A DNA stretch of 54,397 nucleotides, from NCBI GenBank assembly GCA_937124585.1, contig CAKZKT010000148.1:1-54397 (forward strand), read 5' to 3'. Below the pieces are notes generated by a model. That model saw only the letters and a list, made by a program, of their open reading frames with translations. It ran no database searches and was not told the origin of the DNA. Positions 1 to 54,397 of the stretch are shown here, in pieces (positions within the stretch are counted from its first letter, which is position 1; the number at the start of each line of letters is the position of its first letter). Source of the DNA: an uncultured Anaerolineae bacterium (GTDB lineage: Bacteria > Chloroflexota > Anaerolineae > CG2-30-64-16). The position numbers and the translations under genes were made by a program.

Positions 1-54
1 GATCAATCAACTCCTCAACCGTGATGAAGTGCCAGATGTCATTCTTGTGCCCGT

Positions 55-82
55 TTTATAAACTGAAAGCCAGTCAGCCCAA
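55..82 (-). promoter_or_regulatory. possible promoter reading out of the left edge
   Basis: On the minus strand a TTGGGC box (82-77) and a TATAAA box (60-55) are 16 bases apart. An AGGAG Shine-Dalgarno-like sequence follows at 15-11, so a gene may start just left of the window. No supported gene lies in 1-237; the open frames there are shadows. Confidence 0.35.
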
Positions 83-237
83 TCACAGACGTAAATCGTG
101 TATTGCCAACACCGTCAAACGCGCGCCACAGATGAAGCGGGCGACAACGAGATATTACACCACCTGGCCGCGGCTGTCAATGGCCCAGGCCCAGATGCCC
201 TGCTTGCCGTCTGTGTCACTGTGCCGCGGCCGGCGCG

Positions 238-939
238 CTATTCTCCCCACAGAATGCGGCCGCAGTTTTCGCAGTAGACCAGGTCATCCCCCTCACGAAT
301 GGCAGCAATGCGGCCCGGCGAGACGGCCACCCGGCACTCGCTGCATGTATCATCATCGAGTCGCGCCACGGCACGGCCTCCACGCCGCGGGCGCAGCGCA
401 TCGTAGACGCGCAGCAGATCGGCCGGCACGGCCTGGCGCAACGCGGCTTGTCGCGCCCGCTCGGCGGCCAGGCGCTCGGCCAGCTGTGCCTGTTCCGCGC
501 GAAGCGCCGCCTCCGCGGCCGTCCACTCGCGCGTGCGCTCGATCAGCTCGGCCTGAGCGGCCGTGTGCGCCTCGGTGGCCGCTTCCAGGGCGATCAGCGC
601 GTCCAGCAACGTATCTTCGGCCTGGCTGTGTTGGCGGCGTTGCTGGGCTACATCCCTCTCGACATCCTCAAGTTCCTTCGGATTGCGCACCGCGCCGCTG
701 TACAGTCTCTTCTCGGTCTGCATCAGCCTGGCCGCGATCTGGCGCTGGATCTGCTCGCGTTCGGCCTGCACCGCACGCCAGTGCGCCAGCTCTGCTGCGG
801 CCGCCGCCAGCCGATCGCGCGCCGCGCGCAGTGCCGTCGGCTCCTGCAGCGCTGCCGCGATTTCGCCCGTTCTGGCGCGCAACGCATCTATCGCCAGATC
901 CACCTCGTTGAGCTGCGCCAACAGATAAATCGGTCGCAT
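238..939 (-). CDS. zinc-ribbon coiled-coil protein (DUF164/CdsZ-like)
   Basis: This 233-residue protein has a long charged, Ala/Glu/Arg-rich helical region (about residues 10-180, predicted coiled coil). A C-terminal C4 zinc ribbon follows: CSEC near residue 199 and CENC near 224, ending GRILWGE. That layout matches the DUF164 (C4-type zinc ribbon) family, found across bacteria and linked in some lineages to nucleic-acid or secretion functions; its role here is unknown. The ATG at 939 lies about 40 bases downstream of a good minus-strand -10 box. It is transcribed away from the NusG-like gene, and the two start regions are divergent. Family assignment is firm, function is not. Confidence 0.85.
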   Translation of the reverse strand: MRPIYLLAQLNEVDLAIDALRARTGEIAAALQEPTALRAARDRLAAAAAELAHWRAVQAEREQIQRQIAARLMQTEKRLYSGAVRNPKELEDVERDVAQQRRQHSQAEDTLLDALIALEAATEAHTAAQAELIERTREWTAAEAALRAEQAQLAERLAAERARQAALRQAVPADLLRVYDALRPRRGGRAVARLDDDTCSECRVAVSPGRIAAIREGDDLVYCENCGRILWGE

Positions 940-986
940 GGCTTTCCCCCGTTTCGGAAATCAGATGTGCCGCCTGGATGGAAAAG

Positions 987-1015
987 ATTATAGCAGAGAC
1001 AGCACAGGAGCGAAA
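987..1015 (-). promoter_or_regulatory. promoter of the zinc-ribbon gene
   Basis: Minus strand: TTTCGC (1015-1010), 17-base spacer, TATAAT (992-987). The -10 is perfect and the -35 is weak. The predicted start of transcription near 980 gives a leader of about 40 bases to the ATG at 939. Confidence 0.55.
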
Positions 1016-1082
1016 TCGGCGCGGCCGGTATACCGGTTGGCGGGCAAGCCGGATTGTGCGCGCCGATGATGCTTCCATCGTT

Positions 1083-1111
1083 TTGACAAAGCAAACGGGG
1101 CGTGCTAACAT
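1083..1111 (+). promoter_or_regulatory. promoter of the NusG-like gene
   Basis: TTGACA (1083-1088), 17-base spacer, TAACAT (1106-1111). The predicted start near 1118 leaves about 38 bases of leader before the ATG at 1156. It also rules out the upstream in-frame ATG at 1102. Confidence 0.65.
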
Positions 1112-1155
1112 TTCTGCGCATCATCCATTTCATCATACGGAAGCGACGAGACGTT

Positions 1156-1758
1156 ATGCTCTCATGGTATGTCCTGCACACCAAGCCACATGCGGAGAGC
1201 CTGGTCGCCCGCGTTCTGGTCGCCCGTGGCTTTGAGACTTTTCTGCCGCTCCTCCCGACGCCGCTCGCCGAGCCGATTCAACCGCTTTTTCCTGCCTATC
1301 TTTTCGTCCATTGCGATTTCGAGCTGGTGAGCGTCGAAAGATTGCTTTGGATTCCCGGCTTGCGGCGCATCATCGCATTCGGCGGACGGCCGGCGGTCGT
1401 GCCAGAAACGGCCATTGCGCTGATTCGTTCCCAGCTCGCCCAGATCGAGGCTCAGGGGGGCTTGCCCTCGCACAACTTCAAGCCCGGTGACACGGTGATC
1501 ATAGACGAAGGCCCTCTGGCAGGACTGCGCGGCATCTTTCAGGGCCCGCTGGGCCCGGCCGAGCGGGTGCACATTCTGATTCGCTTCCTTGGGCAAGTCA
1601 ATCGCGCGGAAGTGCCGGTCTCTGTGCTGCGCGCTGCGCCCGCTGAGCCCGTGAGGCTGCCGCGCCAGCGCGGCACGCGCGGCCACGGCCGTCGCATTCG
1701 TTATCAGGATGGGGAGCCCGGTGAGGAAGAGGTAGCGAGAGTTCCCGATTTATTATAG
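1156..1758 (+). CDS. NusG-family transcription elongation factor (specialised paralogue)
   Basis: A 200-residue protein with an NGN domain opening SWYVLHTKPHAE and running to about residue 100, and a C-terminal KOW motif (FKPGDTVIIDEGPLAGLRGI, about residues 113-132). This is the NusG/RfaH/UpxY architecture: the NGN domain binds RNA polymerase clamp helices and suppresses pausing. Housekeeping nusG normally sits beside secE and rplK, which are absent here, so I read this as a specialised paralogue. It is followed at once by the ATP synthase operon, which has its own promoter at 1788. The start at 1156 is chosen because the first Met lies upstream of the predicted transcription start. About 30 residues beyond the KOW domain are Arg-rich and unconserved. 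Confidence 0.85.
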   Translation: MLSWYVLHTKPHAESLVARVLVARGFETFLPLLPTPLAEPIQPLFPAYLFVHCDFELVSVERLLWIPGLRRIIAFGGRPAVVPETAIALIRSQLAQIEAQGGLPSHNFKPGDTVIIDEGPLAGLRGIFQGPLGPAERVHILIRFLGQVNRAEVPVSVLRAAPAEPVRLPRQRGTRGHGRRIRYQDGEPGEEEVARVPDLL

Positions 1759-1787
1759 CGATCGTTGGCGTAATTCCGAGCAAAGAT

Positions 1788-1816
1788 TTGCGCCTTTCAC
1801 GACTCCCTGTTATAAT
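1788..1816 (+). promoter_or_regulatory. promoter of the atp operon
   Basis: TTGCGC (1788-1793), 17-base spacer, TATAAT (1811-1816). The predicted start is near 1823, 20 bases before the first gene. The mreB promoter has the same hexamers and spacing. Confidence 0.7.
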
Positions 1817-1843
1817 CTCGCCCGCATTGGACAGAAAGCACAC

Positions 1844-2118
1844 ATGGCGGCAAAGAATCGCTTGGCGAGAAGTCTCCTGGTGGAACTGACAATCGCAGTA
1901 AGTTTGTCGCTTCTGATGCCGCTGCTGCTGGGCCTGGGGCTGGATGCGTTGCTCGGCCGCGGGCCGGTGATGTTCTTCATCGGGGGCAGCGCCGGCATCG
2001 TGATCGGCACCATCGTCGTAGTGCGCATCGTGTTGCGTCGTCTGCGGGCGCTTACAGAGCCGATGACAGGGACTGCAAACCCACAAGAGTTTTCTTTCGG
2101 AGAGGAGGATCGAGCATA

Positions 2119-2119
<1 letters not shown>
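1844..2119 (+). CDS. AtpZ/AtpI-like F0F1 ATP synthase accessory protein
   Basis: A 91-residue protein with two hydrophobic segments (about residues 15-33 and 40-62), the second Gly-rich, and a short acidic tail. It is the first gene of the atp operon, the usual place for AtpI or AtpZ, which help assemble the c-ring and have been proposed to carry Mg2+/Ca2+. Its TAG stop shares its last base with the GTG start of atpB, implying translational coupling. The family is called from position, size and two-helix topology, since these proteins diverge strongly. AtpZ rather than AtpI is favoured by the short length. Confidence 0.75.
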
Positions 2120-3394
<1,275 letters not shown>

Positions 3395-3404
3395 TCAGTC
3401 ATGT

Positions 3405-3563
3405 GGTCGGATGGTCGCATAGTCGGATAGTCTCGTGATCGGGTAGCCGAACAGGCTCCGGATCAAATTGCCGGAGCAGGAGCGGACGATGACAAGACGA
3501 CAAGGCCAGGTGACTACCGGACCGGTGGACTGCTAGACTACCAGACTGGCGGACTATCAGACC
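3405..3563. repeat. long imperfect inverted repeat with central hairpin, atpE-atpF spacer
   Basis: Arms at 3405-3432 and 3536-3563 match as reverse complements at about 20 of 28 positions and are built from iterations of GTCGGATAGTC-like words. Between them sits a perfect 7-bp hairpin (GCTCCGG 3455-3461, CCGGAGC 3471-3477, 9-base loop). The whole spacer is non-coding. It could fold in the mRNA directly behind atpE. Confidence 0.7.
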
Positions 3564-3576
3564 AAAAGGGGGGCCA

Positions 3577-4074
3577 TTGGAAAAGCTCGGCATTAACCTT
3601 GGGTTCTTCATCTCGCAGCTGGTCAACTTCGGCCTGTTGGCTGTGCTGCTTTATTTGCTGCTGTACAAGCCGATCCTGAACATGCTGAACCAGCGCAAGG
3701 AGCGGATCGCGCGCAGCATGGCCGACGTGGAAGCGGCGCGCGCGGCGGCAGCTCAGGCGCAGCTGGAGTATGATCGCAAGATCGCGGAAGCTCAGCGCAA
3801 AGCGCAGGAGATCATCGCCCAGGCGGCCCAGGCCAGCGAAAAGGTCGGCGCCGAAATCAAGGCCGAGGCGCAACGCGAGGCCGAGCTGATCCGGCAACGC
3901 GCGCGCGAAGAAGCCGCTGCGGAAAGAGAGCAGATCCTGGCCGAGGTGCAAAGCGAAATTGCCAGCCTGGCCATCACGGCCACTGAACGGATCCTGGGCC
4001 AGGCCATGGATGAGGCCACACAGCGCAAGCTGATCGGCAACGTCATTGCCAATCTGGGCAAAGTGCAGCCATGA
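3577..4074 (+). CDS. atpF: F0F1 ATP synthase subunit b
   Basis: A 165-residue peripheral-stalk protein: one N-terminal membrane helix (about residues 8-28, FFISQLVNFGLLAVLLYLLL), then the conserved KPI and a long Ala/Glu/Arg-rich amphipathic coiled coil that dimerises and binds subunit delta. The start is TTG at 3577, preceded by AAAAGGGGGG; no in-frame ATG would keep the membrane helix intact. Its stop overlaps the ATG of atpH as ATGA, indicating coupled translation. Confidence 0.94.
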   Translation: MEKLGINLGFFISQLVNFGLLAVLLYLLLYKPILNMLNQRKERIARSMADVEAARAAAAQAQLEYDRKIAEAQRKAQEIIAQAAQASEKVGAEIKAEAQREAELIRQRAREEAAAEREQILAEVQSEIASLAITATERILGQAMDEATQRKLIGNVIANLGKVQP

Positions 4075-4622
4075 ACACGCAAGACCGCGACTTAGCCCGA
4101 AGCTATGCGGAGGCGTTCTATGCCGCTGCCTTCGAGCGCTGGCTGCGCGTGTTGAGCGGGGCAGCCGACGCGTTGGCCCTTGACGATAGCCTGGTCGAAC
4201 GCATCCAGGCCGAGCAGACCGACTTTGACACGCGCAAGGCCCTGCTCGACGGCCTTTTGCCGGCCGATGCCGACCTGCCCGTGCGCAATCTGCTCTACAC
4301 GCTGGTGCAGCGCGGCGATTTGGGCCTGCTACGCGATATCATCGGCCTCCTTGCCGCAGCGGTAGCGCGCGGCCGAGAAGTCACGACGCCGGTCGAAGTG
4401 GTGAGTGCCGTGCCGCTGACCGCAGAGGAGCGCGCCGCGTTGACTCAAAAGCTCACCGACCAGTATGGTTCCGGCCTGGAATTCACCTATCGGGTGGATC
4501 CGACAATCCTCGGCGGCTTGATCCTGCGCGTCGGCGACAAGCTGATTGACGGCAGTGTGGCAGGCAAGCTGGCCGCGATGAAGCAGGCGTTGGGTGTGAC
4601 GGTGGTTCAAGGGGAAGGGTAG
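4071..4622 (+). CDS. atpH: F0F1 ATP synthase subunit delta
   Basis: A 183-residue protein of the OSCP/delta family, which caps the F1 alpha/beta hexamer and holds the b-subunit stalk. It has an N-terminal helical domain opening DLARSYAEAFYAAA, a mid-region VRNLLYTLVQRGDLGLL, and a C-terminal domain with the conserved DPTILGGLILRVGDKLIDGSV (about residues 143-163). It starts within the stop of atpF. A 158-base spacer without a supported gene separates it from atpA. Confidence 0.93.
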   Translation: MNTQDRDLARSYAEAFYAAAFERWLRVLSGAADALALDDSLVERIQAEQTDFDTRKALLDGLLPADADLPVRNLLYTLVQRGDLGLLRDIIGLLAAAVARGREVTTPVEVVSAVPLTAEERAALTQKLTDQYGSGLEFTYRVDPTILGGLILRVGDKLIDGSVAGKLAAMKQALGVTVVQGEG

Positions 4623-4780
4623 GCCATCGGGCTCCTGCGTGAATCCTGTTTGACCCTCGTATCACGGGAGGAAGCCTCGTCTGCGCGGGCCGCGCGTGAA
4701 GGCGCGGCACGGCGGGTCGAGGAAGATGCGCTGCCTCTGGCCTACGCATGAAGCATCCGATCAATGAGAGAGAGCAATTC

Positions 4781-6295
<1,515 letters not shown>

Positions 6296-6296
6296 C

Positions 6297-8948
<2,652 letters not shown>

Positions 8949-8966
8949 GAGGCGTGAGGTGACAAC

Positions 8967-9203
8967 ATGAAGGAGTCTGTTAATTTGCTGGATGTGGTGG
9001 CGTTGACAGTCAATTTGCCTGAACATAACCTCTGGCGTGGACAGGTGGGTACGGTGGTTGAGGTATTGGCGAACGGCAAGGCATTTGAAGTGGAGTTCAG
9101 TGACTCTGACGGCCGCACGTACGCGTCTTTAGGCTTGCGGCCCGATCAATTCATGGTATTACACTATGAGCCGATCTTCGCAGATGATCTGATGCCGGCA
9201 TAG
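8967..9203 (+). CDS. DUF4926 domain protein
   Basis: A 78-residue protein with the DUF4926 pattern: LLDVVALTVNLPEHNLWRGQVGTVVEVLANGKAFEVEFSDSDGRTYA, a small beta-rich SH3-like fold in which a short motif (GQVGTVVEV) precedes an acidic strand. ATG at 8967 follows a GAGGTG ribosome-binding site, 18 bases after the DUF6883 stop; atpC begins 9 bases after its own stop. The pair therefore lies on the atp transcript. In other genomes DUF4926 is commonly the partner of DUF6883, and an antitoxin or immunity-like role is inference only. Confidence 0.75.
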   Translation: MKESVNLLDVVALTVNLPEHNLWRGQVGTVVEVLANGKAFEVEFSDSDGRTYASLGLRPDQFMVLHYEPIFADDLMPA

Positions 9204-9212
9204 GGAGCGACG

Positions 9213-9665
9213 ATGTCACCGATACGATGTGACGTGGTGAGCGTGGAGCGCACCGTCTTCAGCGATGACGTGGACATGGTGCTGGCGCCGGGCATCGAGG
9301 GACAGTTGGGCATCCTGCCGCACCATGCGCCGCTGATGACGGCTCTGGTGCCGGGCGAGCTGATCATCCGCCGGGCCGGCCAGGAAGACCTGCACATGGC
9401 GGTCGGCGGCGGCTTCATGGAGGTGCGGCCCGACCGCGTGACGATCCTGGCCGACTCGGCCGAGCGCGCCGACGAGATCGACCTGGAGCGCGCCGAGGCG
9501 GCCCGCCAGCGCGCCGAGCAACGTCTGCGGGAACGGCCGCCAGGCGTGGACATCGCGCGCGCGGAGACCGCGCTCAAACGGTCTCAGGTGCGGCTGAAGA
9601 TCGCACGGCGCTACAAAGCCACGCGCGGCGGCGTCGGTCCGGGCGAGAGCGGACGTGAACCGTAG
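9213..9665 (+). CDS. atpC: F0F1 ATP synthase subunit epsilon
   Basis: A 150-residue subunit with the N-terminal beta-sandwich (VFSDDVDMVLAPGIEGQLGILPHHAPLMTAL, then AVGGGFMEVRPDRVTILADSAERADEIDLERA) and a C-terminal two-helix region, here Arg-rich and longer than usual by about 10-15 residues. It couples the gamma shaft to the c-ring and can inhibit ATP hydrolysis. It is cut off from atpD by two unrelated small genes, whereas atpD-atpC are usually adjacent. An intrinsic terminator follows 63 bases downstream. Confidence 0.95.
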   Translation: MSPIRCDVVSVERTVFSDDVDMVLAPGIEGQLGILPHHAPLMTALVPGELIIRRAGQEDLHMAVGGGFMEVRPDRVTILADSAERADEIDLERAEAARQRAEQRLRERPPGVDIARAETALKRSQVRLKIARRYKATRGGVGPGESGREP

Positions 9666-9728
9666 GATCCCCGGCGAATTGAGGCCCCTTGGGCATTCGC
9701 TCGATCTGATGTTGTGCACAGGACTCAG

Positions 9729-9763
9729 GTGCGATGCAAATCCGCATCGCACGTTTTGTTTTT
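9729..9763 (+). terminator. intrinsic terminator of the atp operon
   Basis: Perfect 9-bp stem GTGCGATGC (9729-9737) / GCATCGCAC (9744-9752) with a 6-base loop, followed by a T-rich tail (9753-9763). The tail overlaps the -35 of mreB by two bases, so termination and re-initiation are tightly packed. Confidence 0.85.
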
Positions 9764-9790
9764 GCGCACCATTCGCATTTCGCTTATAAT
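9762..9790 (+). promoter_or_regulatory. mreB promoter
   Basis: TTGCGC (9762-9767), 17-base spacer, TATAAT (9785-9790). The predicted start is near 9797, giving a leader of about 57 bases to the ATG at 9854. Confidence 0.7.
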
Positions 9791-9853
9791 TTCACTATTC
9801 CAGGCGCGACGCGCTGTTCGCGTGCGGCGCCGCTTTGTTTGCCAGGAGCATGC

Positions 9854-10858
9854 ATGTTCGAACGACAAATCGGCATTGACCTCGGCACAGTCAATGTCCT
9901 GGTGTACGTGAGCGGCCGGGGCATCGTGCTACGAGAGCCCTCGGTGGTCGCGATCTCGATTCGTGACAACAAGATCGTCTCGGTGGGCCAGGAGGCCCGT
10001 GAGATGATCGGCCGTTCGCCCGAAAGCATCGAGGTCGCCCGGCCGATGCGCGAAGGGGTCATCGCCGACTACGTGGTCACCGAGGCCATGCTGCGCTACT
10101 TCATCCGCAAGGTCATCGGCCGCAATCCTCTTTTAAAGCCGCGCATCATGATCAGTGTACCGCGCGGCGTTACCAGCGTCGAGAGCCGCGCCGTGCACGA
10201 TGCCGCCATGCAGGCTGGCGCCAAAGAAGCCTATCTGATTCCCGAGCCGCTGGCCGCCGCCTACGGCGCGGGCCTGCCCATCGGCACCCCCACGGGCAAC
10301 ATGGTGGTGGACATCGGCGGCGGCACGACCGAAGCCGCGGTCATCTCAATGAACGATATCGTGGTGTGGAGCAGTGTGCGCGTGGGCGGCATCCGCACGG
10401 ATGAAGCGATCATCAACTACGTGCGCAAAAAGTACAACCTGATCATCGGAGAACAGACGGCCGAGGAGATCAAGATCCAGATCGGCAGCGCGTTGCCGCT
10501 GGCCGAGGAGCTCAGCATGGAAGTGCGCGGCCGCGATCAGGTGGCGGGGCTGCCCAAGACGATCCGGCTGACTTCCGGCGAAATCACCGAGGCGATCGCC
10601 GAACCGCTGGCCTCCATCATCAGCGTGGTCAGGCAGACGCTGGAGAAGACGCCGCCCGAGCTGGCCGCCGACATCATTGATCGCGGCATGGTGCTCAGTG
10701 GCGGCGGCGCGTTGCTGCGCAACATGGATCGCCTGCTCACGAAAGAAACCGGCGTGCCGTGCTTCGTTGCCGAGCATCCGATGGCCTGCGTGGCCATCGG
10801 CGCGGGCAAGGCGCTCGAGAACTACCACATCATGCGCCGCAGCCTGCCCACGGTATAG
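9854..10858 (+). CDS. mreB: rod shape-determining protein MreB
   Basis: A 334-residue actin-like ATPase that forms membrane-bound filaments directing cell-wall synthesis. Visible motifs: phosphate 1 IGIDLGT (residues 6-12), [14 protein letters not shown] (phosphate 2), and [19 protein letters not shown] (adenosine site). ATG 9854 has AGGAG upstream and lies downstream of the promoter, so the upstream in-frame start at 9734, which falls inside the terminator, is rejected. It stands alone without mreC/mreD. A near-symmetrical hairpin separates it from the convergent gene. Confidence 0.95.
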
Positions 10859-10864
10859 ACGCAC

Positions 10865-10903
10865 AACGGCGGACGGGGCGGTTTATCTTTCCCGTTCGCC
10901 GTT
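10865..10903. terminator. hairpin between convergent genes
   Basis: Arms AACGGCGGACGGG (10865-10877) and CCCGTTCGCCGTT (10891-10903) pair at 12 of 13 positions. It lies between the ends of mreB and the convergent NYN-HEAT gene, a position suited to bidirectional termination. There is no strong T-run. Confidence 0.5.
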
Positions 10904-10909
10904 TGCCAT

Positions 10910-11830
10910 TCATCGCTTTTGCCTCGCCCTGATTTGGGCCAACGCGGCCAGCGCAGCTTTGCGCACTTTGCTTTTGGCATCGTTCTTGCTGGCTGTCTCG
11001 AGCGCTGCCTCGACGCTGCGATCGCCGATGCGGCCCAGGCTTTGCGCCGCGGCTTCGCGCGCCATGCTGCCGGGATCATGAAGCAGCCGTTCGCACAGAT
11101 CGGGCAGCGCGGCCGGATGGCCCAGGTCGCCGAAGGCCAGTAGCGCCGCGGCCCGCACCCGCACATCGTTGTGCGTCAGCGCATCGCGCAGCGGCTGCAG
11201 CGCAGCGCGCTGTCCGCTGTGGCCCAACCAGGCCGCAGCCTTCTGGGCGGCCTCCACATCATCCCCGTAGAGACGCTCAACGTAGGCCTCGAACGGCAAC
11301 ATCTCGGTTGGCCGGCCGCGCTTCTCTGAACGTTCTGCGGCGAGAAAACCGACATAGATGTCGGCAAAGGCCGGATCGCGCGGATCGGGCGTGTGCTTGC
11401 CGCCAGATGATTGGTCGCGTTCGGCCGACCGCACCAGCTTTGTGACGAAATCGCTGGCGCGCACGATGCTGGCGCCAACGGCTTGAGCCCGCCACATCAG
11501 CTCGACATCGTTGGTCACCACCGCATACTGGCCTGGCTGAGGGCGGCCGCGCAGAAAAGTCACGATCGCGTCATCCGCGGTCTGGCCGGGCCGCGCAAAA
11601 CGTACCGACACGCCCGGGCTCGACCAGTTTGCCGCAGGACCGCCCGCCGCTGCCCAATCGCCGCTGTCGAAAAAGACGATCAAATCCTGGCCGCTGAAGG
11701 CGCGATAGGCGCGCAGCCGTGCCAGCAGTCGCGCTTCGTCTGTCGGTTCGTTCAACTGAATATCGGGCAAGGCGCCGATCAGGTTATGTCCGTCAATGAT
11801 CAGAGCCATGATCACCTGCATCCACTTCAT
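10910..11830 (-). CDS. NYN-domain (PIN-like) RNase fused to HEAT repeats
   Basis: A 306-residue protein. The N-terminal part (about residues 8-155) is a NYN/YacP-like PIN-fold domain: MALIIDGHNLIG opens with the catalytic Asp, followed by LIVFFDSGDW, TADDAIVTFL and YAVVTNDVELMWRA with further acidic positions. The C-terminal part (about residues 200-300) is PBS-lyase-type HEAT repeats (VRVRAAALLAFGDLGHPAALPDL, AREAAAQSLGRIGD). The domains suggest an RNA-cleaving nuclease guided by a protein-binding solenoid; the substrate is unknown. Start could be ATG 11830 or ATG 11809, which lies closer to the first strand of the fold. Confidence 0.8.
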   Translation of the reverse strand: MKWMQVIMALIIDGHNLIGALPDIQLNEPTDEARLLARLRAYRAFSGQDLIVFFDSGDWAAAGGPAANWSSPGVSVRFARPGQTADDAIVTFLRGRPQPGQYAVVTNDVELMWRAQAVGASIVRASDFVTKLVRSAERDQSSGGKHTPDPRDPAFADIYVGFLAAERSEKRGRPTEMLPFEAYVERLYGDDVEAAQKAAAWLGHSGQRAALQPLRDALTHNDVRVRAAALLAFGDLGHPAALPDLCERLLHDPGSMAREAAAQSLGRIGDRSVEAALETASKNDAKSKVRKAALAALAQIRARQKR

Positions 11831-11928
11831 GCGTCAGATGTCTCCATCGCGCGGGCCGATCTCTTCGGCCTGGTGACCAGGACAGATGCCCACGCCTGCG
11901 CCGGCGTCACGGCCGATGAGAATCCCCC

Positions 11929-11962
11929 ACGTGCCAGGCACCCTTCCAGGTGCCTGGCACGT
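11929..11962. repeat. diverged single copy of the 34-nt palindrome
   Basis: Perfect 14-bp arms ACGTGCCAGGCACC (11929-11942) and GGTGCCTGGCACGT (11949-11962) with a 6-base loop. The outer 12 bp of each arm are identical to those of the paired elements at 29785, 29830, 52268 and 52321; only the loop differs. It lies between the NYN-HEAT gene and the nadE promoter. Confidence 0.85.
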
Positions 11963-12010
11963 AAGGCGATTTTTGGGCCAGACCGACCGTGTCCGCCGTG
12001 AAAGACAACG

Positions 12011-12039
12011 TTGACGCTGCCCCTAGTGTATGTTATCAT
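12011..12039 (+). promoter_or_regulatory. nadE promoter
   Basis: TTGACG (12011-12016), 17-base spacer, TATCAT (12034-12039). The predicted start near 12046 gives a leader of about 29 bases. Confidence 0.65.
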
Positions 12040-12074
12040 GCGCTTGAAGTCAATGTGCACGGAGCAGGCCCGAC

Positions 12075-13730
12075 ATGAAGATCACGCTTGCCCAATTGAA
12101 CCCGACCATCGGCGACTATGTCGGCAATCTCGCCAAAATCGAGCGCACGCTGGCCGCCCACGCGGCCGAAGCGCCTGATCTCGTCGTCTTTCCCGAGCTG
12201 TTTCTGAGCGGCTATCCGCCGCGCGACCTGTTGGAGCGCGCCTGGTTCATTCGCCAGGCGCAGGAGGCCGTGGATGGCCTGCTGGCGCTGTCGCGCATCT
12301 GGCCGCGCACGGCGTTGCTGGTCGGCGTCCCGCTGCCTACCGGCCGGCCGAATGGCAAAGGGCTTTACAACGCCGCCCTGCTAATCCAGGACGGTCGCGT
12401 GCGTTTTCAGCAGAACAAATCGCTGTTGCCCACCTACGATGTCTTCGACGAGGCGCGCTACTTCGACGAGGCGCAGTCCATCGCTACGGTGGCGCTGGCT
12501 GGCGAGACGCTGGGGATCACCGTCTGCGAGGATGCCTGGACCGATCCGGAGCTGTGGCTGCGGATGCCCTATGAGCGCAACCCGGTGGCCGAGCTGGCAG
12601 CCGCCGGCGCAACCCTGCTCATCAACATCTCGGCGTCTCCGTTCTGGGCCGGCAAAGAACAGATCCGCTATCGGCTGGTGAGCGGCCACGCGGCGCGACA
12701 TCGGCTGCCCTTCGTCTTCGTGAATCAGGTCGGCGCCAACGACGAGCTGATCTTCGATGGCCGCAGCCTGGCTGTGGATTGCGCCGGCCGGCCGGTCGCT
12801 GTGCTGCCGGCGTTTCAAGAACACGTGCAGACCGTGGAGATCACCGCGGCAACTGCCGTCGATCCGACCGCTTCCTACACGCCGCAGCCGCTCATCGAAT
12901 CGGTCTACGAGGCGCTCCTGCTCGGCATTCGGGACTATTTGCGCAAGACCGGCTTTCGTCAGGTCGTGGTGGGGCTGTCGGGCGGGATTGACTCTGCGGT
13001 CGTGTGCGCCCTGGCCGTGGCGGCCCTCGGCCCCGAGCAGGTGCTGGGCGTGACCATGCCCTCGCGCTTCTCCTCGGCGGGCAGCGTGGCCGATTCCCGC
13101 CAGCTCGCCGCCAAACTGGGCATTCGCCTCCTGACCATTCCGATCGCCGAGGTGCACGATGCCTACCTGCGCGTCCTGACGCCTCACTTCGAGGGCCGGC
13201 CACCGGATGTCACCGAGGAGAACATCCAGGCGCGCATTCGCGGCAACTACTTGATGGCGCTCTCCAATAAATTCGGCTACCTGGTGCTGACGACCGGCAA
13301 CAAAAGCGAGCTGGCGGTGGGCTATTGCACGCTGTACGGCGACATGAGCGGCGGCCTGGCCGTCATCGCGGATGTGCCGAAGACGATGGTGTACGAGCTG
13401 GCGCGTTTCATCAATCGCCACGGCGAGATCATCCCGGCTCCTTGTCTGACCAAGCCGCCTTCGGCCGAATTGCGGCCCAACCAGACCGATCAGGACACCC
13501 TGCCGCCGTATGACATCCTGGACGGCATCCTGAGGCTTTACATTGACGAGGGACGCTCGAAGGCGGAGATCGTGGCGGCCGGCTATGATCCGCAGACCGT
13601 GGCCTGGGTGTTGCGCACGGTAGACCGCAACGAGTACAAGCGCTGGCAGGCCGCGCCTGGCCTGAAAGTGACGTCGAAGGCGTTCGGCATGGGACGGCGG
13701 ATGCCGGTCGCGGCGAAATACGGCGCATGA
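12075..13730 (+). CDS. nadE: glutamine-dependent NAD+ synthetase
   Basis: A 551-residue two-domain enzyme making NAD+ from deamido-NAD+, ATP and glutamine. The N-terminal CN-hydrolase domain shows the Glu-Lys-Cys triad: Glu41 in VVFPELFLSGYPP, Lys115 in NKSLLPTYDVFDEARYF, Cys151 in ITVCEDAW. The C-terminal synthetase domain has the P-loop SGGIDS at residues 302-307 and later TTGNKSELAVGYCTLYGDMSGG (signature, residues about 413-434). Length and domain order are typical of the bacterial glutamine-dependent form. It has its own promoter and may be cotranscribed with the protease gene 74 bases downstream. Confidence 0.96.
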   Translation: MKITLAQLNPTIGDYVGNLAKIERTLAAHAAEAPDLVVFPELFLSGYPPRDLLERAWFIRQAQEAVDGLLALSRIWPRTALLVGVPLPTGRPNGKGLYNAALLIQDGRVRFQQNKSLLPTYDVFDEARYFDEAQSIATVALAGETLGITVCEDAWTDPELWLRMPYERNPVAELAAAGATLLINISASPFWAGKEQIRYRLVSGHAARHRLPFVFVNQVGANDELIFDGRSLAVDCAGRPVAVLPAFQEHVQTVEITAATAVDPTASYTPQPLIESVYEALLLGIRDYLRKTGFRQVVVGLSGGIDSAVVCALAVAALGPEQVLGVTMPSRFSSAGSVADSRQLAAKLGIRLLTIPIAEVHDAYLRVLTPHFEGRPPDVTEENIQARIRGNYLMALSNKFGYLVLTTGNKSELAVGYCTLYGDMSGGLAVIADVPKTMVYELARFINRHGEIIPAPCLTKPPSAELRPNQTDQDTLPPYDILDGILRLYIDEGRSKAEIVAAGYDPQTVAWVLRTVDRNEYKRWQAAPGLKVTSKAFGMGRRMPVAAKYGA

Positions 13731-13804
13731 GCAACGGCTGCGATGCGCCATCGGGCCCGATCTGCCGGTCACACGGGTCGCTGCGCGCATGAACGGAGGC
13801 CATT

Positions 13805-15100
13805 ATGGCACACAGAAAATTGCACACCTTTCTGCTCGCCCTGTTGGGTGTTCTGCTGCTTGTCGGCCAGGCGCACGGCCAGGACACGGGCAGCGTCGTC
13901 CTGGCCGTCTTCAAGGGGCCGGTGACGCCCGTGCTCTCGTCGTATCTCGACCGCGCCATCAGCCGCGCCGAGGAGACGGGCGCGGCCGCTGTGATCCTGC
14001 AGCTGGACACGCCCGGCGGTTCGGTGGACATCACCAAAGAGATCGTGCAGCGGATTCAGGCCTCGACTGTGCCGGTCATCGTCTATGTGGCCCCGCGCGG
14101 CGCTCATGCTGGCTCGGCGGGCACATTCATCACGCTGGCCGGCCATGCCGCGGTCATGGCGCCGGGCAGCAGCATCGGCGCGGCCAGTCCGGTAGGCAGC
14201 GAGGGCGCTGACCTGCCGGAGACGCTCAGAGCGAAAGCCACGAACATCCTGGTGGCCGATATCAAGAATCTGGCGGCGCGGCGCGGCGAAAAGGCCGCCG
14301 CCTGGGCCGAGAAGGCAGTCTCCGAGGCCGCGGCCGCCACAGCCGACGAAGCGCTGGCCCTCGGCGTGGTGGATGCAATTGCCCGAGATGTGACCGAGCT
14401 GCTGGACAAATTGGATGGCAAGGAAGTATCGCTCCACGGGGAGACGGTCAAGCTGGCCCTGCGCGGCCGGACGGTGCAAGAGATCCCGCTCAATCCGTTG
14501 GAGGGGCTGTTGAATGCCGTCACCAACCCGGCCATTGCGGCGATCCTGCTCACCATTGGCCTGAACGCCATTCTGTTCGAGCTCTCGAATCCGGGCGGCT
14601 GGGTGGCGGGCGCCATCGGCGTGGTCTGCCTGCTGCTGGCATTTTACGCGCTCGGCACCTTGAACGCGAACTGGACCGGCCTGGGCTTCATCGCGCTGGC
14701 GTTCGTCCTCTTCGTCCTCGACATCAAGGCGCCGACGCACGGCGTGCTGACCATCGCGGGCATCGCCAGCTTCGTTTTCGGCGCCTACCTGCTCTTCAAC
14801 ACGCCCGAACTGATCGTGCCGTGGGGCACGATCATCTTCCTGGCTGCGGCGACGGCCGGCTTCTTCGCCTTCGTGATCGCCAAGGCGCTGTTGGCGCAAC
14901 GGCCCCAACCGAGGACCGGCGGCGAGGCGCTCATCGGCATGGCGGCCACCGTGCGTCAGACTCTCGATCCCGAGGGTCTGGTGTTCGTCGAGGGCGAATT
15001 ATGGCGGGCGCGCTCTGAAGAAGGCGCGATCGCAGCAGGCGAGCGCGTGCTCGTCACGGGGCGCGACGGCCTGCTGCTGCGGGTGCGCAAAACATCGTAG
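13805..15100 (+). CDS. NfeD-family membrane serine protease (ClpP class)
   Basis: A 431-residue protein with an N-terminal signal peptide (residues 1-25). A ClpP-type protease domain follows, with LDTPGGSV and the nucleophile Ser104 in AHAGSAGTF; Lys144 is a plausible catalytic base about 40 residues later. Next come four or so membrane segments (about residues 245-355) and a C-terminal NfeD/OB domain (GEALIGMAATVRQTLDPEGLVFVEGELWRA-like). This is the long NfeD1b-type protein, which in other organisms cleaves stomatin (SPFH) partners. No SPFH gene is adjacent here. GGAGG at 13795-13799 supports the start. Confidence 0.92.
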   Translation: MAHRKLHTFLLALLGVLLLVGQAHGQDTGSVVLAVFKGPVTPVLSSYLDRAISRAEETGAAAVILQLDTPGGSVDITKEIVQRIQASTVPVIVYVAPRGAHAGSAGTFITLAGHAAVMAPGSSIGAASPVGSEGADLPETLRAKATNILVADIKNLAARRGEKAAAWAEKAVSEAAAATADEALALGVVDAIARDVTELLDKLDGKEVSLHGETVKLALRGRTVQEIPLNPLEGLLNAVTNPAIAAILLTIGLNAILFELSNPGGWVAGAIGVVCLLLAFYALGTLNANWTGLGFIALAFVLFVLDIKAPTHGVLTIAGIASFVFGAYLLFNTPELIVPWGTIIFLAAATAGFFAFVIAKALLAQRPQPRTGGEALIGMAATVRQTLDPEGLVFVEGELWRARSEEGAIAAGERVLVTGRDGLLLRVRKTS

Positions 15101-15152
15101 GGCTCCCGCAGCCACGTACAGGACTTTGTGTTGGACGCGGTCGCCGTGCCGC

Positions 15153-17726
15153 CTACGGGGTGGCGGCGGCCGGCTTCGGCATTGCCGTGGGCGGTTCCGG
15201 CGTCTCGGCCGGCGGTTGTGGAGCCTCGTCAGGCGGCTGATCGGCCGGTCCCTCGGTTTTCGCCTTTTGTTCTTCCCGTTTTTCTCGCTCGTTATCTCTG
15301 GGCGCCTGGCCGAATTGTTGGAGTTTCTCGGCCAGCTCGCGCAGCCGACGATCCACGCGGCCGTTGACCGTGTCGGCCGGATAGGTGCCGTCTGGCCCGC
15401 GCTCGCCGGCCGGCACGCCGGTCAGGATGGTGATTCCTTCGTCTACCGTGCGCACCGGATAGATGTGAAAACGGCCTGCCTCGACGGCCGCCGCCACGTC
15501 TTCGCGCAGCATCAGGTTCGGCACGTTTGCCGCCGGCACGATAACTCCCTGGTCGCCGGTCAGGCCGCCGGGCATGGCGCGGCAAACATCGAAGAACCCC
15601 TCGACCTTCAAGGTGGCACCACCGATCGCCTGAACTTCGCCCCACTGGTTGACCGAGCCGGTCACTGCGATGCCCTGATTGATGGGCAAGTCGGCCAGGC
15701 TGGAGAGCAGCGCGTAGAGTTCGGCGGAAGAAGCGCTGTCGCCATCCACGGCCTCGTAGGATTGCTCGAACGCGATGCTGGCCGACAGGCTCAGCGGTTT
15801 GTCCTGCGCGTAGCGGCCGCCGAGAAAGCCAGAGAGGGTCAGCACGCCCTTGTCGTGGGCCCGGCCGCTGAGATGCACCTCGCGTTCGATGCTGATCACG
15901 CCGCTGCGTCCCTGGAATGTGCGCGCCGTGATGCGGGTGGGCCGGCCGAACGCGTAGTCGCCTAGTTCGATCACGGCCAGGCCGTTCACCTGGCCGACCA
16001 CCGCGCCGCTCACGTCAATCAGGATCGTGCCGTCGGTGATCGCCTCGCGCAGGCGCTCTTCGAACTGATTGGAGCGATAGATGCGCTCGCCGATGGCCTT
16101 TTCGACATCCTCGGCCGTCACCTGGCCGCGGCCGGCGCGACCGGCCCAGAACGACGCCTCGCGCACGATGTCGTTCACATGGGCGAAGCGGGTGGTGAGC
16201 TTGCGCTGATCGGCGACCAACCGGCCCGCGTATTCGATCACTCGGCCGACCGCGCCGATGTCGAAGTGCAGCAGCCCCTCGTCTTCGACCCGATTGCGGA
16301 TGAACTGGGCGATGCGTAGCTCGTTTTCGGCGGTCCAGTTCATCTCGACGGCGAAATCGGCGCGGACTTTGAACAACTTCTCGAACTGCTCGTCGAACGC
16401 GTAGAGGTAGTAGTAGGTTTCGGCGTCGCCGATGAGCACCACCTTCACATCCAGGGGAATCGGTTCAGGGGTGAGCGTGGCTGCCACGAGGACGCCGGCC
16501 TGAAAACCTTCTTCGATGCGGATGCGATGGTTGCGCAGCGCCTGCTTCAACGCTTCCCAGGCCAGCGGCTGGCGCAGGAGGACGCGGGCGTCGAGCAGCA
16601 GGTAGCCGCCGTTGGCCCGATGGAGCGCGCCGGCCTTGATGTGGCGATAGTCGCTGACCAGCGTGCCGAACTCGGCGCGCAACTCGACGCGGCCGACCAG
16701 GTTGGCGTAGGTCGGGTTGGTCTCCAGGATCACCGGCGCGCCCTTCAGCCCCGAATTGTCCACGATCACGTTGAGGCGATACTGGTCGAGCGGCGTGTCG
16801 GCGCGAGGCCGGAGCCAGGGCGGCCCCGCGTTTTCATCCTCCTCGCCGGCCTGAGCGCCGCCGGATTCGGGCCGCGGTTTGACCTTGAAATCGTCGGCGT
16901 GCTCTGCGATGTGTGTCTGCACGCCGTTCAGATAGGCCAGCACATCGGGCCAATCGGCGTACTGGGCGGCCAGTTTCTCGAACATCGGGCGGATCGTGGA
17001 CGCGGCGATCTCCTGGTCGAGGTTGGCGAGCCGGGCCTGCGCCGCCTCGGTGAGCTCGCGCACCTGGCGCACCGTCCGTTCCAAAGTCTCTTGCAATGCC
17101 TGGCCGCGCTGCGCGATCTGTTCTTTCTCGGCGTCTGTCAGCGCGTCGAACTGCTCCTGGGTCATCGGCTGGCCGCCGCGCGCCGGCGTGATGCCCAGGC
17201 CGGTCGGCATGTTGATCAGGGCAAAGCCCTGTTTGCGCGCGAGGGCATCCAGTTGACGCAGGCGCTCGTCGCGGCGTTCGGCCAGTTCGCGCGCCAACCG
17301 ATTGCGGTGCTCGGCATATTGATCGCTGGCGAACGCGCGCGGCAGCGCCTCGGCCACGCTGGCCAGCACCGCATCCATCTCGTCGCGCAGCTTGATGCCG
17401 CCGCCGGGCGGCAGGCGAACCGCCCGGGGCCGATCCGGCGCTTTGAAATCGTGGATGTAGCCCCAATCGGGCGGCGCCGGTCGGGTTGCAGCCCAGTTTT
17501 CCAGAAAACGCGTGAGCGTAGTCGTCTTGCCGGCACCGGCCGGGCCCATCGCAAAGATATTGTAGCCGGGATAGGGCATCTCGATGCCGAATTCGATGGC
17601 GCGCGTGGCACGTTCCTGGCCGATGATGCCCTCCAGTTCGGGCGCGTCGGCCGTGGATGCAAAGGCAAAGTGGGCGGTGTCGCAACGGCGCCGTAACTCG
17701 GCAGTGGTCAGTTCGCGTGGGATCAT
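15153..17726 (-). CDS. LonB-like ATP-dependent protease (AAA/Lon family)
   Basis: An 857-residue protein. The N-terminus carries Walker A GPAGAGKT (residues 61-68) in a large ATPase region with an inserted coiled coil (about 190-290). The C-terminal Lon proteolytic domain holds the Ser-Lys dyad Ser664 (GDSAS) and Lys707 (GGATLKVEGFF), 43 residues apart as in characterised Lon enzymes. This is the AAA_32/LonB-type protein seen in many bacteria besides canonical Lon. A Pro/Glu-rich tail (last 35 residues) is likely disordered. Start 17726 (MIPREL) lies just downstream of the -10 box; an ATG at 17840 would precede the promoter. Convergent with the NfeD gene. Confidence 0.93.
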   Translation of the reverse strand: MIPRELTTAELRRRCDTAHFAFASTADAPELEGIIGQERATRAIEFGIEMPYPGYNIFAMGPAGAGKTTTLTRFLENWAATRPAPPDWGYIHDFKAPDRPRAVRLPPGGGIKLRDEMDAVLASVAEALPRAFASDQYAEHRNRLARELAERRDERLRQLDALARKQGFALINMPTGLGITPARGGQPMTQEQFDALTDAEKEQIAQRGQALQETLERTVRQVRELTEAAQARLANLDQEIAASTIRPMFEKLAAQYADWPDVLAYLNGVQTHIAEHADDFKVKPRPESGGAQAGEEDENAGPPWLRPRADTPLDQYRLNVIVDNSGLKGAPVILETNPTYANLVGRVELRAEFGTLVSDYRHIKAGALHRANGGYLLLDARVLLRQPLAWEALKQALRNHRIRIEEGFQAGVLVAATLTPEPIPLDVKVVLIGDAETYYYLYAFDEQFEKLFKVRADFAVEMNWTAENELRIAQFIRNRVEDEGLLHFDIGAVGRVIEYAGRLVADQRKLTTRFAHVNDIVREASFWAGRAGRGQVTAEDVEKAIGERIYRSNQFEERLREAITDGTILIDVSGAVVGQVNGLAVIELGDYAFGRPTRITARTFQGRSGVISIEREVHLSGRAHDKGVLTLSGFLGGRYAQDKPLSLSASIAFEQSYEAVDGDSASSAELYALLSSLADLPINQGIAVTGSVNQWGEVQAIGGATLKVEGFFDVCRAMPGGLTGDQGVIVPAANVPNLMLREDVAAAVEAGRFHIYPVRTVDEGITILTGVPAGERGPDGTYPADTVNGRVDRRLRELAEKLQQFGQAPRDNEREKREEQKAKTEGPADQPPDEAPQPPAETPEPPTAMPKPAAATP

Positions 17727-17778
17727 GCCAGACTCCGAATGGTCTGTGGATGTTTGTCTACTGTACGTCTTCGTCTGC

Positions 17779-17840
17779 ATTATAACGCAAAACGGGCCGG
17801 AAGCATAATCATTGACAGGATGATTGTTCCGCTGTATCAT
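17779..17840. promoter_or_regulatory. divergent promoter region, lonB-like / Schlafen-like genes
   Basis: Plus strand: TTGACA (17812-17817), 17-base spacer, TATCAT (17835-17840), serving the regulator gene at 17885. Minus strand: TATAAT (17784-17779) with only a weak -35, serving the protease gene at 17726. The two face away from each other, so a protein bound between them could affect both. Confidence 0.65.
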
Positions 17841-17884
17841 GCAGGTGCATTGAATCTGAGCGTGATCGTGTGGGTGAGATATTC

Positions 17885-19261
17885 ATGTCGCTCGCATCCA
17901 TCTTGCGCCGCGGCGTTGGCTTACAGCTCGAGGTTTTGACCGACCCGTCGCCCCTGCGTCTGGCTGAAACGCTGGTCGCGTTCGCCAATACCGACGGCGG
18001 CACCGTCCTGCTGGGGGTAGATGCGCAGGGTCAGATCACGGGCGCGTTGCAACCCGACGAGGCCGAAGGGATGCTGCGCAGTGCCCTGGCCCAATGTCGG
18101 CCGCTGGTGAACACGGAATGGCAACAATTCGAAGACCGCGCCGGCCTGGCCGTGGCGATCACTGTGCCGCGCAGCACAGAGTTACATGCGCTGGCCGATG
18201 GCCGGGTGCTGGTGCGCACGCACGGCGGCAACGAGCCGCTGGACGGCGCCAAGATCAGCCATCTGGCCGCCACGAAGGCGAGTGGCGACTTCGAAATGGA
18301 GACGGTCGCCGGCGCCACGCGCGCTGACCTGGATGAAGAGGTGATCCGGGATTATCTGCATCGTCGGGCCGCGCGGCTGGGCCGTGATCTGGGCCAGACC
18401 GAGGACGAATTGCTCGTCGCGATCGGCGCGCTGACTCCGCGCGGCCAGCCGACGGTGGCCGGCCTGCTCCTGTTCGGCAAAGAGCCGCAATTTTTCATCC
18501 CGCAGAGCGGATTGGTCTATGTTCGCTTTGCGGGCTCCGATCCGCGCGGGCCGGGCGGAATGCCGGGCTATATCCGCCGCGAGGAGTTCACCGGCGCGCT
18601 GGCGCGCGTCATCGAAAACTGTTGGGCGATCCTGCTGCAGGAGATGCGCGGAGAGGCAGTGGTGCGGGCGCTCAAGCGCGAGGATCGGATGCTCTATCCG
18701 CTGTTTGCCGTGCGTGAGGCCCTTGTCAACGCGGTCTGCCATCGGGACTATCGCCTCACCGGCCGCCGCGTCGAGATACGCCAGTTCGACGATCGGCTGG
18801 AGGTCAGCAGCCCGGGCGGATTGCCCGGCTACATCACGCTGGACAACATCGTCGAAGAGCATTTTTCGCGCAATCCACGGCTGGTGAACGGCCTGTTCGA
18901 ATGGGGCTACATCGAGCAGCTGGGCCTGGGCATAGATCGGATGATCGAAGAGATGGTGCAGGCCGGACATCCGCAGCCGGAATTCCGGGCCACGCCCTAC
19001 TCGTTCACCGTCATTTTGCGACGCAATGTGGCTGCGGTCGCCCGCCGCGCTGTCCCCGAATGGGCGACCGGCATGAACGAACGGCAGATCCGAGCGATCC
19101 AGTATCTGCAGGAGAGCGGCCGAATCACCAATCGTGAATATCACGAGCTCTGCCCCAATGTTTCTCCTGAAACCCTGCGCCTCGACCTGAATGACCTGGT
19201 GGAAAAAGGCCTGCTGATGAAGATCGGGGACAAAAAGGGAACGTACTATATCCTGAAGTAG
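17885..19261 (+). CDS. Schlafen/AlbA_2-domain ATP-binding regulator
   Basis: A 458-residue protein. The N-terminal AlbA_2 (Schlafen) domain includes ETLVAFANTDGGTVLLGVDAQGQITG (residues about 29-54). The middle holds an HATPase_c_4-like domain (REALVNAVCHRDYRLTGRRVEIRQFDDRLEVSSPGGLPG), and the C-terminus a winged-helix-like segment (MNERQIRAIQYLQESGRITNREYHEL). Proteins of this build are usually annotated as ATP-dependent transcriptional regulators or helicase-related; the target is unknown. Its promoter faces the LonB-like gene, which makes local regulation possible. Start 17885 (MSLASIL) is preferred over GTG at 17870. Confidence 0.85.
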   Translation: MSLASILRRGVGLQLEVLTDPSPLRLAETLVAFANTDGGTVLLGVDAQGQITGALQPDEAEGMLRSALAQCRPLVNTEWQQFEDRAGLAVAITVPRSTELHALADGRVLVRTHGGNEPLDGAKISHLAATKASGDFEMETVAGATRADLDEEVIRDYLHRRAARLGRDLGQTEDELLVAIGALTPRGQPTVAGLLLFGKEPQFFIPQSGLVYVRFAGSDPRGPGGMPGYIRREEFTGALARVIENCWAILLQEMRGEAVVRALKREDRMLYPLFAVREALVNAVCHRDYRLTGRRVEIRQFDDRLEVSSPGGLPGYITLDNIVEEHFSRNPRLVNGLFEWGYIEQLGLGIDRMIEEMVQAGHPQPEFRATPYSFTVILRRNVAAVARRAVPEWATGMNERQIRAIQYLQESGRITNREYHELCPNVSPETLRLDLNDLVEKGLLMKIGDKKGTYYILK

Positions 19262-19274
19262 TTGGCGGCCAGCG

Positions 19275-20339
19275 ATGAACATCGTACACAGGTGCCGTCG
19301 TCCGCGCAGTTCACAGAAACGGCTTCGCCCATTGGCGACATGGGCCGGCATCATTGCGTGGACGCTGGGCTTGTTTCTGCTCATACTCGTCGGCAGCCGG
19401 GCCGCAGTGGAGCTGGTAGACTTCACGGCGACGACGCAAGCCGACGGCTCGATCCTGCTGCGCTGGGTGACGCGGTGGGAGCTGGACACCTCGGCTTTCC
19501 GGATCTACCGCGCCTTGACCCCGAACGGCCCGTGGGACACGGTCGTGAACGAGCAGGACTCGCGCAGCGACGGCGAAAATGACACGGTCTACGAATATCT
19601 CGACTCGGACGTCGAGCCGGGCAAGACATATTACTATCTGCTGGAAGAGCTCGAAGTCGAATCGGTCGGTGGGGTGAATCGCTACATGGACTGGGTTCGC
19701 AGTGCCACAGCAGGTCAGCCTGGCGCGCCGACTTTCACGCCGACAGCGACCCGCACGAGCACGGCGACGGCCACCCAGGGGCCGACGGGTGTCACGCCCA
19801 GTCCGACCGCGACGCGCACGCCCACTGCCACGGGCACGCCGACCGATGTGCCGACGGCTGTTCCGACGGCCACGCGCCAGTTCACCAACACGCCGGTGCC
19901 CCAGGCGCAGCCGACCGCGACATGGACGCCCCTGCCGGCTACGAGCACACCGCGGCCCGGCACAACGGTTGTCGCGCCGATCGGTCAGCCGGGGCAACCG
20001 CCGTCGGCGGTCAGTCCTACGGCATCGCGGCCGGCCGTCGCCAGCTTGCCCGGCAGCGTGGCCACGCTTACCCCGACGACCGGGCCGGCCAGTCCCATTC
20101 CGGCCCCAGAGGCCAGCCCAACGTCCACCGTCACGCCGACGCCTGCCATCTTCGCGGCCAAAGTTGTAGAGCAGCCCGTATTGCGCGCCACGCCGACCCG
20201 GGCCTCGGATTCGGACAAAAGCACCGAAAGTGTGGCGCGCGATCACAGCTGGATCCTGGCGCTCGCCATCGGCGTAGTGGCTCTGGCCGTGCTCCTGGCC
20301 GTTGCGGTATTTTTCCTGTGGCGCCGGCATCCCGGCTGA
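19275..20339 (+). CDS. membrane-anchored exported protein with Thr/Pro stalk
   Basis: A 354-residue protein with an N-terminal hydrophobic segment (about residues 24-42). A fibronectin-III-like domain (about 45-140: VELVDFTATTQADGSILLRW, then YRALTPNGPW and GKTYYYLLEELE) is followed by a roughly 160-residue Thr/Pro/Ala stalk and a C-terminal membrane helix (about 327-349) with a short basic tail. The FN3-like part resembles the choice-of-anchor family of exported proteins. It begins 13 bases after the regulator gene, so it is probably on the same transcript. Function is unknown; a surface or adhesion role is inference. Confidence 0.75.
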   Translation: MNIVHRCRRPRSSQKRLRPLATWAGIIAWTLGLFLLILVGSRAAVELVDFTATTQADGSILLRWVTRWELDTSAFRIYRALTPNGPWDTVVNEQDSRSDGENDTVYEYLDSDVEPGKTYYYLLEELEVESVGGVNRYMDWVRSATAGQPGAPTFTPTATRTSTATATQGPTGVTPSPTATRTPTATGTPTDVPTAVPTATRQFTNTPVPQAQPTATWTPLPATSTPRPGTTVVAPIGQPGQPPSAVSPTASRPAVASLPGSVATLTPTTGPASPIPAPEASPTSTVTPTPAIFAAKVVEQPVLRATPTRASDSDKSTESVARDHSWILALAIGVVALAVLLAVAVFFLWRRHPG

Positions 20340-20515
20340 CGCGACCGGCCACATAGGGCATGTTGGCCAGCACCAAAAAATACGTATTTCTACGGATATC
20401 TTTTTTTGAGTATGCTATTATTCTGAGGTTGCTATTCGACGATAAATATTGTATCTGATTGTGTGTCAGATGCAATGGTGAATCTCAACCAGTTTGATGC
20501 AAGGAGGATGTTCTG
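20340..20515. promoter_or_regulatory. AT-rich intergenic region with a small inverted repeat
   Basis: This 176-base stretch is markedly AT-rich against the surrounding GC-rich DNA, with A6 and T7 runs around 20375-20408. A perfect 6-bp inverted repeat ATCTGA (20453-20458) / TCAGAT (20466-20471) has a 7-base gap and lies about 45 bases before the next start. No convincing sigma70 pair is visible. It may hold the control region of the small secreted protein. Confidence 0.4.
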
Positions 20516-20905
20516 ATGCGCAATAAGGTTGTTCTGCTCTCATTGGTGCTGCTGCTTCTCGTCGTGGCCGTGACTCCGGTATCGGCTGGCTACATGTGGT
20601 GCCTGACGGATCCGAACATCCTTCTGCCATCTGGCGGTGGGGTGGTGCATCTGATGGTGGGCGTGCCGAAGGAGTACAAGGGCGTCTCATTCACACTGGA
20701 TGTCTGGGCGCCGGCTGGTTCGCGCGTCGTCGGGAACACGCATGGCATCAACGTCGTGCTGCACGAAGGGCCGGCCAATCAGATTACTGCTTCTGAGAAT
20801 GCAGGTTTCCCCGTGATGATGGTCGCTAAATACCGGGGGCAGATCCTGCCGCCGGGCGAGGTTTACTTCATTGAGGGCAGCGGCACAGCGACCTGGACCT
20901 GGTAA
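20516..20905 (+). CDS. small secreted protein of unknown function
   Basis: A 129-residue protein with a clean signal peptide (residues 1-24, MRNK then a Leu/Val core, cleavage after VSA). The mature part of about 105 residues is beta-rich with Gly/Val-rich strands and one Cys (residue 29), so no internal disulphide. An excellent AAGGAGG ribosome-binding site precedes ATG 20516, implying strong translation. I do not recognise the family. It is flanked by an AT-rich control region and a terminator-like hairpin, so it is probably a single-gene transcript. Confidence 0.75.
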
Positions 20906-20925
20906 CAGGCATTTCCCGCGGTCAT

Positions 20926-20963
20926 GCAGAAGCCGGGCAGCCGACAGATTGTCCGGCTTCTGC
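20926..20963 (+). terminator. hairpin after the small secreted protein
   Basis: Perfect 11-bp stem GCAGAAGCCGG (20926-20936) / CCGGCTTCTGC (20953-20963) with a 16-base loop. The following sequence is only mildly T-rich, so termination is likely but not certain. Confidence 0.55.
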
Positions 20964-20998
20964 GCGTCTTGAGATTTCTCTGACCACCATCACACTAA

Positions 20999-21027
20999 TT
21001 GACATCCCCGCCGTACCCACCTATAAT
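20999..21027 (+). promoter_or_regulatory. consensus sigma70 promoter, leaderless geometry
   Basis: TTGACA (20999-21004), 17-base spacer, TATAAT (21022-21027): a full consensus match. The ATG of the radical SAM gene is at 21034, about where transcription should begin, so the mRNA is predicted to lack a 5' leader and any Shine-Dalgarno sequence. Confidence 0.85.
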
Positions 21028-21033
21028 GCCCCC

Positions 21034-22119
21034 ATGTCCATGTTCAAGCTTGCAGCTCGACTTCCCCTGTACGCCAGTTTTCGGCGTTTCGGCTGGCCCA
21101 GGATGTACCCGTTCTCTATCGTCGTCAGCGTGAGCTTTCGCTGCAACTCGAAATGCCGCACCTGCGATGTGTGGCGAAAGCCCAATGATGACATGTCTGC
21201 CGACGAGTGGGATCAGGTTTTTGCCCATCTGGGGCGTACGCCGTTCTACATCACGTTCACGGGCGGCGAGCCGTTCCTGCGCTCCGATCTCGATGAGCTG
21301 GTCATCAGCGCCTACCGTCACTGCCGGCCGGCGGTCGTCACCATCCCCACGAATGGCCTGTTGACCGACCGGATCGCCCAGCGCGTCGAACGCATCTGTC
21401 GCGAATGCCCAGACAGCCAGATCGGCATCAACCTGAGCCTCGACGGGATCGGCGAGGAGCACGATGACATCCGTGGGGTCGCCGGCAACTGGAAGAAAGC
21501 CCTGGCGACCTGGGCACGGCTGAAAGAAGCCCAGAAAACGTACCGCAATCTGGTGCTCACCGTGCACACGGTCATCAGTCGTTTTAATCAGCATCGTTTC
21601 AGGGAGATCTACGATGGCCTGGCTTTTCTCGAGCCGGATTCGTACATCACCGAGGTCGCCGAGGAACGGGTGGAGCTGGACACCGTCGGCTGGGGCATCA
21701 CGCCGGAGCCAGAGGCCTACGCGCCCATCGCTGATTTCTTGAGCGCGGAGGCGCGCCGATGGCCGGTGAAGGGGCTGGCGAGGTTCACTCAGGCGTTTCG
21801 CGCGGAATATTATCAGCTCGCCAAACGCGTGCTCTACGAGCGCACCCAGGTCATTGCCTGTTATGCTGGCTGGGCCAGCATGCACATTGCGCCGAACGGC
21901 GATATCTGGAGCTGCTGCATTCGCGCCGAGCCGGTGGGCAATTTGCGGCGCACCGGCTACGACCTGGCGCCGATCTGGTTCAGTCCGGAGATGGCCCGGC
22001 TGCGCCGCTCGATCGCCGACAAGGAATGCGCCTGCCCGATGGCAAACGCCAGCTATGCCAATATGTTGCTTCACCCGGCCACAGTGGCGAAGGTCGCGCG
22101 GGAAGTGCTCGCCCGCTGA
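21034..22119 (+). CDS. radical SAM protein with SPASM-like C-terminal region
   Basis: A 361-residue enzyme. The [4Fe-4S] radical SAM motif is Cys37-x3-Cys41-x2-Cys44 (RCNSKCRTC), followed by the SAM-binding FTGGEPFLR and a typical TIM-barrel strand [16 protein letters not shown]-terminal Cys-containing region ([20 protein letters not shown], then KECACPM) resembles a SPASM or twitch domain that binds extra Fe-S clusters. Such enzymes modify peptides or small molecules; no precursor peptide gene is evident next to it, though the small secreted protein lies just upstream. ATG 21034 is fixed by the promoter. Confidence 0.88.
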
Positions 22120-22131
22120 CGCCGCCCACGA

Positions 22132-23433
22132 CTATTTGAGCGCGACCACGTAGCGTTTGAAGGCTTCTCCCACCGGCGTCACGGTGCGAGTTTTGGCGTC
22201 GAACAGGTTCGACGTGGGATACACTGTGTCGGCCGCACTGTACCAGCAGAACGCCTGCACCAGCCGATAGTCGTCGGCCGCGTACCCCAGCTTCGCATCG
22301 CGCGCGGACAGGAAGTAGTCGAAGGTGGCCGTCATGAACCGGCTGACCAGCGAGGGCGGGAAGCCGTAATCGTCGGGCATCAGGATGCCGTATTCGGTGA
22401 CGATCAGCGGTTTGTCGCGCCGGCCGCGCTCGGCCATCCACCGCCGAAAGCCCTCGATCAGGTCGCGCAGGATGCGGATGTCGGCGTGATCGCCGATCTC
22501 GTAGAGTGTCCCTGTATCTTCCGTCATCCCCGGCGGGATGTCCACGCCCCACGAGTTGCGCTCCTCGCGCAGGATGAACGCGTGTACATTCCAGACATCC
22601 ACGGGCATTTCGACGCCATAGCGCGCCCGATAGGCGGCCAGCACGCGGTCCAGATACGCCAGCCGTAGCGGCGTGGGCTGGCTGATCCCGCCGATGGCCA
22701 CGCGCGCGGTCGGATCGGCCTCTTTGATGGCTTGATAGAGAATGCCATAGCTGACAGCATATTGTTCTGGCGTGGTGTTGTCCTGCCAGCGCACGTCCGG
22801 CTCGTTGCCTAGCAGCCAGAGCGCGCCGGGGCTGCGTTCGGCAAGCGCCCGCACCTCATCGCGGCCGGGCCAGAAGGTATCTCCTCGGAAGCGGATCATG
22901 CGCGCGAAGGTCACATCCGCGCGCGGCTCAGGGCCTGGTTGAGTGCTCCAATTCAGGTACCAGCCCGGCGCGGCGTCGCCCCAGTCGAAACTGCCGATGC
23001 CGAAGAGGGGCAGACCGACGCCGACCCGGCCGCGCAATGTGGTCGGCAGGCCCCATGACGATGTTCCGACGTGGCCGGCAGGCGTGACCGGCGTCGGCGA
23101 AGGCGCTACGGTCGCAGCAGCCGTCGGCGTGACGCCCGTGGCACGAGCGCCAGGCGCCGGAGTCGGTGTCGCTGCAAAACGGGTGGCGGCCGCAGGAGCT
23201 GTCGGGGCGGCCGTCGCGGTCAACGTGAACGTCGGCGTCGGCGAGGCCAGGAGTGCCAGCCGGGTCGCCACCACGGCCGTCGCCGACGGCTCGGCGTGCG
23301 GCGAGCGCGTGCTGAGCGACACAACCGTGGGCACCAGTGGCTCCGGCGTGGGCGATGACGGCGGCAGCGGGGTACAGGTCGCACAGACGGTCAGCAAGAC
23401 GATCAGCAGGCCCGTGGTCAACGATACGCGCAT
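22132..23433 (-). CDS. glycoside-hydrolase-like exported protein (TIM barrel)
   Basis: A 433-residue protein with a hydrophobic N-terminal signal (residues 1-20, with Cys17 and Cys20; a lipoprotein is possible but the lipobox is poor). A Thr/Pro/Ala-rich stalk runs to about residue 115. The catalytic-type domain contains LWLLGNEPDVRW (candidate acid/base Glu) and later PLIVTEYGI (candidate nucleophile Glu), the pattern of clan GH-A retaining glycosidases (GH39/GH5-like). The substrate cannot be told. The ATG at 23433 has AAAGGA upstream and follows an extended -10 promoter. Its end faces the radical SAM gene with a 12-base gap. Confidence 0.8.
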   Translation of the reverse strand: MRVSLTTGLLIVLLTVCATCTPLPPSSPTPEPLVPTVVSLSTRSPHAEPSATAVVATRLALLASPTPTFTLTATAAPTAPAAATRFAATPTPAPGARATGVTPTAAATVAPSPTPVTPAGHVGTSSWGLPTTLRGRVGVGLPLFGIGSFDWGDAAPGWYLNWSTQPGPEPRADVTFARMIRFRGDTFWPGRDEVRALAERSPGALWLLGNEPDVRWQDNTTPEQYAVSYGILYQAIKEADPTARVAIGGISQPTPLRLAYLDRVLAAYRARYGVEMPVDVWNVHAFILREERNSWGVDIPPGMTEDTGTLYEIGDHADIRILRDLIEGFRRWMAERGRRDKPLIVTEYGILMPDDYGFPPSLVSRFMTATFDYFLSARDAKLGYAADDYRLVQAFCWYSAADTVYPTSNLFDAKTRTVTPVGEAFKRYVVALK

Positions 23434-23459
23434 GGCTTCTATTCCTTTCAAACCATGAC

Positions 23460-23465
23460 AGTATA
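23460..23465 (-). promoter_or_regulatory. extended -10 promoter of the glycosidase-like gene
   Basis: Minus strand TATACT (23465-23460) preceded by TGG gives an extended -10 element; the -35 is weak. It lies 27 bases upstream of the ATG at 23433 and is divergent from the META-domain gene promoter. Confidence 0.5.
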
Positions 23466-23521
23466 CCATAACCCGACGACTGATCACACGCAGGGCGCTG
23501 CCCTCATGCCGGCATGGCTGT

Positions 23522-23549
23522 TTGTTTGACAAATTCGGTATGGTATAAT
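23522..23549 (+). promoter_or_regulatory. promoter of the META-domain lipoprotein gene
   Basis: TTGTTT (23522-23527), 16-base spacer, TATAAT (23544-23549) with a TGG extension. A TTGACA at 23526-23531 is too close to the -10 to pair with it. Predicted leader is about 60 bases. Confidence 0.6.
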
Positions 23550-23614
23550 GTGCAAACCATCGCAGCTTGCAACATTCTCGCAGATTGCGCCTTCGCGCCA
23601 AAAGGAGACACTCG

Positions 23615-25150
23615 ATGAGACCCTTCCGGATTTCCTGGCTTTTGGCCGTCGCGCTGACCGTGGCTCTCTTGACCGCCGCCTGCACGGCCAGAGCGCCGAC
23701 TCCGATCGGCCCGGCCACCAAAGCGCCTACACCGATGCCGCCTTCCGGCAAGAGCATCATCGTACCGACCAGACAGGTCGCGACGTCGCCCTGGACGCCG
23801 ACCCCGGTTACCACAGCGATTCCGCCAACCGCGGCCGCGTCCACGCTCGCTCCGGCGACCACCGTGACTGCGACCACCGCGATCTCCATCGCCCTGGAGG
23901 GCCCTGTCTGGAAGATGGTCTCCTATCTCGATAGCCAGGGCAAGGCCGTGGCGGCACTGCCCGACAGCGAGGTCACCGCCCGATTTCAGGAGGGCAGAAT
24001 CGCCGGTAAAGATGGCTGCAACCAGTACACCGGCACGTACAAAGCGACGGATATGGTGCTGACGATCCGACTCGGCGCCATCACGACGATGGCGTGCGAA
24101 CAAAAGCTGATGGATCAGGCGCAGGCCTATGTCGCGGCCCTGTCCGGCGCGGCCACCTATCGGATCACCGGCGACCGTTTGGAGATCACCAACGGCGGCG
24201 GCAAGGTTGCTGTGACTTTTGTGGCATCGGCGCCGACGGCTGGCCCGGCCCCGACCATCGCCCCGACGCAGACACCCACCCAAACGGTGCACATCACCGG
24301 CGTGACGACCGTGACGCTTTCGCTGGAGGGTACTCTTTGGAAGCTGACGGCACTGGCCGATAGCCGGGGCAACCCAGCACCCGTGGCAGCAGGCACGGAG
24401 ATCACGGCCTTGTTTCAGGGCGGCCGGGTGACGGGCAGCGCCGGCTGCAACAATTACGGCGCAATCTATCACGTGGCGGCCGCTTCGCTGACCGTGACCG
24501 CGCCGGCCGCCGTCACCCGCAAGACGTGCGCGCAACCGGTCATGCAGCAGGAGAGGAACTACCTCGCCATGCTGGCGAGAACCGCTGCCTATAAAATCAC
24601 AGGGAACAAGCTGGAGTTGCGCAGCGGCTCGGCCGTGCTGCTCGCTAGCTTCGTGGCGGCTCAACCTGCAGTCACAGCAACCGCCACCGCGCTTCCCACG
24701 CCCACCAGAACCGTGACGCCGACCAGGACGATCACGCCGACCCTGGCCGCGTCGCCTGTGCCGACGCCAACTCCGACCCCCGTGGCGATCCGGCCTACCG
24801 GTCAGATCACGAACATCCTCTGGCAATGGACGCGTTTTGTCACGCCACTGGAGACGATAGAGATCCAGAATCCCGCCAGGTACGCGGTGGTCTTCAAGCC
24901 GGACGGCAAAGTCGAGATCACTGCGGACTGCAATAAGGCCACAGGGATGTACCGACTGGAGGGCGCGCGGCTGCAGGTGCAGGTGGGCGCCACCATGCGC
25001 GCGGCCTGTGGGCCGGGTTCCCTGTCCAATCAGTTCCTGGACAGTCTGGCTGCGGCCGTGCTCCATTTTCTGGACGGCGACGCGCTCTACGTCGAGTTGC
25101 GCGCCGACGGCGGCATCATGAAATTCGCCAACGCCGGGCCGGCCAGATAG
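23615..25150 (+). CDS. lipoprotein with three META (HslJ-like) domains
   Basis: A 511-residue lipoprotein: signal peptide with lipobox LTAAC (Cys23), a Thr/Pro stalk, then three HslJ-like META domains. The first starts near residue 90 (LEGPVWKMVSY, GKDGCNQYTGTY, TTMACEQ), the second near residue 230 (LEGTLWKLTAL, GSAGCNNYGAIY, TRKTCAQ), and the third near residue 405 (ILWQWTRF, ADCNKATGMYRLEG, MRAACGPGS). Each keeps the paired Cys (CNxY and the later C) that forms the domain disulphide. HslJ is a heat-inducible outer-membrane protein linked to novobiocin resistance in E. coli, but the domain function is unknown. AAAGGAG precedes the start. Confidence 0.88.
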   Translation: MRPFRISWLLAVALTVALLTAACTARAPTPIGPATKAPTPMPPSGKSIIVPTRQVATSPWTPTPVTTAIPPTAAASTLAPATTVTATTAISIALEGPVWKMVSYLDSQGKAVAALPDSEVTARFQEGRIAGKDGCNQYTGTYKATDMVLTIRLGAITTMACEQKLMDQAQAYVAALSGAATYRITGDRLEITNGGGKVAVTFVASAPTAGPAPTIAPTQTPTQTVHITGVTTVTLSLEGTLWKLTALADSRGNPAPVAAGTEITALFQGGRVTGSAGCNNYGAIYHVAAASLTVTAPAAVTRKTCAQPVMQQERNYLAMLARTAAYKITGNKLELRSGSAVLLASFVAAQPAVTATATALPTPTRTVTPTRTITPTLAASPVPTPTPTPVAIRPTGQITNILWQWTRFVTPLETIEIQNPARYAVVFKPDGKVEITADCNKATGMYRLEGARLQVQVGATMRAACGPGSLSNQFLDSLAAAVLHFLDGDALYVELRADGGIMKFANAGPAR

Positions 25151-25272
25151 CCGACCGGCACAGATCAGATCCGATGGCGAGGCCGACACCCTGTGCCCCC
25201 CATGTCAGGCGCGTGGCGAGGCGCCCGACGCGCGGCGCCGGCCATAGCATCAGGGGCGTCAGTCTCGCCGAT

Positions 25273-26013
25273 CTAGCCGGGCAACATGGCCCGGATGCGC
25301 TCTGCCGACACCACGGTGCGCGTGAACTCGGCCGGCCGCAACGCGCCGCCCATGAACGCTCGCGTGTTGCGATAGATCATCGGCCCCTCGACCGTGACGC
25401 GACCGCTGGCATGGATCTCGGTGGCGCTGGTGGCGGCCACGATGCGACCGATGTTGCGCTCGGTGATGCCGCCGCCGGGCATCACCACAATGCGTCTCTG
25501 CGCCTGCGCGATCAGCCGGGCGATCAGATCGAGGCCTTCGAGTGCCGAGCTTTCGCCGCCCGAGGTGAGCACGCGCGGCACGCCGAGCGCGATCAGCGCT
25601 TCGAGCGCGGCGTGAGGATCGCGCGCCATGTCGAACGCGCGGTGACAGGTGACCGACAGCGGCTGCGCCAGCGCGATCAGGGCGGCCATGCGTTCGACAT
25701 CGAGGTCGCCGTGGGGCGTCAGGATGCCGAAGACCACCCCGTCGGCGCCGAGCGCCTTGGCGACGCCGATATCGTGCTGCATCACCGCGAACTCGGCCTG
25801 CGAGTAGCAGAAATCGCCGCCGCGCGGCCGGATCATCACCATCATCCCGATGGAGACGGCCCGGCGCACGGCGGCGATCATGCCGGCGCTGGGCGTTATG
25901 CCGCCTTCCAGCAGGTCGGCGCACAGCTCGACCCGCTGCGCGCCGCCGGCCTGGGCTGCCAGCGCAGATTCAACCGAATCAACGACGACTTCGAGACAGA
26001 GCGATTGGGACAT
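25273..26013 (-). CDS. cutC: CutC-family protein
   Basis: A 246-residue TIM-barrel protein of the CutC family: LEVVVDSVESALAAQAGGAQRVELC opens the barrel, followed by GGITPSAGMIAAV, MIRPRGGDFCYS, DGVVFGILTPHGDLD, VTCHRAFDM and the phosphate-type loop MPGGGITERNI. CutC was named for copper homeostasis, but its true enzymatic role remains unsettled. Start ATG 26013 has GAGGTG upstream; a GTG at 26019 in the same frame is less likely. The segment 25151-25272 after the META gene holds nothing recognisable. Confidence 0.93.
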   Translation of the reverse strand: MSQSLCLEVVVDSVESALAAQAGGAQRVELCADLLEGGITPSAGMIAAVRRAVSIGMMVMIRPRGGDFCYSQAEFAVMQHDIGVAKALGADGVVFGILTPHGDLDVERMAALIALAQPLSVTCHRAFDMARDPHAALEALIALGVPRVLTSGGESSALEGLDLIARLIAQAQRRIVVMPGGGITERNIGRIVAATSATEIHASGRVTVEGPMIYRNTRAFMGGALRPAEFTRTVVSAERIRAMLPG

Positions 26014-26072
26014 GGACACCTCGCACAGAATGGGCTGTGCGGCCAGTATACCATTTCACGCTCAGGACCTGT

Positions 26073-26186
26073 ATGGTCGGCATGACGCCGGCCAGGCGAG
26101 ACGAATGGCTCGCCCGCCTGGCTGCATCGGCTGCCGGCCGTAATCCATTCGATCAGGCGATGTTCGACCGCCTGCGCCAGGAATGA
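26073..26186 (+). CDS. possible small protein upstream of the YprB-like gene
   Basis: A 37-codon frame starting ATG 26073 (or ATG 26082), ending 4 bases before the exonuclease start. It is Arg/Ala-rich with an amphipathic pattern (RRDEWLARLAASAAG, then FDQAMFDRLRQE). Position favours a coupled upstream gene, but no ribosome-binding site or family is recognisable, so this may be chance. Confidence 0.3.
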   Translation: MVGMTPARRDEWLARLAASAAGRNPFDQAMFDRLRQE

Positions 26187-26190
26187 GGCG

Positions 26191-27711
26191 ATGCTGACGA
26201 CCGAGGAAAAGCAGGAAAAGCTGGCCCGGCTGGCCCGACTGCGCCAATTGGGGATCAGGCGAGGGTTCGCGTCTCTGCCGACAAGCGACCACAACGACGT
26301 TGGCCCGGTCAGCCCGCCCCTGTCGCCGGGTCGGGAGAAATCGGCGAGCGGAGCGGTCGAGGTCCTGCCCGCGGGCGAAGCGCTCTCGTCCCTGCAAGTT
26401 GCCGACACGGTTGCGATGGCTTCGCCCGGCCTGCCGGGCGAGGCGGTCGAGACGCCGTTCGGGTCGGCCTGGGTGCGGACGGTGCGCTATCGGCTGGCAG
26501 ATCGGCCCGATCTGGCCGGCCTGTTGGAGATCGAACCGGCAGCGCTGGCTGCCGCGGGCCGCGATCCGGATCTGCTCCGGCTCGACCCTGGTCAGGCGGC
26601 CTTCGTGGACACAGAGACCACCGGCCTGACCCCTGACACGACGACCTATACCTTCTTGATCAGCATCGGCATGTACGAGAACGTGCGCCCCGCTGCCGGG
26701 CAGACCGGCCCGAGTCGAGAGGGCGAGTTCGTCGTGCGGCAGTTTTTCATGCGCTCGCCGGCCGAGGAACGCAGCCAGTTGCACCTGGTCGAAGAAGCTC
26801 TCGGCCGCGTCGCGGGCATCATCAGCTTCAACGGCCGCGGCTTTGACCTGCCTCTCCTGCACAACCGATTCATCCTGGCCTGCCGACCGGCTCCCTGGCT
26901 CGGCCTGCCCCACCTCGACCTGTTGCCGGCCGCCCGGCGGATCTGGCGCGGCCGGTTGGAATCGTGCCGCCTGAACAGCCTGGAGCGACACATCCTCGCC
27001 GTGCATCGCACTGCGGAAGACGTGCCTGGCTTTTTGATCCCGGAGATTTACCGACAGTACTATCTGTCCGGGATCGTCAGCGATTTGCTGGTGCGGGTTT
27101 TCTATCATAACCTGGTAGACATTACCTCGCTGCCGTTGCTGGCCGCGCATTTGGGACGCCTGTATCAGGCCCACGACCTGGCCGACCGGCTGGCTGCTCT
27201 CGGCGCCGGCGCATGCCTGGGCCTGGCGCGCGCCTGCATTGACCTGGGCTGGCATGAAGGCGGCATACAGGCCTATCGTGCTGTGCTGGCCCGGTCAGCA
27301 AGCGACGACGAGCGGCGACAGGCCTATCGTGATCTGGCGTACCTGCTCAAGCGGCTGGGACGTCGCGCTGAGGCGGCGGCGCTCTGGGAAGAGTGGATCG
27401 CCGCGATGCCCGGCGATGATCTCACGCCGTATGTTGAGCTGGCCAAATACCATGAATGGCACACGGGTGAGCTGGCCCTGGCACGTGGCTGGGCGGCATG
27501 GGCGCTGCGCCTGGCCGAGCGCAGAGAGACATTGGTCGAGGGGAACACCATGGCGCTGGCCGGCAGTGTCGGAGAGACGACGGTCGGCGAACTTCGCCAT
27601 CGGCTGGCGCGGCTGGAGCAAAAACTGGCAGCCCGGGCCGCCTCAAAAGCGGGCGCTCACGGCAGCGGAATCTCTGCCCGGCCGATCTCTCCGCCGTCCG
27701 CCGCTCGATAG
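26191..27711 (+). CDS. YprB-like RNase H-fold exonuclease with TPR-like tail
   Basis: A 506-residue protein. The N-terminal 130 residues are variable and Pro/Ser-rich. The RNase H-like 3'-5' exonuclease domain (about residues 135-310) opens with FVDTETTGL (Asp140, Glu142 of the DEDD motif) and continues with IISFNGRGFDLPLLHNRF. The C-terminal part (about 320-490) is helical and TPR-like. This matches the YprB/RNase_H_2 family, which often partners a DEAD-box helicase (YprA), absent here. The last 55 bases overlap the end of the convergent DUF2723 gene. Confidence 0.85.
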   Translation: MLTTEEKQEKLARLARLRQLGIRRGFASLPTSDHNDVGPVSPPLSPGREKSASGAVEVLPAGEALSSLQVADTVAMASPGLPGEAVETPFGSAWVRTVRYRLADRPDLAGLLEIEPAALAAAGRDPDLLRLDPGQAAFVDTETTGLTPDTTTYTFLISIGMYENVRPAAGQTGPSREGEFVVRQFFMRSPAEERSQLHLVEEALGRVAGIISFNGRGFDLPLLHNRFILACRPAPWLGLPHLDLLPAARRIWRGRLESCRLNSLERHILAVHRTAEDVPGFLIPEIYRQYYLSGIVSDLLVRVFYHNLVDITSLPLLAAHLGRLYQAHDLADRLAALGAGACLGLARACIDLGWHEGGIQAYRAVLARSASDDERRQAYRDLAYLLKRLGRRAEAAALWEEWIAAMPGDDLTPYVELAKYHEWHTGELALARGWAAWALRLAERRETLVEGNTMALAGSVGETTVGELRHRLARLEQKLAARAASKAGAHGSGISARPISPPSAAR

Positions 27712-29618
27712 ACGATCAGCAGCACGCGTTGCGCCCCGGCTGTCGGCAGGGCGGGCAGCGACAGGTCATAGCAATCCTGCACTGTTTCGCCCATGACCCA
27801 GGCCGTGGTCGAGTAGGCAAAGTGCACAGGCACGCGGTCGTTTTGGGCGAGCTGTACGCCGGCCCCGTCGAGCAGCCGCGCGGATATCTTGAGTTCCTCG
27901 GTGATCGGCACCGAGGCAGCCCAGGTCGGCGTCACGCGGACGGCTGTGCCGGTGTGCGTGTGCCGCACTTCGGCCTTCACGTCTACCAGCACGATGCCGG
28001 CCGCGATTGCCTGGCCAGGAGGCGCTGCGGACGGCTGCGCTTTCGGGCTGACGGCGATCAACGGGCCGGCCGCGTCGAGGCTGTAGCGGGCTGCAGCGTC
28101 CGGCAGCTCGCGCGTCAGGTAAACCGGCGCAGCTTCGGCCAGCGCTGCATCCACCGCGGCAAAACGGTCTGCTTCTCGGTCGGCCGGGATCACGATCACA
28201 TCCGCGCGCCGGCTGAGCACGTCTCGAAAATAGCGCAGCAGTGTCGTCTCCCCCAGCAGGCCCACGACCCGGCCGGACGGCGCTATGGCGGCCAGCATGT
28301 CCTGGCCGTAGTCGTATACGTCCCAGGCCCGGCTCAGGTCTCGTTTCGTCCAGTCCTGGCGGGCCGCGCGGATCGGTCCGGCCAGGACCACGAGTGCCAT
28401 CAGGAACGCCGCGCCGCCGAGCACCAGCGGTCGGGTCCAGCGCGGCAGGCTCAGGCCGCGGCCCAGGCCTGCTGCATACAGCATGGCCATGTCGAACGCC
28501 GGCCCCAGCCCGAGCGCGGCCCACAGCGCGCTCAGCATGAAGGCGGGGATGAAAAAGACCTCGATGTCCTGCGCTTTGTAGGCCACGCCGAAGGCTACCG
28601 TCGCTGCGGTCGCCAGCGCCAGGAAGAGATAGCGGCGCAGGTTGCGACGCCAGCCCGTTGCGATGCCGGCCACTGTGGCCAGCAGCGGCAGCACGCCGAG
28701 CTGGCCCAGGAAGAGGCTCACGAAGAATCCCGCGTCACGCGCCACGCCGAACGGGTTGGCGGTGAGAAAGACGCCATAGGCGCGCGCGGTGATCCAGTTC
28801 AGCACGCCGCGCCAGCCCGGCTCAAAGGTTCCGTCGAGCGAGCTCACGGCCTGGCCGCGCAGCGGGAGATAGAGGTAGAGGAGCAATGGCGCCAGCCCGG
28901 CCAGAATGGGAGCCATCCAGCGCCTGGGCCGGCGCAGCAGGTCGGGATCTGTCCACGCGACGAAAATCAACGCCGCGGGCAGCAGCAGGGCGATCATCCG
29001 GTGATGTGCCAGGCCGAGGCCACACACTAGCGCCGCGGCCGTTAGCATCCTCGTTGACGTTTGACGCCCGCTGTTTAGTGGATATCCCCTCTCCTCCTCC
29101 CATCGCAGCAGCAGGTAGATGAACAGCGCCATCAACAGGCCATGCAACGCGTAGACCTCGGCCAGCGTCGCCTGTGACCACCAGGCCGGGGAGAGGGCGA
29201 AGGCGATGACCGCCGTGGCCGCCGCGAGTCGGTTGCCGGCCAATCGCTTCGCCGTGGCAGCCATGACGCCTACAGCCAGCGCGGCGGTCAGGGCGGAGAA
29301 GAGGTTCAGGCGGCCGGCCGGATCGCGGCCGGGGATCACCAGGGTGGCGAGCTTGCCCAGGAGCGTGTAGAGCGGATAGCCGCTGGGATGGGCGATGCCC
29401 AGGGTCGGGATGACGACGTGAAATTCCAGGCTATCGTCGAAGATGGTGGCGACCGACGGCGCGGCCGTGGCTGCGTAGAGCACCAGGCTCGCCAGGAAGA
29501 TGGCTGCCACATCGCCATGCCGACGCAAGACCGTCCAAAATCGCCCCGTCGCGGCGGTTCTGGGCATCTGTCCTGCGCGTCCTGATCGCTGTTCTCGCAT
29601 CATGCTTTCTCTGGCCAT
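27657..29618 (-). CDS. DUF2723 membrane glycosyltransferase-like protein
   Basis: A 653-residue polytopic protein. The N-terminal signature IFDDSLEFHVVIPTLGIAHPSGYPLYTLLGKL follows the first membrane helix and carries the acidic residue and HPSGYP expected of DUF2723 (PMT-like, GT-C fold, lipid-linked sugar donors). About ten membrane segments follow, then a soluble C-terminal domain (last 200 residues). Start is uncertain: ATG 29618, 29603 and 29600 are all in frame, but a strong promoter at 29662-29689 excludes the earlier starts. A short unconserved stretch (ERGYPLNSGRQTSTRM) interrupts a membrane region. Its 3' end overlaps the exonuclease gene. Confidence 0.85.
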   Translation of the reverse strand: MARESMMREQRSGRAGQMPRTAATGRFWTVLRRHGDVAAIFLASLVLYAATAAPSVATIFDDSLEFHVVIPTLGIAHPSGYPLYTLLGKLATLVIPGRDPAGRLNLFSALTAALAVGVMAATAKRLAGNRLAAATAVIAFALSPAWWSQATLAEVYALHGLLMALFIYLLLRWEEERGYPLNSGRQTSTRMLTAAALVCGLGLAHHRMIALLLPAALIFVAWTDPDLLRRPRRWMAPILAGLAPLLLYLYLPLRGQAVSSLDGTFEPGWRGVLNWITARAYGVFLTANPFGVARDAGFFVSLFLGQLGVLPLLATVAGIATGWRRNLRRYLFLALATAATVAFGVAYKAQDIEVFFIPAFMLSALWAALGLGPAFDMAMLYAAGLGRGLSLPRWTRPLVLGGAAFLMALVVLAGPIRAARQDWTKRDLSRAWDVYDYGQDMLAAIAPSGRVVGLLGETTLLRYFRDVLSRRADVIVIPADREADRFAAVDAALAEAAPVYLTRELPDAAARYSLDAAGPLIAVSPKAQPSAAPPGQAIAAGIVLVDVKAEVRHTHTGTAVRVTPTWAASVPITEELKISARLLDGAGVQLAQNDRVPVHFAYSTTAWVMGETVQDCYDLSLPALPTAGAQRVLLIVYRAADGGEIGRAEIPLP

Positions 29619-29661
29619 CACGAAATAGATCGGCGCGCACGCCTGTCCGCAAAGCGTCTCC

Positions 29662-29689
29662 ATTATAGGGCAAACGCGGGCGCGGTCAA
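29662..29689 (-). promoter_or_regulatory. promoter of the DUF2723 gene
   Basis: Minus strand: TTGACC (29689-29684), 16-base spacer, TATAAT (29667-29662). The predicted start near 29655 lies upstream of the three candidate ATGs at 29618, 29603 and 29600. Confidence 0.7.
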
Positions 29690-29732
29690 ATCGGCTTGCG
29701 GCGATCCGGTCCTGCTGTGCTGTCGCGCCCCC

Positions 29733-29761
29733 TTGACGCGCCTGAAGTGTCACGCGATAAT
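29733..29761 (+). promoter_or_regulatory. promoter of the spermidine-synthase-like / PflX operon
   Basis: TTGACG (29733-29738), 17-base spacer, GATAAT (29756-29761). The predicted start near 29768 gives a leader of about 125 bases that contains both palindrome copies at 29785-29863. Confidence 0.6.
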
Positions 29762-29784
29762 ACGCATGCCATGCCCGCGCGTTT

Positions 29785-29818
29785 ACGTGCCAGGCATCTT
29801 GCAGAGTGCCTGGCACGT
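29785..29818. repeat. 34-nt palindrome, pair 1 copy a
   Basis: 12-bp perfect arms ACGTGCCAGGCA / TGCCTGGCACGT around the 10-base loop TCTTGCAGAG. It is identical to the copies at 29830-29863, 52268-52301 and 52321-52354, and lies in the predicted 5' UTR of the gene at 29893. Confidence 0.95.
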
Positions 29819-29829
29819 TGATGGGTGTA

Positions 29830-29863
29830 ACGTGCCAGGCATCTTGCAGAGTGCCTGGCACGT
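29830..29863. repeat. 34-nt palindrome, pair 1 copy b
   Basis: Identical to copy a, 11 bases downstream of it and in the same orientation (as judged by the asymmetric loop). It ends 29 bases before the start codon of the downstream gene. Confidence 0.95.
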
Positions 29864-29892
29864 TCGGGGATCTATTCGAGAGATCTCGTCCC

Positions 29893-32193
29893 ATGAAGTC
29901 GCTCGTCTGTATTGCCGTGATCGTGATGGGTTTCAGCGGGTTGGTCGCCGAGATCCTCCTGCTCCGGGAGTTGCTGATCGTCTTTGCCGGCAACGAGCTC
30001 AGCATCGGCATCATTCTCGCCAACTGGCTGATTCTCGAGGCTTTCGGCTGCTTCTTTCCCGGCCGTCTGGCCGAGAAGGCGAAGCATCAGATCGAGACGT
30101 TCACGGGCATCTCCGTTCTTTTTTCGCTCTCTCTGGTCCTCGCCGTCTACCTGACTCGCGGCCTGAAGGGGTTCCTCGGCGTTTCGGTCGGGGAAAGCAT
30201 CGGGCTGTTGCCGATTACCTATGCCTCTTTTCTCATCCTGCTGCCGGTGAGCGTGTTTCATGGCGCCTTGTTCACCTTCAGCTGCCGGCTCTATGCCATG
30301 TTCTCCGCGGCCGATGCTTCTTCTGTGGGCCGGGTCTATGTGTATGAGACGATCGGAACGATCATCGGCGGCGTCGTGTGCACCTATCTCCTGGTTCCCC
30401 ATCTCAATACGTTTCAGGCCGCTTTCGGCGTCGCCGTGCTGAATCTGGGCGTCGGCCTGGCGCTGCTCGTCCCACGGCGGAATGGTGGACCGATGCCACG
30501 GGCTGCTCTGGCTTTGACGGGCATGCTGTCCCTCGTCGTCGTCGCCCTGCTGCTCGGCGGTTACGTGGACAGGCTGCATTGGGCTTCGGTCCGGGCGCAG
30601 TGGCGGAATCTCCGGGTCGTCCATTATCAGAACTCCCAATACGGCAACATCTGCGTGGTCGAGAATCAGGGGCAGTATGTGTTCTTCGAGGATGGCATTC
30701 CCGATCTGATTACGCCGGTTCCAGATACCATCTCCGTGGAGGAATTCGTCCATCTGCCGCTGCTGGCCCATCCGCAGCCTGCCGGCGTCTTGATCGTGAG
30801 CGGCGGCGCGGGCGGCGTGATCCACGAGGTGCTCAAACATGGGGTGGTCGAAACCATCGAGTATGCCGAGCTCGATCCGCTGTTGCTGTCCCTGGTGCGC
30901 AAATTTCACACTCCGCTGACGGAATCCGAGCTGACCGCGGCGAGAGTGAAGGTCAGACACCTGGACGGCCGTCTATTGCTGAAAACGACGCCAAACAGCT
31001 ATGATCTGATCTTCATCGGCATCGGGGAACCGTCGAATCTGCAGGCGAACAGATTCTTCACACAGGAATTCTTCGCTCTGGCCAAAAGCAGGCTGAACGC
31101 GGGAGGCATTCTCGTTCTGGCTGCGCCCGGCTCGTTGACTTTGGTGAACGAAGACCTGAGGGACCTGAACAGCTGTATCTTTCACACGCTGAGCAGCGTT
31201 TTTCGGCATGTGCGCGTGCTGCCCGGCGACGGCCGCAACATCTTTCTGGCGTCGGACGCCCCGGCGATTGCGACGATGGAGCGGGCGCAGATCATCCAAA
31301 GATTGCACGAACGGGGCCTCATCGTCGGCGCGATGCTTCCCAGGCACATCGAGAACAAGCTGCATCCTGGCTGGCAGGACTGGTTTGCCCGTTTCATCGC
31401 AGGCGGCAGCCGAGAGATCAATCGGGATTTCCGGCCTCTGGGGCTGTTTTACAGCCTCTCCTATTGGAACACCCTGTTTGCGCCCGAGTTCGGCCGGATT
31501 TTCAGGCAGTTCGAACGAATCAGACTAGAGGGCATCTTTCTCTCGTTCTTGCTTTTTCTGGTGCTTTACTTCGCCTTTCGTTGGCAGAAGCGATCTTTCC
31601 CGCCTGGCATCCCGTTCGCCATCTTCACGACCGGTTTTGCCGGTATGATCTTCGACCTGGTGGTGATTTTCGCATTCCAGTCCGTCTACGGATACGTGTT
31701 TTCGTGGATCGGGCTGCTGGTGGCGGCATTCATGGCCGGGGCGGCCGGCGGGGCAGCGCTCATGACAGGCGTTCTGGGCCGCAGCGCAGAGGATCGGAGG
31801 CGTTTCATCAAAGTCGAATTGGGGATTGTCTGCCTTGCTGTGGGATTGCCTTTCGCGTTGCTTGCACTCCACCCATTGGCCGGCAGCAGGGGAGATTCCC
31901 CGATCTCTGGTATACTGTTCCTGGTCATTTCGTTCGCGTGCGGATTCGCAATCGGCAGCCAGTTTCCCCTGGCCAATAAGCTATACTTGCAGAACAATCC
32001 GAGTTTGACCGGCGCTGCCGGATCGTTGTATGCTTCCGACCTGCTGGGCGGATGGCTGGGAGGCGTTGTGGGCGCCGTCGTGCTCCTGCCCGTGTTCGGA
32101 CTTGTCGGAACCTGCATGGTTGTGGGACTGCTGAAGATCGTCAGTTTGATCGTTGTCGCCAGCCAGACCCTATCTGTGTTCGTGAGGAGGTAG
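29893..32193 (+). CDS. membrane-embedded spermidine-synthase-like protein
   Basis: A 766-residue protein in three parts: about six N-terminal membrane helices (residues 1-225, GFSGLVAEILLLRELLIVF first), a soluble class-I methyltransferase-fold domain of spermidine-synthase type (about 235-500: YQNSQYGNICVVENQGQYVFFEDG, VLIVSGGAGGVIHEVLKH, IEYAELDPLLL, YDLIFIGIGEPSNLQANRFFTQEFF), and about six C-terminal helices (560-766). Fused membrane/spermidine-synthase proteins are widespread but their substrate is unknown. The GGAGGV loop and the ELDP acidic position of the nucleoside-binding site are kept. The gene directly precedes a PflX-like radical SAM gene with a 2-base gap. Confidence 0.85.
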   Translation: MKSLVCIAVIVMGFSGLVAEILLLRELLIVFAGNELSIGIILANWLILEAFGCFFPGRLAEKAKHQIETFTGISVLFSLSLVLAVYLTRGLKGFLGVSVGESIGLLPITYASFLILLPVSVFHGALFTFSCRLYAMFSAADASSVGRVYVYETIGTIIGGVVCTYLLVPHLNTFQAAFGVAVLNLGVGLALLVPRRNGGPMPRAALALTGMLSLVVVALLLGGYVDRLHWASVRAQWRNLRVVHYQNSQYGNICVVENQGQYVFFEDGIPDLITPVPDTISVEEFVHLPLLAHPQPAGVLIVSGGAGGVIHEVLKHGVVETIEYAELDPLLLSLVRKFHTPLTESELTAARVKVRHLDGRLLLKTTPNSYDLIFIGIGEPSNLQANRFFTQEFFALAKSRLNAGGILVLAAPGSLTLVNEDLRDLNSCIFHTLSSVFRHVRVLPGDGRNIFLASDAPAIATMERAQIIQRLHERGLIVGAMLPRHIENKLHPGWQDWFARFIAGGSREINRDFRPLGLFYSLSYWNTLFAPEFGRIFRQFERIRLEGIFLSFLLFLVLYFAFRWQKRSFPPGIPFAIFTTGFAGMIFDLVVIFAFQSVYGYVFSWIGLLVAAFMAGAAGGAALMTGVLGRSAEDRRRFIKVELGIVCLAVGLPFALLALHPLAGSRGDSPISGILFLVISFACGFAIGSQFPLANKLYLQNNPSLTGAAGSLYASDLLGGWLGGVVGAVVLLPVFGLVGTCMVVGLLKIVSLIVVASQTLSVFVRR

Positions 32194-32195
32194 CG

Positions 32196-33350
32196 ATGGA
32201 TGTGCTGCGTATTGACCGGTTTACCCGAAGGAGGTTTTTGGAAAACACGGCCAGGCTGTGCGTCGGGGTTGGCCTCTCTGCCATCGTCACGGGATGTACA
32301 CGGCCCGAGCCCACGCCGTCGCCTTCGCCGCTGCCGTCGCCCAGCCCATCACCGGAGCCCGCAAATGCGACGGCGACGCCCAGCGCTGCTGCCACAGAAT
32401 CCGGCCAGGCCCGCTCTGCTTTTGAGCCGGCGTATTTGCAACTTCGCCGATCGGGCGAACTGAGCAAGCGGGCGGAAGCGCTTTGGGCCATCATGGAGCG
32501 CTGTCAGCTCTGCCCGCGGCAGTGCGGGGTCAATCGTCTCAAGGGCACGAGTGGCTTTTGCCGCACTCCCGGCGCCATGCTCGTCATTTCGGCATATCAT
32601 CCGCACTTCGGCGAAGAGCGACCGCTGGTCGGTCGGGGCGGTTCGGGTACCATCTTTCTGACGCATTGCAATTTGCGCTGTGTCTTCTGTCAGAACTGGA
32701 CGATCAGCCACCTCGGCCGCGGCGCCGAGGCCAGCATCGAGACCTTCGCGGAGATGATGTTGCGGCTCCAGGACGAAGGTTGTCATAACATTAACATCGT
32801 CACGCCGACACATTATTCGCCGCATATCCTGAAAGCCCTCGATGTGGCCGCGGGCAAAGGGCTGCGGCTCCCGATCGTCTACAACACTAGCGGCTGGGAG
32901 CGCCTCGAGATCCTGGCGTATCTCGACGGCGTGGTGGATATCTACCTGCCCGACTTCAAATATTGGGCCGGCGACATGGCGGCGAAGTTCTCGGCTGGGG
33001 CGGAAAACTACCCCGAGGTCACCAAAGCGGCCATCCTGGAGATGCATCGGCAGGTCGGCGTGGCCAGGCCCAATCAGAGGGGCATTCTGGAGCGAGGGCT
33101 GATCATCCGCCATCTGGTGATGCCCAACGGCATCGGCGGATCAGAAAGGGTCATGGAGTGGATTGCCGAGAAGCTGCCCAAAGACACCTACGTCAACATC
33201 ATGGCGCAATATACGCCGGCGCACAAGGCATATGACTATCCGGAGATCTCCCGCCGGATCACCGGCGAGGAGTATCAGAGGGTGATCCGCAGGGCGAAGG
33301 AGGTCGGGCTCACCAATCTCGACATTCAGACGTTCTGGTGGCTGGAATGA
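32196..33350 (+). CDS. PflX-like radical SAM enzyme with Tat/lipoprotein signal
   Basis: A 384-residue protein. The N-terminus has a twin-arginine motif (RRRFL, residues 11-15), a hydrophobic core, then a lipobox VTGC with Cys34 and a Pro/Ser linker (to about residue 75). The enzyme domain has the four-Cys block typical of COG1313 (Cys103, Cys106, Cys110, Cys122) and the radical SAM motif Cys158-x3-Cys162-x2-Cys165 (HCNLRCVFC). Cytoplasmic PflX relatives share the core without the leader. Tat export would suit a pre-folded Fe-S protein. GAGGAGG precedes the start, overlapping the previous gene's end. Function is unknown. Confidence 0.88.
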   Translation: MDVLRIDRFTRRRFLENTARLCVGVGLSAIVTGCTRPEPTPSPSPLPSPSPSPEPANATATPSAAATESGQARSAFEPAYLQLRRSGELSKRAEALWAIMERCQLCPRQCGVNRLKGTSGFCRTPGAMLVISAYHPHFGEERPLVGRGGSGTIFLTHCNLRCVFCQNWTISHLGRGAEASIETFAEMMLRLQDEGCHNINIVTPTHYSPHILKALDVAAGKGLRLPIVYNTSGWERLEILAYLDGVVDIYLPDFKYWAGDMAAKFSAGAENYPEVTKAAILEMHRQVGVARPNQRGILERGLIIRHLVMPNGIGGSERVMEWIAEKLPKDTYVNIMAQYTPAHKAYDYPEISRRITGEEYQRVIRRAKEVGLTNLDIQTFWWLE

Positions 33351-33386
33351 GCCGGTCGGGCAGGCCGATTGCCGGGGGCCGCATAG

Positions 33387-33902
33387 TCATTCGGCGGCGG
33401 GTGAAAGCGGCGTCGGTGTTTCGAGCCGCGCCTGGACGGCCGGCCAATGAGTGCCCTTCCAATAAACGCGGCCACAGCCCGGGCAGCGATGAAATTCTGA
33501 CTGCGTGTGCCACACGTAGGGCGGTACCAGCTCACGTGCCTCGGAGTGGGACAGGCTCTCCAGCGGCTCGTTGCATTCCGGGCAGCGACTGAAGGGTTGT
33601 GGGTTGCCGCTCAATTGGCCGCGCACTTCGGCGATCTGTTCGTCCAGCGTCTCGGCCATCACCAGCACGGCGCGCACGCCTCGCCGACCGGCCAGCTGAC
33701 GGTCGCGTGTGATGATCAGCCGTTCTTCCGCCTGCGCGGCCGCGATCAGGTCTGTGTCGCTGCCATCGCGCCAATAGCGCGTGTCGTATCCGGCCAGGCG
33801 CAGCCATTTCGCCAGCCGGCCCAACATGGCATCCACGATGAGTCGCGGTGTGGCTTGGGGACTGGTTGGGTTTTGTGGTAGCATATGCGAAATGTGAAGC
33901 AT
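33387..33902 (-). CDS. Mut7-C RNase domain protein (PIN-like plus zinc ribbon)
   Basis: A 171-residue protein. The Mut7-C domain begins RLIVDAMLGRLAKWLRLAGYDTRYWRDGSD and includes the acidic positions of a PIN-type nuclease (LIITRDRQLAGRRG). A C-terminal zinc ribbon follows: CPEC near residue 107 and CPGC near residue 140, with GRVYWKGTHW at the end. Named for the C-terminus of the exonuclease Mut-7; the bacterial stand-alone forms are predicted RNases. ATG 33902 or 33884 could be the start. It is divergent from the ammonium transporter gene. Confidence 0.88.
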   Translation of the reverse strand: MLHISHMLPQNPTSPQATPRLIVDAMLGRLAKWLRLAGYDTRYWRDGSDTDLIAAAQAEERLIITRDRQLAGRRGVRAVLVMAETLDEQIAEVRGQLSGNPQPFSRCPECNEPLESLSHSEARELVPPYVWHTQSEFHRCPGCGRVYWKGTHWPAVQARLETPTPLSPAAE

Positions 33903-33946
33903 GAAACGTCGTCGGGCGAACGCACCCTTTCTCCGGAGATTATCTC

Positions 33947-35398
33947 ATGCCTGAGCTGCCGATTATCACGTTCGGCCTCGCTTTTCTTGTGCCTCTCGGC
34001 TATGCGTTGATTGCAGTCGGCGGCCTGACCGAAACACGGGCTCGTCATGCCGCGCTCAGCCTGGTGGCTGCCATGGGCCTGGCTTTTCTCGGCTACACAG
34101 CAACTGGCTTCGCCCTGCAATTCGGCGGCATCGGCCTGGTCTACGAGCGTCCCGGTTACGAAGATCTGGTATGGGAGTGGTCGGCGCTCGGGCCGATGTG
34201 GGGCACCGGTTGGGGCATGGCCGGACTGGCGGGCTGGGGCATGGCCGGAGCCGCGGCCACATCCGGTGCCTACGCGCTGGCGCTGGCCAATCTGCCGTGG
34301 GTCGCGACAGCCGCTGCCATCCCCCTCATCAGCTTGCGCGGACGTATCCCGGCCTGGGCCGCCGGCTTGATCGGTCTGGCCATGGGCGCCGTCATCTACC
34401 CGGTGGCCGGCAATTGGGTCTGGGGCGGTGGCTGGCTGGCCAATCTGGGCCGCAATCTGGGGCTGGGTCACGGCCTGGTAGATGCGGGCGGCGCGGGCCT
34501 GGTGCATGTGCTCGCCGCGGCCGCTGTGCTCGCGGGCACTCTGGTTTTCACTGAGCGTCGGCCCCGGCCCGCGGCAGACGCTGCACCGACCCCGTTGCCC
34601 CCGGTGCATCTGCCGCTGTTGGCCGTGCTTGGTGCCGGCATGTTGCTCGCCGGCAGCCTGGCCTGGTTTGTGGCCAATCCTCTGCTCGAGACCTCTTCTC
34701 TCAACCTCCCTCTGTTGGCGCTCAACCTGGGCCTGGCAGCCTCGGTCGGCGGCCTGCTGCCACTGATTTACACCTGGTTCATCGCCGGCGACCCGAATCC
34801 GCTGATGGCCACACGCGGTTTTGCGGCCGGCATCGTGGCTGCATCGGCCGCCGCGCCGTTCATTCCGCCGTGGGCCGCGCTGGCCATCGGTGCCGCGGTC
34901 GGCCTGCTGATCCCGCTGACGGTCTTCGTGGTGGATCACCTCCTGCGTTGGGACGATCCGACTGCCGCGCTGAGCGTGCATGGCCTGGCCGGTGCCTTGG
35001 GCCTGCTGGCGGTCGGCCTCTTCGCCGATGGACGCTACGGCCAGGGCTGGAACAACGTCGGTATCGAAAGCGCTCTCGGCGTGATCCGTCAGGGAATCAG
35101 CGGCCTTTGGGTGATCACGCCTTTCCGACCCGATTGGCCCGGCCAGATGGAGGCGCAGGCTATCGGCCTGGTCGCGCTGGCGTTGTTCGGTTTCTTCGCT
35201 GTCTGGCTCATCGTCGCACCGCCGGCCGTGATCGCACAGATGTTGGTCCAGGCCTGGCGTCGCGCCCAAAGCCGGCAGCTGCCGGCCGAGATGCCAGCAG
35301 CGACGGCTGCCGTTGAGGTCGGCGCGCCCGCAGAACCGATCTCAGCGGCGCTTCCGGCAACCGATCCGGAACCGGTAGCCGTGCGCGATGAATATTAA
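33947..35398 (+). CDS. Amt-family ammonium transporter
   Basis: A 483-residue protein with about 11 membrane segments. The pore twin-His pair is conserved: His187 in AGGAGLVHVLAA and His345 in ALSVHGLAGALG. The structural Asp179 (VDAGG) is also present. A cytosolic tail of about 45 residues, Ala/Pro/Glu-rich, follows the last helix. Sequence identity to classical AmtB is clearly low in the first helices, so transport of ammonium is likely but substrate specificity should be left open. No glnK gene is adjacent. Confidence 0.85.
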   Translation: MPELPIITFGLAFLVPLGYALIAVGGLTETRARHAALSLVAAMGLAFLGYTATGFALQFGGIGLVYERPGYEDLVWEWSALGPMWGTGWGMAGLAGWGMAGAAATSGAYALALANLPWVATAAAIPLISLRGRIPAWAAGLIGLAMGAVIYPVAGNWVWGGGWLANLGRNLGLGHGLVDAGGAGLVHVLAAAAVLAGTLVFTERRPRPAADAAPTPLPPVHLPLLAVLGAGMLLAGSLAWFVANPLLETSSLNLPLLALNLGLAASVGGLLPLIYTWFIAGDPNPLMATRGFAAGIVAASAAAPFIPPWAALAIGAAVGLLIPLTVFVVDHLLRWDDPTAALSVHGLAGALGLLAVGLFADGRYGQGWNNVGIESALGVIRQGISGLWVITPFRPDWPGQMEAQAIGLVALALFGFFAVWLIVAPPAVIAQMLVQAWRRAQSRQLPAEMPAATAAVEVGAPAEPISAALPATDPEPVAVRDEY

Positions 35399-35444
35399 GA
35401 ATTTATCCCGGTAATCGAACCACATTTGCCGCGGTGCCAGACCG

Positions 35445-35584
35445 CCCGGAAATGAAGTTTCCGGGCCACCCAGCAGCGTCCGGTCTCAGAAGGAGGCTTC
35501 GCGCTCAACCGGACCGGACTGCCGCTGCGGTTCCAGCTCCGTTCACGGGGCGTCGTATGGCCGCCCGGCGATTTCATCGCCGGG
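35445..35584. repeat. hairpin pair downstream of amt
   Basis: Two perfect hairpins: CCCGGAAA (35445-35452) / TTTCCGGG (35458-35465), and CCCGGCGAT (35564-35572) / ATCGCCGGG (35576-35584). The loops are TGAAG and TTC. The two hairpins share the CCCGG...CCGGG frame and lie in a 240-base spacer without a gene. Confidence 0.75.
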
Positions 35585-35608
35585 TTGCCCCGGCCGACGC
35601 ACAGCGCG

Positions 35609-35634
35609 CCGGCGAAGGCAATTGCCGGGTTTTT
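35609..35634 (+). terminator. terminator-like hairpin downstream of amt
   Basis: Stem CCGGC (35609-35613) / GCCGG (35624-35628), partly extended inward, followed by T5 (35630-35634). It reads on the plus strand and probably ends the amt transcript before the convergent thpR gene. Confidence 0.6.
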
Positions 35635-35639
35635 CCATG

Positions 35640-36233
35640 CTACGCGCCTGCCAGCGGCACCTCCAGCAGTCGCGTGTAGATCGGCCCGGTCGGCTGCAGG
35701 TCGCTCTGCATCAGGCTGACCGCGGTCACGCGCTGAACGCCGATCTGCTCCACCACCGATTTCTCGATGGCCTGACCGATCGCCTCTTCGGCGCTGCGAT
35801 TCACCCCACGCGCGACGCGGCCGAGGGTGAGGTGGGGCGAGAAGCCGCGTTCCTCGGTAGGCCAGCCGAGCGGCGCGACCGTCCTTTCGATGTCCGCCTG
35901 CAGCCGGGCCAGCAGTTGACCGCGGTCACGTACCGCCACCCAGATCACGCGCGGCCGACGGAAATTCGGGAAACAGCCCCGGCCCTCGAACTGGATCTCG
36001 AACGGCGCATGGCCGGCGCACGCGGTCTGCAGCGCCGCCTCGATTTCGGGCAGACGGCCGGCCGGCGTGTCGCCCAAAAACTTGAGCGTCAAATGCAAAT
36101 TCTCGACCGCCACCCATTTGACATCGCGCGGCGCGATCTGGCGCTTGAATCTTGCCTGGACGCGGCCCAGCGCCAGGCGCAACGGCTCGTCCAACTCGAT
36201 GGCGATGAAGGTGCGCAGAATTTCGTCGGGCAT
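35640..36233 (-). CDS. thpR: RNA 2',3'-cyclic phosphodiesterase (LigT/ThpR)
   Basis: A 197-residue 2H-phosphoesterase. Both HxT motifs are present: His47-Leu-Thr49 (NLHLTLKFLG) and His134-Leu-Thr136 (FSPHLTLGRV). Members open 2',3'-cyclic phosphates of RNA. Start ATG 36233 (MPDEILRTFIAIEL) has GAGGAAAG upstream and matches the family N-terminus; the longer frame upstream is discarded. The 141-base gap to the UroD-like gene holds nothing clear. Confidence 0.93.
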   Translation of the reverse strand: MPDEILRTFIAIELDEPLRLALGRVQARFKRQIAPRDVKWVAVENLHLTLKFLGDTPAGRLPEIEAALQTACAGHAPFEIQFEGRGCFPNFRRPRVIWVAVRDRGQLLARLQADIERTVAPLGWPTEERGFSPHLTLGRVARGVNRSAEEAIGQAIEKSVVEQIGVQRVTAVSLMQSDLQPTGPIYTRLLEVPLAGA

Positions 36234-36374
36234 GCCGCTTTCCTCATGGAAGTATGAATCTCGAAGCCGCGTTGCGAGACACCGCCGGCCGGCCCTCACT
36301 CTGAATGCGTCGCAGCGGCCTGACGCAAGCATGCCGGCCTCTGTGATAAGCCATCCCCACCGCAATGCAAATCA

Positions 36375-37463
36375 TCAATGCCACGTCTCATCCACCATCG
36401 CCAGATAGTTTTCGACCGGGATGTAATTTGGGATCGAATTGCCCGAGCCGAGCACATAGCGGCCGCGACCGCCGCACACCGTGATCAGCTGGCGTGCCCG
36501 TGACCGCACGTGTTCGGGCGAGCCACGCGCCAGCAGATCCACGTCCAATCCGCCGATGACGCCGATGCGATCGCCGTAGCGCGCCTGAAATATCTCCACC
36601 GGCATGATGACGTCCTCGAATGAGTGTTTGGCGTCAATCCGCACGTTTTCGATCAGATCCTCCATGATCGTCGCCAGGTTGCCGCAGGAGTGCAGGCAAT
36701 AGATCAGGCCGCGCTCATGCGCCATTCTCGCAAAACGTCTGTGCCAGGGCAGGGTATAGGCACGCAACGCCTTCGGCGAGATGAGCGTGGCAGTGCGAAA
36801 GCCCATGTCGTCGCCAGGGAAGAGGCCCAGCACGTTGGGAAGCTGGAGCAGATGCACATACATCTGCGCCATCAACTCGCCGACGCGCTCGACTACTGCC
36901 TGCACCAGCTGGGGTTCGTCGTGCAGCGCCAGCGCCAGCCCCTCATAGGACATCAGACGGGTCACGACCTCCAGCGGCCCACCGGCGTGCGAGAAGAACA
37001 GGCCCATGCCTTCCGGCAGATGTTGGCTGAGGTATTCGAACGGGAAAAAGTCCATCTGCGCCAGGCTGGGCCAGGGGTAGCGCTCGAAATCGGCCCATGA
37101 ACGGATCATGCCGTGATGTTCATCGGCCCAGCCGCGCTCGGTGGCGCCGCCGGTGGCTGTGTCGGGCGCGCTCACGCCGGTCAGCGTCCACGGCAGGCTG
37201 CGTTCGAATTTGATCACGTCATAGCCCAGGTGATACCAGAACGCGATGAAATTGTCCAGATAGGCGGCCTGCGAGGCCCGGTCTTCGCCGGGCACGATCC
37301 AGGACCGACCGAGCATCGCGGTGACGACGGGCCGGAGGATCCGCTCGTTGTCCACGAGATACTCGAAAAGCGGCGGCCGGTCGGGATGTTCCTGTCCCAG
37401 GATCGTGCGAACGAAACGCCCACCGTCAGGCCGAGGCGTGCGAACAGGCAGATGATCGAACAC
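36375..37463 (-). CDS. uroporphyrinogen decarboxylase (UroD) family protein
   Basis: A 362-residue TIM-barrel protein of the UroD/MtaA superfamily, of the type with the His-x-Cys zinc motif region (LIYCLHSCGNLATIMEDLIE) and GVIGGLDVDLLARGSPEHVR near the C-terminus. Such proteins are mostly corrinoid-dependent methyltransferases rather than haem enzymes; the haem-pathway signature is not evident. No corrinoid protein gene is adjacent, so the methyl donor is unknown. ATG 37463, under the promoter at 37544-37572. Confidence 0.85.
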   Translation of the reverse strand: MFDHLPVRTPRPDGGRFVRTILGQEHPDRPPLFEYLVDNERILRPVVTAMLGRSWIVPGEDRASQAAYLDNFIAFWYHLGYDVIKFERSLPWTLTGVSAPDTATGGATERGWADEHHGMIRSWADFERYPWPSLAQMDFFPFEYLSQHLPEGMGLFFSHAGGPLEVVTRLMSYEGLALALHDEPQLVQAVVERVGELMAQMYVHLLQLPNVLGLFPGDDMGFRTATLISPKALRAYTLPWHRRFARMAHERGLIYCLHSCGNLATIMEDLIENVRIDAKHSFEDVIMPVEIFQARYGDRIGVIGGLDVDLLARGSPEHVRSRARQLITVCGGRGRYVLGSGNSIPNYIPVENYLAMVDETWH

Positions 37464-37543
37464 GATAGACTCCGTAAACGCAAACCGGGCGACTCTTGCA
37501 TGGCGCCTTCACCCGGCGACCGATTGCCAGCAGACCCATGCAC

Positions 37544-37572
37544 ACGATAGCACAACCGGCCTTCCATGTCAA
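37544..37572 (-). promoter_or_regulatory. promoter of the UroD-family gene
   Basis: Minus strand: TTGACA (37572-37567), 17-base spacer, TATCGT (37549-37544). The predicted start near 37537 gives a leader of about 75 bases. Confidence 0.6.
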
Positions 37573-37706
37573 AGCCAGGCAAGATTTCTTGATTTGGCGG
37601 CGAGCACGCCCTGGACTATACTGGATCGGCCCGTCTACGGCCATCTGATCGGTTTCGGCGCCGATCGCGCGCTGGCAGAAGGACGAGTTGTGGAAATCGA
37701 ACTGCG

Positions 37707-38777
37707 CTAATTCGGGGTGCTGCGATGCCGCCGCCGCATTGCGGCCAGCACTTTCGGCATCGCGACCGTGTACAGCCAGTACGCAGGGGGACTGGTCGGA
37801 TGGTCCCACGCGCCGATCCATGGCGTGAATTCGCCGCCGAACCCCTGTTTGAAGCGGTAGACGCCCCACATCGGGTCGCGCTCGTCCAGCGCGTCCGGCG
37901 CGCCCCACCAGTCATAGCGCGTGCAACCGGCGGCCCTGGCCCGGCGCAGCGCCTCCCACTGCAGCGCGTGGTTCGGCATCAGCTCGCGGTGTCGGTCGGT
38001 CGAGGCGCCGTAGAAATACCAGGCGGTCGGCCCGAAACGGAAGAGGAATAGCCCGGCCACCGGCTGGCCTGCCACTTCGGCCAGTAACAGATGACCCAGG
38101 TCATCTCGCAAGAAGCGCTCCCAGATCGCCTGGTAGTAGCCGAAGGGCCGCACCAGAAAGCCATCTCGGCTGCCTGTCGCCGCGTACATGGCGTAGAAAG
38201 TCGGCAGGTCGGCCGCCGTGCCCGCGCGCACGATCACCCCGCGACGTTCGGCCAGGCGGATGTTGTAGCGCCATTTCGGCTTCATGGCGGCCAGCATGGC
38301 TTCCTCATCGGCGGTCAGGTCGCTGATCAGGGTGTTGCGATACTGGATTTGCTCGGCGGAAGGCCGCCAGCCGCGCCGACGCAGCAGCGCGCAGACCTGT
38401 TGGCCGATGTCGGCATCGGCGCGCACGTCGGGGTCTATCTTCACGAAAATCGCATGGGCACGCCGCGCCGCGGCCTCGATGTGACGCAGCACATGCTCTG
38501 CCAGCCCGAGGTCGGCCCAGTCGAGCAGCGGGCCTTTGGGGACATAGGCCACCGCGATGGGCAGGCGGCCGGCCAGGCGTCGCACGAGCATAGCGGCCGC
38601 GGCCACCGGCTCGGCGCCCGCGGACTGCCAGGCCCAGTGTTGCGCGGTCCAGCCCGTTTGCGCCTTCAGCTCGCCCCAGGTCCAGCACTGGAGGACATGG
38701 GGCCGGGGCAGGGCGAGGAGCGTCGCGTCCCAGGCGCGGCCATCGGTGACCGGGATGATCGTGGGTACCTGCGGCAT
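37707..38777 (-). CDS. FemAB-family aminoacyltransferase (second of a tandem pair)
   Basis: A 356-residue GNAT-fold protein of the FemABX family, which uses aminoacyl-tRNA to add amino acids to the lipid-II peptide. Shared motifs with its neighbour: LQCWTWGELKAQTGW, AVAYVPKGPLLDW, MKPKWRYNIRLAERRGV, AVAGLFLFRFGPTAWYFYGAS, PNHALQWEALRRARAAGCTRYDWWGAPD. Its ATG shares one base with the upstream gene's stop (TGATG), so the pair is translationally coupled. Confidence 0.9.
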   Translation of the reverse strand: MPQVPTIIPVTDGRAWDATLLALPRPHVLQCWTWGELKAQTGWTAQHWAWQSAGAEPVAAAAMLVRRLAGRLPIAVAYVPKGPLLDWADLGLAEHVLRHIEAAARRAHAIFVKIDPDVRADADIGQQVCALLRRRGWRPSAEQIQYRNTLISDLTADEEAMLAAMKPKWRYNIRLAERRGVIVRAGTAADLPTFYAMYAATGSRDGFLVRPFGYYQAIWERFLRDDLGHLLLAEVAGQPVAGLFLFRFGPTAWYFYGASTDRHRELMPNHALQWEALRRARAAGCTRYDWWGAPDALDERDPMWGVYRFKQGFGGEFTPWIGAWDHPTSPPAYWLYTVAMPKVLAAMRRRHRSTPN

Positions 38778-39844
38778 CAGGTCGTCTCCAGACGTCGGCG
38801 CACGCGCAACGCCAGCCGGTAGAGCGCGTACTCGATCCGAGACAGGGGCAGGTCCCAGGCGCCTGTGTAGCGCACGATGCGGCCGCCGAAGCCCTGCTTG
38901 AAACGAAAGACGCCCCAAAGCCCGCCATCCCCCCAGCGTTCGGGATCTTCGCCGATGGTCGGGTCGGCGCCGACCTCGTCCGGGATGCCCCACAGGTCGT
39001 AGGTGGTGCAGCCGCGCGCCCTGGCCCAGCGCATGGCCGCCCATTGCAACGCGTGATTCGGCATCAGATTGCGGTCGGCATCGGCGGATGCGCCCCACAT
39101 GTACCACGCCATCTTTCCCAACGCGAACACGGCGATGGCAGCCAGCGGCCGCTCCTCATGCTCGGCCAGCAGCCAGGCCATCATGTCGGCCGGGCCGAAG
39201 AGCGCGGTGGCGGCCGTGTGATAGGCCAGGTTGTGCACGCCGAAGCGATCGCGCGCGGCGGTGGCTTCCATCAGCGCCTGGATCGTCGGCAGGTCGGTCG
39301 CGGTGCCCGGCCGCACGGTCACGCCCTTGCGCTCGGCCAGGCGGATGTTGTAGCGCCATTTTTGCTTCATGCGGGCCAGGAGCGCCTCTTCGTCGCCGGT
39401 TAAATCCACGTGGATGGTGCTGAGCGGCTGGACGCGCTGCGGGCTGCGACGGAAGCCGGCAGCCGTCAGCAGGGCCGTTACTTCCGGCGTGTCGGGCAGC
39501 TCCGGTTCGATCTTGAGGATGCCGATGCGTTGTTTCAGGCAGGTCTCGCGCAGTACGACGAAGAGCGCACTGACGTGGGCTGGGTTGGCCCAGTCCACCA
39601 CCGGGCCGCGCGGCACATAGGCCAGCGTGCCGCCCCAGGGCAACCGGCGCAGGAGCAGGCTGCTGCCACCGAGCAACGGCTCTTTGAGGGCCGGGCCGGC
39701 ACGGAAGGGCACGAGCAGGCTCCGCCAGCCGAACGCCGATTTGAGCCTGGCCCAGCGCGCGGTCTGAAGGATGTGGCCATAGGGGTGCCCGGCGACAAAC
39801 GCATCCCAGGTTTGTTCGGTGGATGCAAAGTCGGTGTTGATCAT
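38777..39844 (-). CDS. FemAB-family aminoacyltransferase (first of a tandem pair)
   Basis: A 355-residue paralogue of the following gene, with the same order of motifs (LAYVPRGPVVDW, MKQKWRYNIRLAERKGV, MAWYMWGASADADRNLMPNHALQWAAMRWARARGCTTYDLWGIPD). Two different Fem proteins usually add successive residues of a peptidoglycan cross-bridge. The ATG at 39844 lies only 9 bases from a perfect TATAAT, implying a very short or absent leader. An upstream in-frame extension to 40294 covers the promoter and is rejected. Confidence 0.9.
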   Translation of the reverse strand: MINTDFASTEQTWDAFVAGHPYGHILQTARWARLKSAFGWRSLLVPFRAGPALKEPLLGGSSLLLRRLPWGGTLAYVPRGPVVDWANPAHVSALFVVLRETCLKQRIGILKIEPELPDTPEVTALLTAAGFRRSPQRVQPLSTIHVDLTGDEEALLARMKQKWRYNIRLAERKGVTVRPGTATDLPTIQALMEATAARDRFGVHNLAYHTAATALFGPADMMAWLLAEHEERPLAAIAVFALGKMAWYMWGASADADRNLMPNHALQWAAMRWARARGCTTYDLWGIPDEVGADPTIGEDPERWGDGGLWGVFRFKQGFGGRIVRYTGAWDLPLSRIEYALYRLALRVRRRLETT

Positions 39845-39853
39845 GGCGAGCGG

Positions 39854-39883
39854 ATTATACTGCCAGGCAATCGTTTGAGGCAA
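39854..39883 (-). promoter_or_regulatory. promoter of the FemAB pair
   Basis: Minus strand: TTGCCT (39883-39878), 18-base spacer, TATAAT (39859-39854). Transcription should start near 39847, three bases before the ATG, so the transcript is nearly leaderless. Confidence 0.65.
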
Positions 39884-39913
39884 CTGACGGTCATTCATTC
39901 CGCGCGATCTTGT

Positions 39914-39942
39914 TTGACAGCCCTGTAGCGGCGTGCTATCAT
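39914..39942 (+). promoter_or_regulatory. promoter of the nuclease/DUF3553 gene
   Basis: TTGACA (39914-39919), 17-base spacer, TATCAT (39937-39942). The predicted start near 39949 gives a leader of about 75 bases that contains a perfect hairpin. Confidence 0.7.
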
Positions 39943-39960
39943 TTTGCTGTTTTGCGGTTT

Positions 39961-39991
39961 GCCCGATCATGGCCGCAGGCGATGATCGGGC
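39961..39991 (+). promoter_or_regulatory. 5' UTR hairpin
   Basis: Perfect 10-bp stem GCCCGATCAT (39961-39970) / ATGATCGGGC (39982-39991) with an 11-base loop, about 34 bases before the start codon and about 12 bases after the predicted transcription start. No T-run follows, so it is not an obvious terminator. Confidence 0.6.
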
Positions 39992-40024
39992 ATACCCATT
40001 CTCGACACCCATACGGTTCAGGAT

Positions 40025-40750
40025 ATGATGCAAGCAAACCTGGTGAACGGATGGCGCGAGGTGCTGGCGCGCATCTTCGATGGCTTCATCGTCGAATACG
40101 GCTTGACGCCCGACTGGCTGGTCAATCCGGAGACCAACCGTCGGCTGAAACTGGACTGTTTCTTCCCCGAAATTGCGCTGGCCGTGCGTTTCGTGGGCCT
40201 GGAAGGAACGACCCGCAAACAACGCAAGAGCGACGAGGAGGTGTTGGCCGAAGAAGCGCGCGAACAGGCCCGGGCCGCCGTGTGTCGGGAGCACGGCGTG
40301 ACGCTGATCAGCATTGACCCCGACGGCGAGCCGCGGCCTGCGCTGCGCAGCATCGAGATGGGGCTAGCGCGTGCCTCGTCGCAACTGGCGCAGAATAAAA
40401 CGATTCCCCATGCCGAAAAGCAGCGGCTGATGCCCATGCTGGCTCATGCCCGACGCCGGGCCGGCGAGTTTGTCGGCAAGCTGACTGTGCCCGAGAAGCT
40501 GAACATTTATGCTGAGATGTGGTGGGATCGCCAGGCGAATCTCGCTGCGCAGGCGCCGGTCAAAGTCGCGGCGACCGCGCTCCCGCGTTTCGAAGTGGGC
40601 ATGGAGGTTGTTCATGAGCGCTTTGGTCCCGGGGTGGTGACCGACGTCGCACCCGAGGACGGCGACACCAAGATCACTGTCAGCTTCGTGGAAGCCGGTG
40701 TGCGCAACTTCTATGCCAGCCTGGTCGTCAACAAGCTGACGTCTCGCTGA
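40025..40750 (+). CDS. nuclease-like protein fused to a DUF3553/UvrD-type Tudor domain
   Basis: A 241-residue protein. The N-terminal half (to about residue 110) has KLDCFFPEIALAVRFVGLEG followed by CREHGVTLISIDPDGEP, compatible with a PD-(D/E)XK restriction-like fold, though the catalytic triad is not certain. The C-terminal domain (about 190-240) reads FEVGMEVVHERFGPGVVTDV...ITVSFVEAGVRNFYASLVVN, like the small Tudor domain at the end of UvrD/PcrA helicases that binds RNA polymerase. A transcription-coupled nucleic-acid role is inference. ATG 40025 and 40028 are both possible; 40028 has a better-spaced AGGA. Confidence 0.65.
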   Translation: MMQANLVNGWREVLARIFDGFIVEYGLTPDWLVNPETNRRLKLDCFFPEIALAVRFVGLEGTTRKQRKSDEEVLAEEAREQARAAVCREHGVTLISIDPDGEPRPALRSIEMGLARASSQLAQNKTIPHAEKQRLMPMLAHARRRAGEFVGKLTVPEKLNIYAEMWWDRQANLAAQAPVKVAATALPRFEVGMEVVHERFGPGVVTDVAPEDGDTKITVSFVEAGVRNFYASLVVNKLTSR

Positions 40751-40824
40751 GAGGGCCGGGCTGTGTTTTTTGCACAGGAGCCGGCGCCAACCAAAATCGC
40801 GCCGGAATACGATACGGGGAACCC

Positions 40825-42252
40825 ATGATGACGACCGTAAGCGGTGCCGCGCAGCCGGCCGCCCGGGAAAAACATGGCGCTGCGCTGAGTTCTGTGGCAG
40901 CGGCCGTGTTCCTGACCGGCATGAAGCTCGTGGTGGGCCTGCTCACCGGCAGCCTGGGCATCCTGGCCGAGGCCGCGCATTCGGGCCTCGATCTGATCGC
41001 CGCGCTGATCACTTTCTACGCGGTGCGCGTATCGGGTCGGCCCGCCGATCGCGGCCATCCCTACGGACACGGCAAAGTCGAAAATCTCTCTGCGCTCTTC
41101 GAGACCCTGCTCCTGCTGGTCACCTGTGTCTGGATCATCTACGAAGCCGTCCAACGCCTGCTCTTCAAGATGGTAGAGGTGGATCCCAGCCTGTGGGCTT
41201 TTTTGGTGATGGGTGTCTCCATCATCGTGGACATCAGTCGTTCGCGGTTGCTCTATCGGGTGGCGAAGAAATACGACAGCCAGGCGCTGGAGGCGGACGC
41301 GCTCCATTTCTCCACCGATATCTGGTCTTCGTCGGTCGTCATCATTGGCCTGGCGCTGGTGGCTCTCGGCGAGAGGCTCCATATGCCCTGGCTGGCCGCG
41401 GCCGACGCCGTCGCCGCGATGGCTGTGGCGGGCATCGTCATTTGGGTCAGCACGCAGCTGGGCCGTCGCACCGTGACTGCCCTGCTCGACGGCGTGCCGC
41501 CCACGCTGGTGGATGATGTGACGCGTGCGGTGCGAAACGTGGCCGGCGTGATGGCGACCGGCCGGGTGCGTGTGCGACGCAGCGGCCCCGAAGCCTTCGC
41601 CGACGTCACTGTGGCCGTGGATCGCGGGACATCTTTCGAGCGCACCCACGACATCGCCAGCCGGGTCGAGGCGGCCGTTCACACCCTCCTGCCGGGCGCC
41701 GACGTCATGGTGCACGTCGAGCCGGTGCAGGCCGATCATGAGGGCTTGTTGACGACTGTGCGCCTGCTGGCTGCTCGTCACGGCCTGGCTGCGCACGGCA
41801 TTCGCATCTATGACATGGGCCCGAGCGGCTACGTGCTCGAATTGCACCTGGAGGTGGATGAGAACCTGACCGTGGCCCAGGCACATGGGCAGGCGACGGC
41901 CCTGGAAGAGGCGCTGAGCAAAGCGCTCCAGGCCGTGGACAAGATCGTGACCCATCTCGAACCGACCGGAGAGGGCAGCTCGCGACGGCAGGCGACCGCG
42001 GCCGACGAGGCTGAAATACGGCGCCTGCTCAAGAGCCTGAAGACGATTGACGGCGTGGATTGCCAGCCGCACGACATCGCCGTGCGCCGGGACGGCGGCG
42101 AGCTTTCGGTCACGTTTCACTGCACGGTGGATGCCAACGCGTCGATCGGCGACGCACACACGTTGACGGAGCGCGTCGAAGGCTTGCTGCGCAGCCGGGT
42201 GCCCAATCTCGGCCGCGTGGTGATCCACGTCGAGCCGAGGACGATGGGCTGA
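40825..42252 (+). CDS. cation diffusion facilitator with duplicated C-terminal domain
   Basis: A 475-residue CDF transporter. Six membrane helices carry the metal-binding motifs His52-x3-Asp56 (AHSGLDLI) and His161-x3-Asp165 (LHFSTDIW); the H-x3-D pairing is typical of Zn2+/Co2+/Ni2+-group members, with no clear discriminator. The cytosolic part is unusually long: two ZT_dimer-like domains (about residues 215-295 and 300-370) plus a third related segment (400-470), each ending in V(M/I)VHVEP-type strands. The stop lies 5 bases before hypA, so it is probably cotranscribed with the hydrogenase-maturation genes. Confidence 0.88.
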   Translation: MMTTVSGAAQPAAREKHGAALSSVAAAVFLTGMKLVVGLLTGSLGILAEAAHSGLDLIAALITFYAVRVSGRPADRGHPYGHGKVENLSALFETLLLLVTCVWIIYEAVQRLLFKMVEVDPSLWAFLVMGVSIIVDISRSRLLYRVAKKYDSQALEADALHFSTDIWSSSVVIIGLALVALGERLHMPWLAAADAVAAMAVAGIVIWVSTQLGRRTVTALLDGVPPTLVDDVTRAVRNVAGVMATGRVRVRRSGPEAFADVTVAVDRGTSFERTHDIASRVEAAVHTLLPGADVMVHVEPVQADHEGLLTTVRLLAARHGLAAHGIRIYDMGPSGYVLELHLEVDENLTVAQAHGQATALEEALSKALQAVDKIVTHLEPTGEGSSRRQATAADEAEIRRLLKSLKTIDGVDCQPHDIAVRRDGGELSVTFHCTVDANASIGDAHTLTERVEGLLRSRVPNLGRVVIHVEPRTMG

Positions 42253-42257
42253 GGGCC

Positions 42258-42611
42258 ATGCACGAGCTTGCGGTCACCGAAGGCATCTTGAAGGTTGTGC
42301 TGGACGCGGCCAGGCAGGCCAACGTGCCGCGCATCTGCGCCATTGATCTGGTCATCGGCGAGCTGAGCGGCATGGTGGATGATTCGATCCAGTTCTATTT
42401 CGACATCTTGAGCCGTGATACAGCGGCCGCCGGCGCGACGCTGCGCTTTCGCCGCGAGCCCGCCAACGTCACTTGCGGCGATTGCGGCCAACAGTTCGCC
42501 GGCCGGCCCCCGCTGGCACCCTTCTGTCCGCACTGCGGCAGCCTCTGGCTGCACGTCGTAGGCGGCCGCGAGCTGCGCGTGGAAAGCATCGAAGTCGAAG
42601 AAACGATATGA
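42258..42611 (+). CDS. hypA: hydrogenase nickel-insertion protein HypA
   Basis: A 117-residue nickel metallochaperone. The N-terminus MHE supplies the Ni ligand His2; the zinc ribbon is Cys73-x2-Cys76 and Cys90-x2-Cys93. HypA delivers Ni2+ with HypB to the NiFe active site. ATG 42258 fits the strictly conserved N-terminus. Its TGA overlaps the ATG of hypB (ATGA). Confidence 0.95.
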   Translation: MHELAVTEGILKVVLDAARQANVPRICAIDLVIGELSGMVDDSIQFYFDILSRDTAAAGATLRFRREPANVTCGDCGQQFAGRPPLAPFCPHCGSLWLHVVGGRELRVESIEVEETI

Positions 42612-43297
42612 AAATACCAGTGATCCGCAACATCCTCAGCGCCAATGATCAGGTGGCGCAGGAAAACCGCAACCTGTTTCGGGCCGAGCGCATCTGTGTG
42701 CTCAACCTGATGTCTTCGCCGGGCGCCGGCAAGACCAGTCTGATCCTGGCTACCGCGGCGCGCCTGCCGGCCGACCTGCGGCCGGCCGTCATCGAGGGCG
42801 ATCTCGCCTCTCGCATTGACGCAGAAAAGGTCGCCGAACACGGCATCCCGGTCGTGCAGATCAATACCGGCGGCAACTGTCATCTCGACGCGCCGATGGT
42901 GCGTTCGGCCCTGGCCGAACTGCCGCTGGCCGACATTGACCTGCTCTTCATCGAGAACGTCGGCAATCTGGTCTGCCCGGCCGAGTTCGACCTGGGCGCC
43001 GATCTGGCCATCGTCGTTGCCAGCACGCCGGAAGGCCACGACAAGCCGTACAAATACCCCGGCATGTTCGCCGTCGCGGATGCGGTCGTGCTCAACAAGG
43101 CTGACGTGATGTCGGTGTTCGAGTTCGATCTGGACTTCTTCCGTCGCGGGGTGCAGATGGTCAATGCCCGGGCGCCACTTTTTGTCGTTTCGTGCAAAAC
43201 GGGCGCCGGGCTGGAGGCCTGGACGGAGTGGTTGGTGACGCATTCGAACCTGTCGAACGCCGGCAAGGTGGCTGTCCGCATGGCGGATGCGGGTTAA
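42608..43297 (+). CDS. hypB: hydrogenase nickel-insertion GTPase HypB
   Basis: A 229-residue SIMIBI-class GTPase. Walker A is SPGAGKTS (residues 37-44). The G-domain metal site has Cys92-His93 in TGGNCHLDAPMV and Cys124 in GNLVCPAEFDLG. VLNKADV is the guanine-specificity motif. It lacks both the N-terminal CxxCGC motif and a His-rich stretch, so it cannot store nickel and relies on GTP-driven transfer. Confidence 0.96.
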   Translation: MKIPVIRNILSANDQVAQENRNLFRAERICVLNLMSSPGAGKTSLILATAARLPADLRPAVIEGDLASRIDAEKVAEHGIPVVQINTGGNCHLDAPMVRSALAELPLADIDLLFIENVGNLVCPAEFDLGADLAIVVASTPEGHDKPYKYPGMFAVADAVVLNKADVMSVFEFDLDFFRRGVQMVNARAPLFVVSCKTGAGLEAWTEWLVTHSNLSNAGKVAVRMADAG

Positions 43298-43309
43298 ATT
43301 CCTGGTGAG

Positions 43310-45736
43310 ATGGACATACTACGTGCAGCAGACGATCGGCAACGTCTGCGCGTCGAGATCCACGGCGCGGTCCAGGGCGTTGGCTTCCGGCCGTTCGTCT
43401 ATCGGCTGGCGACGGAGCTGGGGCTGACGGGCTGGGTCATCAACGATACTCAGGGCGTCTTCATCGAGGTGGAGGGGCTGCGGCCGGCCGTGGAACGCTT
43501 CCTGGCCCGGCTGCCGGCCGAAATACCTCCGCGCGCCATCGTCCAGACCATCGAGACGGCCTGGCTGGCGCCGGTCGGCTTCACGCGCTTTGAGATCCGT
43601 CACTCCGACAATGCCGGCGAAAAAACGGCGCTGGTGCTGCCCGACATTGCCGCCTGTCCGGACTGTTTGGCCGAGGTATTCGATCCCGCCGACCGTCGCT
43701 ATCGCTACCCGTTCACCAACTGCACCAACTGTGGCCCGCGCTTCACCATCATCGAGGCGCTGCCCTACGACCGGCCCAACACCACCATGCGTCGTTTCGC
43801 GCTGTGCCCCGTCTGCCGGGCCGAATATGAGAATCCGCTCGACCGACGCTTTCACGCGCAGCCGAACGCCTGCCCCGCCTGTGGGCCGCGACTGGCGTTC
43901 TACGAGCGCGGCAGCCAGACCGAGGGCCAGGCAGAGCCGATGTGCATGACCGCGGTCGGCGACGAGGCGCTGCAGCGCGCTGCTGCGGCATTGCGCGCCG
44001 GGCAGATCGTGGCAGTGAAGGGGCTGGGCGGCTTTCACCTGATGGTGGATGCCCGGAACGAGGCCGCCATCCGGCGCCTGCGCGATAGCAAGCCGCGTCG
44101 CGCCAAGCCCTTCGCGCTGATGGCTCGCGATCTGGCGCAGGTCCGGCAGTTCTGCGAAGTTCCACCCGAAGCCGAAGCCCTGTTGATCTCTCCGGAAGCG
44201 CCCATCGTCCTGTTGCGCAAACTGACAGAGCGAGCGGCAGATGCGCCCGCAGACCCATCGCGTCGGCAGGCGGTCACTTGTTCCTGCGATCACCCGGTCA
44301 CCCCTGCTTCATCAGTTGCGCCCGCCAACCCGTATTTCGGCGTGATGCTGCCGTATACACCGCTGCATCACCTGTTGCTGCGCGAGGCAGGCTTTCCGGT
44401 CGTCGCCACCAGCGGCAATCTCTCCGATGAGCCGATATGCACGGACGAGGCCGAGGCCATGCAACGGCTCGCCGGCATCGCCGATGTCTTCCTGGTGCAC
44501 GATCGGCCCATCGCCCGCCATGCCGACGACAGCGTGGCGTGGATCGTGGCCGGTGCGCCGCGGCTGCTGCGCCGTGCGCGCGGCTACGCGCCGCTGCCGA
44601 TCACCTTGAAAGAAGCGATCCCGACCATTCTGGCAGTCGGCGCGCACCTGAAGAATACGGTCGCGCTGAGCGTGGGCCGCCAGGTGTTCATCAGCCAGCA
44701 CATCGGCGATCTGGAGACGCCGGAGGCACTGGCTGCGTTCGAGCGCGTCATCGTCGATTTCCTGCGCCTGTACGAGGCGCGGCCGGTCGCCATCGCGCAT
44801 GACCTGCATCCGGAATATCTTTCCACCAAATGGGCAAACGAGCGGGGGATATCCCCCGATCCCTGTCCCCTGATCCCTGTCCAGCACCATCATGCCCATC
44901 TGGCGGCGTGTCTGGCAGAGAATCAGGTGGATGGCCCGGCGTTGGGCGTGACGTGGGATGGCACCGGCTATGGGACGGATGGGACAATCTGGGGCGGCGA
45001 GTTTCTGCTTGGCGACGCGGCCGGATACGCACGCGTGGCGCATCTGCGGCCGTTCCGCCTGCCTGGCGGCGAGGCGGCAGTGCGCGAGCCGCGACGTGTT
45101 GCCCTGGCGTTGCTGTGGGAGCTCTACGGCGAGGCGGCGTTGGTCATGGACGATTTGGCGCCGATCCGCTCCTTTCGGCCGGCCGAGCGCAGGGTGCTGG
45201 CGCCGATGTTGGCCCGGGGCGTGAACGCGCCGGTCACCACCAGCGCCGGCCGTCTGTTCGACGGCATCGCCGCGCTGATCGGCCTGCACCAGGAGGTCAG
45301 CTTCGAGGGACAGGCCGCGATGGCGTTGGAATTTGTCGCCGACGGTTGCGAGATGGCCGCGTACGAAACAGAGATCAAGGGCCAGGCGGCAGGAGGCAGG
45401 GAGCAGTCGTTGGTGCTCGATTGGGCACCGCTGGTCGTTGCCGTGCTGGCCGACTTGCGCCGCGGCATCCCTCAGGGTATCATTGCCGCGCGTTTTCACA
45501 ACGCGTTGATCGAGGCCATGGTCGCCGTCGCCCAGGCCGTGGGCCAGCCGGCCGTGGCGCTGACCGGCGGCTGTTTTCAGAACCGTCTGCTCACCGAGCG
45601 CGGCGCCGAGCGGCTGGCGCGCGCCGGCTTCCGGGTATTGCTCCATCGCCAGGTGCCGCCGAACGATGGTGGCATCAGCCTGGGGCAGGTGGTCATTGCG
45701 GCGGCGCAGCGATCACGACTGTCGCCTGATGCGTGA
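43310..45736 (+). CDS. hypF: carbamoyltransferase HypF
   Basis: An 808-residue enzyme that makes the thiocarbamate precursor of the CN ligands from carbamoyl phosphate and ATP. Domains in order: acylphosphatase (about 13-95, VEIHGAVQGVGFRPFVYRLA), two zinc fingers (CPDC...CTNC; CPVC...CPAC, about 117-200), YrdC-like (about 215-405), Kae1-like (about 450-800, with VQHHHAHLAACLAE and ALTGGCFQNRLL). Longer than the usual 740-770 residues; the extra length falls in two stretches of repeat-like or unconserved sequence (see findings). Confidence 0.96.
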   Translation: MDILRAADDRQRLRVEIHGAVQGVGFRPFVYRLATELGLTGWVINDTQGVFIEVEGLRPAVERFLARLPAEIPPRAIVQTIETAWLAPVGFTRFEIRHSDNAGEKTALVLPDIAACPDCLAEVFDPADRRYRYPFTNCTNCGPRFTIIEALPYDRPNTTMRRFALCPVCRAEYENPLDRRFHAQPNACPACGPRLAFYERGSQTEGQAEPMCMTAVGDEALQRAAAALRAGQIVAVKGLGGFHLMVDARNEAAIRRLRDSKPRRAKPFALMARDLAQVRQFCEVPPEAEALLISPEAPIVLLRKLTERAADAPADPSRRQAVTCSCDHPVTPASSVAPANPYFGVMLPYTPLHHLLLREAGFPVVATSGNLSDEPICTDEAEAMQRLAGIADVFLVHDRPIARHADDSVAWIVAGAPRLLRRARGYAPLPITLKEAIPTILAVGAHLKNTVALSVGRQVFISQHIGDLETPEALAAFERVIVDFLRLYEARPVAIAHDLHPEYLSTKWANERGISPDPCPLIPVQHHHAHLAACLAENQVDGPALGVTWDGTGYGTDGTIWGGEFLLGDAAGYARVAHLRPFRLPGGEAAVREPRRVALALLWELYGEAALVMDDLAPIRSFRPAERRVLAPMLARGVNAPVTTSAGRLFDGIAALIGLHQEVSFEGQAAMALEFVADGCEMAAYETEIKGQAAGGREQSLVLDWAPLVVAVLADLRRGIPQGIIAARFHNALIEAMVAVAQAVGQPAVALTGGCFQNRLLTERGAERLARAGFRVLLHRQVPPNDGGISLGQVVIAAAQRSRLSPDA

Positions 45737-45771
45737 TCCGTGCGCCATGAGTGGATCATCCATCACGCATC
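45728..45771. repeat. inverted repeat at the hypF-hypC junction
   Basis: Perfect 10-bp arms GATGCGTGAT (45728-45737) and ATCACGCATC (45762-45771), separated by 24 bases. The first arm contains the hypF stop codon. It may attenuate or stabilise the mRNA between hypF and hypC. Confidence 0.65.
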
Positions 45772-45790
45772 ACATATCATGGAGGCAATC

Positions 45791-46042
45791 ATGTGCCTGG
45801 GAGTTCCCGGCAAAATCCTGAGCATTGAATCCAATGCCTTCGGCATGACGATGGGGAAAGTGAGTTTCGGCGGTGTGGCCAAAGAGGTCTGCCTGGCCTA
45901 TGTGCCCGAGGCCCAGGTGGGCGACTACGTGATCGTCCATGCCGGCTTTGCCCTGAACAAGCTGGATGAGGCAGAGGCAGCAGAAGTCTTTGCGTTGCTG
46001 AAGGAGATGGGCGAGCTGGAAGAAGCGATGGGGGAAGCGTGA
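45791..46042 (+). CDS. hypC: hydrogenase assembly chaperone HypC
   Basis: An 83-residue HypC/HupF protein. It begins MCLGVPGKI; Cys2 is the Fe ligand used with HypD to build and hand over the Fe(CN)2CO unit. Later VGDYVIVHAGFALNKLDEAEA is conserved. ATG 45791 is set by the invariant MC N-terminus and a GGAGG upstream. Confidence 0.95.
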   Translation: MCLGVPGKILSIESNAFGMTMGKVSFGGVAKEVCLAYVPEAQVGDYVIVHAGFALNKLDEAEAAEVFALLKEMGELEEAMGEA

Positions 46043-46077
46043 AGCGCGAAACATAAAAAGGACAATGAGATAAGACA

Positions 46078-47211
46078 ATGCGTTTTGTGGATGAGTATCG
46101 TCGCGAGGCTGATGCGCGTAAGTTTTTGACCGCCATCGAGCGGCTGGTCACGCGCGAGTGGACGATCATGGAGATCTGCGGCGGACAGACGCACACGCTG
46201 ATCAAGTCGGGCATTGACCGGATGTTGCCGCCACAGATCACGCTGGTGCATGGGCCCGGCTGCCCGGTCTGCGTCACTCCGCTGGAGCTGGTGGACCGCG
46301 CCATCGCCATCGCGCGGCGGCCCGAGGTGATCTTTACGTCGTTCGGCGATATGCTGCGCGTGCCCGGCTCCGCAGGTCAGGCCTTTGAGACCGCGTCGAC
46401 TTCAGGAGCCTGGCGCGGCGCGCAGGATCTGTTGAGCGTAAAGGCGCAGGGCGGCGATGTGCGCATGGTCTACTCGCCGCTGGATGCCGTCAAACTGGCG
46501 CAGAAGCATCCCGACCGTCAGGTCGTTTTCTTTGCGGTCGGCTTCGAGACCACCGCGCCCGGCAACGCCATGGCCGTCTGGCAGGCCCGGCAGATGGGGC
46601 TGACCAACTTTTCGATCCTCTGCTCGCATGTGCTGGTGCCGCCGGCCATGCATGCCATTCTGGGCGCGCCCGACAATCGGGTGCAGGCCTTTCTGGCCGC
46701 CGGCCATGTCTGTACGGTCATGGGCTACTGGCAGTACGAGCCGATCGCGGCACAATATCGCGTGCCGATCGTTGTCACCGGCTTTGAGCCGCTCGACCTG
46801 CTGCAGGGCCTCTACATGGCGATCAAGGCGCTGGAGGAAGGCCGTTACGGGGTTGAGAACCAGTACATCCGCGCGGTCACGCGCGCCGGAAACCGCGCCG
46901 CGCAGCAACTGGTGGCTGAAGTGTTCGAAGTGTGCGACCGGCCCTGGCGCGGCATCGGCGTCATCCCGGCCAGCGGCTACCGCCTGCGCGCCGAATATGC
47001 GGCGTTCGATGCTGAACGTCGCTTCGGCGTGGGCGATGTCACCGCGCAGGAATCGCCGCTCTGCATTGCCGGCCAGATCCTGCAGGGGCTGAAGAAGCCG
47101 CATGAGTGTCGCGCTTTCGGTCGCGAATGCACCCCGGAACATCCCCTCGGCGCGCCGATGGTGTCGTCCGAAGGTGCGTGCGCGGCCTATTTCAACTATG
47201 GCAGGACGTGA
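46078..47211 (+). CDS. hypD: hydrogenase formation protein HypD
   Basis: A 377-residue [4Fe-4S] scaffold protein for Fe(CN)2CO assembly. Motifs: [28 protein letters not shown], and the C-terminal Cys cluster ([28 protein letters not shown]). The stop lies inside a 17-base tandem duplication. Confidence 0.96.
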
Positions 47212-47230
47212 AATATGGCAGGACGTGAAA
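47197..47230 (+). repeat. 17-nt tandem duplication across the hypD stop
   Basis: TATGGCAGGACGTGAAA occurs twice in direct tandem (47197-47213 and 47214-47230). The first copy encodes the last hypD codons and stop; the second is intergenic. Confidence 0.95.
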
Positions 47231-47287
47231 GGTCAGGCGCCGGGCGTCAATTTGGGTTTCTGATCTTTGACGCCTGACGTTTCACGT
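47223..47287. repeat. 17-bp inverted repeat between hypD and hypE
   Basis: Arms 47223-47239 and 47271-47287 pair at 16 of 17 positions (ACGTGAAAGGTCAGGCG against CGCCTGACGTTTCACGT), around a 31-base loop. Similar TTTCACGT words occur at 49905 and elsewhere. Confidence 0.8.
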
Positions 47288-47305
47288 TTTACGAAGGGTT
47301 ATTCG

Positions 47306-48385
47306 ATGAATCAGGCCTTTGCTTTGCAATGTCCCATCCCCATCAGCGACTACCCGACGATCACGCTGGCGCACGGGGGCGGGGGCAAGCTGTCGCAGAT
47401 GCTCATCGAGCGGATGTTCGTGCCGGCGTTTGCCAATCCGGAGCTGGAGATCCTCCATGACGGCGCGGTGCTTTCCCTCTCTGTTGCCGTCGAGATGAGG
47501 GAGGGGCGGGGGAGTCGCCTCGCCCTTTCCACCGATTCCTACGTCATCTCTCCGCGCTTCTTTCCCGGCGGCGACATCGGCGCGCTGGCGGTGCACGGCA
47601 CGGTGAACGACCTCGCGATGTGCGGCGCGCGGCCGCTCTATCTTGCGGCCGGTTTCGTCCTCGAGGAAGGGCTGCCGATGGATGAGCTGTGGCGCATCGT
47701 ACAATCCATGGCCGCGGCAGCCCAGGCGGCCGGCGTGCGCATCGTCACCGGTGATACGAAAGTGGTGGAGCGGGGCAAAGGCGATGGCATCTTCATTAAC
47801 ACCGCGGGCGTCGGCGTCATCCCGCCGGGCGTGCAGATCGCGCCGAAGCGGGCGCAGCCCGGCGACCTGGTGCTGATCAACGGCCCTGTCGCCAATCACG
47901 GCATCGCCATCATGTCGGTGCGCGAAGGGCTGACCTTCGAGACCGCAGTCGAGAGCGACTCGGCGCCGCTGAACGGGCTGGTCGAGATGATCCTGGCCGC
48001 CGGCGGCGAGGCGGTGCATGTGCTGCGTGATCCGACGCGCGGCGGCGTCGCCAGCAGCCTGAACGAGATCGCAGCCTCGGCGCGCGTGGGGATCCGGCTG
48101 GATGAAGCGCGCATCCCCGTGCTGGAAGAAGTGGCCGGTGCGTGCGCGATCCTCGGTTTCGATCCGTTGTACGTTGCGAACGAGGGCAAATGCCTGGCCA
48201 TCGTCGCGCCGGAAGCGGCCGAGGCCGTCCTGGCCGCCATGCGCAGCCATCCGCTCGGCCGCGACGCCGCAGTCATCGGTCAGGTTGTGGCCGAGCATCC
48301 GCGCAAGGTTTACCTGCGCAGCCGCATCGGCGGCCTGCGCGTGGTGGACATGCTCAGCGGCGAGCAGCTGCCGCGGATTTGTTAA
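47306..48385 (+). CDS. hypE: carbamoyl-dehydratase HypE
   Basis: A 359-residue PurM-like ATPase that dehydrates the carbamoyl group to thiocyanate on its C-terminal Cys. It begins near [17 protein letters not shown], contains FPGGDIG and [15 protein letters not shown], and ends in the invariant PRIC (last Cys). A short unconserved insertion (about residues 58-68, VEMREGRGS) lies in the strand before the conserved [11 protein letters not shown] 47306. Confidence 0.96.
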
Positions 48386-48451
48386 AAGTTCGCGCCAGAT
48401 TCGGCGGGTTTCCAACCTGCGGGGTCTCGGTCAATTCCGGAGGAGACGAAG

Positions 48452-49873
48452 ATGTCCACGTTGCTGCTGAAACATGCTGATCTGCTGGTCACGATGGATG
48501 CGACGCGTCGCCAGATCGTGGACGGCGGGCTGTTCATCCGAGACAACGTCATTGTCCAGGTTGGGCCGACCGCCGAGCTGCCGCCGACTGCCGACCGCGT
48601 GCTCGATGCGCGCGGCATGATCGTGCTGCCCGGTCTGATCAACACGCACCATCACCTGTACCAGACCCTCACTCGCTGCATGGCGCAGGACAGCGTGCTC
48701 TTCGACTGGCTGACGACCCTCTACCCGATCTGGGCGCGGCTGACGCCGGAAGCGATCACTGTGTCGGCCAAAGTGGGCCTGGCCGAGCTGATGCTCTCCG
48801 GCTGCACCACGTCGAGCGATCACCTGTACATTTACCCCAACGGCTGCCGGATCGAGCATGAGATCGAGGCAGCGGTCGAGCTGGGCATCCGCTTCACTGC
48901 GACCCGCGGCAGCATGAGCCTGGGCCAGAGCAAAGGCGGCCTGCCGCCAGATAGCTGTGTGGAAGATGAAACGTTTATCCTGAAGGACAGTCAGCGCACC
49001 ATCGAGCAGTACCATGAGCGCCAGCGGTTCGGCATGGTGCAGGTGGCCCTGGCGCCGTGCTCGCCGTTCAGCGTCAGCAGCGACCTGATGCGGGAGAGCG
49101 CTGCCCTGGCGCGGGCCTACGGCGTCCGGCTGCATACCCATTTGGCCGAGACCATGGACGAGGAACGTTTCTGCCTGGAGAAGTTCGGCATGCGACCGGT
49201 GGATTACGTTGCCTCGCTTGGCTGGACCGGCGACGACGTATGGCACGCGCACTGCGTTTGCTTGAATCGGCAGGAGATCGCGCGTTTCGCGGCCACCGGC
49301 AGCGGCGTGGCCCATTGCCCCAGCTCAAACATGCGCCTGGCGTCCGGCATCGCGCCGATCCGCGCCATGCGCGACGCGGGCGTGAAGGTCGGCTTGGGGG
49401 TGGACGGCTCGGCCTCGAACGATAGCAATCATCTGCTGCTCGAGGCGCGGCAGGCGATGTTGCTGCAACGCGTTGCCCAGGCCGGCGCTGCGTCTGTGCA
49501 GACCGTGGAGGTTCCGGAAACGTCGGTGGGCTTGCGCGGGCGGTCTCTCGGCAATCCGGCCGCGCTCGGCGCGGCAGAGGCGCTGGAGATCGCCACGTTG
49601 GGCGGCGCGGCCGTGCTCGGCCGGGACGATATCGCTGTGCTTGCACCCGGCATGGCCGCAGATTTCATCGGCTATCGGCTGGAGCGGCTTGATTTTGCCG
49701 GCGCGCTGCACGATCCGCTGGCCGCGCTCGTCTTCTGTACGCCGCCGAAGGTGGATTTGAGCGTGATTAATGGCAAAGTGCGCGTGCAGGACGGCGAGAT
49801 CGTGGGACTGGATCTGCCGACGCTGATCCGTCGGCACAATGAGATCAGCCGGAAGATGCTGCGCGGCGAGTGA
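48452..49873 (+). CDS. 8-oxoguanine deaminase-type amidohydrolase
   Basis: A 473-residue enzyme of the amidohydrolase superfamily. The N-terminal metal site GLINTHHHLYQTLTR (His66-68) and the DHLYIYP strand, THLAETMDE, HAHCVCL and GLGVDGSASNDSNHLLLEARQAML match the 8-oxoguanine deaminase group (AtzB/TrzN-like), which deaminates oxidised guanine or related triazines. It uses one Zn2+ or Fe2+. The gene lies 66 bases after hypE on the same strand; a functional link with the hyp genes is not evident. Confidence 0.9.
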   Translation: MSTLLLKHADLLVTMDATRRQIVDGGLFIRDNVIVQVGPTAELPPTADRVLDARGMIVLPGLINTHHHLYQTLTRCMAQDSVLFDWLTTLYPIWARLTPEAITVSAKVGLAELMLSGCTTSSDHLYIYPNGCRIEHEIEAAVELGIRFTATRGSMSLGQSKGGLPPDSCVEDETFILKDSQRTIEQYHERQRFGMVQVALAPCSPFSVSSDLMRESAALARAYGVRLHTHLAETMDEERFCLEKFGMRPVDYVASLGWTGDDVWHAHCVCLNRQEIARFAATGSGVAHCPSSNMRLASGIAPIRAMRDAGVKVGLGVDGSASNDSNHLLLEARQAMLLQRVAQAGAASVQTVEVPETSVGLRGRSLGNPAALGAAEALEIATLGGAAVLGRDDIAVLAPGMAADFIGYRLERLDFAGALHDPLAALVFCTPPKVDLSVINGKVRVQDGEIVGLDLPTLIRRHNEISRKMLRGE

Positions 49874-49927
49874 TGTGCCGCGCGATCGCCTCTCGCGCCT
49901 CACGTTTCACGTTGCCCGACTGACAGG

Positions 49928-50569
49928 ATGACACCGATGGATCGAGTGTTGCTTCGAGAGACCATCCTGGCCCTGGCCCGCCGCTACGACTTCGAGGAAG
50001 GGCACTCGCTCCAGGATGAACGTCTGGCGTTACGACTGTTCGATGAGTTGACGCGGTTGGGGCTGGCCCCGGCCCCCGTTCATCTTTCCGCCATTGCCGA
50101 CGGAGGAGAGGCCGGAATCGGGGTTGCGGCGCGCGACATCCTTTCATGTGCCGCCCTTCTCCATGACATCGGCTACGTCGAAGGCTACGAGCAGCATCAC
50201 AAGACCGCCTTCAGGCTGATCATGGCCGAGCCGATCGCCGGCCTTTCTGTGCGCGCGCAGGCGCTCGTGGCGCATGTGGCGCGCTATCATCGCGGCAGTA
50301 CACCCGATCCCGCCAGACATGCCGCCTTCGCTGCGCTTTCCCCGGAAGATCAGCAGCTGGTGACCCGGCTCGGCGCGATCCTCCGCTTTGCGGATGGGCT
50401 GGATCGCACGCACACCAACGCGGTGCAGGATCTGCGCTGCGAGCTGGATGGCGAGCGGCTGATCGTCACGCTGATCCCGGGGGCCGGCGATGAGACGGAG
50501 CGATGGGCCGGTGCGAAGAAGGCGCGCTGGTTTGAGGCGGTGTTCGGGGTGAGCGTGATCTTGCGATAA
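49928..50569 (+). CDS. stand-alone HD-domain phosphohydrolase (Ppx C-terminal type)
   Basis: A 213-residue protein. It opens LARRYDFEEGHSLQDERLALRLFDEL, then the HD motif AALLHDIGY (about residue 82), HHKTAFRLIM, VAHVARYHRG, LRFADGLDRTHTN. This matches the C-terminal domain of exopolyphosphatase/GppA, here without the N-terminal ASKHA domains. Substrate is unknown. It probably shares the transcript of the deaminase (54-base gap) and is convergent with the MoxR gene. Confidence 0.85.
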   Translation: MTPMDRVLLRETILALARRYDFEEGHSLQDERLALRLFDELTRLGLAPAPVHLSAIADGGEAGIGVAARDILSCAALLHDIGYVEGYEQHHKTAFRLIMAEPIAGLSVRAQALVAHVARYHRGSTPDPARHAAFAALSPEDQQLVTRLGAILRFADGLDRTHTNAVQDLRCELDGERLIVTLIPGAGDETERWAGAKKARWFEAVFGVSVILR

Positions 50570-50600
50570 CATGGGCCGATCTGCGCGCCGCTGCACTGCC

Positions 50601-51587
50601 TCAGGTGATTCGGCGGTACCTGGTGAAGTCATCGTCCGGCCGGGGACGCCGCGGCGGCCGCGGTTCGATCTCCTCTTCGGAGGGCCACATTTCACCTTTC
50701 ACCCGCCGCAGGTCGCTCTCGTGCTTCAACAGGACGGTCAACGTTGTCTCCAGCGTCTGCGGATCGAGCTGCCGCGCGTTGAGTGCCACCAGCGCTTTGG
50801 CCCAGTCCAATGTCTCGCTGATGCTGGGCGACTTGCGCAGGTCCATGGCGCGCAGACGATGCACCAGTTCGACGGCCTGTCGCGCCAGCTTCGGCGCCAG
50901 CTCGGGCACCTTCAGGCGCACCACGGCCAGTTCCTGTTCGACCGTGGGGTAGTCAATGAACAGATACAGGCAACGCCGTTTGAGCGCTTCGCTCAGCTCG
51001 CGAGTGTTGTTGCTCGTCAGCACGACCAGCGGCAGGTGCACCGCGCGCAACGTGCCCAGCTCCGGCACGCTCACCTGGAAATCGCTGAGGATCTCCAGCA
51101 GGAACGCCTCGAATTCCGCATCTGCGCGGTCAATTTCGTCAATCAACAGGACAACCGGCTCTTTGCTCAGGATGGCCTTGAGGAGCGGCCGCTGAAGCAG
51201 GAACCGCATCGAGAAGAAGACCTCTTCTTCGGCGGCGAGGCGATCGGCGGCCGCGGCCAGGTTGGCCGCGCCGGCCAGGGTCTCCTGCAATTTGTCGCGC
51301 AGCAGTTGCGTGTACAGGAGTTGCTTGGCGTATTCCCATTCGTAGAGCGCCTTCGTTTCGTCCAGCCCCTCATAGCATTGGAGGCGGATCAGCTCGCGGC
51401 CGGTGGCGCCGGCGATTGCCTTCGCCAGCTCCGTCTTGCCGACGCCGGCCGGGCCCTCGGTCAGCAATGGCTTGCCGAGCTGCTGGCAGAGGAACATGGT
51501 GGTGGCGATTTCGTCGCTGGCGATGTACTGCTGTTCGCCGAGCGCTTCTTTCAGCGCTGCGGGCGAGGCAAAAGTGCGAATTGGCAT
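50601..51587 (-). CDS. MoxR-family AAA+ ATPase (CoxD-like)
   Basis: A 328-residue AAA+ ATPase. Walker A GPAGVGKT (residues 45-52), Walker B VVLLIDEIDRA, sensor 1 LTSNN. The segment LQCYEGLDETKALYEWEYAKQLLY is typical of the CoxD subgroup that matures Mo-Cu CO dehydrogenase or other xanthine-oxidase-family enzymes. The usual VWA-domain partner is not adjacent. A hairpin of GGGGCAG/CTGCCCC type (51613-51636) lies in its upstream region. ATG 51587. Confidence 0.9.
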   Translation of the reverse strand: MPIRTFASPAALKEALGEQQYIASDEIATTMFLCQQLGKPLLTEGPAGVGKTELAKAIAGATGRELIRLQCYEGLDETKALYEWEYAKQLLYTQLLRDKLQETLAGAANLAAAADRLAAEEEVFFSMRFLLQRPLLKAILSKEPVVLLIDEIDRADAEFEAFLLEILSDFQVSVPELGTLRAVHLPLVVLTSNNTRELSEALKRRCLYLFIDYPTVEQELAVVRLKVPELAPKLARQAVELVHRLRAMDLRKSPSISETLDWAKALVALNARQLDPQTLETTLTVLLKHESDLRRVKGEMWPSEEEIEPRPPRRPRPDDDFTRYRRIT

Positions 51588-51681
51588 GGCATTAGCCTCT
51601 CGAAATTCCGACCGGGGCAGACATCAGCCTGCCCCGACCTGCCCGTTTCTGCTCAAAAAAACCGTGGATGTGGCTGATCCA

Positions 51682-52095
51682 TCATACCAGCCTGGCGCGC
51701 AGTCGGATCTCCGGCCCGGCGAGTGCCTTCGATACCGGGCATTTGGTTTTGGCCTCTTCGGCCAGCTGCAAGAAGGTGGCTTCGTCAATGCCGGGCACCT
51801 CGGCCTCGGTGTCCAGCTCGATCAGGGCAATGGTGGGGCCGGCCTCCAGGTGCACGGTGGCGGTGGTGCGGATGGTGGGCACGAAGCCCCGGTTGCTCAG
51901 CAGGGCCGACAGGAACATGGAGAAACAGCCCGCGTGGGCCGCGCCGATCAACTCCTCCGGATTGGTCCCCTCGCCCGACTCGAAACGCGAGGCGAATGTG
52001 AACGGTCCCTCGTACGCGCCGCTGCCCAGCTTCATCGTGCCGGCGCCCTCTTTCAACGTGCCTTTCCACTCAGCAAAAGAAGTGCGAACTGCCAT
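51682..52095 (-). CDS. OsmC-family peroxiredoxin
   Basis: A 137-residue OsmC/Ohr protein with the catalytic Cys pair Cys57 (AHAGCFSMFLSALL) and Cys119 (TKCPVSKAL). It reduces organic hydroperoxides; the GTNPEELIGAAHAGCFSM motif favours OsmC over Ohr. GGGAGGA upstream supports ATG 52095; a longer in-frame start is rejected. Confidence 0.93.
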   Translation of the reverse strand: MAVRTSFAEWKGTLKEGAGTMKLGSGAYEGPFTFASRFESGEGTNPEELIGAAHAGCFSMFLSALLSNRGFVPTIRTTATVHLEAGPTIALIELDTEAEVPGIDEATFLQLAEEAKTKCPVSKALAGPEIRLRARLV

Positions 52096-52230
52096 AGATC
52101 CTCCCTTCAATGATCGTGTTGGTCTGACTGCACGAGCCATACTGCCGGCAGTGTACTACGACCGGATGCACGGCGTATGTGAGTAAAACTACCCTGTGCC
52201 CGGCCTGGGCCACGTCTTCACGGACAGCCT

Positions 52231-52259
52231 TTGTCGGTCTATCGCGCTTATAGTAAAAT
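52231..52259 (+). promoter_or_regulatory. promoter of the CrtC/AttH-like gene
   Basis: TTGTCG (52231-52236), 17-base spacer, TAAAAT (52254-52259). The predicted start near 52266 is directly before the palindrome pair (52268-52354), so both copies would be at the very 5' end of the mRNA. Confidence 0.55.
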
Positions 52260-52267
52260 AGCGCCGG

Positions 52268-52301
52268 ACGTGCCAGGCATCTTGCAGAGTGCCTGGCACG
52301 T
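52268..52301. repeat. 34-nt palindrome, pair 2 copy a
   Basis: Identical to the elements at 29785 and 29830: 12-bp perfect arms and the loop TCTTGCAGAG. It lies at the predicted 5' end of the CrtC/AttH-like mRNA. Confidence 0.95.
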
Positions 52302-52320
52302 GACGCAGCGCATCCGCCCG

Positions 52321-52354
52321 ACGTGCCAGGCATCTTGCAGAGTGCCTGGCACGT
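52321..52354. repeat. 34-nt palindrome, pair 2 copy b
   Basis: Fourth identical copy, same orientation, 19 bases after copy a. It ends 4 bases before ATG 52359 and 16 before the alternative GTG 52371, so a folded stem would touch the ribosome-binding region. Confidence 0.95.
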
Positions 52355-52358
52355 GGAC

Positions 52359-53459
52359 ATGAGGAACATCGTGAAAAACGCAGTCATCTCTGCTGTCGGC
52401 CCTGAGTTCCTGGCGCGCGATGGCCTGGCGGCCGAGCCTGAGCCTTGGGAGGACGGCCTGCGCGCCGATACCGGGCCGGGCAACTTCGAGTGGTGGTACT
52501 TCGACGCCCACTTCGACGACGGCGCCACCGCGGTGGTCACCTATGCCACCAAGCCGTTGCTGCAGCGCAACGACCCGCTGACGCCCATGCTGGCGCTGAC
52601 GATCACCCCGCCGGACGGCCGCAAGCTGAGCGCGCTGAAGCTGTTCCCGGCCGATCAGTTCGCAGCGCAACGCGATCGCTGTGACGTGCGCATCGGGCCG
52701 AATTGGGCGCGGCAGATTGCCCCTGGCGGGTCCGCCCCGGCCTCCACTGCCGGCCCCTGGCGCTATGAGCTGCACGCCGAGGCCGATGGGCTGGCTGCCG
52801 ACCTGGTTTTCACCGGCCTGGTGCCGGCCTGGCGGCCGGGCGCAGGCAAGAACTACTACGACACCCGGCTGGCCCGCTACTTCGCCTGGCTGCCGGCCAT
52901 CCCTTTCGGCACGGTGGAAGGCACCTTGACCTGCGACGGCCGGACGCGGCGCGTGCAGGGCACGGGCTATCACGACCACAACTGGGGCAACATCGGGCTG
53001 GACGCGGTGATGTCGCATTGGTTCTGGGGGCGGGCGCACGTGGGCCGCTACACCGTGATCTACGTGGAGATGGTCAGCAACCGGGCCTACGGCGGCGTCA
53101 AGCTGCCGGTGTTCATGCTGGCCAGCGATGACCGCATCCTGACCGGCGACGGCCGGCCGTTGACGCTGAAGACCGACGACATCGTGTCGCACCCCGGCGG
53201 CCGCGCCTATCCCAGGCAGCTCGACTGGCACTGGCACGCGGACGAGGGGACGGTCCATCTCGCGTTGCGCGAGCCGGAGGTCATCGAGGCGGCGAGCCTT
53301 TTGGGCCTGTTGCCGCCCTGGAAGCGGGCCCTGGCCCGGCTCTTCGCCAATCCGTACTATTTTCGTTTCAACGCCCGCCTGGAACTGACGGTGGCCCTGG
53401 CCGGCATCAGCGAGACGGTGCACGGGCCGGCACTCTACGAGCTGATGCTCCTGCGATGA
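52359..53459 (+). CDS. CrtC/AttH-like lipocalin-domain protein
   Basis: A 366-residue protein with two lipocalin-like halves. FEWWYFDAHFDDGATAVVTY near residue 43 and GTGYHDHNWGNIGLDAVMSHWFWGRAHVGRYTVIYVEM near residue 205 match the CrtC (carotenoid 1,2-hydratase)/AttH superfamily. CrtC proper is in carotenoid clusters; no carotenoid gene is near, so a different hydrophobic substrate is likely. Start is uncertain: ATG 52359 follows the repeat; GTG 52371 has GAGGA at a good distance. The gene ends 19 bases before the EndoQ-like gene. Confidence 0.8.
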   Translation: MRNIVKNAVISAVGPEFLARDGLAAEPEPWEDGLRADTGPGNFEWWYFDAHFDDGATAVVTYATKPLLQRNDPLTPMLALTITPPDGRKLSALKLFPADQFAAQRDRCDVRIGPNWARQIAPGGSAPASTAGPWRYELHAEADGLAADLVFTGLVPAWRPGAGKNYYDTRLARYFAWLPAIPFGTVEGTLTCDGRTRRVQGTGYHDHNWGNIGLDAVMSHWFWGRAHVGRYTVIYVEMVSNRAYGGVKLPVFMLASDDRILTGDGRPLTLKTDDIVSHPGGRAYPRQLDWHWHADEGTVHLALREPEVIEAASLLGLLPPWKRALARLFANPYYFRFNARLELTVALAGISETVHGPALYELMLLR

Positions 53460-53478
53460 TTTGCTTGGCGTTCCGCCC

Positions 53479-54397
<919 letters not shown>

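Follow-up and report, generated by a model that had tools for sequence, protein, structure and literature searches.

Both SAM and low-potential electrons are produced in the cytoplasm, which is why radical SAM enzymes are assigned to that compartment. The locus described here raises the question of whether some of these enzymes work outside the cytoplasm, and what kind of protein would serve them there. It lies in a stretch of 54,397 nt (the window) from an uncultured Anaerolineae bacterium of the Chloroflexota (GCA_937124585.1, contig CAKZKT010000148.1) and consists of two genes on the forward strand. Gene A (29893..32193) encodes a 766-aa membrane protein of the MFS fold with an inserted spermidine-synthase-like, putatively SAM-binding domain, and gene B (32196..33350) a 384-aa PflX-like radical SAM enzyme with a predicted export signal. 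They are separated by the 2 bases 32194-32195, the distance given in the original prediction.

The N-terminus of B reads MDVLRIDRFTRRRFLENTARLCVGVGLSAIVTGC34 and is followed by a Pro/Ser-rich stretch. The first part has the makings of a Tat lipoprotein signal (32196..32297, forward strand), with the twin-arginine motif TRRRFL at residues 10-15, a hydrophobic stretch and the lipobox VTGC, in which Cys34 is encoded at 32295-32297. The Pro/Ser-rich part is a flexible tether (32298..32420, forward strand) that varies in length and composition among the homologues, and the AF2 pLDDT is below 50 at residues 36-52 and 56-74. A PDB sequence search with B gave weak matches only, centred on or overlapping the Pro-rich tether, and these were set aside. 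Downstream on the same strand are an N-terminal cysteine cluster, C103, C106, C110 and C122 (32502..32561), which is possibly a second Fe-S site, and the radical SAM motif C158xxxC162xxC165 (32667..32690). The twin arginine, the lipobox cysteine and the tether can thus all be read in the sequence as first described, and the seven cysteines, which had been claimed as retained Fe-S positions, are invariant across 32 homologues.

B is a member of the radical SAM superfamily (PF04055, 45 bits against a cut-off of 29.5) and shares its fold with the PFL-activating enzyme 3c8f (Z 19.5). The N-terminal cysteine pattern is that of the AmmeMemoRadiSam enzymes. As an equivalog of either family B was rejected, since it falls below the curated cut-offs for the AmmeMemoRadiSam radical SAM enzyme (TIGR04337, 23.0 against 220) and for pyruvate formate-lyase activating enzyme (TIGR02493, 14.6 against 231.75); nor does the locus contain Memo or AMMECR1, unlike AmmeMemoRadiSam. 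The same genomes also encode cytosolic PflX-like paralogues, which are 47-54% identical to B and share its CxxxCxxC motif but have neither signal nor tether.

The Tat motif is found in 30 of the 32 intact paired B proteins, whereas shuffled N-termini gave a mean of 0.5 and a maximum of 4, and the unpaired cytosolic paralogues lack it altogether (0/28). B has the sequence features expected of a Tat lipoprotein, i.e. [ST]RRxFL, a hydrophobic stretch and a lipobox cysteine, and the machinery is there as well, as the genome of the window encodes TatC and TatA. The two exceptions have N-in anchors of the Sec type, and their genomes lack TatC and TatA and have SecY, while TatC was found in all 13 others tested. 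These two proteins are sisters, so that the switch from Tat to Sec counts as a single event. In the Tat-less genomes B would have to gain its cluster after Sec export, a difficulty that counts against an extracytoplasmic module. Judged from these signals B is very probably exported; a non-exported anchor, which the original prediction had named as the contrary outcome, is not what the computational checks indicated.

Protein A has 14 predicted helices, with the Spermine_synth domain inserted between helices 7 and 8 (AF2 model, pTM 0.86). All its parts lie on the forward strand. Hydropathy over 36 sequences and the AF2 helices at residues 2-195 place an N-terminal six-helix MFS half (TM1-6) at 29896..30477, and a first extra helix, TM7, follows at 30490..30555; it is seen in hydropathy, model and fold match and resembles helix HA of the 14-TM POT transporters. 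After the inserted domain the second extra helix, TM8 (31519..31587; hydropathy over the 36 sequences and AF2), would lead back to the cytoplasmic side, and the C-terminal half (TM9-14, 31606..32187) is seen in hydropathy, model and fold match. The membrane part matches SV2A (9okg, Z 22.8 over 347 residues) and the 14-TM POT transporter 6ei3 (Z 21.6 over 386 residues). The overall fold with the two extra helices is thus shared with POT transporters and other MFS proteins, which however have no enzyme-like domain between these helices. Lys and Arg amount to 22.7 in the inner loops against 3.5 in the outer loops (36 sequences), and in the AF2 model and by this positive-inside pattern the 6+6 helices have both ends in the cytoplasm. 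Since the MFS fold has both termini inside, the inserted domain is predicted to be on the outer side, the same side as B.

A matches Pfam Spermine_synth and NCBIfam MFS_SpdSyn, and the fold of its inserted domain (residues 223-542, 30559..31518) is that of aminopropyltransferases (Z up to 26.8, 6bq2). A scores above the cut-off for the fused MFS/spermidine synthases of NF037959 (74.3 against 40), a subfamily name that implies no function, and far below the cut-offs of two spermidine synthase equivalogs (97 against 249.6 and 160 against 472). With the NF037959 proteins and polyamine aminopropyltransferases it has the spermidine-synthase fold and the nucleoside site in common, and the nucleoside-binding residues E326, D328 and D358 are kept in all 36 sequences. 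It differs from them in that the domain sits between MFS halves on two extra helices, is predicted to be outside, and has lost the acids for aminopropyl transfer. Position 306, where GGG(D/E)G has the Asp/Glu that holds the aminopropyl group, is Ala in A and Ala, Val or Gly in 36/36, and position 376, the catalytic Asp of DSTDP, is Gly in 36/36. The first reading of this region, a fold for SAM or decarboxylated SAM between two helix bundles, holds as far as the fold and the flanking helices are concerned, while binding of decarboxylated SAM and spermidine synthase activity find no support, given the lost acids.

A neighbourhood survey, which had been proposed with the absence of the pairing in relatives as the contrary outcome, found B directly downstream of A at 34 loci in at least 8 phyla. 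The genes are adjacent at all 31 genome-contig loci that could be tested, 26 of them with a gap of at most 61 bases, and the trees of A and B are correlated. A single locus (L074) has sequence downstream of A but no B, which is explained by a transposase-like insertion that starts about 15 bases after A. The pair is sporadic, as a strict-threshold search of 400 genomes across the Chloroflexota returned only the genome of the window and one distant relative. No third conserved gene that might point to the substrate was found beside the pair in about 40 loci, where most of the other clusters turned out to be shadow frames of A and B, and the pair in the window has no linked gene for an electron carrier.

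A distant form of A, here called A', is the neighbour of exported radical SAM enzymes that make up a second family, of the AmmeMemoRadiSam type. This combination occurs in Chloroflexota, Desulfobacterota, Myxococcota, Aminicenantes and Lithacetigenota, and the adjoining enzymes score 337-382, above the TIGR04337 cut-off. The Memo-AMMECR1 partners in the A' system also have signal peptides. In the exported forms of AmmeMemoRadiSam (TIGR04335, TIGR04336, TIGR04337) a Tat- or Sec-exported radical SAM enzyme stands beside an A-type protein, often with exported Memo/AMMECR1, while most relatives have the standard cytosolic enzyme regardless of A. Of 100 related genomes, 22 carry A or A', and every one of these has an exported radical SAM enzyme; one has the enzyme alone and 77 have neither (Fisher 3e-21, a value that overstates independence as the 22 genomes are related and represent 14 families). 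The sequence evidence strongly supports the export of B, its partnership with A, the topology of A and the nucleoside site.

We lean towards the hypothesis that A and B form a module for radical-SAM chemistry outside the cytoplasm, with A delivering or handling SAM there. B would fold with its Fe-S cluster or clusters in the cytoplasm, cross the membrane by Tat and be tethered as a lipoprotein on the outside of the cytoplasmic membrane; in other phyla an uncleaved signal could keep it there or signal peptidase I release it, and in the Tat-less lineage a Sec-type anchor would hold it. A would be a transporter of the MFS type that carries the SAM-binding domain on the outer face by means of its two extra helices, and most probably it would move SAM across the membrane or swap it for spent products such as methionine, 5'-deoxyadenosine or SAH. 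The outer domain would capture SAM and pass it to B, which would generate 5'-deoxyadenosyl radicals and modify an envelope substrate. That A transports SAM and hands it over we infer from the SAM-binding domain and from its strict association with exported enzymes of the radical SAM type, and the substrate and the electron source are conjectured. We know of no extracytoplasmic SAM pool or low-potential [4Fe-4S] donor in these organisms, and this counts against the module, as does the lack of an electron carrier gene beside the pair.

The most serious competitor, although an unlikely one, is that A is an extracytoplasmic methyltransferase of the envelope substrate of B, with the MFS part importing SAM for A itself or acting as a scaffold. 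There is a precedent in the fungal N-terminal histidine methyltransferase NHMT, a spermidine-synthase-like ER enzyme with seven transmembrane helices that methylates secreted proteins, cannot do without its membrane part and has likewise lost the acid of the GxG(D/E)G motif (PMC10349129), a loss paralleled by A306. Like A it is a membrane-bound spermidine-synthase-like SAM domain on the secretory route; unlike A it is eukaryotic, has only seven helices with no MFS fold reported, and has no radical SAM partner. A-type proteins are however the partners of two exported radical SAM families, and essentially of those only, a pattern more readily explained by a common need for SAM than by a common methylation target. 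Transport is also suggested by the complete MFS fold and by the charged residues R25, E35, E152 and D716, conserved in A and A'. It is rather improbable that A instead carries a substrate or product of B, e.g. a peptide, a nucleoside or a precursor of lipids, and that B is exported with SAM already loaded or is supplied in another way. The solutes of MFS proteins are diverse, and the nearest solved membrane folds are POT peptide transporters and SV2A, but the inserted domain retains its adenosyl-nucleoside site, pre-loaded SAM would allow a single turnover, and one transported molecule would have to serve two enzyme families.

Only in the cytoplasm is the supply of SAM and low-potential electrons assured, and on this general ground, with no computed result in favour, the N-terminus of B might be a mere anchor for a cytoplasmic catalytic domain. 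We consider this very improbable, as the positive N-terminus ahead of the hydrophobic stretch predicts an outside C-terminus, the Tat motif comes with a lipobox or AxA-like sites, Sec-type signals appear exactly in the Tat-less genomes, and the Memo-AMMECR1 proteins of the sister system carry signal peptides too. Hardly credible at all is a membrane-bound spermidine synthase with B in polyamine metabolism. The profile and fold matches of A speak for it, but with both aminopropyl-transfer acids lost in 36/36 A is not a spermidine synthase and was rejected as such; its equivalog scores are low, and named activases scarcely match B.

The module reading, if true, implies that some bacterial cells have SAM on their outside and a way of exporting it, and that very strong reductants get to the envelope. 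The conservation of the pair across many phyla suggests that some bacteria run chemistry supposed to be confined to the cytoplasm on their outer surface. The wider proposition, that extracytoplasmic radical-SAM chemistry in many phyla involves at least two Tat/Sec-exported families (PflX-like and AmmeMemoRadiSam-like) and a dedicated MFS SAM exporter with an outer capture domain, seems to us evenly balanced. In the open-access papers searched, no radical SAM enzyme is described as exported; an earlier notice in subscription journals or preprints is possible. The wholly exported form of AmmeMemoRadiSam, whose function is unassigned, reduces the number of possible substrates for that system.

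Upstream of gene A there is a sigma-70-like promoter match, TTGACG-17-GATAAT (29733..29761, forward strand), which agrees with the claim of one promoter for the pair as a consensus match only. The doubled hairpin at 29785..29864, first taken as a leader of the pair, consists of two copies (29785-29819 and 29830-29864) of a palindromic repeat of 35 bases that is dispersed in the genome. With 276 copies with exact arms there, it was rejected as a specific leader or riboregulator, and the repeat is also present in the window at about 11931 and 52270.

Gene A (29893-32193, 766 aa) encodes a polytopic membrane protein that is built around a Spermine_synth domain, and gene B (32196-33350, 384 aa) encodes a PflX-like radical SAM enzyme. 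Both lie on the + strand and, as the original prediction had it, two bases separate them. The doubled hairpin leader that had also been proposed did not hold up: the upstream hairpin (29785-29864) consists of two copies of a palindrome, CGTGCCAGGCA...TGCCTGGCACG, that is dispersed in the genome, and is therefore uninformative on an A-B operon. The 4.8-Mb genome has 276 exact-arm copies of this repeat, frequently as tandems, and in the window it is also found at about 11931 and 52270. A second copy of the pair is located on contig C155 of the same genome (L043:2976-6408; A 64% and B 74% identical), where it adjoins hydrogenase-like genes. Its radical SAM frame is broken near the C-terminus, which could be decay or an assembly error.

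The best homologues of B in 100 related genomes (589-679 bits, 72-74% identity) are found at six loci besides the one in the window, each with an A gene immediately upstream. When the A alignment was scanned against 84,980 species genomes, 39 loci came up, which by record title belong to Chloroflexota, Desulfobacterota, Gammaproteobacteria, Myxococcota, Aminicenantes, Balneolota, Ignavibacteriota, Aerophobetes, Nitrospirota and Lithacetigenota. The pairing is present in relatives, as the predicted coupling demands: B follows A on the same strand in 31/31 loci where the contig is long enough, with a gap of at most 61 bases in 26 of them. Seven of the remaining eight contigs stop in or just past A, and the eighth locus is interrupted by transposase-like genes (L074:2531-3507) inserted about 15 bases past gene A, at the expected place of B. 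Together with the window, the copy in its own genome and locus L047 this makes 34 pairs. No other neighbours are common to the A-B loci, and the surrounding genes are unrelated between them. The trees of A and B agree, with a patristic correlation of 0.68 (permutation maximum 0.41) and 15 of 29 splits in common (at most 3 in shuffles). In another Chloroflexota genome a distant A-type protein stands on its own at L099 (G113:C245; 31% identity), with no B within 1.5 kb downstream.

The N-terminus of B, MDVLRIDRFTRRRFLENTARLCVGVGLSAIVTGCTRPEP, has the twin-arginine motif, the lipobox ending in Cys34 and the Pro/Ser tether that were ascribed to it, and the radical SAM domain (PF04055, 45 bits) stands after the tether. 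The seven putative Fe-S cysteines had likewise been read correctly, and positions 103, 106, 110, 122, 158, 162 and 165 are invariant in 32 homologues. The best match to the AF2 model of B is the pyruvate formate-lyase activating enzyme 3c8f (Z 19.5, 225 residues), and B scores far under the cut-offs for the named activase families and the AmmeMemoRadiSam enzyme. Twin-arginine motifs are found in 30 of the 32 paired B proteins (shuffled N-termini average 0.5) and in none of 28 unpaired PflX-like paralogues. Judged by eye, the lipobox position is a Cys in the B proteins of Chloroflexota, and most others have AxA-like sites in its place, e.g. AEA or AQA; the stretch between signal and conserved core varies in length and composition and is of low confidence in the AF2 model. 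The two exceptions to the Tat motif (L078 and L094) have a hydrophobic segment with positive residues ahead, which points to a Sec-type anchor and an enzyme on the outside. Searches for TatC and TatA in these two genomes gave no match to either, SecY is present, and TatC was found in 13/13 other carrier genomes tested. Since L078 and L094 form a sister pair in the tree, the change from Tat to Sec counts as one switch for B. In one of the Tat-less genomes two further radical SAM proteins (L178:4284-5462 and L179:6964-8043) adjoin A-type genes and also have Sec-type signals. Export of B, as predicted from its signals, is well supported. In all, the same Tat-less genome encodes three exported radical SAM proteins, each with a Sec-type signal of its own, along with two genes of A type and a membrane ferredoxin-like gene (L179:6964-12942 and L178:4284-9636).

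By hydropathy averaged over 36 sequences, A has 14 predicted helices; its spermidine-synthase-like domain (residues 223-542) comes after helix 7 and before helix 8, and Lys and Arg amount to 22.7 in the would-be inner loops versus 3.5 in the would-be outer loops. In the AF2 model of A (pLDDT 84, pTM 0.86) the inserted domain matches aminopropyltransferases (6bq2, Z 26.8), and the membrane part matches MFS proteins throughout, among them SV2A (9okg, Z 22.8 over 347 residues) and a POT transporter (6ei3, Z 21.6, with 386 residues aligned across 1-763 of the model). Both ends of MFS proteins are cytoplasmic, and POT transporters add a further two helices between their halves, so a domain inserted between such helices would face the outside. 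Charge pattern, fold and helix count agree on this, and the predicted topology is well supported.

The claim of a SAM- or decarboxylated-SAM-binding fold between two helix bundles stands as regards fold, position and the nucleoside-holding residues of spermidine synthases (E326, D328 and D358, invariant in A), but both aminopropyl-site acids are missing from 36/36 sequences: GGG(D/E)G is without its acidic residue, and DSTDP without its catalytic Asp. Such a domain should be able to bind an adenosyl nucleoside, e.g. SAM, and the predicted nucleoside site is well supported, while aminopropyltransferase activity is unlikely. The fungal NHMT, a 7-TM spermidine-synthase-like ER protein, is a SAM-dependent methyltransferase (PMC10349129), and it is also without the acidic residue lost in A (PMC10349129).

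Searching relatives with the A alignment also brought up A', a second and only distantly similar type (400-770 bits). The radical SAM enzymes adjoining A' are of the AmmeMemoRadiSam family (TIGR04337, 337-382 bits, cut-off 220), and twin-arginine signals are present in 18/18 of those aligned, with a lipobox in many. Several A' loci also have ResB and CcsB, or a NapH-NapG-like membrane ferredoxin, and several a Memo-AMMECR1 fusion with a lipoprotein- or signal-peptide-like N-terminus (L122:7912-9465, L131:3705-5387, L181:3342-4850 and L182:7147-8586), which suggests that this sister system may be exported in full. A' keeps the positive-inside pattern (20.6 versus 3.5), and the charged residues R25, E35, E152 and D716 are conserved across both types. 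An exported enzyme beside an A-type gene is also found in Desulfobacterota (L180, L181), Myxococcota (L182), Aminicenantes (L183) and the Lithacetigenota genome that is without Tat (L178, L179); at L179 a single A gene has an exported AmmeMemoRadiSam enzyme on one side and on the other an exported B.

Full-length A or A' occurs in 22 of the 100 related genomes, and an exported radical SAM enzyme of either family in 22/22 of these. In one further genome, G033 (79% complete), the exported enzyme occurs without A or A', and 77 have neither, including the ambiguous G021 (contig-edge fragment) and G042 (in-frame stop). The Fisher p-value for this co-occurrence, which ignores shared descent, is 3e-21. 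The 22 genomes represent 14 families, several of which also include genomes with neither gene, so A/A' and the exported enzyme appear and disappear jointly. With or without A, the unexported AmmeMemoRadiSam enzyme is widespread, and A thus goes with export rather than with the enzyme itself.

The two enzyme families are alike in their need for SAM and their location outside. Judging from the sequences, it is a well supported reading that their partner has a transporter fold and, on its outer side, a SAM-type binding domain, and the partnership of A with the exported enzyme is well supported too. The simplest mechanism would be that A moves SAM outwards, possibly taking spent products in exchange, and offers it to the tethered enzyme; SAM transport, hand-over and substrate are here what we infer. 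The component families are already known. A search of the open-access literature, with most subscription papers and preprints outside its scope, gave no account of a radical-SAM module that is exported and has a SAM-binding transporter dedicated to it. Judging from genomes and structure models, extracytoplasmic radical SAM chemistry would be a new kind of system.

Linked electron-donor genes, i.e. NapH-NapG-like ferredoxin and cytochrome c biogenesis genes, are found only in the sister system. A subset of its exported radical SAM enzymes (L122:6557-7852, L127, L128, L129, L130, L131, L134, L135, L153, L154 and L155) has an additional CxxCH...CHxPH insert after the Tat signal and ahead of the core, and these enzymes are often encoded together with ResB (and CcsB). 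The insert could be a covalent c-type heme site, which would build an electron route into the enzyme, or a site for some other metal. At L117:3046-10349 three Tat-type radical SAM genes are found together with one A'-type protein and a NapH-NapG-like fused membrane ferredoxin, which is a candidate for an outer-side electron donor.
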